Shown here piece by piece: positions 1 through 64,000 of a DNA stretch of 64,000 bases. This DNA is from Pseudonocardiaceae bacterium (GTDB taxonomy: Bacteria > Actinomycetota > Actinomycetes > Mycobacteriales > Pseudonocardiaceae), in the NCBI GenBank assembly GCA_009379815.1, contig WHSY01000001.1, forward strand, positions 1,323-65,322, written 5' to 3'. Each line of letters starts with the position of its first letter. The stretch's first letter is position 1. A program made the position numbers and the translations under genes. A model generated the notes under the pieces. It was not told where the DNA came from. It was given only the letters and a program-made list of their open reading frames with translations, and ran no database searches.

Positions 1-164
1 GATCATGCCTCTGTTGAGCCACGCTGCGGCCGGGTGACGGCCGGCGGCACGCTATGTGAGAGCCAGCCCCGGTGGGGCGGCAAGAAGCGTCCGAGCCAGC
101 CGACCGTCACCCTCGGCACGCTATGGGCTGCAGACCCAGCGGCCTACGGACCATCCAACAAGTC

Positions 165-371
165 AGGAGCGTCAACGCTGTGATCGAGTCGTTCTGGTCG
201 CGGATGCAGATCGAGCTGCTCAACCGCCAGCGATGGCGCACACGGATTGAACTCGCGAACGCGATGTTCGAATACCTCGAGATCTGGCACAACCGCCGCC
301 GACGACACAGCGCCCTCGGCTGGCTGTCACCGCCAGAGTTCGAGCACCAAACCAAGACCGTCGTGGCCTAA
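165..371 (+). pseudogene. IS3-family transposase OrfB, C-terminal fragment
   Basis: The frame encodes the end of an IS3/IS150-type OrfB integrase: NAVIESFWSRMQ, then ELLNRQRW, and a closing HNRRRRHSALGWLSPPEFE. This is the conserved region around the last catalytic Glu (VIESFW) through the C-terminus. Everything upstream of the NAVIESFW block, including the two catalytic Asp residues, is missing, so it is an inactive scar. The reading frame closes with TAA at 369-371. Confidence 0.85.
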
Positions 372-440
372 GGATCCCAGCAACCCGACTCCACCGAACC
401 CGGGGCGTCCCAGAGTCTCCACGGGACCCAGTGCGGTTCA

Positions 441-563
441 ACCTTCGCGATCCGCACTTTGCTCGGTTGGTATCGCGTGGGCGAGGACGTCGGGGCCAAG
501 ATCCCGTCGCTGTCGACCTACCTGGGACACCGCGAACCGAGCTCCACCTACTGGTATCTGTCG
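441..563 (+). pseudogene. Tyrosine recombinase (invaded integrase), C-terminal part up to the insertion point
   Basis: In the frame starting at 441 the sequence reads FAIRTLLGWYRVG, then AKIPSLSTYLGH and STYWYLS. This is the C-terminal catalytic block of the integrase subgroup found in multi-recombinase elements: LGH is the third catalytic position and STYWY carries the nucleophilic Tyr. Homology starts abruptly at about 441, just where the HxxR motif should be, so the 5' part is lost. It also stops abruptly at codon 561-563. The expected continuation (APELLALAAAR) is found in + orientation at 4634-4672, on the far side of the inserted cassette. Non-functional. Confidence 0.75.
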
Positions 564-566
564 GAA
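558..566 (+). repeat. Left inverted repeat of the recombinase cassette
   Basis: CTGTCGGAA, the reverse complement of 4602-4610. It begins inside the WYLS codons of the interrupted integrase and overlaps the TATCTG direct repeat (555-560). It is the candidate recombinase-binding arm at the left end. Confidence 0.45.
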
Positions 567-812
567 GGCTCGGGAATTGCATCAGGCGGGCGAGAAACCG
601 CAGGTCACCTGCTCAGCGGGGCCTCGGAGTGGCCCTGCTCGTCGGCCGCCTGAGGCCGTCCTGACCTGCCGATTTGATCAGCCACGCCCGTTTGGTGCAT
701 GATCCGACCACTTTCCGAAGGGGTTGGGGGCGGGTTGCGGCGGGTTGATCTGGCAGGTGCGGCACACCTCGAGCTCGTCGACGGCGTGCGGCAGTTGCGC
801 CCGGAGGACGCC

Positions 813-1859
813 ATGGTTGAGGCGATGCCGCGGGGCTGGCGCGCGCAGCAGCACGCTCGCGGGCTGCGGGAGGGCACGGTCGCGCCGCGGGAGCGGCTGG
901 TGCGCCAGTTTCTGGACTTCACCAACGAGTACCCGTGGCGGTGGACGGCGTCGCATGTGGACGAGTGGTCGTTGTCGATGACCAGCGAACGGCGCTTGGC
1001 ACCGTCCACGGTCCGCGGCTATCAGACAGACCTGCGGCTGTTCACCGAGTTCTTGGCCGACAACGCGCGCTATGGCTGGGTGTCGGCCTGTGAGCGGGAG
1101 TTCGGTCCCGGGGTGCACCCGGTGGCGATCGTGCACGAGTGGAACTCCATCGCCCACCTCCAGGCCTATGAGGGGAACCCGGAGGCCCGGCCGTTCAGCC
1201 GGGCGGAGCTGCAGCGGTTCCTCGACTACGCCGACGACCAGGTCGAGCGTGCGGTGCGGGCGAAGCGCAAGGGCGCGCTGGCGGCCTATCGGGACGCCAC
1301 CGTGTTCAAGGTGATGTACGGCTGGGGCCTTCGCAGGACCGAGACGGCGAAGCTCGACGTCTCCGACTGGGGACGAAACCCGGAGGCCCCGGAGTTCGGC
1401 CGGTACGGGTCGCTGCGCGTCCGATACGGCAAGGCCAAGCGCGGCCAGCCGCCGCGGCGCCGCAACGTATTGTCGATGTTCGGCTGGGCGGTGGACGCGG
1501 TGGACGACTATGTGGAGAACATCCGCCCGAGGTTCGGCTGTCCGGATCACCCGGCGTTATGGGTGAGCGAACGCGGTGGGCGGGTCCGGCCACCGGAGAT
1601 CAACGCGAGGTTCGAGTCCTACCGGGACGCGTTGAAACTTCCGAAATCCCTTGTGCCCCATAGCCTTCGGCACTCGTTCGTGACGCACAACACCGAGGAC
1701 GGGGTTGACCGGAGATTCATCCAGGTCCAGGTCGGGCACGAGTGCGACAGCTCGACGGCCATCTACACCCACGTCAGCGACGACTTCATGAACACCATGC
1801 TCCGCAAGGCGCTCGCGCCCGCGCTCGACCCTACCGCCTCCACAGACAAGGACCGTTGA
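813..1859 (+). CDS. Tyrosine-type site-specific recombinase (cassette gene 1)
   Basis: Predicted integrase of 348 aa. N-terminal SAM-like DNA-binding region (about residues 25-110: RLVRQFLDFTNEY, then STVRGYQTDLRLFTEFL) and C-terminal catalytic domain. Catalytic signatures seen: Arg in GWGLRRTE (about residue 173), the HxxR box in PHSLRHSF (about 283), GHE (about 305) and the Tyr in AIYTHVS (about 317). It therefore looks catalytically complete, unlike its partner at 2194-4623. The ATG at 813 is preferred because GGAGG precedes it by about 7 nt; an in-frame ATG at 699 would add 38 residues with no recombinase character. Its stop overlaps the next gene's ATG (TGATG), so the two are translationally coupled. 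Probably the enzyme that moves the cassette. Confidence 0.88.
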   Translation: MVEAMPRGWRAQQHARGLREGTVAPRERLVRQFLDFTNEYPWRWTASHVDEWSLSMTSERRLAPSTVRGYQTDLRLFTEFLADNARYGWVSACEREFGPGVHPVAIVHEWNSIAHLQAYEGNPEARPFSRAELQRFLDYADDQVERAVRAKRKGALAAYRDATVFKVMYGWGLRRTETAKLDVSDWGRNPEAPEFGRYGSLRVRYGKAKRGQPPRRRNVLSMFGWAVDAVDDYVENIRPRFGCPDHPALWVSERGGRVRPPEINARFESYRDALKLPKSLVPHSLRHSFVTHNTEDGVDRRFIQVQVGHECDSSTAIYTHVSDDFMNTMLRKALAPALDPTASTDKDR

Positions 1860-2197
1860 TGGCGCCGAGACTCGACTACCGCTGGCACCTGCGCAAAGTC
1901 ATGGCTGACCGCGGCCTGTTTCAGACCACGGACCTGATCGACCCGCTGGCCAAGCGCGGTGTCAGCCTGTCCTCCAGCCAGGTCTACCGGCTGGTCACTG
2001 AGCGGCCCGAGCGGCTGAGCCTGAAGGTCCTCATGGCGTTGCTGGACATCCTCGACTGCTCGATGGACGAGCTCATCGAGCCGGTCGCGGTGGCCGGCGG
2101 CGCGGCTGCCCGGAGAAGGAAGGCGGTCGGCGCCGAGGCCGGCGTCGGCGAGCTGCGCCCCAAGCGGGCTCGCATCGACGGCGTCGGACGGCCGTGA
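1859..2197 (+). CDS. Small XRE/Cro-type helix-turn-helix protein (cassette gene 2)
   Basis: A 112-aa protein. Residues about 1-70 match the Cro/C1-type HTH found in small phage-like regulators (LRKVMADRGLF, then GVSLSSSQVYRLVTE for the HTH, then LSLKVLMALLDILDCSMDELIEP). The tail (75-112) is basic and Ala/Gly/Arg-rich, probably disordered. It starts on the ATG that overlaps the integrase stop and itself overlaps the next gene by 4 bp (GTGA), so all three are co-translated. Likely role: repressor of the cassette or a recombination directionality factor. The choice between these is inference. Confidence 0.75.
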   Translation: MAPRLDYRWHLRKVMADRGLFQTTDLIDPLAKRGVSLSSSQVYRLVTERPERLSLKVLMALLDILDCSMDELIEPVAVAGGAAARRRKAVGAEAGVGELRPKRARIDGVGRP

Positions 2198-4623
2198 CTG
2201 CGCGCCACGAACGGGCCGTGTCCGACCCGATCGGGCTGATCACAGACCTGGTGGCGGCGGTCGAGCACCAGCTCGAGTCCGAGCGAATCCATGCGGTGGC
2301 CACCGCGGTCGCGGGAGGTCGCGCGAAGTCCCGGCGCCTCGCGTCGGCCCTGGCCGACCGGCCCGGGGTGCTGGCCGACGGCAGATCCCCGGCCTCCCGG
2401 GCCGTCGGCGAGCTGCTCCTCGCGCTGCGCGAGGCCGGCGCCACGGCGGTCTCGCCGCCCTGTTGCGCGCAGTGCGGTAAGCGGCTGCGGTCCCTCCAGC
2501 GCCGCGGCCGGGACTGGTATTGCGCGGTCTGCGGCCCGCGGTCTGAGCCTTGCGCTGCCTGCGGGAACACCCGGCCCGTCGCGTCCCGGGACCGGGCCGG
2601 ACGGCCACGGTGCCAGCAGTGCCCGGACCTCGACGGCCGAGACCCGATCACGGTGATCCACAAGCTGGTCGCCGGACTGGACCCCGACGCGGACCGGGTG
2701 ACGGTCGCCGCGGCAGTCCGCCAGTCGGCGCCTCGACCCTCCTACCAGCAGAAGCTGGCTTGGGTGTTGGAGGACCGACCCTCACTGCTGACCGGTGAGG
2801 GCCACCTCGCGCCGCTGCGCGCCATCCCGCGCCTCATCGACCTGCTGCACGCCGCCGGGGTCGCCGGGGTCGTCCGGCCGTCCTGCCCCGGCTGCCACCG
2901 GGTCGTGCGCATCGACAAGCCCCTCGACGGGATGCGGGTCTGCCGGACCTGCATCGCCCACTCCCGCCTCCAGGAGTGCGCGCGCTGCGGGGCCCGGCGC
3001 GAGCCAGTCACCCGCGACGACCACGGCAAGCCGCTCTGCGCGAACTGCTTCGTCACCGACCCGGCGAACCTGGAGACCTGTGTCGGCTGCGGCCGCCGCC
3101 GCTCGGTCGGCCACCGCACCCCAGACGGCCCGCTCTGCCCCAGCTGCCCCGGGCTTGCGCTCCTGACCTGCTCCGTCTGCGGCGAGACCACGCCCTGCGG
3201 CGTCTCCCGCGCCACCGGCAAGCCCTGGTGCCCGTCCTGCCATCGCCGGTCGGCTGCCTGCTCGACCTGCGGCCGCCACTCGGCGATCACCTCCGGGACC
3301 CTGTCTCATCCGCTCTGCGCCGACTGCACCGCCCCCGCGCCCTGGCTCGACTGCCCCACCTGCAGCGACCCCGACCAGCCCCACCCGGGCCAGTGCGCCC
3401 GCTGCCTGATCAACCGGCGCCTCGACGAGTTGATGGGCCCCTCCACGCACTCGTTGCCACCCGGGCTGCAGGCCCTCCGCCGCGACATCGCCACCACCGA
3501 GCACCCCATCACCGCCATGCGCTGGCTCACCAAACCGCCGATCGCCTCGGTGCTGTCCGACCTCGCGGCGGGCCGCGTTCCCCTCACGCACGAGGCGCTC
3601 GACGAACTGCCCCACAGTCAACCCCTCGCGCATCTGCGCCAAACGCTCGTCGCCGTCGGTGCGCTGCCCGAACGCGACGAGCTCATGGTCCGCCTCGAGG
3701 CCTTCCTCGCCGACCTGCTGGCCTCCCAGCCCGACACCGAGCGACGGAACCTCCTGCGCCGCTACCTGATCTGGCACCTGATCAGGCGTCTGCGCAGCCG
3801 CAACAACGGCCGGCCGACCACCCGCCAGCAGTCCCTCATGGTTCGCCGACTCGCCCGCGGCGCCGTCGCGTTCCTGGACTGGCTCCACGCGCACGACCTC
3901 ACCCTGGCCACCTGCCAACAAGCCGACATCGATCACTGGGCCACCGACGAGTCGGGCACCTACCGCGAGGAGGCGGGCCGACTCATCCGCTGGGCCCGCG
4001 CCACCAAGCTCACCACCGCCCACGTCGCCGCCACCAGCTGGAACGGCCCAGCCCAGCTCTTGGACCACCAACACCGCTGGGACACCGCGCGCCGACTGCT
4101 GCACGACGACACCCTGAAACCTGAGAACCGCCTCGCCGGCCTGCTCGTCCTCCTCTACGCCCAAGGCGCGACCGCGATCAGCCGGATGACCGTCGAGCAG
4201 ATCCAGGCCAGCACAGACGAAGTCCGCCTCCGCCTCGGACGCGCCCCCATCCACCTGCCCGAGCCCGTCGCCGCCCTGGTCCGCACCGTCGTCGCCAACC
4301 GCAAGGGACACGCGACCATCGGCGCACGAGCACCCTCGCCCTGGCTATTCCCCGGAGGCCAGCCCGCACGACCGATCAGCAGCGCGCGACTGACCCAGCG
4401 GCTCCACAACCTCGGGATCCGCCCCAGCCAGGCGCGCAGCACCGCGCTGTTCCAGCTCGCCACCGAGATCCCCGCCGCGATCCTCGCCCGCACCCTCGGC
4501 ATCCACACCGACGTCGCCGTCACCTGGCAACGCCACGCCGCCGGCGACTGGGCCGCCTACGCCGCCGAGGTCAGCCGCCGAGACTCCCCACCAGCCAGGC
4601 ATTCCGACAGTTTGAATATCTGA
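2194..4623 (+). CDS. Multi-zinc-ribbon protein with degenerate tyrosine-recombinase domain (cassette gene 3)
   Basis: An 809-aa protein of unusual architecture. Residues about 90-402 contain roughly eight successive CxxC...CxxC zinc-ribbon-like modules (for example CARCGARRE...CANC, CVGCGRRRS...CPSC, CSTCGRHSA...CADC). Residues about 515-610 resemble a recombinase core-binding domain (RRLARGAVAFLDWLHAHDL, IDHWATDES). Residues about 640-800 follow the catalytic-domain pattern but with the active site lost: the TGLRxSE Arg region reads QGATAISRM, the HxLRH box reads PSQARST, and the region of the nucleophilic Tyr reads TWQRHAAGDW. I infer an accessory DNA-binding or architectural subunit for the active integrase at 813-1859 rather than an enzyme. 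Start GTG at 2194 overlaps gene 2; the stop lies in the right boundary of the element. Confidence 0.72.
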   Translation: MTARHERAVSDPIGLITDLVAAVEHQLESERIHAVATAVAGGRAKSRRLASALADRPGVLADGRSPASRAVGELLLALREAGATAVSPPCCAQCGKRLRSLQRRGRDWYCAVCGPRSEPCAACGNTRPVASRDRAGRPRCQQCPDLDGRDPITVIHKLVAGLDPDADRVTVAAAVRQSAPRPSYQQKLAWVLEDRPSLLTGEGHLAPLRAIPRLIDLLHAAGVAGVVRPSCPGCHRVVRIDKPLDGMRVCRTCIAHSRLQECARCGARREPVTRDDHGKPLCANCFVTDPANLETCVGCGRRRSVGHRTPDGPLCPSCPGLALLTCSVCGETTPCGVSRATGKPWCPSCHRRSAACSTCGRHSAITSGTLSHPLCADCTAPAPWLDCPTCSDPDQPHPGQCARCLINRRLDELMGPSTHSLPPGLQALRRDIATTEHPITAMRWLTKPPIASVLSDLAAGRVPLTHEALDELPHSQPLAHLRQTLVAVGALPERDELMVRLEAFLADLLASQPDTERRNLLRRYLIWHLIRRLRSRNNGRPTTRQQSLMVRRLARGAVAFLDWLHAHDLTLATCQQADIDHWATDESGTYREEAGRLIRWARATKLTTAHVAATSWNGPAQLLDHQHRWDTARRLLHDDTLKPENRLAGLLVLLYAQGATAISRMTVEQIQASTDEVRLRLGRAPIHLPEPVAALVRTVVANRKGHATIGARAPSPWLFPGGQPARPISSARLTQRLHNLGIRPSQARSTALFQLATEIPAAILARTLGIHTDVAVTWQRHAAGDWAAYAAEVSRRDSPPARHSDSLNI
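4602..4622 (+). repeat. Right inverted repeat and direct-repeat edge of the cassette
   Basis: TTCCGACAG (4602-4610) is the inverted copy of 558-566. It is followed by TTTGAA and then TATCTG (4617-4622), the direct copy of 555-560. The arrangement of arm, short spacer and a weaker CTGACG half-site resembles a tyrosine-recombinase core site. It coincides with the last codons of the 809-aa gene. Confidence 0.45.
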
Positions 4624-4690
4624 CGTCGCCATTTCTGCTCCGGAACTGCTCGCGCTGGCCGCCGCTCGTCAGGAACTGCGTGGTCGGCGG
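4623..4690 (+). pseudogene. Tail of the interrupted integrase, right of the cassette
   Basis: Reading from 4634 the frame encodes SAPELLALAAARQELRGRR. This is the typical C-terminal tail following TYWYLS/T in the integrase subgroup whose upstream part is at 441-563. It runs directly up to the ATG of the next integrase (4698), the tight spacing expected between consecutive recombinase genes of a multi-recombinase element. The reading frame across the joint is not clean, so excision would not simply restore the gene. Confidence 0.6.
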
Positions 4691-4697
4691 CCCGGTC

Positions 4698-5687
4698 ATG
4701 ACCCTGATCGCGCCAACGCTGCAGGCCTTCTTCACCGACCGGCTCGCCACGCAGCGCCAGGCCAGCCCGCGCACCATCGCGGCCTACCGCGACACCCTGC
4801 GGCTACTTCTCGGGTTCGTACACCGCGAGACCGGCAGGACGCCCTCCGGGCTGGACTGGAACGACCTGGACGCGACGATGATCTCCGCGTTCCTCAACCA
4901 CTTGGAGAGCGGGCGGCGCAACTCCATCAGGACTCGCAACGTGCGCCTGACCGCGATCCGCTCGCTGTTCTCCTACGCCGCGTTGCGGCACCCCGAGCAT
5001 GCCCTGCTCATCCAGTGCGTCCTGGACATCCCCCCGAAGCGGTTCGACAAGCGGGTCGTGACGTTCCTGACCGCACCCGAGGTCGACGCCCTGCTCGCCG
5101 CTCCGGACCAGGCCCGCTGGGAAGGCCGACGGGACCGGGCCCTCATGCTGTTGGCCATCCAGACCGGCCTGCGGGTCTCCGAACTCACCGGCCTGAACTG
5201 CGGCGATGTCACCCTGGGCACCGGCGCTAACGTCCGCTGCGAGGGCAAAGGACGCAAGCAACGCGCCGTGCCCCTCACCGGCCCGGCCGAGGCGCTCCTG
5301 CACGTCTGGCTCAGCGAGCGAGCCGGATGCTCGAGCGACCCGCTGTTCCCGACCCGCACCGGACGGCGGCTCAGCCGCGACGCGATCGCACTACGAGTCA
5401 GCACCCACGCCGCGACCGCCGCGCAACGATGCCCATCACTGCTGGGCAAACGAATCCATCCGCACGTCCTTCGCCACAGCTGCGCGATGGCGTTACTCCA
5501 GGCCGGCGTCGACACCTCCGTGATCGCCCTCTGGCTCGGCCACGCCAGCGTCCGATCCACCGACGCCTACGTCCACGCCGACATCAGCATCAAGGAGAAG
5601 GCGCTTGCCCTCACCACACCCGCGACAGCGCGGCCCGGTCGCTACCGCCCGCCGGACAAGGTCCTCGCGTTCCTCGAAAGCCTGTAA
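4698..5687 (+). CDS. Tyrosine-type recombinase, XerC/XerD-like (second integrase of the invaded element)
   Basis: A 329-aa integrase. N-terminal SAM-like domain at about residues 5-100 (LQAFFTDRLATQRQASPRT, then AYRDTLRLLLGFV); catalytic domain at about 120-310. All key positions are visible: Arg in QTGLRVSEL (about 158), Lys in GKGRKQRAV, HVLRHSC (about 256-262), LGHAS and Tyr in AYVHAD (about 291). Probably active. The start ATG at 4698 is chosen over the GTG at 4680 because family members begin with the MTLIAPTLQAFF block. It directly follows the tail of another integrase, so the two were adjacent genes of one element before the cassette entered. It is followed by inverted repeats that probably mark the element's right end. 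Confidence 0.88.
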   Translation: MTLIAPTLQAFFTDRLATQRQASPRTIAAYRDTLRLLLGFVHRETGRTPSGLDWNDLDATMISAFLNHLESGRRNSIRTRNVRLTAIRSLFSYAALRHPEHALLIQCVLDIPPKRFDKRVVTFLTAPEVDALLAAPDQARWEGRRDRALMLLAIQTGLRVSELTGLNCGDVTLGTGANVRCEGKGRKQRAVPLTGPAEALLHVWLSERAGCSSDPLFPTRTGRRLSRDAIALRVSTHAATAAQRCPSLLGKRIHPHVLRHSCAMALLQAGVDTSVIALWLGHASVRSTDAYVHADISIKEKALALTTPATARPGRYRPPDKVLAFLESL

Positions 5688-5796
5688 CTATGCCGAACCG
5701 CAGACCGCGGAACCGCTGCGCACCAAGCGCCCACAGCCCCCGCCTCGGCATAGTCGCGGGGTCGGCATAGGTCGAGCTATGCGGACATCCGCATAG
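5688..5796 (+). repeat. Inverted-repeat cluster at the right end of the recombinase element
   Basis: Immediately after the integrase stop there is CTATGCCGA (5688-5696) with inverted copies TCGGCATAG at 5745-5753 and 5762-5770. Next comes a perfect palindrome, CTATGCGGA-CA-TCCGCATAG (5777-5796). The next base starts the istB fragment (ATCGACGAA, encoding IDE). The cluster looks like a set of recombinase-binding sites or a terminal attachment region; function is inferred from position. Confidence 0.5.
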
Positions 5797-5963
5797 ATCG
5801 ACGAACTCGGCTACCTACCCCTACCCGCCGAAGCCGCCTCCGCACTGTTCCAGGTCATCGCCCAGCGATACACCAAAACCAGCATCGTGCTGACCACCAA
5901 CCGCGGCGTCGGCTCCTGGGGCCGAAATCCTCGGCGACACCACCGTCGCCGCCGCCATGCTCG
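5797..5963 (+). pseudogene. istB: IS21 helper ATPase IstB, C-terminal fragment with frameshift
   Basis: The frame opens at the Walker B motif: IDELGYLPLPAEAASALFQ, then RYTKTSIVLTTNRGVGSWG. It then jumps frame because of one extra C at about 5917-5922, and continues as EILGDTTVAAAMLD. The N-terminal half with Walker A is missing. It is cut on the left by the palindrome at 5777-5796 and on the right by an IS110 fragment. Non-functional. Confidence 0.8.
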
Positions 5964-7076
5964 ACACTGGGCGCCCCGCTGTTGGCCCGACTGGCCGCCG
6001 ACGACGTCGCGGTGATCGACGTGCCGGCCAAGCTCGCCGCCCGGGTCCGGCTGCTCTCGGCCGGCCACGGCCGCAAGAACGACGACGCCGACGCTGTCTC
6101 GGTCGCCATCGCCGCGCACACCGCACCGCACCTACGGTCGGCAGAGATCGACCAGGCGCTGGGTGCGCTGCGGGTGCTCGTCGAGCACCGAGACGACCTG
6201 GTCAAGACCCGCACTCAGCTCGTGAACCGCCTGCACGGGCTGCTCACCGAGCTCGTCCCCGCCGGCGCGGGACACCGCCGGCTGACCGTCGAGATCGCGG
6301 CCGACCTGCTCCGCCGAACGCGGCCGCGAGAGCCTGCGCGCCGCGCGGTGCGCCGCGTCGCGGTCGAACTCGTCGCCGAGCTGCGTCGACTCGAACGCCG
6401 CATCAGCTCCGCGGACGCCGCTGTTGCCACCGCCGTCGAGGCCACCGGCAGCACGCTGACCGAGCTCTACGGCATCGGCCTGGTGCTCGCCGGGAAGATT
6501 CTCGCCCGAGTGGGCCCGACCAGCCGGTTCCGCTCGGCGTCAGCGTTCGCCTCATTCACCGGTACCGCGCCGATCGAGGTCTCCTCCGGCGAGGTCGTCC
6601 GCCACCGGCTCTCCCGTGCCGGCGACCGCGGGCTCAACCACGCCCTGCACATGATGGCCCTGACTCAGATTCAGGGCCGCACCTCAGGTCGGGCCTACTA
6701 CCAGCGAAAACGCGCTGAGGGGAAGAGTCACAAAGAGGCCATGCGCTGTCTGAAGCGGCGGCTCTCCGACGTCGTCTACCGCCGACTCCGCGCCGACAAC
6801 CTGCATGCCGAGGCGGACCCGGGGAGGACACGCGAGGGCGGCTGCGTAGTCCAGCGCGACCGGCTCTCACCTCGAACACCGGCTCTTCGGACAAGTCACT
6901 TCCCGGGCCCGCACCGAAACACTACAACCCCTCCACAAGATCACCTTGACACAGAGAGGGGCCGTCCGTCTGACAGTCCCGGCGCCCGCCACCACCGCGT
7001 GCGCGAAGTCGCGCGGCTCGGCGAGGGTGGAGGGGTTGGACGGGAAGCGCGGCGAGCGCGGCGTCGAGCACCGTGA
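5964..7076 (+). pseudogene. IS110-family transposase, N-terminally truncated
   Basis: From TLGAPLLARLAADD onward the sequence matches an IS110-type transposase: the end of the DEDD RuvC-like domain (DDADAVSVAIA), a helical linker, then the C-terminal Tnp_20-like domain (LYGIGLVLAGKIL, FASFTGTAPIE, LSRAGDRGLNHALH, RAYYQRKRAEGKSH). The first 70 or so residues with the leading catalytic Asp are absent; the join to istB is at 5963/5964. The tail from about 6800 (CVVQRDRLSPRTPALRTSHFP) resembles the proline-rich ends of some IS110 proteins, and the frame stays open to 7076. Inactive. Confidence 0.82.
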
Positions 7077-7456
7077 GGTGGTCGGAGGCGGTGACAACCC
7101 AATCCGGTGTTGCTTGGGCGCAGCAACCAGGGTCCTGATGCAGGGCGCGCTCGACGGCGACCTGCGCCCCGGGGGGAGGGGCTTTTGTGACTCGTGAGTG
7201 TTACCGCCGAGCAGCCGACAGGCGTGTGGCGGTCACTTCCTCGATGAGGCGGCGACCCAGCTATGCAGGCATCACGGGTGGGTCAGCGTGCACCCTTGTG
7301 CCTGGCTAGTAGGCCGTGTAACCTCGCGCTAGAGGCGACATACTGTTTAGTCGGACGTCGGAGGGTTGAGCTAGCGACAAAGATGTTCAGAATTGACGTC
7401 GAGACGTGCCTCGGGCGAGTCCTGGACGTACACCCACGAACCTCAGGAGGTCCTCA
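7077..7456. other. Non-coding gap before the luciferase-like gene
   Basis: I see no credible gene here. A strong ribosome binding site AGGAGG (7445-7450) decides the start of the next gene at 7457. No clear promoter hexamers or terminator hairpin were recognised. Confidence 0.5.
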
Positions 7457-8524
7457 ATGCACCCCGGTGTACTGCTGCTATTCCAGAACTATGGTAACCA
7501 GGTCGGTGACGACGAGATCTACCACAACAACCTCAAGCTTGCTGAGCTAGCTGATGGGCTTGGCTACAATAGCGTCTGGTGCGTCGAGCATCACTTCGAC
7601 GCTGACTACTCAATGTGTCCAGACAACACCCAGCTCCTTTCTTACCTGGCCGGCCGAACGAGCAATATCAAGCTCGCTACGGGCGCCGTCATTCTGCCGT
7701 GGAACGACCCCCTGCGCGTCGTCGAGAAGATCTCTTTGCTCGACCAACTCGCGCCGGGACGCGTCATCTTCGGTATGGGCCGTGGGCTAGCACGTATGGA
7801 GTACGAGGGCCAGCGCCAGGACATGAACGAATCGCGTGAGCGCTTCGACGAGGCCGCAGAGATGATCCTCCGCGGTCTGGAGTCCGGCGTCGTGGAGAAC
7901 GATGGCGACTTCTACAAACAGCCCCGGGTGGAGGTACACCCAGCGCCACTCGCCTCGTTTAAGGGACGTGCCTATGCTGTGGCTATGAGTCCCGACTCGG
8001 CGGTGGCCGCGGGCAAGCTCGGCGTCGGCATGACAAGCTTCATCCAGGGCCCGGTGGAAGAAGTACACATGCCCATCATCAATGCCTACCGGGAGAGCTA
8101 TCGGCAGCACCACGGGAGCGAGCCGCCGCCGCCGATCCTGTCGGACCTGGGATACTGTCACCACGACGCTGACGAGGCAAAGAAGGTGACGCAACAGTAT
8201 GCGGCCAACTACTTCCGTACCTGCGTTACGCACTATGAGTTCGGTGGCGAGCACTTTGCCAACACGAAGGGCTATCAGCACTACAACCTGGGTGCCCAGG
8301 CGCTAAAGGAGGCCGGGATGGAGGCTGTTACTGACGCATTCGTGGGCGCGCAGATCTCGGGCACGCCGGATCAGATCATTGAGCAATATCACGCTCGTAA
8401 GGAAATGATTGGCCCGTTCGAGCCACTGTTCGTCCCCTACCATGGAGGCATCCCCTACGACAAGGCGGAGGAGAGCTTCAAACTGATGACGAAGGAGGTC
8501 ATGCCGGAGCTGCTCAAGCTCTGA
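7457..8524 (+). CDS. LLM-class (luciferase-like) flavin-dependent oxidoreductase
   Basis: A 355-aa TIM-barrel protein of the bacterial luciferase-like superfamily, which uses FMNH2 or F420. Family features: LAELADGLGYNSVWCVEHHF near the N-terminus (about residues 25-45), the ATGAVILPWNDPLRVVEKI strand/helix and LAPGRVIFGMGRG (about 90-115), and SGTPDQIIEQ near the C-terminus. The VEHHF start is typical of alkanal-monooxygenase-like members that take reduced flavin from a partner reductase; a flavin reductase lies at 44935-45444. The ATG at 7457 is supported by AGGAGG 6 nt upstream. The stand-alone gene is flanked by scarred non-coding DNA, which suggests it arrived as a small block. Substrate unknown; F420 use cannot be excluded. 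Confidence 0.85.
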   Translation: MHPGVLLLFQNYGNQVGDDEIYHNNLKLAELADGLGYNSVWCVEHHFDADYSMCPDNTQLLSYLAGRTSNIKLATGAVILPWNDPLRVVEKISLLDQLAPGRVIFGMGRGLARMEYEGQRQDMNESRERFDEAAEMILRGLESGVVENDGDFYKQPRVEVHPAPLASFKGRAYAVAMSPDSAVAAGKLGVGMTSFIQGPVEEVHMPIINAYRESYRQHHGSEPPPPILSDLGYCHHDADEAKKVTQQYAANYFRTCVTHYEFGGEHFANTKGYQHYNLGAQALKEAGMEAVTDAFVGAQISGTPDQIIEQYHARKEMIGPFEPLFVPYHGGIPYDKAEESFKLMTKEVMPELLKL

Positions 8525-8898
8525 CACGGCAGTTGGATGCTAGAGCAGCTGCTTGACACACGGCCGGGAGTTCCTCCGCGTTGCTGGCAACCGGCCAAGT
8601 CAGCTCGGAGGAGCGGTGTGCCAGCGGGACGGCGGTCGTCGGTACAGTGTCGTCCGATGCGGATCGACCGCCTCATTCGGTGCCGACCCCGCCGTGCGGA
8701 AGCGCAGCGCGCTGAATCCCACAAAGGCCGCGAAGGCCTTCCAGGAGACGCCGCGATGGGTGGTCAGGCGCAGGCGCTGCTATTCAGTGCGGGACCGACC
8801 GGGTTGCGCTGCCAGCATTGACGTAGGACTGATACCCCCGGGATCACCGCCGCGTGGGAGTACTTGGGGTGCACGGCGCCAGCCGAATCAAGGAGGTC
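8525..8898. other. Non-coding gap between LLM oxidoreductase and aldehyde dehydrogenase
   Basis: No supported gene. It contains a short inverted repeat (AAGGCC-GCG-AAGGCCTT near 8723) of unclear meaning. AGGAGG at 8891-8896 is the only recognisable translation signal, close to the next gene. Confidence 0.45.
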
Positions 8899-10398
8899 GT
8901 GATCATCAACTCGATCCCCCCCGACTTGCTCTCCGAGCCCGCACGAGCGTTTGCGGGGCGCTCCCACGGTCTCTTGATCGGCGGCGCGTCCGTTCCGGCT
9001 GCCGACGGCCGGAAGTTCACGACCCCGGATCCGTCGACAGCTCGCCCGATCGCCGAGGTGCCCCTGTCCGGCCCCGAGGACGTGGATCGGGCGGTTCGTG
9101 CCGCGCACGCTGCGCTTAAGAAGAGTGCATGGGCAACGATGCCGCCCGCGGAACGAGGTCGGCTGATCGGTCGCCTCGCCGATCTGGTGGAGGCGAATGC
9201 CGACGAGTTGGCCGAGCTTGAGTCGCTCGACGGTGGCAAGCCCGTCAAGCTCGCGAAAATCGTGGACGTGACAGGCGCAGTGGGGGCTCTGCGCTACGCG
9301 GCGGGCTGGCCAACCAAGATCATCGGCGACGTTGTTCCCCAGAGCATCCCCGGTGCCTTCTCCTACACTCGCAAGGAGCCGGTCGGGGTTTGCGGCCAGA
9401 TCATTCCCTGGAACTTCCCGTTGCTCATGGCAGTGTGGAAGATAGGCCCTGCCCTCGCCGCGGGTTGCACGTCAGTACTCAAGCCCGCCGAACAGACGCC
9501 GCTGACTGCGCTGCGTCTCGGCGAGCTCGCGCTGGAGGCCGGCCTCCCGGAGGGTGTGCTGAACGTGCTCACCGGCGACGGCTCGACAGGGGCGGCGATC
9601 GTCGACCACGATGGCGTCGACAAGGTCGCCTTCACCGGCTCGACGGAGGTCGGTCGCGGGATCGCCGGCAGGGCCGGCCACGCGCTCAAGCGCGTGACTC
9701 TCGAGCTCGGCGGCAAGTCGGCGAACATCATCATGCCCGACGCAGACATCGCCGCAGCCACGAAGGGCTCCTTCCAGGCCATCTACTACAACACGGGTCA
9801 GGCTTGCATCGCAGGCTCGCGCCTGTTCGTGCACCGCGACCACTTCGACGATGTGGTCGGCGCCCTGGCCGAGCGAGCAAGTACTGCGCGTGTCGGCCCC
9901 GGCCTGGATCCGAAGACACAGCTGGGCCCGGTCGTGTCTGCCGAGCAGTACAAGCGCGTCACCGGCTACATCGAGCAAGGCAAGGCCGAGGGTGCCGAAC
10001 TCGTCGCTGGCGGCGGGCGCGGGGGGCAGGAGGGAAATGGCTGGTTCGTCGAGCCGACGTTGTTCACTGCAACCTCCGACGACCTGACGATGGCCCGGGA
10101 GGAGATCTTCGGGCCTGTGCTCGTCGCCCAGCCTTACGAGGACCTTGGCGAGGTCACCCGAAAGGCAAACGCGACCGAGTATGGCCTCGCCGCTGGCGTG
10201 TGGACCCGAGACGTTGCGACCGCCCACAAGGTCGCTCACCAACTCGAAGCCGGCGCTGTCTATGTCAACGGCTGGGGCCGCATGGATCCGGCCGCGCCAT
10301 TCGGCGGCGTCAAAGCTTCCGGCCTCGGTCGCGAGCACGGCAGGGAGGGGCTTGAGGCGTACCTGGAGACCAAGACGATCTGGATCGATGTTGCGTGA
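8899..10398 (+). CDS. NAD(P)-dependent aldehyde dehydrogenase
   Basis: About 499 aa, the standard length of a class 1/2-type aldehyde dehydrogenase, oxidising aldehydes to carboxylic acids. Seen: GQIIPWNFPLLM (cofactor loop), KPAEQTPLTAL, the FTGSTEVGRGI nucleotide-binding turn, catalytic Glu in TLELGGKSANI (about residue 269), nucleophile Cys in NTGQACIAGSR (about 303) and EEIFGPVLVAQPY. All catalytic residues are present. The start is uncertain: GTG at 8899 has an AGGAGG only 2 nt away, and in-frame GTGs at 8854 or 8869 would add 15 or 10 residues before the homologous part. Solitary gene within the accessory region. Plausibly it removes aldehydes formed by the nearby alcohol dehydrogenases. 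Confidence 0.92.
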   Translation: MIINSIPPDLLSEPARAFAGRSHGLLIGGASVPAADGRKFTTPDPSTARPIAEVPLSGPEDVDRAVRAAHAALKKSAWATMPPAERGRLIGRLADLVEANADELAELESLDGGKPVKLAKIVDVTGAVGALRYAAGWPTKIIGDVVPQSIPGAFSYTRKEPVGVCGQIIPWNFPLLMAVWKIGPALAAGCTSVLKPAEQTPLTALRLGELALEAGLPEGVLNVLTGDGSTGAAIVDHDGVDKVAFTGSTEVGRGIAGRAGHALKRVTLELGGKSANIIMPDADIAAATKGSFQAIYYNTGQACIAGSRLFVHRDHFDDVVGALAERASTARVGPGLDPKTQLGPVVSAEQYKRVTGYIEQGKAEGAELVAGGGRGGQEGNGWFVEPTLFTATSDDLTMAREEIFGPVLVAQPYEDLGEVTRKANATEYGLAAGVWTRDVATAHKVAHQLEAGAVYVNGWGRMDPAAPFGGVKASGLGREHGREGLEAYLETKTIWIDVA

Positions 10399-10960
10399 CG
10401 CTACCCATCGTTAACCATCGTTTTCCTTTGCGTTGCAGCGTACCCTTGCTCGACCTACTTCTTCACCGATGGGGAGGCCATCCTCAAGCTCTGACGCCTG
10501 GGGGTGCCGCATCGTGCTACTTCTGGTGCATTTGTCGGCAGATGGCCAGTGCACCAAACAGTGTATTGAACCAACAGACGCGGATCGACTTTCGGAGACG
10601 ACCGAGAGTGTTATCGAGGAGAAGGGGAAATCAATCTGGGCGCGAACTCTCCCGGGTGCGAGTCGCCCCGAGGTCGTCGTTGGTTGTCAGGTCCAGGTCC
10701 CTGCATAGGTGAGTAGTTATTCGCTGCTTGCGCTGGCGAGTTAGGGTAATGCATCCGACGAGTTGGCCTGCCGTCTGCGGATCGAGGATTACACATCGTC
10801 GGTCGCAATCTGACTCATTTGACTTCGGCCTCTCCGCCGTCGCGCATCTCGTTCGCGAGAGATCAAAGGCTCTGTTGGTTTCCGGCCAGTACTACTCGGA
10901 CGCTGCAGCGCTCGGATTTCCGTCGAGGAGCAGCCCGCAGCGGGTTCGCTTCGTCGCCAG
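10399..10960. other. Non-coding gap of about 560 bp
   Basis: Between the convergent ends of the aldehyde dehydrogenase and ribBA. All short reading frames here lack family signatures and ribosome binding sites. I see no RNA gene or clear terminator. Confidence 0.45.
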
Positions 10961-12268
10961 CTACCTGACGTTCTCGGGTGTCGGCTGTGTGACAAGTGGT
11001 ACCCGCTCGATGACCTGGAGCCCGTGAGCTCGCAGTGCCGCCTGCTTGTCGGGGTTGTTGGTGAGCAGCCGGAGCCGATGAATGCCGAGGTCCGCGAGGA
11101 TATGCGCTCCGGCGCAGTAATCACGGTCATCGGCGGGGTAGCCGAGCTCTAGGTTGGCTTCGACGGTGTCCCATCCTGCATCCTGCAGGCGGTAGGCAGC
11201 GAGCTTGCCGAGCAGACCTATTCCACGACCTCCATGCCCCCGAAGGTATACGACGACTCCGGCCCCTCGCTGGGCGATCATCTCCAGGGATCGTTCTAGC
11301 TGCTCGGCGCAGTCGCACCGTCGTGAACCAAACACGTCTCCGGTGAGACATTCGGAGTGCAGGCGCACCAAGACGTCGTCCCGACTGCGGACAGTGCCAT
11401 GCACCATCGCGAGATGTTCGCGGCCGCTCCTGAGATCGCTGTATCCGACTGCCCGGAACTCGCCTGCGGGTAGAGGCAGCCTTGCTTCGCTCTCGCGGCT
11501 GACCAGCTGTTCATGCTCGCGCCGGTAGGAGACGAGATCGCTGATGCTCAGTAGGAGCAGGCCGTGCTTACGCGCGAACGCCAGAAGCGACGGGGTCCGT
11601 AGCATCTCCCCGTCATCGTCCGCGATCTCGCAGGTTACCGCGGCCGGACTGAGACCGGCGAGTTGGGCGAGGTCGACGCTGGCCTCGGTGTGGCCAGCTC
11701 GGGTGAGGACCCCACCGCTGCGAGCCGCAAGCGGAAAGACGTGTCCGGGCTGGTTGAAGGTGGAAGCCGTCGAGTTCGGGTCGGCTAGCGCGCGAGCCGT
11801 ACGCCAGCGACCGGAGGCCGAGATACCGGTCGTCGTGGTCCCGGCCGCGTCAACGCCAATGTGAAACGCCGTTCCCAGCGGGTCCGCGGGGTCCGCGGGG
11901 TTCGCGGTCATAGGCCCGATACGGAGGTCCCTGAGGCGCGAGGCCAGCATGGGCACGCAGACCAGGCCCCGACTGTGCGTGGCCATGAAGTTTATCGCCT
12001 GCGGGGTCACGCACTCGGCGGCCATGACGAGGTCGGCCTCGTGCTCACGGTCGGGCGAGTCCACCACGACGATCATCTCACCGGACCGAATCGCCGCAAT
12101 GGCCTTGTCGACGGGAACAGGTCCGCCTGCGGCGACCTGAGCATCCGGGGTTCTCTGCACCTTGGACACACCATCCGTACCAGCCACACAGACCGTCGTG
12201 CCCTCACAGACACAGTTCATCGCGGCATCATGCCTGGCGATACGGTATTGCGTCAACACATGGTCCAC
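10961..12268 (-). CDS. ribBA: Bifunctional 3,4-dihydroxy-2-butanone-4-phosphate synthase / GTP cyclohydrolase II
   Basis: About 435 aa, cytosolic, first committed steps of riboflavin synthesis. N-terminal RibB domain: VDSPDREHEADLVMAAE, FMATHSRGLVCVPM, STASTFNQPGHVFPLAA and RAGHTEASVDLAQLAG. C-terminal RibA domain: the Zn-site HSECLTGDVFGSRRCDC, and LLTNNPDKQAALRAHG. Two deviations: the normally strict EGRGIGL turn reads GHGGRGIGL (Glu replaced by Gly), and the DYGxGAQIL block reads DYCAGAHIL. Start ATG 12268; another in-frame ATG at 12220 would drop a nonconserved leader. It stands alone, away from any rib operon, and only 24 nt separate it from rightward sequence, so no FMN riboswitch fits upstream. 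It probably supplies extra flavin for the surrounding flavoenzymes, although the changed RibA motif leaves GTP cyclohydrolase activity in question. Confidence 0.9.
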   Translation of the reverse strand: MDHVLTQYRIARHDAAMNCVCEGTTVCVAGTDGVSKVQRTPDAQVAAGGPVPVDKAIAAIRSGEMIVVVDSPDREHEADLVMAAECVTPQAINFMATHSRGLVCVPMLASRLRDLRIGPMTANPADPADPLGTAFHIGVDAAGTTTTGISASGRWRTARALADPNSTASTFNQPGHVFPLAARSGGVLTRAGHTEASVDLAQLAGLSPAAVTCEIADDDGEMLRTPSLLAFARKHGLLLLSISDLVSYRREHEQLVSRESEARLPLPAGEFRAVGYSDLRSGREHLAMVHGTVRSRDDVLVRLHSECLTGDVFGSRRCDCAEQLERSLEMIAQRGAGVVVYLRGHGGRGIGLLGKLAAYRLQDAGWDTVEANLELGYPADDRDYCAGAHILADLGIHRLRLLTNNPDKQAALRAHGLQVIERVPLVTQPTPENVR

Positions 12269-12361
12269 TTATTTGACGTTACGATGATTTAGATGGCACG
12301 CTGTTGTCTGACTGTGGACTCGCGTGTTCCGCTGTGGTCGGTGGTCGAGCTAGAGAGGGCG

Positions 12362-12508
12362 ATGATGACGAGCATCTTCTTCCACCTGCACGAGCGCCGG
12401 GATCTGCCGGATGACTACCGGGATTGCTACGAGAGCATCTGGCTGACTCTGCCGCACTCCGAGCTGGTCGATCATGCCACTGTCGACGAGCGACGGTGTG
12501 ACGAGTGA
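12362..12508 (+). CDS. Small ORF resembling the N-terminus of a luciferase-like monooxygenase (remnant?)
   Basis: A 48-aa frame starting at ATG 12362, with a purine-rich AGAGAGGG about 5 nt upstream (an in-frame ATG at 12293 would make 71 aa). The text FFHLHERRDLPDDYRDCYE, then SIWLTLPHSELVD, resembles the opening of one LLM-oxidoreductase subgroup before the DELGFDGV-type barrel start, but the protein stops there. Its stop overlaps the GTG of the acyl-CoA dehydrogenase by 4 bp (GTGA), which argues that it is translated and coupled to the operon. Either a decayed LLM gene now serving as a leader, or an unrelated small protein; the family match is from memory only. Confidence 0.4.
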   Translation: MMTSIFFHLHERRDLPDDYRDCYESIWLTLPHSELVDHATVDERRCDE

Positions 12509-13620
12509 CTGCAGCGCCTGTGGGCACGGCGATACGTGCGGCGGTCCGAGAGTTCCTCCGGGGAGAACGCGGGCGCGGCTCGTTTTCGGCCAGCGTGGAT
12601 TCCTGGGTGCTCGGGCACTCTCCCTCGTTCAGCCGAGCGCTGGGGGAGCGGGGTTGGCTCGGCATGACGTGGCCGAAGCGTCATGGCGGTCGTGAGTCTT
12701 CCGCTTATGAGCGCTTCGTGGTTATCGAGGAGTTGCTGGCGGCCGGTGCCCCGGTGGCGGCGCACTGGATCGCCGATCGCCAAACCGGTCCACTGCTGCT
12801 GCGATACGGCACGGAGGAGCAGCGGCAGCGCTTCCTTCCGTCCATCGCGCGGGGTGAGTTGTTCATCTCGGCAGGAATGAGTGAGCCTGACAGCGGCTCC
12901 GACCTCGCGTCGGTGCGCACCCGAGCGGATCCGGTGGACGGCGGGTGGAAGGTCACTGGAAGGAAGGTCTGGAGCAGTCATGCTCACCGCAGTCACTACA
13001 TGCTCGCCCTCGTTCGTACCTCGCCCCGGCAGGAGGATCGCCACGTCGGACTGAGCCAGGTGTTCATCGACCTGCAGGCACCTGGCGTCGACGTCCGTCC
13101 GATCGAGGTCATGGCCGGGGAGGCGCACTTTGCAGAGGTGACGTTGGACAGCGTGCACGTTCCCGCGTCGATGGTGGTAGGTGAGGTCGGTAACGGTTGG
13201 CGCCAGGTCACGTCCGAGCTGGCCTACGAGCGGAGCGGGCCGGAGCGATACCTGAGCACCTTCGTGCTGTTTGCTGAGTTGGTCCGGTTGGAGAGTCTCG
13301 ACGACCGAGCGGTCACGGAGATCGGTTCGGTTGCCGCTCGGCTGTGGGGCCTACGGGCCCTGTCCGTACGGGTACAGGAACTCATCGAGCAGGGCCGCGC
13401 ACCGGACGTGGAGGCGGCATTGGTCAAGGATCTCGGTAGCCGACTCGAAGGCGAGATCGTCGAGGTCGCCCGCCGGGCGACCGTGGACCGGACCCAGGGT
13501 GTGAATCCGCACCTGCGGCGCCTGCTCGAGGTCGCGCAGCTGTCAGCTCCGAGCTTCACCCTGCGGGGAGGCACGGTGGAGATCCTCCGCGGAATCATCG
13601 CTCGCAGATTGGGAAAATGA
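12505..13620 (+). CDS. Acyl-CoA dehydrogenase, first subunit of a paired (heteromeric) enzyme
   Basis: A 371-aa FadE-type flavoprotein. N-terminal helical domain, then ISAGMSEPDSGSDLASVRTRA (the FAD/substrate loop, about residues 115-135), WKVTGRKVWSSHAHRSHYML (beta domain) and a C-terminal helical domain ending RGGTVEILRGIIARRLG. This ending and the tight coupling (4-bp ATGA overlap) to a second, more divergent acyl-CoA dehydrogenase are characteristic of the alpha2beta2 enzymes known from actinobacterial steroid side-chain degradation (ChsE1/ChsE2, FadE26/27, FadE28/29 type). It introduces an alpha-beta double bond into an acyl-CoA. GTG start at 12505 overlaps the preceding small ORF. The substrate is unknown; a bulky alicyclic or terpenoid acyl-CoA is plausible. 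Confidence 0.88.
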   Translation: MTAAPVGTAIRAAVREFLRGERGRGSFSASVDSWVLGHSPSFSRALGERGWLGMTWPKRHGGRESSAYERFVVIEELLAAGAPVAAHWIADRQTGPLLLRYGTEEQRQRFLPSIARGELFISAGMSEPDSGSDLASVRTRADPVDGGWKVTGRKVWSSHAHRSHYMLALVRTSPRQEDRHVGLSQVFIDLQAPGVDVRPIEVMAGEAHFAEVTLDSVHVPASMVVGEVGNGWRQVTSELAYERSGPERYLSTFVLFAELVRLESLDDRAVTEIGSVAARLWGLRALSVRVQELIEQGRAPDVEAALVKDLGSRLEGEIVEVARRATVDRTQGVNPHLRRLLEVAQLSAPSFTLRGGTVEILRGIIARRLGK

Positions 13621-14732
13621 TGGAAGACCAGGATTCTCTCCGGTCGGCCTTCTCCGCAGTGATCACGAAGCAGATCGATGACGCCCGTCAGGAAGCAACC
13701 GAATCCGGCTGGAGCCAGGGGCTGTGGCGCTGCTTCGAGGAGGAAGGCTTCACTGTCGTCGCCGTCCCGGAGACCGCGGGTGGATCGGGGGGAACCTTAG
13801 TGGACCTCGCCACCATGCTCAAGGTGGCCGGTTACCATGCAGCGCCAGCCCCGCTCGCCGAGCCGAACGTGGCTGCCTGGGCGCTCGCCGGAGCAGGCTG
13901 CGACGTCATTCCGGGTCCGCTTGCGGTCGTACCGGACGCAGCGAACCATCCCGTAAAACTATCCGAGGTTGCAGGCGAGTGGCGCGCTGCGGGGAGCCTG
14001 TCGGCCGTTCCCTGGGCAGGCTGCTCGGACAGCATCGTTGTCCTCGCGGGGGACGCCGTTACCCCGAAGGAGCACCCTGCGTCCGGCCCGTTGCTCGGCG
14101 TCGTTGCTCGCGCCGAGTGCGAGTTGACGCCTGGAGTGAATCTCGCGGGGGAGCCCTGCGAGGATGTGCGACTTCCTCCCGACGGCGTGGAGATGATGAC
14201 GGTACCGAACGGCTCGCAGGCGCATCCGGCTGCTGTCCAGGCCCTGTCGGTCTTGACCAGCGCACTGCTGATGACTGGCAGCCTGCGACGCGTGCTGGAC
14301 CTGAGCGTCCTCTACGCGAGGCAGCGGGAGCAGTTCGGACGTCCGATCGACCGCTTTCAAGCTGTTCAGCAGCACCTGGCTCACCTGGCGGGAGGGGTGG
14401 AGCAGGCGGAAGCGATCGTCGACACGGCTGTTGTCGAGTTCGGCGCGGAGCTACGTGGAGAGATGTCTGTGCTGGCGGCGAAGACTTGCGCCGCCGAGGT
14501 GGCGCAAGTCGCAATATCGGTGGGCCATCAGATCCACGGCGCGATCGGGATGACCGCCGAGCACGAACTGCACCACCACACCCGTCGGCTGATGGCGTGG
14601 CGCGATGTATACGGATCAGAGATTCGCAGCGGCCGGGAGCTTGGCCGCCTAATCACCCAGATGGGGCCGGATGCCTTGTGGGAGTTGCTCACTGGGCCTT
14701 CCTCTCTGCTGGTCTCAGACGGCCAGGTATAA
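13617..14732 (+). CDS. Acyl-CoA dehydrogenase, second subunit
   Basis: 371 aa. Recognisable by RQREQFGRPIDRFQAVQQHLA (FAD-binding segment, about residues 238-258), HQIHGAIGMTAEHELHHHTRR (about 303-323) and a conserved C-terminal helical domain. The middle beta domain (about 110-205) is poorly conserved and the EP-SGSD loop of the first subunit is missing, as expected of the partner subunit in heteromeric enzymes. It starts at ATG 13617 (ATGATG; a start at 13620 is equally possible), overlapping the first subunit's stop. A dodecin follows 63 nt downstream. Together the pair should form one FAD enzyme acting in beta-oxidation of the compound handled by this region. Confidence 0.87.
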   Translation: MMEDQDSLRSAFSAVITKQIDDARQEATESGWSQGLWRCFEEEGFTVVAVPETAGGSGGTLVDLATMLKVAGYHAAPAPLAEPNVAAWALAGAGCDVIPGPLAVVPDAANHPVKLSEVAGEWRAAGSLSAVPWAGCSDSIVVLAGDAVTPKEHPASGPLLGVVARAECELTPGVNLAGEPCEDVRLPPDGVEMMTVPNGSQAHPAAVQALSVLTSALLMTGSLRRVLDLSVLYARQREQFGRPIDRFQAVQQHLAHLAGGVEQAEAIVDTAVVEFGAELRGEMSVLAAKTCAAEVAQVAISVGHQIHGAIGMTAEHELHHHTRRLMAWRDVYGSEIRSGRELGRLITQMGPDALWELLTGPSSLLVSDGQV

Positions 14733-14795
14733 TCACTGACAAAGCGCTCGACCTCGGGTCGCCAGCGTTCGCCTGAGCATAAGTGAGGAGTAAGA

Positions 14796-15008
14796 ATGAG
14801 TGGTGACCACGTATACAAGGTGAGCGAGATCGTCGGGACCTCGACAGGAGGCGTCGACGACGCGATCCGCAACGCCGTCGCGCGGGCGAACCGCACGCTA
14901 CGCGACCTCGAGTGGTTTGAGGTTGTCGAGACCCGCGGTCACATCGAGAAGGGCTCTATCCAACACTTCCAAGTGACGCTCAAACTGGGCTTCCGAATGG
15001 AGGACTAG
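14796..15008 (+). CDS. Dodecin family flavin-binding protein
   Basis: A 70-aa protein matching dodecin along its whole length: VYKVSEIVGTSTGGVDDAI, then RTLRDLEWFEVVETRGHIE and QVTLKLGFRM. The Trp in LEWFEV corresponds to the residue that stacks on the flavin in dodecins. Dodecins form hollow dodecamers that store or buffer riboflavin/FMN (or CoA in some). A good ribosome binding site (GAGGAG) precedes the ATG. It lies at the end of the acyl-CoA dehydrogenase operon, about 2.5 kb from ribBA, supporting a local flavin-management role. Confidence 0.9.
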   Translation: MSGDHVYKVSEIVGTSTGGVDDAIRNAVARANRTLRDLEWFEVVETRGHIEKGSIQHFQVTLKLGFRMED

Positions 15009-15083
15009 TATTGCAACGGCACTTAGGCGTGTCGTGGGAGGCTGAGACCCGCTCAGCTGTGATGAGCACTGCGTGGTTAATCT

Positions 15084-15450
15084 TGCCAGGTGGGTAGCTG
15101 GGTTGGATGGGTTGGTGGCGTTGGTCGCGGGTCGGTTCGGCCGAGTGGAGCCGCGCCAGCGGGTGGGGGCGTATCTGCGGGGGCTGCTGGCGGGTCTGGA
15201 GCGCAAGAACGCGTGAGGCCTCGCGGAGTACGCGGGTGCGGTGTCGCCGGATGGGAGGCAGCGGCTGGTGCGATGACCTGCGAGGCCATGTCCTCGAGCA
15301 CCTCGGCGGTGATGATGGCGGGGTGTGGGTTCGACGAGACGGGGTTCGTCAAGAAGGCACCCGTTGAGGTGCAGCGCCAGTACACCGGCACCAGCGACAA
15401 GATCGACAACTGCCAGCTCGGGGTGTTTTTGACTTACACCGATGTGATTC
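15084..15450 (+). pseudogene. IS701-family transposase, N-terminal half, decayed
   Basis: Successive frames read GLVALVAGRFGRVEPRQRV, AYLRGLLAGLERKNA, LAEYAGAVSPDGRQRLVR, DETGFVKKAPVEVQRQYTG and KIDNCQLGVFLTYT. These are the ordered motifs of an IS701-type DDE transposase, interrupted by a TGA after ERKNA and by frameshifts. The fragment ends at GVFLTYT; the segment that should follow (GRALIDR...YLP) is at 19785 onward, same strand. See the finding on the split IS701. Confidence 0.75.
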
Positions 15451-15490
15451 CGTCGGCGAACGGCCCGTTCGGAAAACGGGTTGGGCTTCC

Positions 15491-16114
15491 CTACGGAGTT
15501 CGTGCCGTCTCGTAAAGATCGATAAGCGCCGTGACCACCGCACGCCGGTTGAGCTCGGAGCCCCCGTCGCGCTGGCGATAGATGAACTCCACCCACATGT
15601 TCTGCAGCAGAAACGCGCGAGCCCGTGCCAGCTCCCTCTCTACGCCGTGTTGCTCGAGGACGTCCTGGGTCCAACTGGAATACCGGCCAATGAACCGGAC
15701 GAGCCACTGGTTGATGCCGGCGTCCATCGCGGCGGCTTCACGGACGTGGATCCATATGTGGGCGACCTCTTCGGTCCAGAAGTCGTAGATGAGTTCGAAG
15801 GCCGCTTCTCTCTCGCTACGGCTTTCTGAGTTGCTGAGCTGCTCGTACAGGGGTCGCAAGCCGGTCATCTGGTTGATAGCGGTTTGGAGGATCTCGGCCT
15901 TGTTGCTGAAATGCAGGTAGATGGTGCCGCGGTTCAGCGACGCTTCCGTCGCGATCTCGTCCATGGTGGCGGCCGCGAATCCACGCTCGTCGAAGACCTT
16001 GAGCGCTGCATCAGTCACCAGCTTGCGAGTGAGGTCCTTCTGCATCTGGCGAAGACCGCTCTTCCCCCTCCGCGCGTGGCCGCGCGCCTGCGTTTCCTGG
16101 GTCTCACTGGTCAT
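15491..16114 (-). CDS. TetR/AcrR-family transcriptional regulator
   Basis: About 207 aa from the ATG at 16114 (an upstream TTG at 16123 would add three residues). The N-terminal TetR DNA-binding domain is clear: LVTDAALKVFDERGFAAATMDEIATEASLNRGTIYLHFSNKAEIL (about residues 30-75), with the HTH at TMDEIATEA/NRGTIYLHF. The C-terminal ligand domain is not assignable. Transcribed divergently from the BVMO gene at 16315; the 200-bp gap holds an imperfect palindrome (16206-16224) overlapping a -10-like TATAAT. Likely a repressor of the BVMO gene that responds to its ketone substrate or a product; that assignment rests on position. Confidence 0.88.
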   Translation of the reverse strand: MTSETQETQARGHARRGKSGLRQMQKDLTRKLVTDAALKVFDERGFAAATMDEIATEASLNRGTIYLHFSNKAEILQTAINQMTGLRPLYEQLSNSESRSEREAAFELIYDFWTEEVAHIWIHVREAAAMDAGINQWLVRFIGRYSSWTQDVLEQHGVERELARARAFLLQNMWVEFIYRQRDGGSELNRRAVVTALIDLYETARTP

Positions 16115-16205
16115 GAAGGTCAACTATACACGAAACCTTGCCGAAACGGCTCGTCCGTTCAGGTAGCCGAAGCAGTGCACCGGCACTCGATGGTACGCTG
16201 GATCT

Positions 16206-16227
16206 ATAGACACTACGTGTATATAAT
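16206..16227 (+). promoter_or_regulatory. Candidate TetR operator overlapping the BVMO promoter
   Basis: ATAGACAC-TAC-GTGTATAT (16206-16224) is an inverted repeat with 7 of 8 positions matching. TATAAT at 16222-16227 is a good -10 hexamer; no strong -35 is seen. A related half-site, CTATACACG (16124-16132), lies just before the TetR start. The arrangement suggests autoregulation and repression of the divergent gene. Confidence 0.45.
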
Positions 16228-16314
16228 TAACATGATGTCTAGCCATGGCCGCTGACGTCACGGGCGCGTGCGCGCGCGCTGGCGCGCCTTGGGCGGTCGA
16301 ACGGAAGGAGAGTC

Positions 16315-18276
16315 ATGGTTGGTGACGGGACGGGTGGTCCGTCGGAGCAGAGGCACGTCGGGACACCGGGAGTCGAGAGCTTGGCCGACGGCCAGCTCGA
16401 GCAGGCTCTTCGGGGAGCGCACATGCCGACCTTGCTTATGGTGCTAATGCACCTGACCGGCGACAAGAGCTGGTTGTCCGAGCGGTACCGGCCGGCGCGG
16501 CCCCGCGGTGGTAGGGACCCCGACGACGGTGGTCTGCCCGAGGAGGTGCAGGAGGAGATCCGCGACGAAGCCGCTGTAACCGTCCGTCGGTGGCGGGACG
16601 GGCTTATTGAGCCGATGATCCCGTCACAAGAGGAGCTCTACGAGATGATGAGCTTCTCCATCGGCGCCGATATCGACCCGGAGACCGTGCCGATGGTCGC
16701 CGAGGAGATCGGCCTGGCCGATCGCGATGAGGGTTGGGCACTGTCGCGGGTGGCCGCTGGCCGAACAGGCATGCGCGTGGTCATCGTGGGCGCGGGGATG
16801 TCAGGCCTGTGTATGGCGGCTAAGCTTGAGAAGGTGCGTATCCCCTACGTGATCATCGAGCGGAACGCAGCCGTCGGCGGTACGTGGACGGACAACAAGT
16901 ACCCGGGCGTTGGCGTCGACACCCCCTGCACCCTGTACCAGTTGTCCTTCGAGCGCTACGCAGAGTGGTCGGAATATTACTCTAAGCGCCCGGAAATCCA
17001 GGCATACTTCGAGCGAGTCGCGGACACATACTGCATCCGTGACAAGATCCGTTTTCGAACCGAGGTCGTCAGCGCGGTCTGGGACGAGAGCCGGAGGATC
17101 TGGGAAGTCGAAGTCGCAGACGCCAGCGGTGGGCGCGAGATCCTCGACGCCAACGTGGTCGTCACCTCGGTGGGTACGCTGAACCAACCGAAGGTCCCTG
17201 ACATCGCTGGCGCTGATTCGTTCGCAGGACCCGCGATGCACACGGCGGCATGGGACACCGAGGTAGAGTATGCTGGCAAGCGTGTCGCGGTCATAGGGAC
17301 CGGGGCCAGCGCGATGCAGCTCGTGCCGGCGATGGCGGGAGTGGCCGAGAAGGTCACCGTTTTTCAGCGCTCGCCGCAGTGGGCGGTGCCGAACCCGGAC
17401 TACAAGCGAGCCGTCAGCAACGAGACAAAGTGGCTGCTGGCGCACCTGCCGTTCTACTCCGGCTGGTACCGCTACCGGCAGTTTTGGATGTGGAACGACA
17501 ACATCTACCCGACGCTGCAGATCGACCCCGACTGGCCGCACCAGGACCGGTCCATCAACCAGGCCAACGAAGCACAGCGCACGTTCCTCACTAAGCACAT
17601 CGAATCGAAGCTCACGGGTCGGCCCGACCTACTGAAGAAGTGCCTGCCCACCTATCCCCCGTATGGCAAGCGGATGCTGATGGACAACGACTGGTTCGAA
17701 ACCATGCGACGTGACGACGTCGAACTTGTCACGGAGAAAGTCGCTACCATCACGCAAGACGGCATCTCGACCGTCGATGGGATCGAGTATCCGGTCGACA
17801 TCATCGCATACGCCACAGGTTTCCATGCGCACCGGATGCTGTACCCGATGGACATCCGTGGCCGGGGTGAGACGGGGCTGCGTGATGTGTGGGGCGACGA
17901 GGATGCGCGGGCCTACCTGGGTATCTCTGCGCCGGAGTTCCCCAATTTGTTCTTCATTTACGGTCCGCAAACCAATCTCGGGCACGGTGGCAGCATCGTG
18001 TTCCACACTGAGCTACAGGTCCGCTACGTGATGAGCATGCTGCGCAAAATGCTCGACCGCGACATCACGAGCGTCGAGGTTCGTGGCGACGTCCACGACG
18101 ACTACATCGAGCGCCTGGACGCCACGCACGAGCGCATGATCTGGACACATCGCGGGGTGGACAGCTGGTATCAAAACACGAAGGGCCAGGTCAACCTGTC
18201 TCCGTGGCGCCTCGTCGACTACTGGAAGATGACCCGCGAACCCGACCTCACTGAATTCACGATCACGCACGACTGA
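16315..18276 (+). CDS. Flavin-containing monooxygenase, Baeyer-Villiger type with N-terminal extension
   Basis: 653 aa. FAD-binding Rossmann motif VIVGAGMSG (159-164 glycines), the BVMO fingerprint FAGPAMHTAAWD (303-314, pattern FxGxxxHxxxW) and NADPH-binding VIGTGASAMQ (328-333). The roughly 150-residue extension before the first Rossmann fold resembles the 4-hydroxyacetophenone-monooxygenase subgroup of long BVMOs. Reaction: NADPH- and O2-dependent insertion of oxygen next to a ketone, giving an ester or lactone. The ATG at 16315 follows a GGAAGGAG-like site. Divergent TetR gene upstream. The block is enclosed by two IS701 halves, suggesting separate acquisition. Esterase 23413 and ligase 24519 could process the product; the actual substrate is unknown. 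Confidence 0.9.
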   Translation: MVGDGTGGPSEQRHVGTPGVESLADGQLEQALRGAHMPTLLMVLMHLTGDKSWLSERYRPARPRGGRDPDDGGLPEEVQEEIRDEAAVTVRRWRDGLIEPMIPSQEELYEMMSFSIGADIDPETVPMVAEEIGLADRDEGWALSRVAAGRTGMRVVIVGAGMSGLCMAAKLEKVRIPYVIIERNAAVGGTWTDNKYPGVGVDTPCTLYQLSFERYAEWSEYYSKRPEIQAYFERVADTYCIRDKIRFRTEVVSAVWDESRRIWEVEVADASGGREILDANVVVTSVGTLNQPKVPDIAGADSFAGPAMHTAAWDTEVEYAGKRVAVIGTGASAMQLVPAMAGVAEKVTVFQRSPQWAVPNPDYKRAVSNETKWLLAHLPFYSGWYRYRQFWMWNDNIYPTLQIDPDWPHQDRSINQANEAQRTFLTKHIESKLTGRPDLLKKCLPTYPPYGKRMLMDNDWFETMRRDDVELVTEKVATITQDGISTVDGIEYPVDIIAYATGFHAHRMLYPMDIRGRGETGLRDVWGDEDARAYLGISAPEFPNLFFIYGPQTNLGHGGSIVFHTELQVRYVMSMLRKMLDRDITSVEVRGDVHDDYIERLDATHERMIWTHRGVDSWYQNTKGQVNLSPWRLVDYWKMTREPDLTEFTITHD

Positions 18277-18312
18277 CGACCCCGCGGCCGAGCAGCGAGG
18301 ACGTCCCGGGTT

Positions 18313-18565
18313 CCGTGGCACTTACGACACACCGACCCGGCGGACCTGCCCGCCGAGGTCAGCACCTACGCGATGCGCGACCTGGACGGGCGGCAGCGCA
18401 AGGCCGCCGTCCACGGCGCACATGTGGGCGCCTACGCCGCGGCGGTGCTCGAGCACCCGCTGCCTTGGACCAAGATGCGCAGGTCTATCGGCTGCTCGGG
18501 CTGGTCCGCCGGCACGGCGCCGTCCGGGTCGAGGAGGCCTGCCGGCGCGCCCTGCACGCTGAAGC
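18313..18565 (+). pseudogene. istA: IS21 transposase IstA, C-terminal fragment with frameshift
   Basis: Reads DPADLPAEVSTYAMRDLDG, HVGAYAAAVLEHPLPWTKM, then, after a one-base frameshift at about 18483, QVYRLLGLVRRHGAVRVEEACRRALHAEAV. This is the C-terminal end of an IS21 IstA. The catalytic part is absent. It is cut on the right by the reversed IS110 fragment at about 18566. Confidence 0.7.
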
Positions 18566-19592
18566 GGTCGGTGCAGTGGGTCGGCGAGGCGACGGTTGCG
18601 GACCCAGCGAGCGGTCACGGTCTTTTTCTTGCCCGAGGCGCGGGTGATCAGGCTGTTGCCCGCGTAGTTCTTACGCGCCCGGGCGTCGGCGTAACGGTGT
18701 GGGTCATCGCCGAACTCGCCGAGTACCCGGGCGCCGAGGATCTCACCGAGGCCCGGTTGGCTGCGATAGATCTCAGCGTCCAGGTGCTGGCCAAAATGGG
18801 TCTCCACCTGCTCCTGCAGAGCAGCGATCTCGGCGTTGAGAGTTCGGATCACCGCGGCCGTGGCGCGCACGGTCGCGGCGTGGGCGGCCGCGAGCTGGGG
18901 TGGCTGAGTCAGCTGCTCGGAGCGCAGCGCGGCCTGAATCCGCTCGGCTTTGGACACCACGTCGTGGCGGCGGGCCCGGCGCAGCGCCCCGACGATGCGG
19001 GAGCGGGACAGCCGCGCCGCGCTCTGCGGGTCCGGAGCCGCGCCGAGCAGCTCGAGCGCATCGGCGCCGGCCAGGTCGTCGAAGGCCTCCAGCGCGGCGG
19101 GGAAGTACTCCCGCAGTGCCGAGCGCAACCGCAGCAGCAGCCCGCTGCTTGCCGATCCCAGATCAAGTTCTGGTGCGCGAGCGCGACGACCTTGATGCCT
19201 TCGACCAGCGCCGAGCCCCCGGCCACCGCCCACAGCTGGTGCGCGTCCGTGCGCACCATGTCGGCCAGCACGTGCGCATCCCCGACGTCACTTTTCGCCC
19301 CCGCCGTGCCGTGCCGCTCGCGGTATCGGGACACCTGCCTCGGGTTGACCGCGTACACGGTGTATCCCGCGGCGACCAGCGCCACCACCCACGACCCGCG
19401 GTCGGTCTCGATCCCCACCAGCACCTGCTCGGGAGCGAGGTCCTCCCCAGCGAACCTACCGATCAGCTTGTGCAGCCGGGCGATCCCCAGCACACCCTCG
19501 GGCAACCGGGCTTTGCCGACCCGGCGACCGGTCTCGTCCTGCACTTCCACATCGTGGTGATCTTCCGCTCAGTCATCGCCGACGAACAGCAC
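18566..19592 (-). pseudogene. IS110-family transposase with nonsense and frameshift mutations
   Basis: Read leftward from a GTG at 19592: VLFVGDD, a TGA where Trp is expected (19573-19575), then AEDHHDVEVQDETGRRV, LVGIETDRGSWVVALVAAG, GAKSDVGDAHVLADMVRTD (DEDD domain). After a frameshift near 19170 it continues as LRSALREYFPAAL, then QPGLGEILGARVLGEFG, KNYAGNSLITRASGKKKTV and VRNRRLADPLH. The C-terminal end after RLADPLH is missing. It is inserted into or fused with the istA fragment. Inactive. Confidence 0.82.
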
Positions 19593-19779
19593 CCAGCCTC
19601 CCGCCTGTTCGAACCTCCATCGGTCGGCAGCCTGCGGGAGATCACCAGCGGCCTAATGGGCCAGTGCTCACGCCGAGGTCAGCGGGCCACGTCATCCCAT
19701 CAGTGGTTACCTCTCCCGACTACCGGCGGGAACACGGTCTTGAGCTAGGACTCACCATCTCCCGGCCGCGCCCCTCCCC

Positions 19780-20400
19780 GCACGGGCGGGCGTTGATCGA
19801 CCGCCGGCCGTATCTGCCGGCTAAGACGTGGTGCGCAGACGGTGCCCGGTGCGCCGCCGTCGGGATTCCCGCCGACGTCGAGTTCGCGACCAAGCCTGCG
19901 CTGGCCGCAGAGATGGTCGACGCCGCGCTCGACGCGGCCGTCCCGGCCTCGTTGGCCGCCGCCGATGAGGTTTACGGCGCCAAGACCGTCTTACGGGCCG
20001 GGCCGCGCGCCCGCGGGGTGGGCTACGTGCTGGCGGTGGCGTGCAACCAGCACGTGGTCACCAGCCCCGAACGGGTCCGGATGGATGTCCACACCGGCGA
20101 GCTGCCCCGCCACGCCTGGCAGCGCCGCTCCGCTGGGGACGGCTCGAAGGGCCCCGCGACTACGACGGGGCCTGGGTCGGGATCAACCGGGCCAGGCGTG
20201 CGACGAGGACGACCGGTGGCTGCCGATCCGCCGCCACCGGCACACCGGTGAACTGGCCTACTACATGTGCTGGGCGCCCATCCCGCTCCGCTACACCGCC
20301 TGATCTGCGTCACCGGCACCAGGTGAGCCGTGGAGGAAACGTTCCAAGCCAGCAAAGGCCAGGTCGGGCCCCAGACCGTTCGCCCAAGCGGGAACGGTCT
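19780..20400 (+). pseudogene. IS701-family transposase, C-terminal half, decayed
   Basis: GRALIDRRPYLPAKTWCADGARC, then GIPADVEFATKPALAAEMV, ASLAAADEVYGAKTVLRAG, RGVGYVLAVACNQHVVT and LPRHAWQRRSAG, then in other frames HTGELAYYMCW and VEETFQASKGQVG. These are the ordered second-half motifs of an IS701 transposase. The text begins close to where the N-terminal half at 15084-15450 leaves off, in the same orientation. Several frameshifts; end lost. Confidence 0.75.
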
Positions 20401-20853
20401 CGGAGAACACCCGGCTGGGCAAGGAGAACGAGCGGCCGGCCGCCGAGCAAGGCCCGCCAGGTGATCGACGTGCAGAGGGAGCCCCCTCTCCGCGCTGCTG
20501 GACCAGCACGCCACCGGCAGCAGCGACGACCGGACCAGCGGTGGCGAGCCACGATAACCGGGCCCGACACCACCACGGCCGGCATCACCAGCACCGAAGG
20601 AGACGATGGACGCGGCGATCGCGGTCGCGGTGGACGAACGGGCGCCGGGGGTGGGTGCAACCCCGCGGGTAGCCTCGCGCACTGTCAGCCGGCGAGTGTG
20701 GAGGCGCCGCCTCGATAGCATTGCTCAACACATCGATGATAAGCTGATCCATGTGCTCAGCGTAAAGGTAATATGTTGACTCCTACATCAATATGATCAT
20801 TTATCAGGGTTGTGCGGGCCACATGCCCGCGCACAGACGAGAGGAGTGTCTCG
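20401..20853. other. Non-coding stretch with a candidate promoter
   Basis: Scrambled GC-rich sequence to about 20700, then an AT-rich stretch (20715-20810). TTGACT (20776-20781) with TTTATC 18 nt later (20800-20805) is a possible promoter for the LLM gene at 20854, whose ribosome binding site is GAGGAG (20841-20846). No gene seen. Confidence 0.35.
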
Positions 20854-21837
20854 ATGGAGATCTCTTGCTCCTTCCCGCCGTCACCACAGACGCCCGATCA
20901 CATCGTGCTCGCCGAGCAGTTGGGCTATGAGCGCGCTTGGGTGTACGACTCACCGGTGACGGCCCTCGACTCCTTGGCGACCCTGGCGCTCGCGGCGTAC
21001 CGCACGGACCGGATCGGGCTCGCGACGGGCGTCCTGGTGCCCTCGCTGCGCCACCCAGTGTCTGCGGCGTCGGCCATCGCGACTGTCGAGCAGCTTGCTC
21101 CCGGCCGCGTCGTTGTCGGGATCGGCGCCGGGGGAAGCTCTCGGTGGCCACTCGGCGAGCGCGCCATGCGTTGGAGCGATGTCGAGACATACGCAGTGGC
21201 GCTGCGCGGACTGCTGTGCGGTGAGAAGGTCGAATGGCAGGGTAAGGTACTCGCGATGTGCCACCCGGCCGGTTTCGCCCCCGCCCGCCCTATAACCGTC
21301 CCGATCGTCATTGGTGCCGAGGGCCCGAAGGGTTTCGCGGTGGCGAGTCGGGTAGCTGATGGTGTCGCAACCTTCGTCTCGACTGCGCCCAAGGAGTTCG
21401 ATTGGATCGTTCGGGTCGTGTTCGGCACGGTGCTGGAGGAGGGTGAGCCTCCGACCTCGGAGCGCGTCTACGAGGTCGCCGGTCCTGCTGCCGCGTTGGC
21501 TTATCACGCGGGCTACGAGTGGTACGGTGCGGCGGGGGTCAAGAAGCTTCCTGGCGGCGAGGCGTGGTTGGACGCCGTCGAGCAGGTGCCAGAGCGGGAG
21601 CGTCATCTTGCGATTCATGCTGGGCATGCGGTCGTAGTAAACGACATAGACCGCACCGTCATGCCATCCGAAATGGTTGGTGGGGCTACCTTCACAGGTA
21701 CTCCGGAGGAACTGCGGAAGCGTATCGTTGCGCTGGAAGCCGACGGTGTCACCGAACTCAATTACCAGCCGAACGGGGCCGATATCCCTCGCGAGCTTGA
21801 GGCCTTCGCTGAGGTGGCGTCATGCGCCCACGTCTGA
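20854..21837 (+). CDS. LLM-class flavin- or F420-dependent oxidoreductase
   Basis: 327 aa, luciferase-like TIM barrel. The opening MEISCSFPPSP, then LAEQLGYERAWVYDSP and TGVLVPSLRHPVSAASAIATVEQLAPGRVVVGIGAG (about residues 60-105), resembles actinobacterial F420-dependent LLM proteins more than the alkanal-type at 7457. TFTGTPEELRKRIVALEADGVTEL closes the barrel. Monocistronic, with its own AT-rich promoter region and a good ribosome binding site. A role in oxidising or reducing the compound processed here is inferred from location. The two LLM genes are too divergent to be a recent duplication. Confidence 0.83.
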   Translation: MEISCSFPPSPQTPDHIVLAEQLGYERAWVYDSPVTALDSLATLALAAYRTDRIGLATGVLVPSLRHPVSAASAIATVEQLAPGRVVVGIGAGGSSRWPLGERAMRWSDVETYAVALRGLLCGEKVEWQGKVLAMCHPAGFAPARPITVPIVIGAEGPKGFAVASRVADGVATFVSTAPKEFDWIVRVVFGTVLEEGEPPTSERVYEVAGPAAALAYHAGYEWYGAAGVKKLPGGEAWLDAVEQVPERERHLAIHAGHAVVVNDIDRTVMPSEMVGGATFTGTPEELRKRIVALEADGVTELNYQPNGADIPRELEAFAEVASCAHV

Positions 21838-22060
21838 CGCCATCCGCGCCGATCGTCGGACAGACGCGCAGTGGTTACGACGGCACGGAATCACCGGATG
21901 CGCCGCGCCTCACCTGCCACCATGGTCGTTTGCAGCAGGAAGTGCAGTAGCGAGTTGAAAATGCGGGGACATGCTGGTCCATCGTCCGGGCGCCGCGCCC
22001 GTGCCACGCGGTGGCGGGCGGCGAGCACAAAGCGAGCGGGTGCGGGCGACCGGCTGCTCC

Positions 22061-23113
22061 TCACCGATCCGGATCAAGGAGGATCTTGCTGACTCCGTCC
22101 TCCCGCGCGGCGAACATCTTGTAGGCCTCGGCCCCGTCGGACAGTGGCAGGCGGTGGGAAATCACGGCCTCCGGCCTGAGCCGCCCAGCGGTGGTCAGCG
22201 CCAGCAGGGTCGGTAACTCGTACTGGACCGAGCAGAGCCCGATGGCGAACTCGAGTTCTTTGACCTGGGCGACCTGCATGTGCATGGGAAAGGCCCGGTT
22301 GTGGCTCACACCAACCACGCTCACTCGCCCGCCGAGACGCACCGCCTTAAGCGCGAGCTCGATGGTCGCGTCCGTGCCGACGGCCTCGATCGCGACCTCG
22401 GGCCCTCGCCCTCCCGTCGCGGCCCGCAGGGCTGCTTTGACGTCATCGCCCTCGATCGGTTCGGCGCCGAGCTCGACTGACCGCTCCCGCCGTTCCGGTA
22501 GGAGGTCGACGGCAAGGACCCTCGCTGCGCCCATGATCAGCGCGGACTGGACAGCCATCAGACCGACGGGACCGAGTCCGATCACCGCGACAGTATCCCC
22601 GTACGCGATCCGGGCGCGCCGGGCGCCATACCAGGCGGTGGGCGCGTTGTCGGCGAGCAGGATGCCCGCGGCGTCGGACACCTCGAAGGGCAGCGGGACG
22701 AGGTTGGTCTCGGCATGCGGCACCGCCACCATCCCGGCCTGGCTCCCGGGCAGCCCGGCGTGCAGCCCGTAGCACGAGTTCAACCAGTTCGAGTTGTTGT
22801 GGCATCGCGCCACCCGCCCTGCCCGGCACGGTCGGCATAGCGAGCAGCCCACCGATCCGGGTACGAGCACGCGCATTCCCGGCGTGATGTTTGTGACGCG
22901 TTCCCCGACGGCCATGACCTCGCCGACGGCCTCGTGCCCCAGGCAGAACCCGGTGTCATCGCTGAACCCGTGGCCTTCGTAGATGTGCAAATCGCTGCCG
23001 CAGATACCCGCAGTGCTCACCCGGACCACAGCACCGAACTCGTCCCGGAGCACAGGATCTGCGACGTCGACAACCGCAACATTGTACGGGCCTCGGTAGA
23101 TCAGTCCTCTCAC
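22061..23113 (-). CDS. Zinc-dependent alcohol dehydrogenase (MDR superfamily)
   Basis: 350 aa. Catalytic-zinc ligands in TAGICGSDLHIYEGHG and GHEAVGEVMAVGERV (about residues 37-70); four structural-zinc Cys spaced as CSLCRPCRAGRVARC (about 91-105); Rossmann turn VIGLGPVGLMAVQ (about 175-187). It therefore has both zinc sites of the classical ADH/threonine-dehydrogenase type. Oxidises a secondary or primary alcohol with NAD(P)+. Transcribed divergently from the esterase at 23413. In the proposed pathway it would supply the ketone for the BVMO. Confidence 0.9.
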   Translation of the reverse strand: MRGLIYRGPYNVAVVDVADPVLRDEFGAVVRVSTAGICGSDLHIYEGHGFSDDTGFCLGHEAVGEVMAVGERVTNITPGMRVLVPGSVGCSLCRPCRAGRVARCHNNSNWLNSCYGLHAGLPGSQAGMVAVPHAETNLVPLPFEVSDAAGILLADNAPTAWYGARRARIAYGDTVAVIGLGPVGLMAVQSALIMGAARVLAVDLLPERRERSVELGAEPIEGDDVKAALRAATGGRGPEVAIEAVGTDATIELALKAVRLGGRVSVVGVSHNRAFPMHMQVAQVKELEFAIGLCSVQYELPTLLALTTAGRLRPEAVISHRLPLSDGAEAYKMFAAREDGVSKILLDPDR

Positions 23114-23272
23114 TGGACACCGCCTGCCGTCGACATGCGCGCAGGATCCATGACGATCTCCTCAACTGGTCGGCGGGGACGCGGCAGGCCAGCCGCGCGC
23201 GCGGCGATCGAATCGTCCTCGACGTTGCAGGCTCTGGTGAACGAACGACCGCTACGGCACCCTAGCAGCCGA

Positions 23273-23302
23273 TTGACGCCTATACCAGTATGTGGATAGG
23301 CT
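23273..23302 (+). promoter_or_regulatory. Candidate promoter for the esterase-ligase-SDR genes
   Basis: TTGACG (23273-23278), 18-nt spacer, TAGGCT (23297-23302): a reasonable actinobacterial housekeeping-type promoter about 110 nt before the ATG at 23413. It lies in the divergent gap to the Zn-alcohol dehydrogenase. Confidence 0.4.
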
Positions 23303-23412
23303 GTCCCTGCAACCGACAGCGTGTTGACTTAGTACAGGGATACGCGGTCCGACAATCCGCTAGCGGGCGGGCGTAGGCCGCTGAGCTGGCACGCGAACTT
23401 GAGAGGAGTGGC

Positions 23413-24321
23413 ATGGCTAGTACTGAGTCTCAGGCTCTCTCCGATATGTACAGCAACTGGGTGAGCCGCATGGCGGCCAATCCCGACATGGATCTGGACA
23501 CTATGCGGGATCTGTTCGACGGCTGGCACCGGGTGACCAGGGAGCCGGGGGCCGTGAGCTACGCGCACGTGGACGCGGGGGGAGTACCGGCTCTGTGGGC
23601 CATCCCCGAGGGTGCGGTCGACGACCGGGTGTTGCTCTTTTCTCACGGGGGTGGGTACGTCGGTGGATCGTCCGCCAGCCACCGCAAGGTCGCCGGGCAT
23701 CTCGCCAAGGCCGCCGGCGTGCGCGCGCTGGTCTATGATTACCGCCGCGTGCCCGAGAGCCCGCACCCCGGACCCCTCGAGGACGCCCGCCGGGTGTTCG
23801 ACTGGCTGGTGGCACAGGGTTTTTCAGCCGGCGGTATCGCGACGGTGGGCGACTCGGCGGGGGGCGCGCTGTCCATCTCGCTGCCGCTGAGCCTGCGTGA
23901 CGCCGGGACCGCCCTGCCGAGTGCGATCGTGGCACTGTCGCCATTTCTCGACCTGCAGGCAACGGGCGCGACGTTGGAGACCAACGCCGAGGTCGACAAG
24001 CTGGCGAGCAAGCCGATGATCGAACAGATGGCTGGTCTCTTCCTCGGGACGGAGGGTTCGCCGACCGACCCACTCGCCGCGCCCCTGCACGCCAACCCAG
24101 CTGGCCTGCCACCGGTCTACATCTCGGTGGGCGGCGCGGAGGTGCTCCTCGACGACTCACAGCGGTTCGCAAAGAAGGCGGAGGCGGCCGGCGTGGACGT
24201 CACGCTCGAGGTGGTGCCGGAAATGCAGCACGTGTTCCACTTCCTTGCCGGTCATGCGCCGGAGGCCGACCAGTCGGTCCGCAATATAGGCTCCTGGCTT
24301 CGCAAGCACCTGCTCCTTTGA
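23413..24321 (+). CDS. Alpha/beta-hydrolase esterase, hormone-sensitive-lipase (HSL) family
   Basis: 302 aa. Oxyanion-hole motif HGGG (78-81), nucleophile elbow GDSAGG with Ser148, acid residue in the SVGGAEVLLDDS region (about 240) and catalytic His in MQHVFHF (about 275). This is the HSL/BAH family of carboxylesterases. GAGAGGAG precedes the ATG. It would hydrolyse an ester or lactone, matching the expected BVMO product. The acyl-CoA ligase starts about 200 nt downstream on the same strand. Confidence 0.9.
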   Translation: MASTESQALSDMYSNWVSRMAANPDMDLDTMRDLFDGWHRVTREPGAVSYAHVDAGGVPALWAIPEGAVDDRVLLFSHGGGYVGGSSASHRKVAGHLAKAAGVRALVYDYRRVPESPHPGPLEDARRVFDWLVAQGFSAGGIATVGDSAGGALSISLPLSLRDAGTALPSAIVALSPFLDLQATGATLETNAEVDKLASKPMIEQMAGLFLGTEGSPTDPLAAPLHANPAGLPPVYISVGGAEVLLDDSQRFAKKAEAAGVDVTLEVVPEMQHVFHFLAGHAPEADQSVRNIGSWLRKHLLL

Positions 24322-24453
24322 CCGCTGGATCCCCAACTCCCGCCGCGATCGTGCGTGCGCCGCGGCTCTCGATAGTGATGGCGAACCGGATCCATTCTCA
24401 GCGGAGGCACCCTGACCGCCGCGCGCTGCGGGTCCTGACCCGGTGGGGCCGGT

Positions 24454-24504
24454 GCGTCGGCGGCATGCGTCGGCGGCATGCGTCGGCGGCATGCGTCGGC
24501 GGCA
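24454..24504 (+). repeat. 13-bp tandem repeat upstream of the acyl-CoA ligase
   Basis: About 3.9 perfect copies of GCGTCGGCGGCAT (24454-24466, 24467-24479, 24480-24492, 24493-24504) just before the ribosome binding site of the gene at 24519. A 13-bp unit does not keep a reading frame, so this is probably untranslated leader. Confidence 0.9.
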
Positions 24505-24518
24505 GAGAGAAGGAACAG

Positions 24519-26186
24519 ATGAGTGCAGACCAGACGACGGGTAGTATGTCCCGTAGGCGGGTCGTCCCGACCTATCAGCTCCCGCAGGACGTCGTTGCCT
24601 ACTACCGCGCGGCCAGGTATTGGAGCGACGATTCCTTGCCGCTGTACCTCATGGGGTGCGCCGAGCGGTTCCCTGACCGGCTGGCGATCCGAGACGGTGA
24701 CCGCACCCGGACCTTCGCTCAACTCTGGTCAGAGACGTGCACCGTGGCCAGCGCCCTTAGGGCGCGTGGGCTGCAGCGCGGCGAGGTCGTCAGCTTCCAG
24801 CTACCGAACTGGACCGAGGCGCTGCCAGTGTGCTATGGCACGCTGCTCGCGGGCGGCGTGACGAACCCCGTGCCGCCGATCCTGCGGGACCGGGAGGTCG
24901 GTTTCATCCTGCGCCAGACCGGGGCCCGGTTCATCTTGGGGCCGGAGCGGTTCCGGTCCTTCGAATTCGCGCCAATGTACGAGCGGCTGCAGGACGACGT
25001 GTCTACGCTGGAACACGTGGTGCTGGTCCGGCCCGACGACCCGCAGGATCGTCGGTCGCTGGACGTGTTTCTGGCCGAAACGGCCGGGCCCGTCGAGGAG
25101 TTGCTACCCCAGGCTGGACACGGTGACGACGCCGCGATCGTGCTCTACACCTCTGGGACCACGGCCGACCCGAAGGGCGCGATCCACACCCACGATGGTT
25201 TCATCGCCGGGGTACGTCAACTCGGTTACTACCACGGCATCAACGAGAACGATCGCGTCTTCAACCCGTCCCCGATCACTCACACGACCGGGTTGACCCT
25301 CGCGGTGACCTTTCCCGCGCTCTTCGGCTGCGCGGTGACGATGCAGGACATATGGGAGCCCGAGGCCGCGTTCGACATCATCACTCGCGATCGATCGACC
25401 TACATGATCTTCGCCACGCCGTTCCTGTCCGCACTGACCGACATCGCAGAAGCGCGGAGAGCCACACTAGCCCACGTCCGCACGATCGCGTGCGGCGGGG
25501 CAGAAGTACCTGAGTCGCTGGCCCGGCGAGCGCACGCGCGTCTCGGGGAGATCGTGCGGATTTACGGCGCGTCGGAGGCCAACGCCACGTGCAGCGGCTC
25601 ACCCTGGCACCCGAAGGACAAGAAATGGGGCACCGAGGGCACCTGGATCCACCCGACGGTCGGCCGAGTCGTCGCGGTCGGCACTGACACCCCGCTGCCA
25701 CCCGGTGAGACCGGCGAGGTTCAGTGGCAGGCCCCGCAGATGTGCCAGGGCTACCTGGACGCAGAGCTGAACGAGGCGGCGTTCACCCCGGACGGGTTCT
25801 TCCGCACGGGCGACCTCGCAGCGGAGGACGAGGCGGGATTTCTCACCGTCCGCGGTCGGATCAAGGACATCATCAACCGCGCCGGGGAGAAGATCAGCGC
25901 GCGGGAGATCGAGGACCTGCTCTACGAGCACCCGATGGTCAATGAGGTCGCCGTTACGCCGATGCCGGATGCGGTGCTGGGCGAGGGGATCTGCGCCTGG
26001 GTCGTGCCCGCGCAGGAACAGGAGTTCACGCTCAAGGACGCCGTCGTGCACCTAAGCAGGTACGGCCTCGCGAAGCAGAAGTTACCTGAGCGCCTGGAGA
26101 TGCTCGACGAGTTGCCCAAGACCCCCAGCGGCAAGGTGCAGAAGTTCGTCCTGCGCGACCGTCTCCGATCGGAGGAGCTGCGCTGA
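24519..26186 (+). CDS. Acyl-CoA ligase (AMP-dependent synthetase family)
   Basis: 555 aa from ATG 24519; the frame is open further upstream but that part is repeat-derived and lacks homology. Adenylation motifs: YTSGTTADPKGAIHTH (phosphate loop, about residues 210-225), IYGASEANATC (A5), FRTGDLAAEDEAGFLTV and GRIKDIINRAGEKISAREIE (A7/A8), and the final catalytic Lys in KTPSGKVQK (about 540). Converts a carboxylic acid, ATP and CoA to acyl-CoA and AMP. The layout resembles fatty-acid or alicyclic-acid CoA ligases; the substrate is not deducible. Its stop overlaps the start of the SDR gene (TGATG), so acid activation and alcohol oxidation are co-expressed. Confidence 0.93.
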   Translation: MSADQTTGSMSRRRVVPTYQLPQDVVAYYRAARYWSDDSLPLYLMGCAERFPDRLAIRDGDRTRTFAQLWSETCTVASALRARGLQRGEVVSFQLPNWTEALPVCYGTLLAGGVTNPVPPILRDREVGFILRQTGARFILGPERFRSFEFAPMYERLQDDVSTLEHVVLVRPDDPQDRRSLDVFLAETAGPVEELLPQAGHGDDAAIVLYTSGTTADPKGAIHTHDGFIAGVRQLGYYHGINENDRVFNPSPITHTTGLTLAVTFPALFGCAVTMQDIWEPEAAFDIITRDRSTYMIFATPFLSALTDIAEARRATLAHVRTIACGGAEVPESLARRAHARLGEIVRIYGASEANATCSGSPWHPKDKKWGTEGTWIHPTVGRVVAVGTDTPLPPGETGEVQWQAPQMCQGYLDAELNEAAFTPDGFFRTGDLAAEDEAGFLTVRGRIKDIINRAGEKISAREIEDLLYEHPMVNEVAVTPMPDAVLGEGICAWVVPAQEQEFTLKDAVVHLSRYGLAKQKLPERLEMLDELPKTPSGKVQKFVLRDRLRSEELR

Positions 26187-26995
26187 TGGAGCTGGAAGGA
26201 AAGATTGCCGTTATCACTGGCGGGGCGCGCGGGCAGGGCCGCAGTCATGCCGTGCGACTAGCCCGGGAAGGAGCCGACATCGTTGTTTGCGACCTGGTCG
26301 ACCAGCTCGACTCGGTCCCGTACCCGATGGCGGAGCCGTCGGACCTCGATGAGACGGTCAAGCTGATCGAGGAGATCGGCCGACACTGCGTCGCCGTGCA
26401 CGGCGATGTCCGGGACACCGCGGCGATGAAGCGGCTGGCCGATCGGGCGATGAGCGAGTTCGGGCGGATCGATATCTTGCTCGCCAACGCCGGAATTATG
26501 ACTGTCTGTGACAACACGTGGGAGCTGACCGACCAACAGTGGGACGAGACCGTCGACGTCAACCTCACCGGTGCGTTCAAGGTCTGCCGTGCCGTCATCC
26601 CGCACATGATCGAGGGTGGCCGCGGCGGCTCGGTCGTCATCACCTCGTCCGTCGCCGGCCTCCGGTCTTACGCCGCGATGACCCACTACACTGTCTCCAA
26701 GCACGGCGTCGTGGGCCTGATGCGCAATCTGGCCCGTGAGCTGGGCGCGTACGGCATCAGGGTGAATACCGTCCACCCGACCGGGGTCGCCACACCGATG
26801 GCGTTCAATGAGTTCTTCGGGGAATGGCTGGCCCCGCGCGAGGAGCTCACCAAATTTATGACCGAGAACATACTGCCCACCGGCGCGATCCAAGCGTCGG
26901 ATGTCTCCGACGCCGTCAGCTGGCTGGTCTCGGACCGGGCGAAGTGGGTCACCGGTGCGACACTACCGGTCGACGCCGGGTTCCTGCTCAAGTGA
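26186..26995 (+). CDS. Short-chain dehydrogenase of the mycofactocin-dependent type
   Basis: 269 aa classical SDR. Cofactor motif TGGARGQGRSHAV (about residues 10-22), then the insertion typical of the mycofactocin-coupled SDR subfamily: VCDLVDQLDSVPYPMAEPSDLDETV (about 33-58). NAG motif in LLANAGIM; catalytic Ser in ITSSVAG and YTVSK (Tyr/Lys). Members with this insertion bind NAD tightly and pass electrons to mycofactocin, mainly from alcohols. Mycofactocin biosynthesis genes are not in this window, so the cofactor link is inferred from the signature. Translationally coupled to the acyl-CoA ligase. Confidence 0.88.
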   Translation: MELEGKIAVITGGARGQGRSHAVRLAREGADIVVCDLVDQLDSVPYPMAEPSDLDETVKLIEEIGRHCVAVHGDVRDTAAMKRLADRAMSEFGRIDILLANAGIMTVCDNTWELTDQQWDETVDVNLTGAFKVCRAVIPHMIEGGRGGSVVITSSVAGLRSYAAMTHYTVSKHGVVGLMRNLARELGAYGIRVNTVHPTGVATPMAFNEFFGEWLAPREELTKFMTENILPTGAIQASDVSDAVSWLVSDRAKWVTGATLPVDAGFLLK

Positions 26996-27604
26996 CATGG
27001 CCGGCTGAGGCGGTGTTCCGCGGGCTGCCGCAAGACCACATATTGCGAGTGTATTTTCGAAAGAACAACAGAGTGGACACGGCAAGGTCGTCTTCCCCCG
27101 GGACGGCGGGTGGGCAGGGCCGCAGTGACACGGTGCGGCCGGGCTCAGGGCGTCACACCGGGTTCAAGCACCATCGTCCACCCGGGCCTGGCCAACGATC
27201 TGGGTGACATCATGGTCAATTCGGCCCCGCCCAGGACGACCGACACCCCCACCACGATGAACGGTCGGCATGGGCTGAGCCGACGAAGAGGGCGCATCGA
27301 CCGATGCGATCGAGCCTACCGATTGCGTCGGTGTTTGTGTCAAACATCGGCGCCGCAGTCGTTGGACGTGCTGTTCCTACAGTTCTTGATCCGCATCAGG
27401 GCGGCACGCGGGTGGTAGAGTGCGCCGTTGACAATCTACGCGGTGCCTGACGCGGCGGAGCTCGCAGCCCGAATCGACTACCACCAGCCATCATACCCAG
27501 CGCATGGCACAACTGTTGGAAACGCCCAGTATCCAGCCGCTGCTGCCGCTCACCTATCATGGTTTTCTCGGGGAGCAACGAGCAAGGCCGCACGCTAAGC
27601 AGTC
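26996..27604. other. Non-coding stretch with a possible SDR scar
   Basis: No intact gene. Around 27107-27140 GGGCAGGGCCGCAGT and flanking bases match the 5' part of the SDR gene (26230-26260), and the frame reads GGQGRSDTVRPG, possibly a decayed second SDR. The rest is featureless. Confidence 0.3.
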
Positions 27605-27616
27605 AGGAGGAGAGCC

Positions 27617-27685
27617 GTGATAAAACGACTCCGCCACGAGCGACAGGCGCTCGTGCTGGCGACACGTGTGGTGGTGATGGCGTGA
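27617..27685 (+). CDS. 22-residue leader peptide translationally coupled to the MDR gene
   Basis: A perfect AGGAGG (27605-27610) sits 6 nt before a GTG at 27617. The frame encodes 22 residues (MIKRLRHERQALV... ending VVVMA), and its TGA (27683-27685) overlaps the GTG start of the next gene (27682-27684) by the classic GTGA junction. The next gene has no good ribosome binding site of its own. The peptide is basic, then hydrophobic. It probably serves to load ribosomes onto the downstream gene; whether the peptide itself matters is unknown. Confidence 0.5.
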   Translation: MIKRLRHERQALVLATRVVVMA

Positions 27686-28653
27686 GAGCGCAACAACTCC
27701 AGTCGTTCGACGGGCCGAACGCCCTCCGGCTCGTCGACCTCCCCATACCCGACGACCCCGCGAGAGTGCTCATCGACGTGCACGCTGCGGGAGCGTCTTT
27801 CCCGGATCTGCTGTTCACCTATGGACGCTACCAAGACCGGCCCGACCTGCCCTATACCCCGGGCCTGGAGGTCGCCGGGACCGTCCGGAGCGCACCAGAG
27901 GGCAGCGGCGTGCAGATCGGGGACAGGGTGGCGGCGGCGACGTTCGGTGCTGGGGGCGGCTACGCCGAGTGCGCCGTGGCCGCACCGGAATTCGTGTTCC
28001 GCATTCCGAAGGAGATCGACTTCGTCCACGGGGCGGCGATGGTCGTCAATTACCACACAGCACACTTTTCACTGCAGCGCCGCGGTCGGCTTCGCGCTGG
28101 CGAGACGTTGCTGGTGCACGGGGCCGCGGGCGGTCTCGGTACGGCGGTTATCCAGGTCGGGAAGGGACTGGGCGCGCGTGTTATCGCCGTCGTCAGCACC
28201 CCCGAAAAGGGGGAAGTTGCGCGGCAGGCCGGTGCGGACGAAGTTCTTCGCGTGGACGAGGGCTGGGCTGCGCGGGCGCGCGAGTTTGCCGGCGGACACG
28301 GGGTGAACCTTGTGTACGATCCGGTCGGCGGGCCGCGGTTCGCCGACTCGTTGCGTTGCCTGGCACCGGAGGGTCGGCTCGTCGTAGTCGGCTTCGCCGC
28401 CGGAGAGATCCCGACAGTGCAGGTCAACCGACTGCTGCTGCGCAACGTCGACGTGCTTGGCGCCGTGTGGGAACCTTTTACCAAGATCGATCCGACCATT
28501 ACGGCACACGCAGGCCGCGAGCTCGCCGACATGGTGCGGGCAGGAATCGTCCGTCCGGTGATCGGCTCGCGCTACTGTCTCGTCGACGCTACACTCGCGC
28601 TGCAGGAAGTCGAACAGCGTCAGGCGACGGGCAAGGTCGTGCTGGAAGTTTGA
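27682..28653 (+). CDS. NADPH:quinone oxidoreductase-like MDR protein
   Basis: 323 aa from GTG 27682. MDR fold without zinc: N-terminal catalytic domain (PYTPGLEVAGTVR, about residues 55-67), Rossmann turn LLVHGAAGGLGTAVIQVGKG (about 138-157), and LVYDPVGGPRFADSLRCLAPEGRLVVVGFAAG (about 210-243). Typical of NADPH-dependent quinone or enone reductases (QOR/enoyl reductase group). Start choice is based on the coupled leader ORF. A role in reducing an enone intermediate is possible. Confidence 0.85.
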   Translation: MRAQQLQSFDGPNALRLVDLPIPDDPARVLIDVHAAGASFPDLLFTYGRYQDRPDLPYTPGLEVAGTVRSAPEGSGVQIGDRVAAATFGAGGGYAECAVAAPEFVFRIPKEIDFVHGAAMVVNYHTAHFSLQRRGRLRAGETLLVHGAAGGLGTAVIQVGKGLGARVIAVVSTPEKGEVARQAGADEVLRVDEGWAARAREFAGGHGVNLVYDPVGGPRFADSLRCLAPEGRLVVVGFAAGEIPTVQVNRLLLRNVDVLGAVWEPFTKIDPTITAHAGRELADMVRAGIVRPVIGSRYCLVDATLALQEVEQRQATGKVVLEV

Positions 28654-28879
28654 GAATGTGTTTGACAGCGTCTGATCCCTGAAGGAGCGGGGCCTTGTCA
28701 AGCTTGGCTCCGGGCCGCTGATCTACTTTTCGGTTGCTCCGCCGGGGTTCCTACGGTTGCCCGACTGCGCCGCGGCGCTGCCCGGGGCCCCCGACCAGGC
28801 CCGTGCCCTGGCGTGGTGGGCTACGGCCACCCCTGGGGCTGCCTACTCGCGGTCGAGGTCGACGCGACCGAGGCCCGCC

Positions 28880-29229
28880 GGCCAGCGTCGCGGACCACTT
28901 CGCCTGCCTGCCCGCGCATACACCCTGGCGGATTTCGGCTACGCCGCCAAACCCGGCGTCGACGAGACCCTGATCCGCGACCTCGCGTCAGTGGGGTTCC
29001 TCGACGAGGCCGCCAACGTGCTGTTCATCGGCCCACCCGGGTGGGCAAGACCATGCTCCCGATCGGGCTGGCCTGCGCCGCGATCGAGGCCGGGCACCGG
29101 GTCTATTTCACCACCGCTGAAGACCTCGCCGCCCGCTGCACCCGCGCCGCCCGTCGGCGCTGGAACCATATGCTGCGGTTCTACGTCGGGGCCGAAAATG
29201 CTGGTCATCGACGAGGTAGGGTACCCCTG
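28880..29229 (+). pseudogene. istB: IS21 helper ATPase IstB, N-terminal fragment with frameshifts
   Basis: TLADFGYAAKPGVDETLIRDLAS, DEAANVLFIGPPG, then in a shifted frame RVGKTMLPIGLACAAIEAGHRVYFTTAEDLAARCTRAA, and in a further frame KMLVIDEVGYP. The Walker A (GPPGVGKT) is split by a frameshift. The fragment stops exactly in the Walker B region at about 29229, where an IS1380 fragment begins. Not the same copy as 5797-5963 (the shared IDExGY codons differ). Confidence 0.78.
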
Positions 29230-29248
29230 ATCAAACCGTCACTCCGGC

Positions 29249-29752
29249 CTAGTTGGGGTTGACACAGCCAACCTCCACGAGTTCGCTGGCCCGGTCGGTG
29301 ACCATGGCGTGGTAACTCCAGATCGTGAACGGCGCCAAACTGCGAGCCCGGGTTGGGCGCACCCGGCGCACCACCAGTCGTACGTCGATGGCGTCGCGGG
29401 TGCCCGCGAACGCGGTGTAGGGCACCTCGGCGACATCAGCGCCGGAGATCTCCGAGGTCGACAGCCAGTACGGGATCGGCACCCACACGGCCTCGGGGAT
29501 CGCCTCGATCGTTGCCCGGATCTTGGCGTCCTGGCGGGCGGTGATCGAGAACTTCACGCCCATGCGCAGCCGATCGTTTCGGTCAGGAAGCTGGCCGCGC
29601 CGACCGCCTCGCCCCGCAGCCGCGAGAAGATCATCTGCCCGGGTCTCGGCGAGGGTCCCCAGCTGGGGACGATAGCCGCGGACCTTCGTGTAGCCGAACG
29701 CGGCGCCCTGCTTGCCGCGGCCGTAGACCTCGCAGATCGTGGAGTCCAGCAT
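29249..29752 (-). pseudogene. IS1380-family transposase fragment
   Basis: Reading leftward: LDSTICEVYGRGKQGAAFGYTKVRGY (first catalytic Asp region), then out-of-register GRGGRRGQLPDRNDRL, then MGVKFSITARQDAKIRATIEAI and RLVVRRVRPTRARSLAP, the order expected of an IS1380 DDE transposase. An internal deletion or frameshift and loss of both ends make it inactive. Confidence 0.72.
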
Positions 29753-30265
29753 TGTCGGATCTCACCGGCAAGCTGTCAACATCACCCTATCCCAATTCGG
29801 ATCAATACCCGGTGCCGAGTCGCTCCGAAGGCCTGCGCTTAGTCAGGAAGCTGATTGGCGGTGAGGTCGTGGAGCACCAAGTTGAATCGATATCAACTCC
29901 CTGCGCGCGGTTGTAAATGTGCAATAGCACGGAAGTGGACACCACGCCACACCGATTTCCGCAGAACACTTCACACCTTCACAAAAATCATCGATGCGAC
30001 TGTTTGCCGCGTATTTTGAATAGTGGTCACAGGTGCGACATGCGGGGAAGGATTTCGGTAACGGGCAGTCGCACGGCTGCTGACGCGTCGCAGTAGCTCA
30101 GCTCCGGTGCCTATGGATTGCTGCCAGAACTGATATTCCGAAGAAGCCCCGGTCAGCGACGAGCGGTACCCCCCGGGGGTGAGGTACCCGAGCAGGCTGC
30201 CGGGCAGTTGGGCCGACACCGTGATGTACATCTTCATGGCGGCGCGGCATCGTCGACGCACCGTC
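29753..30265. other. Non-coding region upstream of the mce operon
   Basis: No supported gene. Base composition becomes more AT-rich toward the mce operon. A 101-residue leftward frame (29971-30276) lacks any family feature and crosses the promoter, so it is not called. Confidence 0.4.
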
Positions 30266-30294
30266 TGGACACTCAACGCACTGCCGTGTAACCT
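30266..30294 (+). promoter_or_regulatory. Candidate promoter of the mce operon
   Basis: TGGACA (30266-30271), 17-nt spacer, TAACCT (30289-30294): a good match to TTGACA-17-TAnnnT. It lies about 110 nt before the yrbEA ATG (30405). No other promoter-like sequence is obvious before the downstream genes, most of which overlap. Confidence 0.45.
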
Positions 30295-30404
30295 GCATCA
30301 CGATGTTGGCGGGAGGTGCTCGTCGAACTGCGGTCTCGGCGCCACCGCCCAGCAGGGACGATAACGGGATACGCGGCTTGGATCGCGTAGCTTCAGGAGG
30401 CAAC

Positions 30405-31271
30405 ATGGCGAGTCACGGGGACCCTGGTGCGGCACCACCGCATAGCCCGGGCCTTGGGGACGTCGACCGTCGCCGTCCTGCTCACGTGGTTCGGGCGCCG
30501 CTACGGAACCTCGTCGATGAGGCCGGCGCCCCAGTCGTGCTCTTGGGGCAGCTCATCACTAGCGTCCTGCATGACCCACGGGGGTTCTGGGGCGACGTGC
30601 TCGACGACACGCACCGGCTCCTACGGAAGATCCTTATCCCTAGCATACTCGCCAATGCTGGCTACAGCTTTCTGACCGCGACGATCGTCGTCGCGGTAAC
30701 GGTCGACCTCGGCGCGGCAGGCCGGGGCGGCACCATCATTGTTCCCCCAGTCATGCGCATGCTGGCACCATTAATCTCCGCCGTCGTCGTCGCTGGCGTC
30801 ATCGGTACTGCAACGACTGCCGAGCTGGGTGCGCGCAAGATTCGTGAAGAACTCGACGCACTTCGAGTCCTCGGCCAGGACCCCGTCCGGATGTTAGTAT
30901 TGCCGCGCGTCATCGCGACCGTGATTATCACCTGGGTGACTGGCGCGTTGGGGGTTCTTGTGTTCTTCATCGAAACTACCCTCCTCACCACCACGCTGAG
31001 TATGGTGTCACCCGAATCTTATATGTCTTACTTTCTAGGCAGTCTTACGGTCTATGAAGTCATGGCCAACGTTGTGAGGGGCGGTTTGTTCGGCCTGATC
31101 ATCGGCGTCGTGTGTGCGAGCAAAGGGCTTACCGCAAGATTCGGCCCCGAAGGGGTTGGCCGCGCCGTCAACCAGGCGGTAGTAATCGCAATCTCCTCTC
31201 TATTTATCTTCAACCTCATCTTCGACCTGATATTACTCGGCCTCATACCCAACTTTACCGTTATACGGTGA
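30405..31271 (+). CDS. yrbEA: YrbE/MlaE-type permease subunit A of the Mce transporter
   Basis: 288-aa inner-membrane protein. N-terminal amphipathic part, then about five or six hydrophobic segments (for example YSFLTATIVVAV, LISAVVVAGVIGTATTA, VIITWVTGALGVLVFFI, IAISSLFIFNLIFDLILLGL). The MlaE-type cytoplasmic coupling helix is seen as ARKIREELDALRVLGQDPVRMLVLPR (about residues 145-170). Permease of the Mce ABC-type importer, pairing with yrbEB and the ATPase at 32196. The ATG at 30405 is chosen for its AGGAGG (30395-30400) over the earlier in-frame ATG at 30303. First gene of the operon. Confidence 0.92.
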   Translation: MASHGDPGAAPPHSPGLGDVDRRRPAHVVRAPLRNLVDEAGAPVVLLGQLITSVLHDPRGFWGDVLDDTHRLLRKILIPSILANAGYSFLTATIVVAVTVDLGAAGRGGTIIVPPVMRMLAPLISAVVVAGVIGTATTAELGARKIREELDALRVLGQDPVRMLVLPRVIATVIITWVTGALGVLVFFIETTLLTTTLSMVSPESYMSYFLGSLTVYEVMANVVRGGLFGLIIGVVCASKGLTARFGPEGVGRAVNQAVVIAISSLFIFNLIFDLILLGLIPNFTVIR

Positions 31272-31281
31272 GGAACCGATC

Positions 31282-32130
31282 ATGACTACTGCGAGTGATC
31301 AGCCAACCCTGCCGCATTCCGTAGAAGCTCCTGGGCCTGCAGCCGCTCCCCACGAGGAGTCCAATATCGTTGCCGAGTTGGGGCTCATCGGTCGCTGGAT
31401 CGTGCGCACTTTCATCGAATTACCCAGGGCGCTCCGTTTCCCGACTGAGGTGACCCGACAGCTGGCCAATCTGGTGCTGTCCAGTTCGATGATTCTCTGG
31501 CTGGTATCGCTGACCGCTGGCTTCCTGGTAGCAAAGTTCGCATTCTATCTAGTAGAGCAGATCGGTGCGACGGCATACATAGGCCTCGCCACTGGAATTG
31601 CGAGTATCACGGCGCTACTTACGATTCTCTTCGGCTTCATGGTTGCCGGAAAAGTCGCCTGCGGGTTCGTCGCCGAACTTGGTTCGATGCGTATCAACGA
31701 GGAGATTGACGCACTTGAGGTCATGGGCATTCCAAGCCGGCAATATCTAGTTGGTACGCGGGTGTTAGCTGCTATAATCGCGATTCCACTCGTGTACATC
31801 GCAGGTGTCGGCCTCTGCTTTATCGCCGCGCGGGTGGCTAGCATTGATATGTTCAACGCCGTATCACCTGGCGGCTATAATTATGTGTTCTGGTCCGTTG
31901 TTACCCCAATGGTTCTGGTTAAATCTATCGCGTTGGTCTGGTCGCTTGGCGCATTCTCTGTTATCGTTGGCTGCTACTACGGCTTTAACGTTCGTGGCGG
32001 TCCAGTCGAGGTCGGCGACGCCACAGCTAGGTCGATGATGGTGAATGTGGTCGCTATCACCATGCTGGGGTCGGGCATTACTTTCCAGCTCCTGTTCGGA
32101 ACAACGCTGGAGATACCGATTGCGAATTAG
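31282..32130 (+). CDS. yrbEB: YrbE/MlaE-type permease subunit B of the Mce transporter
   Basis: 282 aa. Same MlaE fold as subunit A: hydrophobic segments at ILWLVSLTAGFLVAKF, ITALLTILFGFMVAGKVA, LVYIAGVGLCFIA and VKSIALVWSLGAFSVIVGCY, and the coupling helix GSMRINEEIDALEVMGIPSRQYL. Starts 10 nt after yrbEA. Codon use and base composition are noticeably more AT-rich than in the mce genes that follow. Confidence 0.92.
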   Translation: MTTASDQPTLPHSVEAPGPAAAPHEESNIVAELGLIGRWIVRTFIELPRALRFPTEVTRQLANLVLSSSMILWLVSLTAGFLVAKFAFYLVEQIGATAYIGLATGIASITALLTILFGFMVAGKVACGFVAELGSMRINEEIDALEVMGIPSRQYLVGTRVLAAIIAIPLVYIAGVGLCFIAARVASIDMFNAVSPGGYNYVFWSVVTPMVLVKSIALVWSLGAFSVIVGCYYGFNVRGGPVEVGDATARSMMVNVVAITMLGSGITFQLLFGTTLEIPIAN

Positions 32131-32195
32131 CCATTGCCTGCGCCATCTTACTGATCTTGGTCACGAGGACAAATACTTGAGCTTCAGGAGGCATC

Positions 32196-33053
32196 ATGTC
32201 AGCCCATGAGTCCACAGCTCACCTGACGGACGTGCGGTTCCCGGGGGTCGGTGATCATCGCGCCAATGCGGAAGCTGCCTCTCACAATTATCGAGGCCAG
32301 CACTCGGTGGAGGTCCACGACCTGTACAAGGCGTTCGGTTCGTTCGAGGTGCTCCGTGGGTTGAACCTCAACTTCATGGACGACGCCGTCACAACGATCC
32401 TCGGACCTTCCGGCACCGGTAAGAGCGTGCTACTGAAGCACGTGGTCGGACTGCTCGAACCAGATGCCGGCGAGGTTGGAGTATTCGGTCGGGACATCTG
32501 GAGTATGAGCGAGCGTGAGCGGTCGGAGATGCGGAAGCGGTTCGGTGTCCTCTTCCAGGACGGTGCGTTGTTCGGCTCAATGAACATCTATGACAACGTT
32601 GCGTTTCCGCTTCGGAAGAACACCGACATGAGCGAGGACGAGATTCGGGAAATTGTAACACGGCGGCTCAACGACGTCGGGCTAGGCGCGGCGGATACCA
32701 AGGCGCCGAACGAAATCTCGGGTGGTATGAAGAAGCGCGCCGGTTTTGCCCGCGCGCTCGTGATGGAGCCTGAAATCGTGCTGTTCGATGAACCAGATTC
32801 CGGACTTGACCCGGTCCGTACCAGGCTGTTATGTGAGCTGATCCTGCAGATGCACGAACAACATAAGGGTACCTACGTAGTGGTGACACACGACATCGAG
32901 ACGGCACGCAAGATCAGTGACTACATCGGGTTGCTGTGGAAGGGTGAGCTGGTGCATTTCGGGCCAGCGGCCGAGGCGTTTGAGTCGGACGAACCGTTCG
33001 TACGGCAGTTCTTGTCCAGCGGTGAGTCGGCAGGTCCGTTGGGGATGGATTGA
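32196..33053 (+). CDS. mkl: ABC ATPase of the Mce transporter (MlaF/Mkl type)
   Basis: 285 aa. Walker A GPSGTGKS (about residues 70-77), Q-loop in FGVLFQDGALF, signature EISGGMKKRAGFARAL, Walker B EIVLFDEPDSGLDP, and H-loop VVTHDIETARKIS. It energises the YrbEA/YrbEB permease. In mycobacteria the Mce ATPase (Mkl/MceG) is encoded away from the mce operons; here it is inside the operon. Its ribosome binding leader (GCTTCAGGAGGCA) is the same 13 bases as that of yrbEA. One nucleotide separates it from mceA. Confidence 0.93.
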   Translation: MSAHESTAHLTDVRFPGVGDHRANAEAASHNYRGQHSVEVHDLYKAFGSFEVLRGLNLNFMDDAVTTILGPSGTGKSVLLKHVVGLLEPDAGEVGVFGRDIWSMSERERSEMRKRFGVLFQDGALFGSMNIYDNVAFPLRKNTDMSEDEIREIVTRRLNDVGLGAADTKAPNEISGGMKKRAGFARALVMEPEIVLFDEPDSGLDPVRTRLLCELILQMHEQHKGTYVVVTHDIETARKISDYIGLLWKGELVHFGPAAEAFESDEPFVRQFLSSGESAGPLGMD

Positions 33054-33054
33054 A

Positions 33055-34287
33055 ATGCTGCGACGTATGGCTCTGGTGATCAGCGCGCTGGTCGTGGCAC
33101 TGGGCGGCGCCTGGGGCTACGCGATGGCCTCGAGCGAGAGCGGATACGAGGTCGACTTCGTAGTGCCTTCGGCGGCGCAGGTGCTCGAAGGCTCGCCGGT
33201 GTTGATCGACGATCGTAAGGTCGGCGAGGTGTCCGACCTGAACGCACGGAACGGCAAGGCGATCGTGACGGCGTCAGTGGCGGACCAGCACACACCTTTG
33301 CATGAGGGGACCACGACCCGCATCGAGTGGCGGTCGGTGCTCGGCGAGAGGGTTGTGACGATCCATCCGGGCCCGGCGCAGAACGCTGAGATCCCGAGCG
33401 GCGCGCTGTATGAGGCACAGTCCGCGCAGATCGAGGTGGACCAGGTACTCGCCGCACTGGATCGGCCTACCCGAGAGCGGCTGAGTTCGCTTGTCGAGGG
33501 GTTGAATGAGACCGTCGCCGGTCGGGAGCAGGAGCTTCGAGCAACGCTGCGCACGGCGGGGCCGGCAGTGAACGCACTCGGCGAGGTGTTGCAGGCCGTC
33601 GGCCGGGATGGCCCGGCGATTAGGGCGCTGGTCACCCAACTGCACGCGATGATAGAACCGCTGGCCGAACGGCAGGGCGAGCTCAGTAACGTGGTGAACA
33701 ACGCCACGAAGTTGACGGGAGCCGTTGCGGAGCAGCAGAGCCAGCTCAAGAAGGGGCTGGCCGAGCTGCCCCCCACGCTGACCACGGCCGAAGACACATT
33801 GGACCAGGTGCCTGCAGCCAGCGAAGCAACGGCGCCGCTGCTGGAAGATCTGCGACCGGCCACGGCTCGGCTTCCCGCAGTCGCACGCAACCTCAGCCCG
33901 GTACTCACCGATCTGCGTCCCACCGTGGCGCAGTTGCGCCCCACGCTGGTAGCGACCGATCGATTGCTGCGGTACACGCCCGGCCTGATCGACACCGGGC
34001 ACGACGTCCTTCCCCCGGTAGCGCAGGCCCTGGATGAGCTTGGGCCAGCGGTCGACTTCCTCCGACCGTATACGCCAGAGCTGATCGGGTGGATGCAGAA
34101 CTGGGGCCAGGGCTTCGCCGGATACGACTCGCAAGGTCACGTCTGGACCGCCGGCCTCGCGTTCGGTCCGAGCGCGGTCAATGACAGCTTGGGCGCAGCG
34201 CCTCCGAACAGTATCGACACGAACCCGATGCCCGGCGAGATTGTCGGCCAACCCTGGACGGACGCGAACGGGAGCGGGATGCGATGA
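33055..34287 (+). CDS. mceA: Mce family substrate-binding protein, position A
   Basis: 410 aa. One N-terminal signal-anchor (about residues 4-22, ALVISALVVALGGAWGYAM), MlaD/MCE domain at about 30-108 (YEVDFVVPSA, LEGSPVLIDDRKVGEVSDL), then a long helical region with repeated LP-x-L/TL heptads (about 125-330) that in Mce proteins builds a lipid-conducting tube. No lipobox Cys. Extracytoplasmic. The ATG at 33055 is the natural start, one nt after the ATPase stop. Overlaps mceB by 4 bp. Confidence 0.9.
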   Translation: MLRRMALVISALVVALGGAWGYAMASSESGYEVDFVVPSAAQVLEGSPVLIDDRKVGEVSDLNARNGKAIVTASVADQHTPLHEGTTTRIEWRSVLGERVVTIHPGPAQNAEIPSGALYEAQSAQIEVDQVLAALDRPTRERLSSLVEGLNETVAGREQELRATLRTAGPAVNALGEVLQAVGRDGPAIRALVTQLHAMIEPLAERQGELSNVVNNATKLTGAVAEQQSQLKKGLAELPPTLTTAEDTLDQVPAASEATAPLLEDLRPATARLPAVARNLSPVLTDLRPTVAQLRPTLVATDRLLRYTPGLIDTGHDVLPPVAQALDELGPAVDFLRPYTPELIGWMQNWGQGFAGYDSQGHVWTAGLAFGPSAVNDSLGAAPPNSIDTNPMPGEIVGQPWTDANGSGMR

Positions 34288-35645
34288 ACACGGTGCGATC
34301 CGGTCGCCTCTGGGCTGCGGCCGTGCTGGCAGTCGTCGCTATGACGGCTGCCGGCACGATCGCCGCAACTGTCGACCGCGAGGACGACCGGATGACGGTC
34401 ACCGCGATGTTCACCGACGCGAGCCCCATGGTCCCCGGTAACGAGGTCAGGGCCGCCGGGGTCACGGTCGGCCAGATCCAGTCGATCGAGCTGAACGATG
34501 GCCGGGCGCAGGTGGAAATGAGCGTCGACAAGTCGGTGCTCCCGATGCACCAGGACGCTCGGGCGGTCATCACCCCAAAGGACCTGCTAGGCGAGCGGTT
34601 CATCAACCTGGAGCGAGGCTCCCTATCAGCTCCGCTGCTCGACGAGTCCCGTGTCATCCCCGCCTCGCAGACCGACCGCGCGGTGTCGCTGCAGGAGGTC
34701 CTCAACGCGGTGGACGACCCGACCGGCACGGCACTGGCGGCGCTGGTGACCACGCTGGGCGAGGGCACCCGTGGCCTGGGGCCAGAGATCGCCGCGGGGA
34801 TCGAGGCCACGGAGCCCGCCCTGCGCCAGGCCGACGAGCTGGCACGAATCCTAGGTGAGCAGAACGAACTGCTGACCCAGCTTGTCGACAGCGCCCAGCC
34901 GGTGGCAAACGCGCTGGCAGCTGACCGCGGCGAGAACCTGGACCGACTCGTCGGCTCAACCGAGCAAACATTATCGACGGTGGCAGCTAACAGCAAGGCG
35001 GTGCAGGGTGCGCTCGAGCGGCTGCCGCAGACTCTCGCCAGCGCGCAACGCACCCTGGCCCGGACGGCCGGGGTCGCCGAGCAGACGACACCGACGTTGG
35101 CGGCAATGCGGCCGGTGACCGACGATTTAACCGACATCAGTGGCGAACTGCGGCGGTTCGCGGACGCGACCGACCCGGCGCTGGCCTCGTTGGATCCGGT
35201 GCTCGAGCGCGCCAACGTGATGCTCGACGAAGCGGCCCCCCTGGTGCGCGCACTGCAGCCGGCCGGGCCAGACTTTGTCGGCGTGGCGGAGTCGGGCCGG
35301 ACCTTGATGGAACAGGCCGTGAGCAAGCGGCTGCCGAACCTGATGGAGTTCGTCAAGGGCTGGGCACTGAGCACGTCGGGCTACGACGGCCTCAGCCACT
35401 ACTTCCGCGCCATCGTCCCGACGACCCCCAAGTCCCTGGGCGTGGCCGGCATGGGGCCGGCGCCCGGGGCGCCTGAGTCACCCGTCCCAAGCTTGCCGCT
35501 GCCGCACGCGCCACTCCCGCCGCCTCTGGGCCCTGTCGATGAGGGTCCCGAATATCCGCTGGAACCCGCTCCGGAGGGTAGCGCCACCGGCCTGACCGAG
35601 GAGCAGGAGAAGTCCATGCTGAGCCAACTGCTGGGAGGGCGGTAG
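34284..35645 (+). CDS. mceB: Mce family protein, position B
   Basis: 453 aa. Signal-anchor about residues 8-28; MCE domain about 36-115 (VTAMFTDASPMVPGNEVRAAGV, VGQIQSIEL); helical needle region about 130-350; Pro-rich C-terminal tail from about 390 (LPLPHAPLPPPLGPV), typical of some Mce proteins. ATGA overlap with mceA; 2-nt gap to mceC. Exported component of the same hexameric tube. Confidence 0.9.
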   Translation: MNTVRSGRLWAAAVLAVVAMTAAGTIAATVDREDDRMTVTAMFTDASPMVPGNEVRAAGVTVGQIQSIELNDGRAQVEMSVDKSVLPMHQDARAVITPKDLLGERFINLERGSLSAPLLDESRVIPASQTDRAVSLQEVLNAVDDPTGTALAALVTTLGEGTRGLGPEIAAGIEATEPALRQADELARILGEQNELLTQLVDSAQPVANALAADRGENLDRLVGSTEQTLSTVAANSKAVQGALERLPQTLASAQRTLARTAGVAEQTTPTLAAMRPVTDDLTDISGELRRFADATDPALASLDPVLERANVMLDEAAPLVRALQPAGPDFVGVAESGRTLMEQAVSKRLPNLMEFVKGWALSTSGYDGLSHYFRAIVPTTPKSLGVAGMGPAPGAPESPVPSLPLPHAPLPPPLGPVDEGPEYPLEPAPEGSATGLTEEQEKSMLSQLLGGR

Positions 35646-35647
35646 TC

Positions 35648-36919
35648 ATGGGGAGGCTGGAAGCACGTAGCGCTGCCCGCAGAGCAGTGGCTGGCGTGGT
35701 CGTCTTCGCCTTAATCGCTGCAGGGGCGTACCTTGCCGCCACGGCGCGCAGCGGGTTGCCTGGGTCAACAACGACCACGGTGAGGGCAGCTTTCACCAAC
35801 GTGGACGCGCTGCAGGTCGGTGCCGACGTCCGGCAGGACAGCGTTCGTATCGGTCGGGTGTCCGACCTCCAGTTCGCCGACGGCGTGGCCGTGGTGACAA
35901 TGGAACTCGACGGCGAGAAGTCGATCTACGCCGATGCGCGGGCCGCGGTGTGGGACTTCTCGGCGCTGGGTGCGAAATTCGTCGAGCTCTTCCCGGGCAC
36001 CCCGGCCGCCGGACCGCTCGGCGACCAAATTGTCTCGGCGGAACGCACCGTCGAGTCGGCAGACATTTACCAGCTCTTCAACGTGTTCGACGAGCCCACT
36101 CGTGCCGCAGCGACCGGCGCGGTGCGCGAGCTGGGGGGCGGAGCAGCGGGCCTTAGCGGTGCCCTGCACGACTACCTGCGAGCGGCGCCGGATCTGCTGA
36201 CCGACGTGGAAACTGTGTCGGAGGTGCTGTCGTCGGATCAGGCGGACCTGCCCGGGCTACTGCGCAGCGCGGAGCGGCTCTCCAGCCGCTTCGTGGGACG
36301 TGAGCAGCAGATCGCGGCCCTCGTGGAACAAACCGATGTGACGCTGCGCGCCGTCTCCGCGGACGAGGGGCTACCGCTGAGTGACACACTGGACCGACTT
36401 CCGGCGACATTGGACCACGCGCGCACCGCACTCGATGCACTGGACGTGCCGCTGGCTGACGCAAAGACCGCCGTCACCGACCTCCGTCCCGGCGCTGAGG
36501 CGCTCGCCGCGTCCGAAGAGGATCTGCGCGGGGTGCTGCGCGAGAGCGTGCCCCCCCTCAAGCAGGTCCCGGGTGTGGCCGAGCAGGCAGAACCGGCCGT
36601 GGCGGACCTCACCCGGACGTTCGCCGACGCGCGCCCGCTCGCACCGAAGGTGACTCGAGCGCTTGACAATCTCGTGACACCGCTGCAGGTGCTCGCGCCG
36701 TACGCCCCGGAGATCGCGACTCTGTTTGTGCGTTGGGAGAGCCTGGTGGCCGAGGACATCAACGGGCTGCACTACGCCCGCATCGGTGCAGCCCCGGGTG
36801 TCCGGACGGGCGGTGGTCCCGTCCTCCCGGACTCGGTCGACCAGGGGTACAACCCCTACCCTGAACCCGGTAACGCCGACAATGACCGGGCAGAACTCAC
36901 GCCGGGAGGTGTCCGGTGA
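35648..36919 (+). CDS. mceC: Mce family protein, position C
   Basis: 423 aa. Signal-anchor about residues 12-32 (AVAGVVVFALIAAGAYLAAT), MCE domain about 43-125 (VRAAFTNVDALQVGADVRQD, IGRVSDLQF), helical region about 140-350, then a conserved YAPEIATLFVRWESLVAEDINGLHY segment near the C-terminus that also occurs in MceF-like proteins. Overlaps mceD by GTGA. Confidence 0.9.
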   Translation: MGRLEARSAARRAVAGVVVFALIAAGAYLAATARSGLPGSTTTTVRAAFTNVDALQVGADVRQDSVRIGRVSDLQFADGVAVVTMELDGEKSIYADARAAVWDFSALGAKFVELFPGTPAAGPLGDQIVSAERTVESADIYQLFNVFDEPTRAAATGAVRELGGGAAGLSGALHDYLRAAPDLLTDVETVSEVLSSDQADLPGLLRSAERLSSRFVGREQQIAALVEQTDVTLRAVSADEGLPLSDTLDRLPATLDHARTALDALDVPLADAKTAVTDLRPGAEALAASEEDLRGVLRESVPPLKQVPGVAEQAEPAVADLTRTFADARPLAPKVTRALDNLVTPLQVLAPYAPEIATLFVRWESLVAEDINGLHYARIGAAPGVRTGGGPVLPDSVDQGYNPYPEPGNADNDRAELTPGGVR

Positions 36920-38394
36920 ACGCCGTGCAATCGACGATGAAGGTGGCTCTTGGTCGGGTGTGGGCCAGGCGGCGCACCGCGAGTGGCCTACTGGCCATCA
37001 TCCTGATTGTTGTTCTTTTTATCCTTGTGTACAACAAGGAGCGTATTGGGACGATCGTCGCCGGGATCGTCACCGGAGATGACACGATCAGTGCAGCGTT
37101 TGCCCGCCCGTACCAGCTGCAAGCGTACAAGGATGATGTGAAGATCGGCGGTGTCGTTGTCGGTACGGTGATCGATGTCGAACCGCGTGATCAGGGGACG
37201 GTGATCGTCTCCATGCAATTGCAGAACGGAGTGCGGGATAAGCTGGGCAGCACACCGTCGGCCAGCATCCGACCGACCACGCTTCTCGGCGGGGAGTACC
37301 ATGTCGACCTGCAACCGGGCGGCCATGGCGCCTTTGAGGGTGAGAAGATCCCGCTGGAGCGGACTACCATTCCCGTTGAACTCGGCCGGGTGCTCAGCGC
37401 TCTTACCCCGCCGGCGCGTGATGGGATGCAAGCCGCCATCAAGCAAACGGACGGTGTCCTGCAGCGGGGCGGCGGGGATGCAGTGCGTGATTTGCTGCAG
37501 CATGCGCCCGGGACACTCGCGCCCGCAGGCGAGGTCTTCGACGCGGTCCGCGGCACTCGGCCCGGGACGGATTTGACCGAGCTGGTGGCCGGACTCGAGT
37601 CCACGGCGGCCGCGCTTACGCGCCGAGACGGCCAGATCGCGGCCATCATCGCGTCGCTGCAGGACAGCACAGCGGCCCTGGCCGCCGAGAGCCGCCCGCT
37701 AGCGGCATCGGTGGCGACCATGCCCGAGACGCTGCGGACCACGCGGGCAGGCCTGGCCGACCTGCAGCCGACGTTAGACCGGCTCACTGCGACCGCCGAG
37801 AACTTCCAACCTGCCGCGCAGGCGCTGGACCCGCTGCTGGCCGAGCTGGGTCCGGTTCTCGAGCGGACGAGGCCGCTGCTCAGCGACCTACGACCGCTGC
37901 TCGACGACACCCGGCCACTCGCTGAGCAGCTCGTCCCCACGACGCAGCAGACCACGACTGCCTTCGACGACGTCCGCGGTCCGGTGCTCGACAGGCTCAA
38001 CGGGCCGATCACGCAGACCGTCATGTCGCCATGGAAGGGCACCGGCCGGTACCAGGGTGGCGGCGCGAGCGGTAACCGGTTCTACGAGGAGCTCGGCTAT
38101 CTCGCTGCACGGGGTGACGCCATCTTTAGCTGGTATGGCCCCAATGGCGCGTTCGGGCGCCTGTCGTTCGGTGCCGCGGGAAACAGCGTCGGCGGCACCG
38201 GATCCCCGAAGAGCATGGAGCAGTACCTCGAGATGCTCGGACTGCGGCAGCCTCCTGGTCCCCAGGAGCAGGCCGGAATGCCTGGGCTGCCGTTGCCCCA
38301 GTCCGGGGATCGCGCGCGGCGGCCGGGCGAGGTCACGCCCCCGCGGGGGCCGCTGCCACTGCTGTCACCCCTTGACGAATCAGGAGCCCCCTAG
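36916..38394 (+). CDS. mceD: Mce family protein, position D
   Basis: 492 aa, the longest of the set. Strong membrane anchor about residues 23-42 (ASGLLAIILIVVLFILVY), MCE domain about 53-135 (SAAFARPYQLQAYKDDVKIGGV, VGTVIDVE), helical region about 150-370, Gly/Pro-rich C-terminal tail. GTG start at 36916; its TAG stop shares one base with the GTG of mceE. Confidence 0.9.
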   Translation: MNAVQSTMKVALGRVWARRRTASGLLAIILIVVLFILVYNKERIGTIVAGIVTGDDTISAAFARPYQLQAYKDDVKIGGVVVGTVIDVEPRDQGTVIVSMQLQNGVRDKLGSTPSASIRPTTLLGGEYHVDLQPGGHGAFEGEKIPLERTTIPVELGRVLSALTPPARDGMQAAIKQTDGVLQRGGGDAVRDLLQHAPGTLAPAGEVFDAVRGTRPGTDLTELVAGLESTAAALTRRDGQIAAIIASLQDSTAALAAESRPLAASVATMPETLRTTRAGLADLQPTLDRLTATAENFQPAAQALDPLLAELGPVLERTRPLLSDLRPLLDDTRPLAEQLVPTTQQTTTAFDDVRGPVLDRLNGPITQTVMSPWKGTGRYQGGGASGNRFYEELGYLAARGDAIFSWYGPNGAFGRLSFGAAGNSVGGTGSPKSMEQYLEMLGLRQPPGPQEQAGMPGLPLPQSGDRARRPGEVTPPRGPLPLLSPLDESGAP

Positions 38395-39701
38395 TGAGTA
38401 AGAGGAGCCTCTCGCTGCGCCGGAGGTGGCAACGGCTGCGGACAGTTCCAGGACTTGGCCGGAACGCCCTCACGGTCGTCGCGTTGTTCGTCGTCGGGAT
38501 TGTCGCGGCGAGCCTGTTGCTGGCGAACACTAACTACGTTTATCCGTGGCAGGATCGCTTCACCTTCGTGGCGGAGTTCGAATCGACACCGGCAGTCAAC
38601 CCCGAAATGTCACAGAGTGTGACAATCGCTGGTGTGGAGGTCGGAAAGATCACGGGCTGGAGAGTCAGCGACCGTGGCACCCCGATCATCGAGATGAAGA
38701 TCGAACCTGGTCACGAGATCCACGACAACGCCCGGGCGGTGCTGCGGGCCGTCAACCCGCTCAACCAGATGTACATCGAGATCGATCCGGGGGGTTCACC
38801 GGGCAAGCTGCTGCCGGAGGGCGGAATGATACCGGCTGGTCAGACGGAACGGCCGATCCAGGCCGATGAAGTGCTGCAACACTTGGACCAGCGCTCTCGG
38901 CAGGCATTGACCGACCTGCTGAGGACATCGGACGTTGCGCTGGCCCGCGCGCCCGAGCAGCTGCCCGACGGATTGCGCGCCACCGATGATGCTGTCGTTG
39001 GCCTGCGCCCCGTTGTGGAGGCGCTGCAGACCCGTCGCGACAAGATCGCTCAGCTGGTCACTGCACTGTCGCAGATCGCGTCCGCGACAGGGAGCAACCA
39101 GGAGCGGGTCACCCGGCTTGCGGATGCGGCCCAGGAGACGTTGGAGGTGCTGGCAAGGAATGACAACGATCTGCGGGCCACGTTGGAGCAGCTCCCGGGG
39201 CTCAGTGACGAGCTTCGCCGAGCCCTGACCGCGACCCAGGATTTGACCGGACAGCTGGATCCGACGCTGGAGAACCTGAATACGGCGGCCGAGGAGCTGC
39301 CGCCGGCGCTGGAACGGCTCACGGCCACCACCCGGCAGGTCGGCGAAACCGTCGACGAGGCGCGACCCGTCGTGGCCGAGGCGAGGCCGGTGGTCGCAGA
39401 CCTGCGTCCGCTCGTCAACGACGTGGACGTCGCCCTCGACGACGTTCTCCCGATCACGACCGGGCTCGACCGGGACACCGCGGTTGTGCTGCCCTACCTG
39501 AACGACCTGCAAGCGTTCATCTTCAACACCTCATCGGTGTTCAGCGTGCGGGACGCTCGGGGCGGCCTGGTCCGCGGGCACTTTGTGTTGCCGCCCGATG
39601 GCAGTGCGCTGCCCGGGAACCGGGGCGGTGCCGACCGACCGTCGGAGGGCGACGGTCCTACGCAAGACGCCCCTGGGTCGCCCGCTGAGGGAGGCAACTG
39701 A
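38394..39701 (+). CDS. mceE: Mce family protein, position E
   Basis: 435 aa. Signal-anchor about residues 22-42 (ALTVVALFVVGIVAASLLLA), MCE domain about 50-130 (FTFVAEFESTPAVNPEMSQS, VAGVEVGKITGW-like), helical region about 150-350. In mycobacteria the E position (LprK/LprL type) is a lipoprotein; here no Cys follows the anchor. 1-bp TGATG junction with mceF. Confidence 0.9.
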   Translation: MSKRSLSLRRRWQRLRTVPGLGRNALTVVALFVVGIVAASLLLANTNYVYPWQDRFTFVAEFESTPAVNPEMSQSVTIAGVEVGKITGWRVSDRGTPIIEMKIEPGHEIHDNARAVLRAVNPLNQMYIEIDPGGSPGKLLPEGGMIPAGQTERPIQADEVLQHLDQRSRQALTDLLRTSDVALARAPEQLPDGLRATDDAVVGLRPVVEALQTRRDKIAQLVTALSQIASATGSNQERVTRLADAAQETLEVLARNDNDLRATLEQLPGLSDELRRALTATQDLTGQLDPTLENLNTAAEELPPALERLTATTRQVGETVDEARPVVAEARPVVADLRPLVNDVDVALDDVLPITTGLDRDTAVVLPYLNDLQAFIFNTSSVFSVRDARGGLVRGHFVLPPDGSALPGNRGGADRPSEGDGPTQDAPGSPAEGGN

Positions 39702-41002
39702 TGAAGTTCCTGACCGGCCCCTGGGCGCGGCTGATCGAGATTCTGGCTGTTGTGTCCGTTGCTGCCGCGTTCACCGTGTACCTCTTCGTCCCCACCCAGG
39801 TCAACGTGCCGCTGCTTGAGGACCTCGGCAACTACACGGTGGCCGTCGAACTGGACGATGTGGACAATGCCGTACCGGCAGGTCAGGTCCGCATGGCCGG
39901 AGTGCAGGTGGGTGAGATCGAGTCGATCGCACGCCAGGGTCAGCGCGTCAAGGTCGTATTGACGCTGAACCCGGACGCGGCCCCGCTGCACGAAGGCGCG
40001 ACCGTGCGCGTCGGGATCAGGTCGCTGGTCGGGGAAACCTACGTTGGCATAGACGACGGTGACGGTGCAGAGCTCCCGTCCGGGACGACGTTGCCGGATA
40101 GCGCCGTGCAACCGAGCGTGCAGTTGCGTGAGGTGCTCAACAGCCTGGACTCCGAGACCCGCGCAGCCCTGGGCAGCACACTGCGCTCCCTTGGCGCCGG
40201 CACGAAGGGCAGCCAGAAGGAGGTTCGGGCGGTCTTGACCGGGCTCGGGCGTCTCGGCCGGGAGGGCCACACCGCCCTCGACGCGATCGCCGCGCAGTCG
40301 CAAGACCTTCGGGCGCTAGCACACGAGACGACTACTCTGCTCACCGCGCTGGACACCAGCGAGGGTCAGATCGCCACGATGGTGGCCGATGCTGACCGGC
40401 TCTCTGCAGCGACCGCCGGCCAGCGCCAGGCGATCGAGAACACCATGCGGCAGCTGCCCGGCGTGCTCGGAAGCGCCGATGCCGCGGCCACGGAGCTCAC
40501 CGAGTTGTCCAGCTCTCTGGTACCCGTCGCTGCCGACCTGAAGGAGGCGGCGCCGTTCCTGAGCACGGCGCTGCGCGAGCTCCCGGCGACGACCGAGGAC
40601 CTCCGGGGTCTGCTTCCCGCGCTGGATGGCACGTTGGACCGGGCGCCCGCGACGCTCAAAAGGGTTCCCACGCTGGGCGCGGACATCCGCGGCCTGGTGC
40701 CCGAGGCGGAGGCGATGCTGCGGGACGCCAACCCCATGCTTGCCTACATGGAACCCTATGGGCTCGATGTCGCCACCTTCTTGGTGTACTTCTCCGCGAT
40801 GATGGAGCAAACCGACGAGTCCGGTCACCACTACGCCCGGCTAACGCCGATCGTCAACGGCACGTCCGCTCAGAGCCCGCTGGACTTCAGACTCCCAGCT
40901 GGCGCGGGTTACTACAAGAACCCCTACCCGGAGCCGGGTGCGGGCCGTGATCCGGGTCCGTTCACCGGTGAGTACCCGCGACTGGAGCAGGCGCCTCGGT
41001 GA
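39701..41002 (+). CDS. mceF: Mce family protein, position F
   Basis: 433 aa. Signal-anchor about residues 10-30 (LIEILAVVSVAAAFTVYLFV), MCE domain about 40-120 (YTVAVELDDVDNAVPAGQVRMAGV, VGEIESI), helical region about 140-340, and a MEPYGLDVATFLVYFSAMMEQTDESGHHY segment near the C-terminus. Ends in a GTGA overlap with the MMPL gene, so the transporter is translated from the same message. Confidence 0.9.
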   Translation: MKFLTGPWARLIEILAVVSVAAAFTVYLFVPTQVNVPLLEDLGNYTVAVELDDVDNAVPAGQVRMAGVQVGEIESIARQGQRVKVVLTLNPDAAPLHEGATVRVGIRSLVGETYVGIDDGDGAELPSGTTLPDSAVQPSVQLREVLNSLDSETRAALGSTLRSLGAGTKGSQKEVRAVLTGLGRLGREGHTALDAIAAQSQDLRALAHETTTLLTALDTSEGQIATMVADADRLSAATAGQRQAIENTMRQLPGVLGSADAAATELTELSSSLVPVAADLKEAAPFLSTALRELPATTEDLRGLLPALDGTLDRAPATLKRVPTLGADIRGLVPEAEAMLRDANPMLAYMEPYGLDVATFLVYFSAMMEQTDESGHHYARLTPIVNGTSAQSPLDFRLPAGAGYYKNPYPEPGAGRDPGPFTGEYPRLEQAPR

Positions 41003-43287
41003 GGATCCGCCGCTTCGTTCCTCACCTTCCGAGCCCAAAGGCGGTCGTCGCCGCGCTGGTGCTTATGGCGGTGGCGGTCACGACAGTGGCCGGGTTGACT
41101 CGATTGCGAACCGACACCGGCCCGGAGTCATTCCTGCCGGCGGGCGACGAGACCTTGCAAGTGCTGCAGGAGGCCGCGAGCTCCTTCGGAGGCGATCCCA
41201 TCGTCGTACTGGCGGAGTCGCCCAAACCTCAGGGCCTGCTAGGTCCGAAGCAACTCCCCCGACTCCTTGCCTTGGAGGGACAACTCTCGCGGTTACCTGA
41301 CACCGCCGCCGTGTATGGCCCCGCGACCGTACTGAACCAGATCGCGACCTCCAGCCAGAATATGCTTGCGGGGCTGTCCGGGCGCCGCGACGGGGTGCGC
41401 GCCGAAGCAGAACAGCGGGCCCGCGGCGAGGGGCTGTCTCCAGAAGACGTCAGGGCGGCCGGGGACGCGGCGGTGCGCGAGTTCGACCTCCGCTACGGCA
41501 GCTTGCTTGTTCGCGGTCTGCCCGCAGGGCTGCCGACGTTGCACAACCCAGGCTTCGTCAAGACGGTCCTCTTCGAGGAGGGTGGTACCCCCCGACCAGA
41601 GTGGCGGTTCGTGGTCCCCGCACCGGACGCTGTCGCCATCCTGATCCGCCCACGTGGGGGCCTCGACCAGGCTGGAACCGAACGCCTGGTCGAGGAGGCC
41701 CGGTCGACGGTCGAGGACGCCGGACTCGGCACCGAGCGCGTGACAGTGTCCGGGACCCCTGCGCTGGCGGCCGAGCTCGGTGAGCAGGTACGGCAGGAGA
41801 TCCTCCTCTTGGGCGGACTAGCCGCGGGACTGATCGGGATGTGCTATTTCCTGGTGCCCTGGCTCGGCCGCAAGCGCTACCGCCTCGTGCCGCTAACGGC
41901 CACGCTATGCGCCACCGCGCTTGTCCTCGCCGGCTTCGGATGGCTGAACCGCCCGCTCTCACTCGGAGTTGTCGCGTTCTTGCCGATCCTGGTCGGCATC
42001 GGTAGTGACTTTCCGGCTTACCTGATACAGGGTGCTCATCGACGGCGGCTGTTGGTGGCGGCGTTGGCCTCTGCGGCCGGATTCGCGTCACTCGCGGTGT
42101 CGCCGCTGCCGTTCGTGCGCGATCTTGGCCTCGCCCTCGGGTCCGGTGTTCTGCTTGCCGTCGCCGTGGCGCTGTTGCTCCGCCGATACCTTGTCCCCGA
42201 TCCGGAGGCACCTGCCCGTGCGTCTACGCAGCCAGCGACGCTGTCTGCGGGCAAACGCGCCACGCTGCTGGCCCTCGCGGGCGTCGTGGCGCTCGGCGGG
42301 TGGGTCGCACTGCCGCGACTGGCCGTGCAGGCCCACCCGGATGAGCTCGCTGCCGGGTTGCCGGCGGTCACTGACGCCCGCCATGTCGAGCAAGTACTCG
42401 GTTCGTCCGGCGAGGTTCAGGTGGTGCTACGCGGCCCCAACGTTCTCACGCCGGAGGCCCTCGCGTGGATGCGGAAGGCCCAGGAATCGGCTGTTGTGGG
42501 GTACGGCAGTGAGCTACGCCCCATCGTCAGCTTACCCGACCTACTCCGATTCCTCGGCCCGTCACCGACTCCGGCCCAGATCACGGCGGGCATGCAACTA
42601 CTACCCTCGTACCTCACCGGAGCGGTGGTTCGCAGCGACGCACGTCACGCCGTAGTAAGCCTCGGTATCGAGCTGCAGGACCTCGCCGAGCAGCAACGCC
42701 TCCTCGATGGCTTCCGTGCGTCTCTTCCTTCACCTCCGCCGGGTTACACGGCCGACGTGGTCGGCCTACCCGTGGCGGCGGCGCGGGGTTACGAGCTCGT
42801 GTCAGACAACCGATACGTCACCAACGTGCTTGGCATCGCGCTTGCGGGGCTCGTACTGTTCGTCGGACTACGTAGGCGGATTGAGTCGCTGGGCGCCGTC
42901 CTCGCGGCGGCGCTGGCCACCGGGTGGGGCCTCGCCGCGGGGTGGGCACTGGGGATCGCCCTCACCCCCCTGACCGTCGCGCTGGGATCGTTGACCACAG
43001 TTACCGCATGCGAGTTCACGATCCTGCTCGCCGATCGACGCAACGCCGACCCGGTGCGGCTACGCCGCACCGTGGCAGTGGCCGCGACGACTGCCGCCAT
43101 CGGTTATCTTGCGCTCGTGGTCTCCGACCTCTCGGTGATCCGCGAGTTTGGGGTGTTGCTAGCAGGCACGGTGGCGCTGTCCTTTGTCGCGGCGCACCTT
43201 GTGGTCCGAGTACTCCCACTGCAGCGGGGTGACCAACTCCAGGAGGAGCCTGCATCGACCACGACCAATACGGAGGTGACTGTGTGA
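40999..43287 (+). CDS. MMPL/RND-superfamily transporter encoded at the end of the mce operon
   Basis: 762 aa. First TM about residues 13-33, large extracytoplasmic loop about 40-260 (TGPESFLPAGDETLQVLQEAAS), TM cluster about 265-400 (LLGGLAAGLIGMCYFLVPWL, LVLAGFGW, LGVVAFLPILVGIGSDFPAYLIQGAHRR), second loop about 430-610, second TM cluster about 610-745 (ITPLTVALGSLTTVTACEFTILLADR, RTVAVAATTAAIGYLALVVSDL). The GxGSDFPAYLxQ and ACEFTILLADRR boxes match the HAE3/MMPL-type proton-motive RND family. These move lipids or hydrophobic compounds. Both flanking junctions are 4-bp overlaps, so it is an integral part of the mce operon. Confidence 0.88.
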   Translation: MRIRRFVPHLPSPKAVVAALVLMAVAVTTVAGLTRLRTDTGPESFLPAGDETLQVLQEAASSFGGDPIVVLAESPKPQGLLGPKQLPRLLALEGQLSRLPDTAAVYGPATVLNQIATSSQNMLAGLSGRRDGVRAEAEQRARGEGLSPEDVRAAGDAAVREFDLRYGSLLVRGLPAGLPTLHNPGFVKTVLFEEGGTPRPEWRFVVPAPDAVAILIRPRGGLDQAGTERLVEEARSTVEDAGLGTERVTVSGTPALAAELGEQVRQEILLLGGLAAGLIGMCYFLVPWLGRKRYRLVPLTATLCATALVLAGFGWLNRPLSLGVVAFLPILVGIGSDFPAYLIQGAHRRRLLVAALASAAGFASLAVSPLPFVRDLGLALGSGVLLAVAVALLLRRYLVPDPEAPARASTQPATLSAGKRATLLALAGVVALGGWVALPRLAVQAHPDELAAGLPAVTDARHVEQVLGSSGEVQVVLRGPNVLTPEALAWMRKAQESAVVGYGSELRPIVSLPDLLRFLGPSPTPAQITAGMQLLPSYLTGAVVRSDARHAVVSLGIELQDLAEQQRLLDGFRASLPSPPPGYTADVVGLPVAAARGYELVSDNRYVTNVLGIALAGLVLFVGLRRRIESLGAVLAAALATGWGLAAGWALGIALTPLTVALGSLTTVTACEFTILLADRRNADPVRLRRTVAVAATTAAIGYLALVVSDLSVIREFGVLLAGTVALSFVAAHLVVRVLPLQRGDQLQEEPASTTTNTEVTV

Positions 43288-44357
43288 AACTCACGGTGCC
43301 CGGCTGGCCAGAGAGCCTCGCCGCCCGCGTGATTATCGCAGCTTTGACGCCGATGTTTGTGGTAGGAGTGGCACTGATAGTCGTCCCACGCCTGACAGAT
43401 CTGCCGGATGATGCCGCCTTCCAGGTCGAGGACACGGTGGTCACCGAGGAGTCGCTTCGGAACCGCATCGATGTGCTGGAGGCCCTCTACGGGATCCGAC
43501 CACCCGCTGAGGGTGAGCAGGCCGACCGATTCCGGCGGGACTCGGCGAAGGCGGTTGCGGTAAGCATCGTGCTAGAAACGGCCGCACGAGACCGGGGCAT
43601 CGTGATCTCGGACAAGGCAGCCCGTGACACGCTGACCAGGGTGATCGAGCAGCAGTACGGTCCGGGCGGGAGGGCCGCCTTCGTCGAGCTGCTCGGCAAC
43701 GCGGGTGCCTCCGAGCAGGATGTACTCGACGAGATCAAGCGACAACAGGACATCGCCCGGCTCTTCGAGCAAGTCACCAAGGACGTCCCCGAGGTCACTG
43801 ATGCAGACCTGCGGCGGGCGTTTGAGGAGCGCAGGGACCAATTGGTGACGCCGGAGCAGCGTCACCTGCGTAACATCGTGGTCGCCACCAAGGAGCAAGC
43901 GGAGCAGATGCTCCAGCGTGCGAGGTCGGGCGTCGACTTCTCCGTCCTGGCCCAGGAGAACTCTCTCGATCAGAGCACTCGTAACAGCGGCGGTGATCTA
44001 GGCTTCGTCACTCAGCAACAGCTAGCGTCCGAGTACGCAGACGCAGCGTTCGAGGCCCCGACAGGATCGCTCTTCGGCCCCGTCCAGACCCAATTCGGGT
44101 GGAATGTCGGACAGGTCCTCAAGTTGCGGCCAGCGAGGGCGCTGCAGTTCGACCAAGTGAAGGACCAACTCCGTACCACGCTGGCCTCGGAGCGCGCCCG
44201 CGAGGTCTGGCGCGACTGGCTGGCCAGGCAAATCAGGGGCGCCAACGTGCAGTACGCAGATGGCTACCGTCCCGCGCACCCCGACGCGCCACCCTCCGAG
44301 ACATCGGTGCCCACACAGCCGGGCGTGGAAGGGCAGCAACCCAACCCCCCACGATGA
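43284..44357 (+). CDS. PpiC/SurA-like peptidyl-prolyl isomerase (exported foldase), last gene of the mce operon
   Basis: 357 aa. N-terminal membrane anchor about residues 14-36 (VIIAALTPMFVVGVALIVV), SurA-like chaperone helices about 45-180 (VTEESLRNRIDVLEALYG, VLDEIKRQQDIARLFEQV), parvulin rotamase domain about 190-290 (QRHLRNIVVATKEQAEQML, FSVLAQENSLDQSTRNSGGDLGFV, QFGWNVGQVL), Pro-rich tail. Presumably folds exported Mce or MMPL domains outside the membrane. GTG start overlaps the MMPL stop (GTGA). No clear terminator hairpin follows. Confidence 0.88.
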   Translation: MKLTVPGWPESLAARVIIAALTPMFVVGVALIVVPRLTDLPDDAAFQVEDTVVTEESLRNRIDVLEALYGIRPPAEGEQADRFRRDSAKAVAVSIVLETAARDRGIVISDKAARDTLTRVIEQQYGPGGRAAFVELLGNAGASEQDVLDEIKRQQDIARLFEQVTKDVPEVTDADLRRAFEERRDQLVTPEQRHLRNIVVATKEQAEQMLQRARSGVDFSVLAQENSLDQSTRNSGGDLGFVTQQQLASEYADAAFEAPTGSLFGPVQTQFGWNVGQVLKLRPARALQFDQVKDQLRTTLASERAREVWRDWLARQIRGANVQYADGYRPAHPDAPPSETSVPTQPGVEGQQPNPPR

Positions 44358-44462
44358 CACGCACAGCGACGGCAGGTGTACAACCTGCTCGCGTCGGCAT
44401 CACCAAGCTGCTGGTCCTTGTCGACGTGTGATCTACACACGACCGTCACCACCACGACGGCA

Positions 44463-44600
44463 GTTGCCGTGCCTGGGCATCCGGACCTGATCGGGCGGGC
44501 GTGGACGACACTATCGCGTCCGGATCAGTGGTGGGCAGCCGACTTCACCTACGTGTGGACCCTGGCCGGGTTCTGCTACGTGGCGCTGTTGTCCGAGTCC
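44463..44600 (+). pseudogene. IS3-family OrfB internal fragment
   Basis: GHPDLIGRAWTTLSRPDQWWAADFTYVWTLAGFCYVALL is the segment around the first catalytic Asp (ADFTYV) of an IS3-type integrase domain. Nothing before or after belongs to it. Scar. Confidence 0.72.
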
Positions 44601-44679
44601 CTAGCACCCGGTGAGTACCCGGATCCAGTGCGCTGGCGGTATGGGTCCGCTTGTGTGGACCGAGCCCGATGATGACCAT
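44592..44679 (-). pseudogene. IS110-family transposase, N-terminal fragment
   Basis: Leftward from 44679: MVIIGLGPHKRTHTASALDPGTHRVLGT, the typical beginning of an IS110 transposase (Asp of GxDPHK replaced by Gly here). Cut after about 28 residues where it meets the IS3 fragment. Confidence 0.68.
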
Positions 44680-44934
44680 TAAAAAAACGCGCGCGGCGTG
44701 ATCCGTCCGATCTTCGGGGCACGGTTCAAGCCTTGACCACGCTCCACGCGCCCTGCAGGGAAGCGCCGGGCGACCGACGAGGCCGTGCTCGTGCGGCCAC
44801 CAGTTGCCAACAGACCATTCAGTAAATTGACACACTAGCTAAACTTATGGCAGTCTGTTTACGTGGCTGTATGTGAGCGTGTACCGCGGTGGACAGTCGA
44901 GATCGGAGAGCCTCTGGACGCGCGGGTGATCTGA

Positions 44935-45444
44935 ATGGGTGTGAACCAGGACGAGCAACTCTCGGCGCAGCTGGCGCCCCGGGACCGCTTTCGTTGGGTG
45001 CTATCGCACGTGCCCACCACCGTCGTCGTCGTTACGGCAGCCTGCTCGGACGGACCCGCTGGCCTGGCCATCGGCTCGTTCACGTCCATCTCACTAGATC
45101 CCCCACTGGTCGGTTTCTTCCCGGACCTGTCGTCGACGAGCTGGCCGCGCATCCGCTCGGCAGGCCGATTCTGCGTGAACGTGCTCGCCTATGACCAGGA
45201 GGATGTCGTGGGCGCCTTCGCGAAGTCCGGCGGTGACAAGTTCAGCGGCCTCGAGAGCAGGCCGGCTCGTGGTACCGGTTCGCCCATCCTGGACGGCGCA
45301 ATCGCCTGGATCGAGTGTGAGCTCGATGACGAGATCCGCCTCGGTGACCACTTCCTGGCGGTCGGTCGCGTCCTAAACCTCTCGGCCGAGCGCAACGACC
45401 CTGCGCTCGTATTCTGCCGTGGCGCGTATACAAGGATAGCATGA
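44935..45444 (+). CDS. Flavin reductase (HpaC/flavin_reduct family)
   Basis: 169 aa, normal family length. FRWVLSHVPTTVVVVTAACSDGPAGLAIGSFTSISLDPPLVGFFPD (about residues 20-65: flavin-binding strand pair), WPRIRSAGRFCVNVLAYDQEDVVGAFAKSGGDKFSG (about 70-105), and RLGDHFLAVGRVLNL near the end. Such NAD(P)H:FMN/FAD reductases supply reduced flavin to two-component monooxygenases, including LLM-type enzymes as at 7457. It overlaps a broken acyl-CoA dehydrogenase gene by ATGA. The neighbourhood is otherwise IS debris, so it may be the surviving end of a duplicated catabolic operon. Confidence 0.88.
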   Translation: MGVNQDEQLSAQLAPRDRFRWVLSHVPTTVVVVTAACSDGPAGLAIGSFTSISLDPPLVGFFPDLSSTSWPRIRSAGRFCVNVLAYDQEDVVGAFAKSGGDKFSGLESRPARGTGSPILDGAIAWIECELDDEIRLGDHFLAVGRVLNLSAERNDPALVFCRGAYTRIA

Positions 45445-45640
45445 TGGTGAGTGCCACGGATCCGGTGGTCTTGGAAACCGAGTCGCGCGCCGAGGTATGC
45501 GATGTCCCGTGCGCTCAGCGCTCCAGCGGAAACGTTCGTTTCCTGGACGGACGCCTGGGCGGCCGCGCACTCCCCGATGTTCAGCCGGGTGCTGCGTGAG
45601 CCCGGCTGGCTGGGCCTTGACGTGGCCAAAGCGCTACGGG
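45441..45640 (+). pseudogene. Acyl-CoA dehydrogenase, N-terminal remnant with frameshifts
   Basis: Begins MMVSATDPVVLETESRAEV from an ATG overlapping the flavin reductase stop. In a shifted frame it continues APAETFVSWTDAWAAAHSPM, FSRVLREPGWLGL, and in another frame TWPKRYG. This matches the start of the intact enzyme at 12505 (SPSFSRALGERGWLGMTWPKRHGG). At least two frameshifts; the rest of the gene is gone, although a frame stays open to 45873. Confidence 0.65.
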
Positions 45641-45869
45641 TCGGTTCACTCGCTGGGAGCGCGGTGGCCGAGTCGCCGACTGGCCCGAGTTCGAGCTTGA
45701 GGTTCCTCGCCGCGCTGCGGCCAGGTGAAGCCCCGGCCGGCCGCCGGTTGAAGCGTCCCCCTCTTCTGGCTCCCGGCGACCGGCCGGTCCTAAGTCCCGC
45801 TCCGCTGCTGGTGACGGGTCAACGGTCCGGAGTGAGAGTCGCCGCATGCGCCTGGTCGATTGAGTCGAT

Positions 45870-45983
45870 GTGACAGGTCGTTCGGCTACCCGCCACACCC
45901 GTCACACGGCAGATTTGCGCAGCTCAGCCCTGCTTGGTACCCGTCACGCGGCATGTGACGGGTACCAAGGGCACGTGACGGGT
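45870..45983. repeat. Cluster of 8-bp CCCGTCAC/GTGACGGG repeats, candidate clt transfer locus
   Basis: CCCGTCAC at 45898-45905 and 45940-45947, inverted GTGACGGG at 45955-45962 and 45975-45982, and a one-mismatch copy GTGACAGG at 45870-45877. The central pair forms a perfect 15-bp stem (CTTGGTACCCGTCAC, 45933-45947, with its complement 45955-45969; 7-nt loop). They straddle the 3' end of the TraB-like gene, the position where actinomycete plasmids and integrative elements carry clt loci made of 8-bp TraB-binding repeats. Function inferred; the repeat sequence differs from the published GACCCGGA type. Confidence 0.5.
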
Positions 45984-46565
45984 TAAGTCGACATCGGTGT
46001 CGACGTCCTCGCCGGCACGGCAAGCCTTGACCACCGCTCGAAGAGCTACCCTGCGATACCCGCGCACCTGCTTGCGCTGCCCGTCTTCGAGGGTGACCCA
46101 TGTGGGCTTCGGTCGGCAGCCGAGCGCGCCCATCTCCCTACCGAACACCGTCGGATCGACGTCGAGCGCGTCCACAAGTTCGGCCGTAGACACGAACTCG
46201 CGCCCGTCAGGGTCGAGATCGTCGGCGAGGTACTCGACCACGGACGCGAGCGGTTCAGGCAGCTCTGCCGGTGCGGGCTGCTCGGCGTCGGCGCTGCCGG
46301 TCCCGATCGCCTTCGCCACGGCGGCATGATCGAGCGCTGCCGCGTGTTCACTGCCGATGGCGTGACCGGTCAGGGTGCCGGTACGTTCTCGCAGCGCCCG
46401 GCCCCGCTGACAGATCGACTTCCACTCCGCATTGGGCATGTAGTACGTCCGGACGGTCATGGCGAGCACGTCCGAACCGGCGTCGGTGGCGCCGTCCGGC
46501 CGCAGCACCCCGACACTGGGTCGCTTCCCCGCCCTGGAGTGTGCGCCGCCGTTCGTCGGGGTCAA
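45924..46565 (-). pseudogene. TraB/FtsK-like conjugation translocase, C-terminal fragment
   Basis: 213-residue leftward frame. GVLRPDGATDAGSDVLAMTVRTYYMPNAEWKSICQRGRALRERTG matches the end of the ATPase domain of actinomycete integrative-element FtsK/TraB proteins. PEPLASVVEYLADD, EFVSTAELVDALDVDPTVFGREMGALGC and KQVRGYRRVALR are the C-terminal winged-helix that reads clt repeats. The Walker motifs are missing, so DNA pumping is impossible. The first 10-15 residues upstream of KRPSVGVL are probably not native. Confidence 0.68.
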
Positions 46566-46658
46566 CGTCGTTCGTCCTCGCTGCGCTGCGGGCGCTGCAG
46601 GTTGACGCCTCCTCAGCGACGGCGTGATGGGGCTGGGACGGGGAAGCGCCCGGTGTGG

Positions 46659-47010
46659 TCAGGCCGCCGTGGGCTGTGTGGTGAGCAGGGTTTGCAGGGC
46701 GCGGTGTCGGGACGAGTCATAGGCGACGTGGTCGTGCCAGCAGCGCCAGATGACGGCCAGCCAGGCCCGGGCCAGGATGCGCACCGCGTGGGGGTGGTCG
46801 TGGCCGCGGGCGAGGGCGTCGGCGTAGAGCTTGGCCGCCCAGGGGTTGGCGTGGCGGGAGTCGCCGGCGAAGTCGCAGACCGCGTCGCGCAGCTGTTTGT
46901 CGGCGCCCCAGCGGAAGCTGACGATGCGCACCTTGCCGGACTGGCGGGTCGAGGGCGCGGCCCCTGCCAGGCAGGCCAGCAGATCGACTGGCAGGTCGCG
47001 CTGACCCGCA
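46659..47010 (-). pseudogene. IS110-family transposase, C-terminal fragment
   Basis: Leftward: LACLAGAAPSTRQSGKVRIVSFRWGADKQLRDAVCDFAGDSRHANPWAAKLYADALARGHDHPHAVRILARAW, the Tnp_20-like C-terminal domain of one IS110 subgroup. The N-terminal two-thirds is absent and it abuts the IS66 remnant. Different lineage from the IS110 copies at 5964 and 18566. Confidence 0.75.
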
Positions 47011-47024
47011 TCGTGCACCGCCGC

Positions 47025-48290
47025 CCGACCTACCGGCGCACCTGCCGGTGTGCAGTGCGCGGGATCCTGGTCGCCCCGCCGGTGCCCAAGGCGATCGGCA
47101 AGGGGTGTTCACCACGGGGTTCCTGGCCCGGTTGCTGTGTGAGAAGTTCGTGCTGGGCCGACCCGCGCACCGCATCGTCGCCGCGCTGGCCCACGACGGG
47201 CTCCACGTCGCCGAAGGCACCCTGGCCGGGGGTGTTCGCGACGTGCTCGCAGTTGCTGGCCCCGCTGGCGGCCGCGATCAGCGACCGCAAACGCCGCCGT
47301 GGCGCACCTGCACGTCGATGAGACCAGCTGGAACGTGTACGCCGCGGTGGAGGGCAAGGACAGCCACCGCTGGTGGTGCTGGGTGTTCGTCGGCCCCGAC
47401 ACCACGGTGTTCCGGATCGCCCCGTCGCGCTCGACGACGGTGCTCGCCGAGCAGCTGGGCATCGACACCGACGCCGACACCCTGCCCGAGGGCCGCCAGG
47501 TGCTGCTGTCCTCGGACTTCTACACCGTCTACCAGTCGCTCGGGCGCCTGGACGGGGTCGACAATCTTTGGTGCTGGGCCCACATCCGACGCTACTTATC
47601 CGCGCCGGCGACGCCCACCCCGAGCTGGCGGCCTGGACCGCGGCCTGGCTGGTACGCATCGGCGAGCTCACGCCGCGCACACCGCGATCGCCACGGCCGC
47701 GCCCGCCAGCCCCGAGCACGCCATGGCCGTCGCGCAGTTCTCCGCCGCGCTGAACACCATCGACGCCGAACGCACAGCCCAGGCATCCCGCCCCGCGCTG
47801 CTGCACCCGACCGCCGGGAAGGTCCTCGCCACCCTAGACCGGGAGACCGGGAATGGGACGGGCTGGCCCGGCACCGCGAGTACCCCGAACTGGCCCTGGA
47901 CAACAACCGCTCGGAGCGGGCGCTGCGTGGGTCGGTGGTCGGGCGCAAGAACTACTGCGGCTCCGGCTCGGTGGTCGGGCGCAAGAACTACTGCGGCTCC
48001 GGCTCGGTGGTCTCCGCCGAGCTGGCCAGTCGAGTCTTCACCATCACCGCCGCCGCAGGGCGGGCCGGGCTCAACCCGCTGACCTACCTGAGGGCCTACC
48101 TCGACGAGTGCGCCCGGGCCGGCGGCACCGCACCGGCCGGCCCGGCGCTGACCCGGTTCCTGCCCTGGGCGGCGGGCACCGACGACCTCGCCGCCTGGGC
48201 CCACGACCCCCGCACCGACCCCGAGCCCGACACCACCGGCAGGCCCGCCAGTGCCGGGCCCGATCCGCGAGCCGGGCCGGCACCATGAAT
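47025..48290 (+). pseudogene. IS66-family transposase with frameshifts and an internal duplication
   Basis: FLARLLCEKFVLGRPAHRIVAALAHDGLHVAEG, then VAHLHVDETSWNVYAAVEG (catalytic Asp), VLLSSDFYTVYQSLGRLDGVDNLWCWAHIRRY, then in a shifted frame HPELAAWTAAWL and QFSAALNTIDAERTAQASRPALL, back to YPELALDNNRSERALRG (catalytic Glu) and VFTITAAAGRAGLNPLTYLRAYLDECARAGG. The motif order is that of an IS66 DDE transposase; at least three frame changes and a 36-bp tandem duplication make it inactive. Confidence 0.85.
47935..48006 (+). repeat. 36-bp perfect tandem duplication inside the IS66 gene
   Basis: 47935-47970 is repeated identically at 47971-48006, so the encoded block VVGRKNYCGSGS occurs twice in a row. 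In-frame (12 codons), located just after the catalytic Glu region. Probably replication slippage. Confidence 0.95.
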
Positions 48291-48710
48291 ACCCCGCCCC
48301 ACCAAGGGCAGCGCTGCGCAACCATGGACGGAACCTCAGCCCGCCGACGATGAGCACCCGGCGACCTACCCGCCGATGGCCACCGGCGGGCACACCGTGC
48401 TGCCCAGCCTGACCGAACCCGACCCGAGGACCCCGACGCGACAGCCTGGCCGAGACGGGAACTCCGAATGCTTACGTCGTGTCAAGCCCCCACCCCTACA
48501 GGGTCTTGCCGCTCCCGGTCCGCTGCCGTTGCGATCCCCTCGACCGCTAGCCGGTCAAAGGTCACAAGGCCATGTCGCGCCCGTTCATCGCGCAGGTGCT
48601 CTCGGGTCGCTACTTGGACCCAACCCAGCCGGTTCGCCTGAAAACGGATGAGAGAAGGCTTCATCACCCCGGTGGCCCATCCATGCCTTTCTGCCGACTT
48701 CGCTAAGTCG
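48291..48710. other. Non-coding gap before the XRE-Nudix gene end
   Basis: No supported gene or RNA. A TTG-initiated leftward frame (48482-48727, 81 codons) overlaps the end of the next gene but has no ribosome binding site or family signature. Confidence 0.4.
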
Positions 48711-50267
48711 CTAAGCTCGTTGGTCAAGCTGCACTTCTCTTTCGAGGGGTCGTACGGTTGTTTCGGTTAGCGGTAGATTTATGCGCTTGTCACCAAGTTG
48801 GCCGAGGCGTCGGAGTCCTTGAAGGAGGGCGAACAGTCCTTCGTTGCTCCACGACTCGTCGGCGGCAAGGTCGGTGAGCGCACTCCGATCCATGCTGGAG
48901 TACGGCCGGAGTCCGGTGGTTTCCCAGTTTGCTTCGATGTGCCCGCCGTAGCGGCGCCAAAACTCTTCGTCCTCGATGAGGATCATGCACGCGAACTCGT
49001 AGTTGCCGCTAACCAGGTTCAATCCGAAACCCGTGCACTCCATGCGCAGTGCGTCTGATTCGGTGAGCCAACGCATTGGTTCCGAGAGGCGCGTGTGGTG
49101 CATCGGGTCGGCGGCACGGCTCTCACCGAGAGTGTTGTCGAGGTCGGCGCGGCCGAATAGTTCCTCTTCGAGCTCCCGCCGGAGAGTAGCAGCGATGTGC
49201 GCGTCGGCTCGGTGATCCGCCAACGGTCGATGAAAGCCTTTGGGGATGACCGCAAGCCGCCCTGGCGCGTTGAGCACCTGGTCGGAGCGCTTCTGCACGA
49301 GCAGGGCGTAGTCCGGTGTTGGACGGTGGGCGTCGGCTGGTCGGGCGATGGCGCACAACGCGAGCACGCCACCGACACACGCGCGGTCGGGCAAGTCTAC
49401 AACCGACGCCAGATCGGGAAGATACCGATCCCGCAGCAACAGAATTCCTTGCTGTGCAACGGTTCCGTTCGATATTGTATCGAGCAGCTCGCCTTCTAGC
49501 AGGTCGGCAGTCAGCGCGTACTCAGCGAACGACACGAGATCGACCGTCTTGGACAGCTTTCCGGCTTGCGCGTCGATGTCCAGCAGTCGGTAGAGCTGTG
49601 CAGGCATCAGCCGAACGTCCAGAACGCTCGCTTCGGCCAACCGTTCGATGGCCGCGCGCGCGAGCGCACTGTCGAGCTTAGGGGCATCATACGACGACGG
49701 CTTTACCACCGTCATCAGGTGGTCGCCGTCGTCGGGTGTCAGCGGGCACCGTAGGTCGAGCCACTCCGAACAGGTCAGGATGGTGGTAGCAGTGCGGTGG
49801 CCGAGGAGTTCGCCACCGTACAAAGAAAAACCTGACTCAGAATCACCGTAGTAGTCGGTGAGCGCGCGGACAACTTGGCTGCGACCGATCCTTGCGCGCC
49901 GCGTTTGACGTTCATATAGACCGCGCGCGTTCAGCCGCGCGATGCGCGCTGCCATCTTGCGGCGACTCGTCCCGGGCGACCAGCAGGCGCGCCGATCCAA
50001 CCAGTCGCAAGCAGCGTCGAGACTATCCGGTGAGACTGGCTCAGTGCGCTCGGCACCCGCCTCGAACAACGCTTGTAGGCGCTCCGGCGTGACACCGAGC
50101 AGTCGCGCGAGCTTCGGCCAGAGATAGGGCCACGGCGCGCTGTCACCCGCCTCCCATCGGATTACGGTCTTTCGGTCCATGTAGAGCGCACCGGCCAGGC
50201 TCTCTTGCGTGTGACCGGCCGCCTTCCGGGCAGCGGCCAACATGGAACGGCGACGTATGACGGTCAT
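48711..50267 (-). CDS. XRE-type HTH protein fused to a Nudix-like domain
   Basis: 518 aa. Residues about 5-65: XRE helix-turn-helix (RKAAGHTQESLAGALYMDRKTVIRWEAG, then LARLLGVTPERLQALFEAG). Middle (about 75-270): helical region without a clear family. Residues about 290-470 carry a Nudix-like core: YALLVQKRSDQVLNAPGRLAVIPKGFHRP, then HIAATLRRELEEELFG, close to the GX5EX7REUXEEXGU box but with a loose first half. Nudix proteins (Pif of pSAM2) and HTH regulators are familiar in actinomycete integrative elements, whose relics surround this gene. Likely a nucleotide-sensing regulator; enzymatic activity is uncertain. Confidence 0.75.
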   Translation of the reverse strand: MTVIRRRSMLAAARKAAGHTQESLAGALYMDRKTVIRWEAGDSAPWPYLWPKLARLLGVTPERLQALFEAGAERTEPVSPDSLDAACDWLDRRACWSPGTSRRKMAARIARLNARGLYERQTRRARIGRSQVVRALTDYYGDSESGFSLYGGELLGHRTATTILTCSEWLDLRCPLTPDDGDHLMTVVKPSSYDAPKLDSALARAAIERLAEASVLDVRLMPAQLYRLLDIDAQAGKLSKTVDLVSFAEYALTADLLEGELLDTISNGTVAQQGILLLRDRYLPDLASVVDLPDRACVGGVLALCAIARPADAHRPTPDYALLVQKRSDQVLNAPGRLAVIPKGFHRPLADHRADAHIAATLRRELEEELFGRADLDNTLGESRAADPMHHTRLSEPMRWLTESDALRMECTGFGLNLVSGNYEFACMILIEDEEFWRRYGGHIEANWETTGLRPYSSMDRSALTDLAADESWSNEGLFALLQGLRRLGQLGDKRINLPLTETTVRPLEREVQLDQRA

Positions 50268-50559
50268 CGTGCGTACCTCGCTTCGGTCACTGGCGGCATC
50301 ACCCTAGCAGCGATCACTGTTGTTCTCGCAGGTGGAAGGCCGCAGTGTCACATCCCGGGTACGAACCTTCGACCTTCCTGCCCTGGGACGCGTGATCACG
50401 CGCCGATTGGGTGGAGCTCACGCACCCGGCGTCGGGCCGGACCACCCGTAGCGACTCCCCCGCCGTGCACGGGCATTGATAGCCCTCGACGCCGGGTGCG
50501 CTCCATGCACGTCTTGTCGCTGAGCTTGCTGCTCGGCGGGTCGGAGGCAGCACCCCGGA

Positions 50560-50862
50560 ATGCGAACGACCGTGCGCACAGAACGACCCTGGTTCTTCTG
50601 GATCACCACGGCCGACGAATCCGTAGACCACGCGGTCGGCGATGACGCCATCGCAACCGGGTTAGCCGCCGGTCGCGGTGAGTACCGCGCACTCTGCGGC
50701 GCACGGTTCCCAGTGGCCGCACTCGTCAGCCCACCGGCACCTGCGTGTCCCCGCTGCGCAACAGACATGCGTGCTCAAGCGTCGCTCGCCGCACCTATGC
50801 GCCGACACCGAACCGGACTGGGCCGCACTCGGCGGAACGCAGGGCGACACCGTGCCCGCTGA
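50560..50862 (+). CDS. Small Cys-rich protein of an actinomycete mobile-element type (copy 1)
   Basis: 100 aa. FFWITTADESVDHAVGDDAIATGLAAGRGEYRALCGARFPVAALVSPPAPACPRC: a possible zinc site of Cys (CGARF) plus CxxC. I recall similar short proteins next to integrative-element genes in actinomycetes but no established function. Its end overlaps the next gene's GTG (50852). The second half after Cys-Ala-Thr-Asp is basic and nonconserved. Confidence 0.6.
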   Translation: MRTTVRTERPWFFWITTADESVDHAVGDDAIATGLAAGRGEYRALCGARFPVAALVSPPAPACPRCATDMRAQASLAAPMRRHRTGLGRTRRNAGRHRAR

Positions 50863-51115
50863 CGAACCTCCGATAATCCTGGTACGGCTGAAACCAGGAC
50901 TTGCTGGCGAAACCATGAGGGTCGTACACGTGGTACCGCTCCCCGAGTCCGGCGCCGTACCCGAGGAACTGACTGCCTACTGTGGCGCGCGCTTCGAGCC
51001 GGGCACGATCGAGCTTCTACCTGAGCCGACCGGCGCGCCGTGCGTCTCCTGCTTGATCATCGCTCCGATGCCGCACCCGTCCGCGCTCCCGCCAGAGTCC
51101 GACCAGAGCACCTGA
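50852..51115 (+). CDS. Small Cys-rich protein (copy 2, related to the previous gene)
   Basis: 87 aa from GTG 50852. ETMRVVHVVPLPESGAVPEELTAYCGARFEPGTIELLPEPTGAPCVSCLI carries the same pattern as the upstream protein (YCGARF, about 20 residues, PC-x-x-C). It overlaps that gene by 11 bp, so the two are probably co-translated. Function unknown; a zinc-binding mini-protein is the likeliest reading. Confidence 0.5.
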   Translation: MPADEPPIILVRLKPGLAGETMRVVHVVPLPESGAVPEELTAYCGARFEPGTIELLPEPTGAPCVSCLIIAPMPHPSALPPESDQST

Positions 51116-51334
51116 AAGCGCGATACGGCCGGGACACCCCCTCTCGACACATCCTATTGAGCCCGGCTGGCACCAGTCCGGGCCAGCCGTGGACACCTCT
51201 CCGTATGGGCGTCCCGGCTCACCCGATCAGCGTTTGCGCAGTTCAGCTCACCGTGTCGGTGTCCCCTCCGGTCGTCCCGCGAACCCAACGGTGGGACAGC
51301 AAGGGACAATGGCTCAGTTGTTACAAATAAAACG

Positions 51335-51553
51335 CGTGCGTGGTGCGAGGTGCACCACATCCACCCATGGGAGGACGGCGGCGAGACGAAGCTGTCCAAC
51401 TGCGTGATGCTGTGCAAGCTGCACCATCGCCTGACCCACCACTCCGGGTGGACCGTGCGCATCCGCGACGGGCTGCCCGAATTCGTCCCGCCCGCGTGGA
51501 TCGACCCCGACCGACAACCCCGCCGAAGACCACTGCCACACCTGGCGGCGTGA
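51335..51553 (+). pseudogene. HNH endonuclease (DUF222/13E12-type) C-terminal fragment
   Basis: WCEVHHIHPWEDGGETKLSN, then CVMLCKLHHRLTHHSGWTVRIRDGLPEFVPPAWIDP: the complete HNH core (CEVHHIHPW, N, HH) and typical tail of actinobacterial DUF222-HNH proteins. The roughly 300-residue N-terminal DUF222 part is absent, and no start codon with a ribosome binding site is seen. Confidence 0.82.
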
Positions 51554-51555
51554 TC

Positions 51556-51591
51556 CCGGGTCGGCTACACCGCCCGCCGTAGCCGACCCGG
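51556..51591. terminator. Strong hairpin between the HNH fragment and the MetE-like gene
   Basis: Perfect 13-bp stem CCGGGTCGGCTAC (51556-51568) with its complement (51579-51591), 10-nt loop. It lies 8 nt beyond the stop of the leftward MetE-like gene and just after the HNH frame, so it can terminate from both sides. Confidence 0.7.
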
Positions 51592-51598
51592 ACCGAAC

Positions 51599-52756
51599 TC
51601 AGAGCCGCTGCCCGGCGAGCCGGGCACCCGCCACGAGGGACTCCAGCTTGGCCCACTGGATCGACGGGTGTACCCGCCGCACCAGCGGGCCCTGGGCGAA
51701 GCCGCAGTCGGTTCCGCCGATGACCCGCTCGGGCCCGACCAGCTGTGCCAGCCGCACCAGCCGCTCCGCGACGAGTTCGGGGTGCTCGACGACGTTGGTC
51801 GCGTGGCTGATCACGCCTGGGATCAGCGTCCGGTCCGACGGTAGCTCGACGTCACGCCAGACCCGCCACTCGTGCTCATGGCGCGGGTTGGCCTGCTCCA
51901 GGCTGTAGGCCCCGACGGGGACGCGGAGAATGAGGTCGACGATGTCGCGAAGCGCGACGTCGCCGACGTGCGGCGCGTTCCAGCTGCCCCAGCAGACGTG
52001 GTAACGGGCCCGCTCGGGCGCGATCCCGGACAGCGCGCGGACCAGCGCCTCGGTGCGCAGCTCCGCCCATGCCCGGTACTGCGGCCACCGGTCCGGACCG
52101 AGCACGTCGTACATGATCGGGAAGTGCGCGTCGTCGATCTGCACCACCAGCCCGGCGTCGACGACGGCCCGGTACTCCTCGTTGAGCGCGTCGGCGACCG
52201 CGAAGAGCAAGTCCTGCTCGCTGCCGTAATGCTCGTCGGTCACCCTCGGCACCGCGCTCGCCGGCGCCACCACCGGCAGGAACCCGTCGGCCACGTCCAC
52301 GCCGGACAGAGCGGCCCGCAGGTTGTCGATGTCGCGGCGCACGGCCTCGTGCCCGGTGTAGTGCACCGGCCCGGTGCACACCCACTCCCCGCCCGACGCC
52401 ACGAACCCCTGGGTCTGCTCGTACTCGGCATAGAAGTCCGGGAACAGTCGCTTGTCGGTGCCTGCGGGCACGTTGGCCCGGGCGCGGACCTCGCCGGACG
52501 GGTCCCGCACGTCGAAGCCGCCGAGGCGTCCGCGGATGTAACGCGACCAACTGTCGGACTTGCCGAACTCCCCGTCGCTGACCACGTCGATGCCCACCTC
52601 GGCCTGTCGGCCCACCACTTCGGCCACCGAGCGCTGCAACACCTCGGCGTGCCACCCGGCATCCACCGGCCGGCCGTGCTCGCGGGCATCCATGATCTCC
52701 ACGAGGTCCGGCGGGCGCACGAGGCTGCCGACGTGCGTGGTACGGATCTCACCCAC
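51599..52756 (-). CDS. MetE-like (cobalamin-independent methionine synthase II family) methyl/alkyl transferase
   Basis: 385 aa corresponding to the C-terminal catalytic barrel of MetE. Opening RTTHVGSLVRPPDL, VVSDGEFGKSDSWSRYI, VVQIDDAHF, and zinc ligands in YHVCWGSW (His/Cys, about residue 255) and GGTDCGF (Cys, about 355). Only the C-terminal domain is present, so it is not a complete methionine synthase. Stand-alone proteins of this kind include epoxyalkane:coenzyme M transferase and other thiol alkyltransferases. Thiol activation by zinc is likely; the substrate is open. Transcribed divergently from a second MetE-like gene at 52839. Confidence 0.82.
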   Translation of the reverse strand: MGEIRTTHVGSLVRPPDLVEIMDAREHGRPVDAGWHAEVLQRSVAEVVGRQAEVGIDVVSDGEFGKSDSWSRYIRGRLGGFDVRDPSGEVRARANVPAGTDKRLFPDFYAEYEQTQGFVASGGEWVCTGPVHYTGHEAVRRDIDNLRAALSGVDVADGFLPVVAPASAVPRVTDEHYGSEQDLLFAVADALNEEYRAVVDAGLVVQIDDAHFPIMYDVLGPDRWPQYRAWAELRTEALVRALSGIAPERARYHVCWGSWNAPHVGDVALRDIVDLILRVPVGAYSLEQANPRHEHEWRVWRDVELPSDRTLIPGVISHATNVVEHPELVAERLVRLAQLVGPERVIGGTDCGFAQGPLVRRVHPSIQWAKLESLVAGARLAGQRL

Positions 52757-52838
52757 CTGATCTCCTCATCATTTACCGGTCGTTCGACAGGTATAGGATC
52801 GGCGACCCGACGATCACCCAAACGCCGGGAGGATGCAC

Positions 52839-53861
52839 ATGCCGGAGCGTAAGACGTTGCTAGTGGGGAGCATCCCCGCGGGCGGCGCCGAGGAGGCTAT
52901 GACGCAGGCACTTCGCGAGGTGGGGCCGCAGCTGCGTCACCTGCCCGACGGGGAGACCGGCGAGCGGGACCGTTGGGTCGTCGGCATCGTCAACAGCATG
53001 CGCTCGAATCCCGATCTCGAGGTCCGCCGGGAGGGCGACTGGTCGAACTACCAGAACCAGCTGAACTTCACGGTGCGCAAGGGTCACACCCTGACCGGCG
53101 CCAGCCTGGAGTTCGGGCACGTCGAGGCCTATCGGGACAGCCGCCCGATCTTCGAGCGACTGCGCGAGCAGTACGGCCACCCCGAGCTGGCCTTCCAAGT
53201 GGGGATTCCCGGCGACTTCGACATGGCCCTGTTCACCATGGGGCTGACCGGCCCGTTCCGGCACCGCCGCCCGTTCACCGACGCCACGGTTCGCGAGATC
53301 GAACAGATCCACGCGCTAGCCGGTGACGACGCCGTTTTCCAGCTCGAGGTGCCCGCCGAACTGGTGTTCGTCACCCAGGTCCCCTCGGCTGTGCAACCCT
53401 TGATGTCGGCCTGGATGGGCACAGTCGTGGCCAACCTCGCCGCGAAGGCGCCGCGAGGAGCACGCTTCGGCGTGCACCTGTGCCTGGGCGATCTCGGTCA
53501 CAAGGCGATGGGCAAGCTGAGTGATGCCGGACCCCTGGTGCGGCTGACCCACGCCATCACGAGGCGCTGGCCGCAGGGACGCCCGCTCGAATACGTGCAC
53601 GCGCCGCTGGCCGCCGGCGAGCAACCACCGGTGCAGGACCCGTCGTTCTACCGTCCCCTTGCCGAGCTCCGGATGCCGGCTGCCACGCGGTTCGTCGCCG
53701 GCTTCCTCCACGAGGACCGCACGACCGGCGAGCTGCGCCAGATCCTTGACCGGATCGAATCGCATCTCGGGCGCACCGTCGATATCGCAGCAGCGTGCGG
53801 GCTGGCCCGGCGGGGCACCACCACGGTCATGCGGCAGACCACCGAGCTGTGCAACACCTGA
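52839..53861 (+). CDS. MetE/UroD-barrel-like protein, divergent partner
   Basis: 340 aa from ATG 52839 (GGGAGG 6 nt upstream; ATG 52833 is too close to it). LLVGSIPAGGAEEAMTQALREVGPQLRHLPDGETGERDRWV resembles the opening of MetE-superfamily barrels. HLCLGDLGHKAMG (about residues 210-222) is in the place of the zinc HxC motif, and IAAACGLAR (about 320) could supply the last Cys. No experimentally known relative comes to mind. The head-to-head arrangement with 51599-52756 across 82 bp suggests shared regulation. Confidence 0.6.
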   Translation: MPERKTLLVGSIPAGGAEEAMTQALREVGPQLRHLPDGETGERDRWVVGIVNSMRSNPDLEVRREGDWSNYQNQLNFTVRKGHTLTGASLEFGHVEAYRDSRPIFERLREQYGHPELAFQVGIPGDFDMALFTMGLTGPFRHRRPFTDATVREIEQIHALAGDDAVFQLEVPAELVFVTQVPSAVQPLMSAWMGTVVANLAAKAPRGARFGVHLCLGDLGHKAMGKLSDAGPLVRLTHAITRRWPQGRPLEYVHAPLAAGEQPPVQDPSFYRPLAELRMPAATRFVAGFLHEDRTTGELRQILDRIESHLGRTVDIAAACGLARRGTTTVMRQTTELCNT

Positions 53862-53870
53862 GCATGCACG

Positions 53871-55001
53871 TCAGTCGAACAGCTCGACGATCACCTGCCG
53901 GTTCTGCGCGGCGCGGATCGGGTCGAGGTTGCCCTGGGCATCGTGGTCGGGCACGTAGCCGGGGAAGTCGCTGCCCACGCCGCGCGTCTCGATCCGCTCG
54001 GCGGGAGCGCCGAGGCCGACGAGCAGGTCCGCGACGGCGTTGGCCCGCTGCAGCGACAGCTCGGCCCGGCCCTCCGGGGTCCCGGCCTTGGCCGTGGTCC
54101 CCGTCAGCACGGCCCGCTGCCCGTTCTTGATCGCCGCCGCGATCTCGTCGACGACGGCGCGTGCCTGGTCCGGGTCGCGGAAGACGGCCTGATCGGGAAG
54201 GAAGCCCACGGTGCTGTTGCGCAGCACCGTGATCTGCTCGGCCGGCCCGGCCACGTCGACCGCGACGGGGACGGTCGTGACCGGCGGCAACCCGTCCAGT
54301 TCCCGGGTGTCCGGAAGCGGTGCCTCGCGGATCTCGACCTCAGCGCCTGCCTTCTCGACGATGCCCCGCCACAGGTCGAGCAGCGCGGCCCTGCGCAGCT
54401 GCGGCAGCGACTGCTGCGGCGGCGCGGTGTCGCCGAGGCCGACGAACACCACACGCATGCCCCGCAGGTCGGGCAGCTGCCCCGTGCGGGCGAGGTGATC
54501 GCTGACCTCGGCGGGGTCGGCGTCGAACAGCGCGCCGTCACGGTCCTGGAACCGGAGCGCACCCGTGGTCTGCAGGCCGCTGTCGATCACGACGAGGGTC
54601 TTGGGGCCGGCCGCGTCGGTCACCGCGCGCGCGGCCAGGCCGATGGCGCCGAGCAGGTCGACCTCGGGGGAGTCGGCGCGGGCCTCGCGGACCATCGTCC
54701 CGAGCTGCGCGATCCGATCCTGCTGGTAGAGCGGGTTCTCGGCTTCCAGCGACAGGGACCTCGACGCCGTGGGCGTGCCGTCCGCGACGATGACCGTGGT
54801 CGTCGACCCGAGCTCGGCCGCAGTCTCGATCTCGGCCTGTACGGCGTCGACCATGCTCGGCTCCACCATGTTGGCGTGCGCGCCGACGACCAGCGCCAGC
54901 GCGCCGGGGCCGCTCGCCTGATCGCCACCGCAACCGGTGAGCAGGAGCAGGCCGACGACGAGCGTGACGGCGCCGCTGGCCAGCCGTGCTGCGGGATGCA
55001 T
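53871..55001 (-). CDS. OmpA-family lipoprotein
   Basis: 376 aa. Lipobox LLLTGC at about residues 18-23 (MHPAARLASGAVTLVVGLLLLTGCGG), then a von Willebrand-like/uncharacterised region (LALVVGAHANM, LVVIDSGLQTTG), and a C-terminal OmpA peptidoglycan-associated domain (about 275-376: AVLTGTTAKAGTPEGRAELSLQRANAVADLLVGLG, IRAAQNRQVIVELF). The ATG at 55001 is the only start giving a signal peptide; the reading frame extends further upstream without meaning. Membrane-anchored outside the cell, probably gripping the cell wall. Third gene of a leftward operon with 55022 and 56218. Confidence 0.85.
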   Translation of the reverse strand: MHPAARLASGAVTLVVGLLLLTGCGGDQASGPGALALVVGAHANMVEPSMVDAVQAEIETAAELGSTTTVIVADGTPTASRSLSLEAENPLYQQDRIAQLGTMVREARADSPEVDLLGAIGLAARAVTDAAGPKTLVVIDSGLQTTGALRFQDRDGALFDADPAEVSDHLARTGQLPDLRGMRVVFVGLGDTAPPQQSLPQLRRAALLDLWRGIVEKAGAEVEIREAPLPDTRELDGLPPVTTVPVAVDVAGPAEQITVLRNSTVGFLPDQAVFRDPDQARAVVDEIAAAIKNGQRAVLTGTTAKAGTPEGRAELSLQRANAVADLLVGLGAPAERIETRGVGSDFPGYVPDHDAQGNLDPIRAAQNRQVIVELFD

Positions 55002-55021
55002 CGTGGGCGTCCCCGTCTCCT

Positions 55022-56221
55022 TCAGTCTCCCCGCTCCGGCCGGTAGGACGGCGGCGGGAGCGGTGCGCGGCTGGCGGTGATCTCGACGCCGTCGGTGAAC
55101 GTCGGGTTGGCGAGGTCGCGGGCCAGATGGTGCTGGTAGTGGTGCTTGAGTTCGGCGGCGAAGCCGTCCTGCTCGGCGCGCTTGCCCGCCCAGTGCTCGG
55201 CGAGGTCGGCTTCCGAGCCGCGGGCGCGTTCGACGTCGAGGGTCGCGGCCACCACCTCGCCGTGCTTGGCCGCCACCGCGCAGCGAAGCTTGGCCACCCG
55301 GGCATCGGCGGCATGCAGGTTCTTCAGGTAAGGGTTGTGCCTGCTCGCGCTGCGCAACAGCACGACCGAGCCGACCGCGAGCACGACGAGCAACCAGCCG
55401 GCGGTCAGCACGAACCAACCGAGCCCGGCCCGTTCGAGGAGCGACTCCCCGCCGACCTGCACCCCGGTGAAGGACAGTAGGTAGGCCGAGCGCACCAGCG
55501 CGACGAACACCGACACGCCCACCCACAGCGCCGCCCCGCCGACCAGGCCGACGAGCAGCACACCGCGGGAGCGCCGGGTCCGGCGGAACCGGGTGAGCAG
55601 CTCACCGAGCTGCTTGGGCAGCAGCACGTTGACCAGGACGATGGAGGCGGCCAGCACCGCCGTCTCGGCCAACCCGCTGCCCATCAGCTGGAACGCGGTG
55701 TAGTTCAGACCGACCTCGGCGAAGGCCGCTCCGAGGTAGATGGCCCAATCTTTGATCATCTCGCCGCGGCGGTTCTCGTCGATCCGGCTCTGTGCCGCCC
55801 AGCGACCGCCGTCGTCGCCGGGCTCGGTGCCCTCGACGATCCGCTTCATCCGGTCGCGGTAGGCGCAGGCATCCGCAACGTCGTGCTCCAGGTGATCCCT
55901 GGTCCGTTCCTCGGTGGCGTGACGGCTTGTCGCACGCCGGACGAGCAGCGCGGCGCTCTGCTGGTCGTCCTGCTGCCTCATCTCCGCTTCGGCCGACCAC
56001 CGGTGATTCCACCGGTCGATCTTGCTCTCCATGAGCAACGGGTGCCCGTGCGCGCCGAGGTTCTCGTCGTACATCCCGCTGGCGGCGTCCTTGCGCGCCT
56101 CGGACTCGACGAGGTCGCGCAGCACTGCCTCGTCGACGTCGGGGCCGGGCACGGGACCGACCACCGCGCCGGCCTCGTCCGTCGGTTCCCGGTACTCGTT
56201 GCGGCTGCGCACGTCGGTCAC
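55022..56221 (-). CDS. Membrane protein with coiled-coil ends, unknown function
   Basis: 399 aa. N-terminal 150 residues charged and helical (RRATSRHATEERTRDHLEHDV), then about four TM segments (AETAVLAASIVLVNVLLP, GVLLVGLVGGAALWVGVSVFVALV, FVLTAGWLLVVLAVGSVVLL), then a C-terminal helical cytoplasmic part (AKLRCAVAAKHGEVVAATLDVERA). No family recognised. GTG start overlaps the previous gene's stop (GTGA); 20 nt separate it from the OmpA-like lipoprotein, so the three probably form one envelope-associated complex. Confidence 0.7.
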   Translation of the reverse strand: MTDVRSRNEYREPTDEAGAVVGPVPGPDVDEAVLRDLVESEARKDAASGMYDENLGAHGHPLLMESKIDRWNHRWSAEAEMRQQDDQQSAALLVRRATSRHATEERTRDHLEHDVADACAYRDRMKRIVEGTEPGDDGGRWAAQSRIDENRRGEMIKDWAIYLGAAFAEVGLNYTAFQLMGSGLAETAVLAASIVLVNVLLPKQLGELLTRFRRTRRSRGVLLVGLVGGAALWVGVSVFVALVRSAYLLSFTGVQVGGESLLERAGLGWFVLTAGWLLVVLAVGSVVLLRSASRHNPYLKNLHAADARVAKLRCAVAAKHGEVVAATLDVERARGSEADLAEHWAGKRAEQDGFAAELKHHYQHHLARDLANPTFTDGVEITASRAPLPPPSYRPERGD

Positions 56222-56988
56222 TCCTCGATGCCGGGCCCGTGCGCACGGCGCTGGGCGGTGAGTCCGTCAGGGGCGGGGGCGGCCGCGGTGGCCGTGTAGC
56301 TCTCGAACTCCATGAGGGTCCAGCGGTAGCTCTCGGTGAGCTCGGTGTCGATCTCGAGCGCCAGCAGCGGCAGGGCACCGTGGAGCCATGCCACCGTCGC
56401 CACGGCGGGAGGTGTGGCGCGGACATCGGTGAAGTCGCGGGCCGGGTGGTGGCGAACGAAGGCGGCGCCGTAGAGGCCCGCGAGCTGCTCGTAGCGGCAG
56501 GCGTGGGCATCGGCCGCCGCCCTGGCGATCTCGATGAGGTGACCGCGGGTGCTGCCGAGCTCGCTGAGCTGCCGCTCGGCGGCGTCGCGCTCCTTGATCC
56601 GACGGCGGTAGGCCTGCTGCTCGGCGGCGATCCGCCGGGACTCGAGGATCCACCCGGGGACCCGTGGCTCGGCGCCGGTCACCGGCCTCGCCGGGGTCGG
56701 GTTCGGCGGGCTGGCGGGGTCACGGCGATGCTGGTCGAGCAGCGTGAGCAGGGCGACCGCTTCGCGGTCGATCGGCGTGATCCTGCCGTGCAGCCATGCG
56801 CCGACGGCACGCTGGCCGGCTTCCGCGTCCGCGCGCAGGTTCTCGAGGTAGGGCCGACGGGCATCCGGGTCGGTAGGCAGGTCTTGCTTGCCGTCGCGGC
56901 GGCCGTGCCACGCGACGCGCCAGCGCTCCCGGAACCCGACCGGGTCCGGGCCGGGAGGCTTCCCATCGGTGCTGCGCGGGCGGTCCAT
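56218..56988 (-). CDS. Conserved hypothetical helical protein, first gene of the OmpA-like operon
   Basis: 256 aa, soluble, rich in Ala/Arg/Glu; a helical stretch at about residues 110-160 (RRIAAEQQAYRRRIKERDAAERQLSELG) could be a coiled coil. No signal peptide or TM. No family recognised. ATG 56988; 4-bp overlap with the membrane-protein gene. Probably a cytoplasmic partner of the two envelope proteins. Confidence 0.65.
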   Translation of the reverse strand: MDRPRSTDGKPPGPDPVGFRERWRVAWHGRRDGKQDLPTDPDARRPYLENLRADAEAGQRAVGAWLHGRITPIDREAVALLTLLDQHRRDPASPPNPTPARPVTGAEPRVPGWILESRRIAAEQQAYRRRIKERDAAERQLSELGSTRGHLIEIARAAADAHACRYEQLAGLYGAAFVRHHPARDFTDVRATPPAVATVAWLHGALPLLALEIDTELTESYRWTLMEFESYTATAAAPAPDGLTAQRRAHGPGIEE

Positions 56989-57107
56989 CGGTGCCCTCCA
57001 GTGGGTGACACCGGGAGGTCGGAGAACGTGTCACCACCCTGCTTATGCGCGTGGAACGGCCCGGTGTTACACCCGGTAACCCGGTCAGGTGGCATGTGAG
57101 CGCACAC

Positions 57108-57148
57108 ACCGGGAGCCCCCGACCCGCTGAGGGTCGGGGGCTCCCGGT
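57108..57148 (-). terminator. Rho-independent-type terminator of the cold-shock gene
   Basis: Perfect 18-bp GC-rich stem (57108-57125 with 57131-57148) and 5-nt loop, 18 nt past the csp stop codon in its direction of transcription. No U-tract, as is common in actinobacteria. Confidence 0.85.
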
Positions 57149-57166
57149 GCGTGCCGTTGCTGTGGT

Positions 57167-57370
57167 TCAGACCACGCGGACGCCGCTGGCCTGCATGCCC
57201 TTGGCGCCCTGCGTCACGTCGAACTGCACGTGCTGGCCCTCGTCGAGGCTGCGGAAGCCCGAGCCGTCGATCTCCGAGTAGTGCACGAAGACGTCAGCCC
57301 CACCGTCATCGGGGGCGATGAAGCCGTAGCCCTTCTCCGAGTTGAACCACTTCACGGTTCCCTGCGTCAT
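57167..57370 (-). CDS. csp: Cold-shock protein (CspA family)
   Basis: 67 aa, full length. RNP1 KGYGFIAP and RNP2 VFVHYSEI motifs, [17 protein letters not shown] opening and [18 protein letters not shown] ending are canonical. Single-strand nucleic-acid-binding RNA chaperone. GAAGGAGA precedes the ATG. The 5' leader contains a perfect hairpin (57398-57418) and a strong terminator follows, so it is a single-gene unit. Confidence 0.96.
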
Positions 57371-57397
57371 GCTGTCTCCTTCGAGGAGCTGGTTACG

Positions 57398-57418
57398 GGC
57401 CCCGCACTGTGCGGGGCC
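57398..57418 (-). promoter_or_regulatory. Hairpin in the csp 5' leader
   Basis: GGCCCCGCA-CTG-TGCGGGGCC, perfect 9-bp stem and 3-nt loop, about 28 nt upstream of the csp ATG and just before the ribosome binding site. Could be a temperature-dependent or attenuating structure, or the end of an upstream transcript; position is the only evidence. Confidence 0.5.
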
Positions 57419-57611
57419 TCGGGCCGTCGGGTCTACAGACGGCAACTTCTCCAGCTACCTGAAGTACAGCCGCGCGCCCGCACCATCATTCCGCGAGCGT
57501 GCTCACACGAACTCAGTACCTGACGACCTACTGGTGAACCTACCAGCTCACCCGGATTATTCCCACACCCGGCGTCGACCGGATCCGGCTGAGGCACATC
57601 GGGTGGCTCGC

Positions 57612-58592
57612 TCACGCCACCCGGCAGGGCGGCTGGCGGCCGTCGAGGAAGGCCTGCAGGTTGTCGAGCACGAGCATGCCCATGGCCGTGCGGGTCTCCA
57701 ATGTGGCGCTGCCGAGATGGGGCAGCAGCACGGCGTTGTCCAGCTCCCGCAGCGCAGCCGGAACCTCGGGCTCGCCCTCGTAGACGTCGAGGCCTGCCCC
57801 GGCGATCGTGTGCGAGCGCAGCGCGGCGACCAGCGCGTCGGTGTCGACGACGTCGCCGCGGGAGCTGTTGACGAGGAAGGCGGTCGGCTTCATGCGGGCC
57901 AGCCGCCCCGCATCGATGAGGTGGGTGTTGCCACCCCCGCCGGGCATGTGCAGCGACACGAAGTCGGCGGCCTCGAGCATCTCCTCGATGGTGCCGACCC
58001 GGTGAGCGTCGGGAATCCCGTGCCGCGGCTCGGCATCGGCGGCGTCGTAGAAGACGACGGGCATCCCGAAGCCGAAATGCGCCCTGCGGGCGACGGCACC
58101 GCCGATGCGTCCCATGCCGAGGATGCCCAGCGTCTTTCCGGTGACGTCGGCGCCCATCAGGTGCGTCGGCCGCCAGCCGGTCCAGCGCCCGGCGCGCACC
58201 TCGCGCTCGCCCTCGCCGGCCCTGCGGGCGACCATGAGCAGCAGCGTCATCGCGGTGTCGGCGGTGGTGTCGGTGAGCACGCCGGGGGTGTTCGTGACGA
58301 CGATCCCGGCCTTCGCCGCGGCGTCGACGGCGATGTGGTTGAACCCGACGCCGTAGTTGCCGAGGAACCGCGTGCGCGGCTCACCGTCGAAGAACTCTGC
58401 GGGCAGCCGGTCGGAGACGGTCGGCAGCACGACGTCGGCCTCGGCCAGCGCGGCGCGAAGCCCGTCGGCCCCGAGCGGCGTGTCGTCGGGATTGAACCGC
58501 ACCTGCGCGAAGCGCCGCGCCAGCTCCTGCTCGACCGGTGCGGGCCAACGGCGGGTCACGACGATGACGGGATCCGGCCCGCCGGGTCTCAT
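57612..58592 (-). CDS. D-isomer-specific 2-hydroxyacid dehydrogenase (glyoxylate/hydroxypyruvate reductase type)
   Basis: 326 aa. NAD(P)-binding LGILGMGRIGGAVARRA (about residues 145-161), catalytic Arg in FLVNSSRGDVVDTDAL, Glu in GLDVYEGEP and His in LLPHLGSATLETR. The last is the catalytic His block of the family. Reduces glyoxylate or hydroxypyruvate. Its ATG overlaps the aminotransferase stop (ATGA), linking the two in glyoxylate/serine metabolism. Confidence 0.92.
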   Translation of the reverse strand: MRPGGPDPVIVVTRRWPAPVEQELARRFAQVRFNPDDTPLGADGLRAALAEADVVLPTVSDRLPAEFFDGEPRTRFLGNYGVGFNHIAVDAAAKAGIVVTNTPGVLTDTTADTAMTLLLMVARRAGEGEREVRAGRWTGWRPTHLMGADVTGKTLGILGMGRIGGAVARRAHFGFGMPVVFYDAADAEPRHGIPDAHRVGTIEEMLEAADFVSLHMPGGGGNTHLIDAGRLARMKPTAFLVNSSRGDVVDTDALVAALRSHTIAGAGLDVYEGEPEVPAALRELDNAVLLPHLGSATLETRTAMGMLVLDNLQAFLDGRQPPCRVA

Positions 58593-59788
58593 CGGCCCGG
58601 CTCCCGCGTGGTCGTGGCGAGGGCGGGGGCCGTGTCACGGTAGTAGGTCTGGGCCGCCGAGACGCCCGCGCCGGGCTCGACCTTCGCACCCGCGTCGGCC
58701 AGCGACATCTCCGCGCTCGCCAGGGCGGCCAGGCACATCACCTCGTTGAGGTGGCCGATGTGCCCGATCCGGAAGACCTTGCCTGCCACCTTCGCCAGAC
58801 CGCCCCCGAACGACGTCCGGTAACGCTGGTAGGCGATGCGGCAGACCTGCGCGCCGTCGACACCCTCGGGCACCGTGACCGCCGTGACGGTGTCGGAATA
58901 CCACTCCGGCGCGACCGCGCACAGCGACAGGCCCAGCGCGTCGACACCCCGGCGCACCCCCTCCGCGAGCCGGTGGTGGCGGGCGAAGACCTCGGGCAGC
59001 CCCTCGTCGAACAGCAGGTCGAGCGAGGCACGCAGGCCGTGCAGCAGCGGGATCGGCGGGGTGTAGGGGAAGTAACCGGCGTCGTTGGTCTCGAGCATGG
59101 CGTCGAAGCCGAAGTAGTAGCGCTCCATCGTCGACGACCTGGCCCCGTCGAGTGCCTTGGCGCTGACGCCGAGCATGGACAGCCCTGGAGGGAGCATGAG
59201 CCCCTTCTGCGAGCCGGTGACGGCGAGGTCGACTCCCCACTCCTCCTGCTGGAAGTCGATCGACGCGATCGACGAGACCCCGTCGACGAACAGCAGCGCG
59301 TCGGAGCCGGTGGCGTCCATGACCCGCCGGACGCCCGCGACGTCGGAGGTGACCCCGGTCGCGGTCTCGTTGTGCGTGGCGAAGACCGCCCTGATCGTCT
59401 TGTCGTCGGCGAGGTGGCGCTCGTAGTCCTGCAGCGGAACACCCTCGCCCCACTCGCGGTCGACGCAGACGACATCGAGGCCGAGCCGCTGCGCCATGTC
59501 GGCCCACAGCTGCGAGAACTGCCCGAACCGCGACATCAGCACCCGGTCGCCCCGGTCGAGGGTGTTGCTGATGGCCGCTTCCCACGCCCCGGTGCCCGAG
59601 GAGGGGTAGACGAACACGCGGCCGGTCTCGTTGCCGAAGAGCCGCTTCAGATCGGCGAACAGCGGCAGGGTGAGCTCGGGGAAGTCAGGAGCCCGATGGT
59701 CTTGCGCCGGGACGTTCATCGCGCACCGGACGGCTTCGGGGATGTTGGTCGGGCCCGGGGTGAACAGGTGGGTGACCCCGCTGTTCAT
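58589..59788 (-). CDS. Class-V aminotransferase, serine-glyoxylate/alanine-glyoxylate type
   Basis: 399 aa. LFTPGPTNIPEAV opening, YPSSGTGAWEAAISNTL, HNETATGVTSDVAGVRRVM, LLFVDGVSSIASIDFQQEEWGVDLAVTGSQKGLMLPPGLSML with the PLP-binding Lys in GSQKGL (about residue 193). Transfers the amino group from serine or alanine to glyoxylate, giving hydroxypyruvate or pyruvate; the downstream coupled dehydrogenase could reduce hydroxypyruvate or glyoxylate. ATG 59788. First gene of a two-gene operon. Confidence 0.92.
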   Translation of the reverse strand: MNSGVTHLFTPGPTNIPEAVRCAMNVPAQDHRAPDFPELTLPLFADLKRLFGNETGRVFVYPSSGTGAWEAAISNTLDRGDRVLMSRFGQFSQLWADMAQRLGLDVVCVDREWGEGVPLQDYERHLADDKTIRAVFATHNETATGVTSDVAGVRRVMDATGSDALLFVDGVSSIASIDFQQEEWGVDLAVTGSQKGLMLPPGLSMLGVSAKALDGARSSTMERYYFGFDAMLETNDAGYFPYTPPIPLLHGLRASLDLLFDEGLPEVFARHHRLAEGVRRGVDALGLSLCAVAPEWYSDTVTAVTVPEGVDGAQVCRIAYQRYRTSFGGGLAKVAGKVFRIGHIGHLNEVMCLAALASAEMSLADAGAKVEPGAGVSAAQTYYRDTAPALATTTREPGR

Positions 59789-59868
59789 GTGCTCCTGCGC
59801 TTCATGCCGTTTCTGCGCTTCATGTCGTTACTGCCCTTCTCGGCCGCGCCACGACGGGCGCTGCCCGG

Positions 59869-60291
59869 CTAGCCGGCGCAGCTCCGCGTGATCTTCTCGA
59901 TCTCGGCGTCCATGTCGACGGCTGCACTCTCGCCGCCCAACGGAACCGCCTCCAGTGTGGCGTCGACGAAATGCTGCATCAGATCGAGGTCCACCTCGAG
60001 CAGAGCCTGCCCGTCGGGTGAGCAGATCTCGATCAGCACGACATCCCAGTCGTGCGTCCGCTCGGGGCGCACCCGCACGTCGCCGATCCCGTTCGGGCCG
60101 GACAGACCGGCGACCAGCAGGTCCCGTGCCATGATCCACTCCACCCAGCGTTTGCCGCGCCCCTGGATCGCCACCTTCACTGCGTACGGGTCAGCGCTGC
60201 TGTAACTCCAGCGGGTGACGACCGGGGCGGCGGCCTGGTGCAGCAGCGCGAACATGTCCTGGGCAACCGTGTCGCCGGTGTCGCCGTTCAT
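59869..60291 (-). CDS. SsgA-like sporulation/cell-division regulator
   Basis: 140 aa. RWSYSSADPYAVKVAIQGRGKRWVEWIMARDLLVAGLSGPNGIGDVRVRPE, then IEICSPDGQALLEVDLDLMQHFVDATLEAVPLGGES, follows the SsgA-like protein pattern (DPYAV, ARDLL-GL, GDV-V-P, P-G). These proteins control septum placement and sporulation in morphologically complex actinomycetes. The ATG at 60291 is chosen over upstream in-frame starts because it begins the conserved region with a GGCAGACGAG leader. Confidence 0.8.
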   Translation of the reverse strand: MNGDTGDTVAQDMFALLHQAAAPVVTRWSYSSADPYAVKVAIQGRGKRWVEWIMARDLLVAGLSGPNGIGDVRVRPERTHDWDVVLIEICSPDGQALLEVDLDLMQHFVDATLEAVPLGGESAAVDMDAEIEKITRSCAG

Positions 60292-60484
60292 CTCGTCTGC
60301 CTTTCCTGCTGGGGTCCACGGTTCCTCCCTTGACATCGCCGGAGGACCCCCGCTGCACACCATCACGAGGCAAGGTTCACTCTAAGTAGTGCAAGCGCTC
60401 AGCGGTACGGGCCGTTGACCCGGCACGGGGCGTGCGCGAAGGTGTGAGCTAGCTCATCACGCCCGTCGCCAGAAGGGGCCCGCC

Positions 60485-61642
60485 GTGACCGCGAAGATCG
60501 ACGATGTGCTGCAGGCCGGGGTGGCGCGCGGCGACGTCCCCGGCATCGTGGGGATGGCGGCAGGCGACGACGGCGTCATCTACGAGGGCGCGGCAGGCAA
60601 GCGCGCCGCGGACGCCGACGACCCGATCACCCCGGATACCATGCTGCGGATCGCGTCGATGACCAAGATGGTCACCACCGTGGCGGCGCTGCAGCAGGTC
60701 GAGCGGGTGAGCCTGGAGCTGGACGCCCCGGTCGACACCTACCGGCCGGAGTTCGCCGACCTCCCGGTGCTGGAGGGGTTCGACGGTGACACGCCCAAGC
60801 TGCGACCGGCCGGCTCCCGCGCCACGGTCCGCCAGCTGATGACCCACACGGCGGGGTTGGCGTACTGGTTCTGGAACTCCGACATCGACCGCTACGAGCA
60901 GGTGACCGGCACCCCGAACATCCTGCCCGGCAGCGACGAGGCGTTCACCGCCCCGCTGGTCGCCGACCCGGGGACCGCCTTCGAGTACGGCATCAACACC
61001 GACTGGCTCGGCAAGGTGGTCGAGACGGTCAGCGGGCAGCCGCTCGACAAATACTTCCGGGCCAACATCACCGGCCCGCTCGGCATGGACAACACCGTGG
61101 CCCGGATGAGCGAGGCGCAACGCGCCGACTCCACACCGATCCATGTGCGCGGTGACGACGGCGGCTGGGTGGTCACCGACATCGACTGGGCCCAGCAGCC
61201 GGACTTCTGGGGCGGCGGTCACTTCCTGTACTCCACCCCGCGCGACTACCTGACCTTCCAGCGCATGCTGCTCGCCGGCGGCAGGCTGGGCGATGCCCAG
61301 ATCCTCCTCGACGGTGACACCGTCGATGCGGCGTTCACCAACCAGATCGGCGGCCTGAACTTCCCGGCGGAGATCTCCACCGCCCATCCGGAGCTGTCCG
61401 CCGACGTCAACCTCGGCCCCGGGCTGAAGTGGGGCCTGGGCCTGCTGCTCAACGAGGCGCAGCAGCCCGGGATGCGTGCCGCGGGCAGCGGTGCGTGGGC
61501 AGGCCTGTTCAACACCCACTTCTGGATCGACCCCACGAACCGGGTGACCGGCGCGGTCTACTCCCAGCTGCTGCCGTTCGCCGAACCCAGGGCGCTGGCG
61601 CTCTACGGCGAGTTCGAGCAGGCGCTCTACGCATCCCGCTAG
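60485..61642 (+). CDS. Serine hydrolase (beta-lactamase/EstB family)
   Basis: 385 aa. Catalytic SxxK in IASMTKM (Ser58, Lys61), YxN in FEYGINTDWLG (about residue 165) and a C-terminal GxG-like region. Family VIII esterase/penicillin-binding-like fold. Lacks a signal peptide, which favours an intracellular esterase over a secreted beta-lactamase. GTG start at 60485. Monocistronic. Confidence 0.88.
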   Translation: MTAKIDDVLQAGVARGDVPGIVGMAAGDDGVIYEGAAGKRAADADDPITPDTMLRIASMTKMVTTVAALQQVERVSLELDAPVDTYRPEFADLPVLEGFDGDTPKLRPAGSRATVRQLMTHTAGLAYWFWNSDIDRYEQVTGTPNILPGSDEAFTAPLVADPGTAFEYGINTDWLGKVVETVSGQPLDKYFRANITGPLGMDNTVARMSEAQRADSTPIHVRGDDGGWVVTDIDWAQQPDFWGGGHFLYSTPRDYLTFQRMLLAGGRLGDAQILLDGDTVDAAFTNQIGGLNFPAEISTAHPELSADVNLGPGLKWGLGLLLNEAQQPGMRAAGSGAWAGLFNTHFWIDPTNRVTGAVYSQLLPFAEPRALALYGEFEQALYASR

Positions 61643-61648
61643 CTGCGG

Positions 61649-61834
61649 TCACTTCACGTCGACGACCGTGAGCACCCGCTCCAGGTGGCGGAGGTCCGCG
61701 GCTACGCCGTAGTGCAGTTCGCCGAGCGTCACGGCGCTGACCGCGACCTCGTCGACGGTGGTCGACAGGACCTTTCCCTGCAGCAGGTCGATCACGGCCG
61801 AGGTATCCATGAGGGCCTTGGGTATCGAGGTCAC
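61649..61834 (-). CDS. vapC: VapC-type PIN-domain toxin, truncated
   Basis: 61 aa from a GTG (61834) overlapping the antitoxin stop. ALMDTSAVIDLLQGKV (first catalytic Asp) and VSAVTLGELHYGV (catalytic Glu) are intact, but the frame ends at VLTVVDVK, about half the normal 125-135 residues, so the last two acidic residues are lost. Probably inactive as an RNase. Confidence 0.75.
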   Translation of the reverse strand: MTSIPKALMDTSAVIDLLQGKVLSTTVDEVAVSAVTLGELHYGVAADLRHLERVLTVVDVK

Positions 61835-62139
61835 CCTCGCTCGTCCCGGCTGCGGGCGGACGCCTCCCACGGGTCTGCCGGTAGGTCGTCACCGAAGACG
61901 CTGTCGACCTCTCGCACATCCCGCAACCACTGGTCGCCGTCGATGGGCGGTAGCTGGGCGATCTTGGCCTCGAACTCCGCTGCGGGCACGAAACGTCTCC
62001 TCCCCTGCCGCTGGTGAGGTACCAGGTCGGCGACCGGTCGTCCGTGCACGGTGACTGTGAACGATTCGCCGTCGTCCACCCGTCGCATGATCTCGGCGTT
62101 GTTGTTCCGCAGTTCGGACTGCCTGATGGTCTCGCTCAC
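61831..62139 (-). CDS. vapB: VapB/Phd-type antitoxin
   Basis: 102 aa. IRQSELRNNNAEIMRRVDDGESFTVTVHGRPVADLVPHQR is the Phd/YefM-type DNA-binding fold; the acidic C-terminal half (DVREVDSVFGDDLPADPW) is the toxin-binding tail. ATG 62139; its stop overlaps the GTG of vapC. Confidence 0.85.
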   Translation of the reverse strand: MSETIRQSELRNNNAEIMRRVDDGESFTVTVHGRPVADLVPHQRQGRRRFVPAAEFEAKIAQLPPIDGDQWLRDVREVDSVFGDDLPADPWEASARSRDERG

Positions 62140-62224
62140 GGTCGCACCATAGCCGGCGGAGTAGCGTGAGAGCTATCCGATAGCGTCAGCGCGTGATGGG
62201 GGCCGATCAACCTAGACTTATCGG

Positions 62225-63169
62225 ATGGCGCACAGACAGATCGGCGTCGGAGAGCGCAGCCCCGACTTTGAACTGGTCGGCCAGTCGGGGTCGCCCACGC
62301 GGTTCTACGCCTACGCGGGCGGTCGCCCGATGGCCCTGGTCTTCGGCCCCGAGGGCGCCGAGGGCGCCGATGCGCGGATGGGCGAGCTCGACGCTCTGCT
62401 CGCGGGCCGCGAGGACGTCGCGACGACCCGGGTCGTCGAGCGGTCGGTGGCCGAGGCCTACGGGCTGGACCCGGAGCAGCCGACCGTCGTCGTGCTCGAT
62501 CCCAACCTGCGTGTGACGGGGGTCGTCCCCGGCGGTCATCCGGCGGCGGAGGTCGTCACCCTGCTCGACGCCGCGGCGCACCGCGGGCCGACCAGGCAGG
62601 TGCGGGACCAGGCCCCCGTGCTGTTCGTCCCGGGGGTCCTGGACACCGACCAGTGCGAGCGGCTGATCCGCGTCTCGGAGCAGCAGGGCGACGTCGAGAC
62701 CGGGGTCGAGCGTGGCTCCGGCGGTTCGCGAAGCGAGGAGCTCGACACCGGCTACAAGCGGCGTCGTGACCACACCGTCGGCGACCCCGAACTGCTGCGT
62801 GACCTGTCCTCGGGCGTCGGCCGTCGCCTCATGCCCGAGGTCCTGAAGGCCTTCGCGTTCCGGGCGACCCGCTTCGAGGGTTTCAAGATCGCACGCTACG
62901 ACGCGTCCACCGGCGGGTTCTTCGCCGCGCACCGGGACAACCTGGCCCGCTCGACGGCACACCGGGTGTTCGCGCTGACGTTGAACCTCAACGACGCCTA
63001 CGAGGGTGGGCAGTTGCGGTTCCCGGAGTACGGCAACCAGCTGTACCGTCCGGACGCCGGTGCGGCGCTCGTGTTCTCCTGCACCCACCTGCACGAGGTC
63101 CGCGAGGTCACGGCCGGTGAGCGGTTCGTGTTGCTGTCCTTCCTCTACGGCGAGCCTGCCCCGCGTTGA
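62225..63169 (+). CDS. Peroxiredoxin-like domain fused to a prolyl-4-hydroxylase-type 2OG-Fe(II) dioxygenase
   Basis: 314 aa. Residues about 1-110 look like an AhpC/TSA thioredoxin fold (GVGERSPDFELVGQSGSPTRF, VVVLDPNLRVTGVVPGG), but the peroxidatic Cys is absent (ALVFGPEGAEGADARM in that place). Residues about 130-310 form a 2OG-Fe(II) dioxygenase: Fe ligands HxD in FFAAHRDNLA, distal His in CTHLHEVREV, 2OG-binding Arg in GERFVLLSF. Likely hydroxylates protein or another substrate; the N-terminal domain is presumably a binding module. Monocistronic. Confidence 0.83.
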   Translation: MAHRQIGVGERSPDFELVGQSGSPTRFYAYAGGRPMALVFGPEGAEGADARMGELDALLAGREDVATTRVVERSVAEAYGLDPEQPTVVVLDPNLRVTGVVPGGHPAAEVVTLLDAAAHRGPTRQVRDQAPVLFVPGVLDTDQCERLIRVSEQQGDVETGVERGSGGSRSEELDTGYKRRRDHTVGDPELLRDLSSGVGRRLMPEVLKAFAFRATRFEGFKIARYDASTGGFFAAHRDNLARSTAHRVFALTLNLNDAYEGGQLRFPEYGNQLYRPDAGAALVFSCTHLHEVREVTAGERFVLLSFLYGEPAPR

Positions 63170-63191
63170 GCTACGCCGTCGGGACAGGTGA

Positions 63192-64000
<809 letters not shown>

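Follow-up and report, generated by a model that had tools for sequence, protein, structure and literature searches.

A three-gene element behind the catalytic tyrosine of a recombinase gene is very probably a site-specific transposon that uses conserved active-site codons

The window analysed here (64,000 nt of Pseudonocardiaceae contig WHSY01000001.1) contains, at 564–4633, an intact 4,070-bp insert of three genes, A, H and B. The insert interrupts a RIT-like recombinase gene (RIT, recombinases in trio; Table 1) nine bases from where the catalytic Tyr codon begins. The C-terminus of the target recombinase, STYLGHREPSSTYWYLS, was broken after base 563, with its catalytic Tyr codon TAT at 555–557, and its tail, SAPELLALAAAR, picked up again at 4634 and was not duplicated by the insertion. 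In all three uninterrupted homologues of the target (loci L067, L068 and L069), YWY[LM]SA[AQ]PELLALAA ran on continuously, and in L069 the counterpart of the window target was the second of three overlapping recombinase genes in a RIT-like trio at 1471–4549. An earlier note, made from the letters alone, had placed a three-gene cassette of about 4.06 kb between an integrase C-terminus reaching 563 and a tail resuming at 4634, and had named beforehand the search for an uninterrupted integrase as a test; the three intact ORFs and the unbroken homologues bore out both.

The window’s own genome holds one such element, with a single exact match to the left end and a single copy of the right end. No phage, ICE or IME structural genes and no conjugation or relaxase genes were found in the window copy, which carries A, H and B only. 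The region around the insert is a pile of mobile-element remains. A transposase C-terminal remnant (rve_2/rve_3) at 72–371 truncates the target recombinase on its upstream side, so that the RIT-like trio either was disrupted beforehand or came to be so here; just behind the trio, at 5957–7076, lie ORFs resembling a further transposase (IS110-like by eye).

Table 1 Features of the insert and its target in the window
Feature	Coordinates	Strand	Basis
C-terminal coding remnant of the interrupted recombinase (RIT-like trio gene 2)	432..563	+	Sequence; homologues L067/L068/L069
GAAGG, short variable stretch between target and constant left end	564..568	+	Junction comparison; taken as element-carried
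Conserved left end CTCGGGAATTGCATCAG	569..585	+	Common to related copies
Degenerate inverted copy of the left-end motif	686..703	-	Just before/overlapping the gene A start; inverted copy in most copies
Gene A, tyrosine recombinase	699..1859	+	PF00589 6e-19; catalytic-residue alignment
Gene H, Cro/C1-type HTH protein	1859..2197	+	PF13443 2.5e-14
Gene B, zinc ribbons and degenerate recombinase domain	2194..4623	+	Alignment; weak model/fold matches
Conserved right end GGCATTCCGACAGTTTGAATATCTGACGTCGCCATT	4598..4633	+	Right edge of related copies, before target tail
Displaced tail of the interrupted recombinase, SAPELLALAAARQELR...	4634..4697	+	Homologues L067–L069
RIT-like trio gene 3, tyrosine recombinase of 335 aa, target not insert	4680..5687	+	PF00589 7.7e-36; L069 trio

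Protein A is 386 aa long counted from ATG 699, with a later start possible, and has all the catalytic residues of a tyrosine recombinase, R212, H321–R324, H347 and Y356 being invariant in the alignment. H is a small protein of 112 aa that matched HTH_26 only. B, of 809 aa, begins with a Cys-rich zinc-ribbon array (a long series of Cys pairs), followed by core-binding-like helices at about 516–612 that resemble those of XerD, lambda Int and Cre (VIA Z about 5 to 8.6), and ends in a degenerate recombinase domain that was poorly modelled (pLDDT about 50); the catalytic Tyr and the first Arg are missing from aligned members. The best Foldseek match of B was weak (E 1.2e-3), and a sequence search of B against solved structures returned only chance zinc-finger-like matches, which we discarded. 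The weak fold matches are the basis for the putative role of B as a DNA-binding helper.

Both edges of the window insert were true element ends, common to related copies: CTCGGGAATTGCATCAG from 569 and GGCATTCCGACAGTTTGAATATCTGACGTCGCCATT up to 4633. Ends were read in 28 copies of the close clade. The left end was CTC[AG]GGAATTGCA in nearly all of them (TTCGGGAATTGCA in L016), and the right end, GGCATTCGGACAGTTCCAATACCCGACGTCACCATT with variation, was found in 25; among the exceptions, the right ends of L052 and L065 fall outside the available sequence and L021 shows a poorer right-end match. The earlier note had pointed to TATCTG at both edges and to a CTGTCGGAA inverted repeat near them. Both are literally there, but neither marks the element ends: the left TATCTGTCG is target sequence that varies by target (TACGGG, TACCTC, TACGTC and others), the right AATATCTGAC belongs to the conserved right end, and the CTGTCGGAA repeat is coincidental. 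The conserved inverted repeat is another, formed in most copies by the left-end motif TTGCATCAGACGGG and an inverted copy about 116 bp inward (+115/116), which is degenerate in the window near 686–703. This inverted motif inside the left end may be an operator or arm site bound by H or a recombinase.

The description of the element as minimal suited the window copy but not the many copies with cargo. Close copies spanned about 4.0 to 6.3 kb, a range that arises because cargo may sit between B and the right end: an HAD hydrolase (L053), an MFS transporter with a MerR regulator (L056/L057) or a GNAT (L072, in which the left end was not recognisable). A, H and B were intact in many copies, and several Streptomyces copies had decayed to the end of B. 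At L031:8029–9196 we found an internally deleted 1.2-kb form that kept both ends, with integrase sequence on either side; it was possibly moved in trans by full elements.

The position of the window insert was repeated across the close clade. With the 4–5 putatively carried bases uncounted, 26 of the 28 left ends lay in a tyrosine-recombinase gene, 6 or 9 nt from where the catalytic Tyr codon begins (L073, one of these, was assigned by motif only, with no Pfam match), and the target tail resumed beyond the right end wherever the right side was readable. The 28 targets fell into 20 clusters at 50% amino acid identity, about 18 of them recombinases, and included RIT-like, Tn554-like, GInt-like (L053 and L058), large and other recombinases. 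That the element targets other tyrosine-recombinase genes, as had been proposed from the window alone, was supported by copies of the trio with the same ends behind the catalytic Tyr of many unrelated ones; ‘precisely behind the catalytic Tyr codon’ was right as to the tyrosine and needed refinement as to the site, 6 or 9 bases after the codon start. Two copies were exceptions: L060 lay inside an IS3-type transposase, with an rve_3 match spanning the junction, and L012 had a non-recombinase left flank and an integrase tail on the right. At L059, the interrupted gene is the A gene of a cousin A–H–B element with 52% identity, so the element has entered its own relative. The cousin’s H and B remain behind this insertion (L059:12032–14924).

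Uninterrupted relatives were available for three further targets: L093 (97% amino acid identity) for L053, L092 (91%) for L009, and L066 for L056. Their empty sites read TACCTC^AACCCGGTC, TATTTG^TTCGAGG and TACGGC^TGGGTGACC, respectively, and comparison with the three occupied targets revealed that no target bases had been lost and none clearly duplicated. The left edge carried four extra bases ahead of CTCGGG (AACC, AACG, AAGG, AAAG or CTCT); in four copies, including the window, the break lay 9 nt after the Tyr codon start and the extra bases numbered five. These bases were absent from the L009 and L056 homologues; the L053 target itself has AACC. By analogy with Tn554 and SEs (PMC10214605), we infer that the 4–5 left-edge bases were carried from an earlier site.

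In two plasmids of M. aubagnense HPB1.1, two elements identical over 6,326/6,326 bases occupied two different integrase genes, which indicates that the element moved recently; a third left end in this strain lay in yet another integrase (L102/L118), and a plasmid of strain JCM 15296 carried a 99.75% identical element. Boundaries, target choice, empty sites and recent movement are in this way established by sequence comparison.

Alignment of the targets on the break placed the strongest signal at A and C at −18/−17 (1.6 and 1.4 bits), the first two bases of a Thr codon, with TAY at −6. The break fell 18 nt after the start of the ACN codon, usually as TAY-NNN^, and this fixed distance accounts for the differing spacings from the Tyr codon. 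Under the resulting site model, none of the 127,952 window positions scored as high as the IS3-type target of L060, a result in favour of recognition at the DNA level. The model itself is weak, with the window’s own target at only −1.2 bits and some other true targets also scoring poorly, and it leaves recognition not fully explained.

Related elements with common ends came from many Actinomycetota. A scan with B of 84,980 genomes gave 32 loci, and A, used as the query against plasmids, matched 185 records, of which 24 exceeded 60% identity. In a 396-genome sample of the phylum, the close form occurred in the window’s own genome only and distant forms (38–55%) in nine others, so the element is patchy. 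Gene A had no match among 50,697 phage records, on which ground we rejected a phage origin. IMG/VR yielded one related locus; a second left-end match there (L100) lacked the trio and was set aside as chance, and viral contigs gave no match to the right-end pattern. Our search of openly available full-text literature returned no description of the element or its targeting.

A tree of 44 A proteins grouped the copies that target recombinases in one clade (support 97/87), whose sister, L076, lies in an acetyltransferase-like gene (joint support 100/100); distant relatives L062, L077 and L064, where readable, had a GGGAATTGCATC-type left end and were located in other genes. Recombinase targeting is a trait of one clade within a wider element family. 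That wider family, for which no description was found, includes the distant A–H–B elements L062, L077, L064 and L079–L090, which have a similar left end or show TTGCATCNGATGCA-like palindromes close to A, and sit in or near other genes.

The clade’s own A gene reads TCN at the −18 codon in nearly all copies, with ACN only in L013 and L021; distant relatives have ACN (Thr) at that position, their A proteins reading STT or ATT. L076 already has a changed −18 codon while residing in an acetyltransferase-like gene. We rejected the position weight score as proof of self-avoidance, since the clade’s own A sites scored about as high as targets (mean 9.3 versus 9.9 bits), leaving the −18 codon as the one difference. 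The codon pattern fits self-avoidance, but as the TCN change goes with one branch only and own sites are not told apart from targets by the summed score, it is no more than a lead. It is conceivable, if rather doubtful, that the clade became a specialist for the active-site codons of the family its own enzyme belongs to, cousins included, that loss of ACN protects its own recombinase gene, and that interrupted recombinases may stay active and carry the element.

We consider it very probable that the insert at 564–4633 belongs to the site-specific transposons of the multi-protein tyrosine-recombinase kind and uses a site that spans the conserved Thr...Tyr active-site codons. The general features of that kind are present: A is a catalytic tyrosine recombinase (R, H-x-x-R, H, Tyr), the ends are defined and one kind of target site is preferred. 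Weighing against this reading, no circular junction was recovered, the left flank of L012 belongs to no recombinase, and the sister lineage L076 occupies an acetyltransferase-like gene. With the probable help of H and B, A would recombine a circular form, with the predicted junction ...CACCATT-[x]-CTCGGGAATTG..., into the target. As the site spans conserved Thr...Tyr codons, it would be available in most tyrosine-recombinase genes. All target bases would be kept, the left edge would gain 4–5 bases presumably brought by the element, and the recombinase, though interrupted, would keep its catalytic residues and acquire an element-encoded tail, which may affect the host integrase.

Other origins for this arrangement are conceivable. 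The trio lies behind a co-directional integrase whose frame continues into the left end, as would be expected if A, H and B were an accessory operon and fixed partner of upstream integrases, forming one large element of four or more genes with no insertion. This has very little probability, as the integrases upstream are diverse (about 18 clusters at 50% identity), target tails resume after the right end, and one copy lies in a transposase gene; on the sequences compared, the uninterrupted homologues and the identical elements in different integrases refute it. Nor is the element likely to be an immobile relic passed from plasmid to plasmid by homologous recombination, a reading to which we give an equally slight chance. 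Movement was not seen directly and several Streptomyces copies are decayed, but many retain intact A, H and B, and the flanks of the identical M. aubagnense elements are too divergent for homologous exchange, with 25–36% ungapped identity between the two integrase genes along most of the kilobase upstream.

The positions might also reflect selection or ascertainment, the element inserting widely and only those copies in dispensable recombinase genes surviving or being looked at. In its favour, the recombinase genes that mobile elements carry are dispensable, L060 does lie in an IS3-type transposase, and the sister of the clade is found in an acetyltransferase-like gene. Against this, insertions occur at one exact gene position, 18 nt after the ACN codon start, and are not scattered over the gene. 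Furthermore, in a flank-blind sample of eight plasmid records, gathered with left-end DNA alone as the query, 15 of 16 left ends lay behind the catalytic Tyr of a recombinase, the sixteenth being the L060 transposase site. We regard this explanation as improbable, if a little less so than the other two, and favour insertion by a site-specific transposon.

Integrases that strike the genes of other mobile elements are already known. An element that reads the codons of the active site in the very family its enzyme belongs to, and does so in about 18 recombinase clusters, would have a target in very many plasmids, prophages and genomic islands, and would lodge within the recombination machinery of rivals and even of cousins. 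It would also account for some of the truncated or odd-tailed integrases in actinobacterial annotation, and it opens direct tests of degenerate coding-sequence recognition, of truncated recombinase activity and of the avoidance of self-attack.

Among known systems, Tn554 and actinobacterial Tn554-like elements are compact and site-specific, with several proteins, including tyrosine recombinases, encoded in one operon (PMC3414803), and Tn554 carries a short footprint sequence between sites (PMC10214605). The window element resembles them in compactness, site specificity and a multi-protein operon; where Tn554 has a 6-bp footprint taken over from the donor site, the element has 4–5 variable left-edge bases, absent from the uninterrupted L009 and L056 homologues, that may likewise have been carried between sites. 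Unlike Tn554, with its two catalytic tyrosine recombinases, it has one, plus an HTH_26 protein and a zinc-ribbon protein, B, that lacks the catalytic Tyr and first Arg. The TnpC-like (DUF6262) third protein of Tn554 is absent, H matching HTH_26 only, and Tn554-like modules are among the targets of the element, not its kin in gene content. RIT elements have three recombinases, all with a catalytic Tyr (PMC3414803); the three adjacent overlapping genes are alike, whereas here the second encodes an HTH protein (H), the third a degenerate one (B), and a RIT-like trio is the target.

GInts, according to the part of the description available (PMC5385486), have a ginABCD operon at one end, comprising three putative integrases and GinD, variable cargo, a recombinase-like protein without catalytic residues, and insertions that alter the C-terminus of the target product. 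The end-placed operon, variable cargo, non-catalytic recombinase-like protein and changed target C-terminus recur in our element. In contrast to the ginABCD set, it has three genes with one catalytic recombinase, and the GInt sites described in that part of the source, an ABC transporter gene and ssb, include no recombinase gene. SEs of Gammaproteobacteria carry intA–tfp–intB–srap with two catalytic (RHRY) recombinases, and are small elements marked by a core-binding-like Tfp without a catalytic motif, a short footprint and target specificity (PMC10214605). Small size, a core-binding-like non-catalytic protein and target specificity are common to both, but the window element has neither that gene set nor two RHRY recombinases. 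Its B resembles both GinC of GInts (PMC5385486) and Tfp of SEs (PMC10214605). The element would work like Tn554, GInt and SE transposons yet lacks their defining gene sets.

The nearest concept is that of helper-embedded PICIs, phage satellites in which a clade of integrases targets prophage late genes (capsid, portal and others), with attL and attR sharing an identity block, and in which the satellite’s own copy of the target gene differs in sequence, likely preventing self-integration (PMC10111431). There, as here, one integrase clade repeatedly hits the genes of other mobile elements; unlike those satellites, the element described here strikes many unrelated recombinase families, and does so at their active-site codons.
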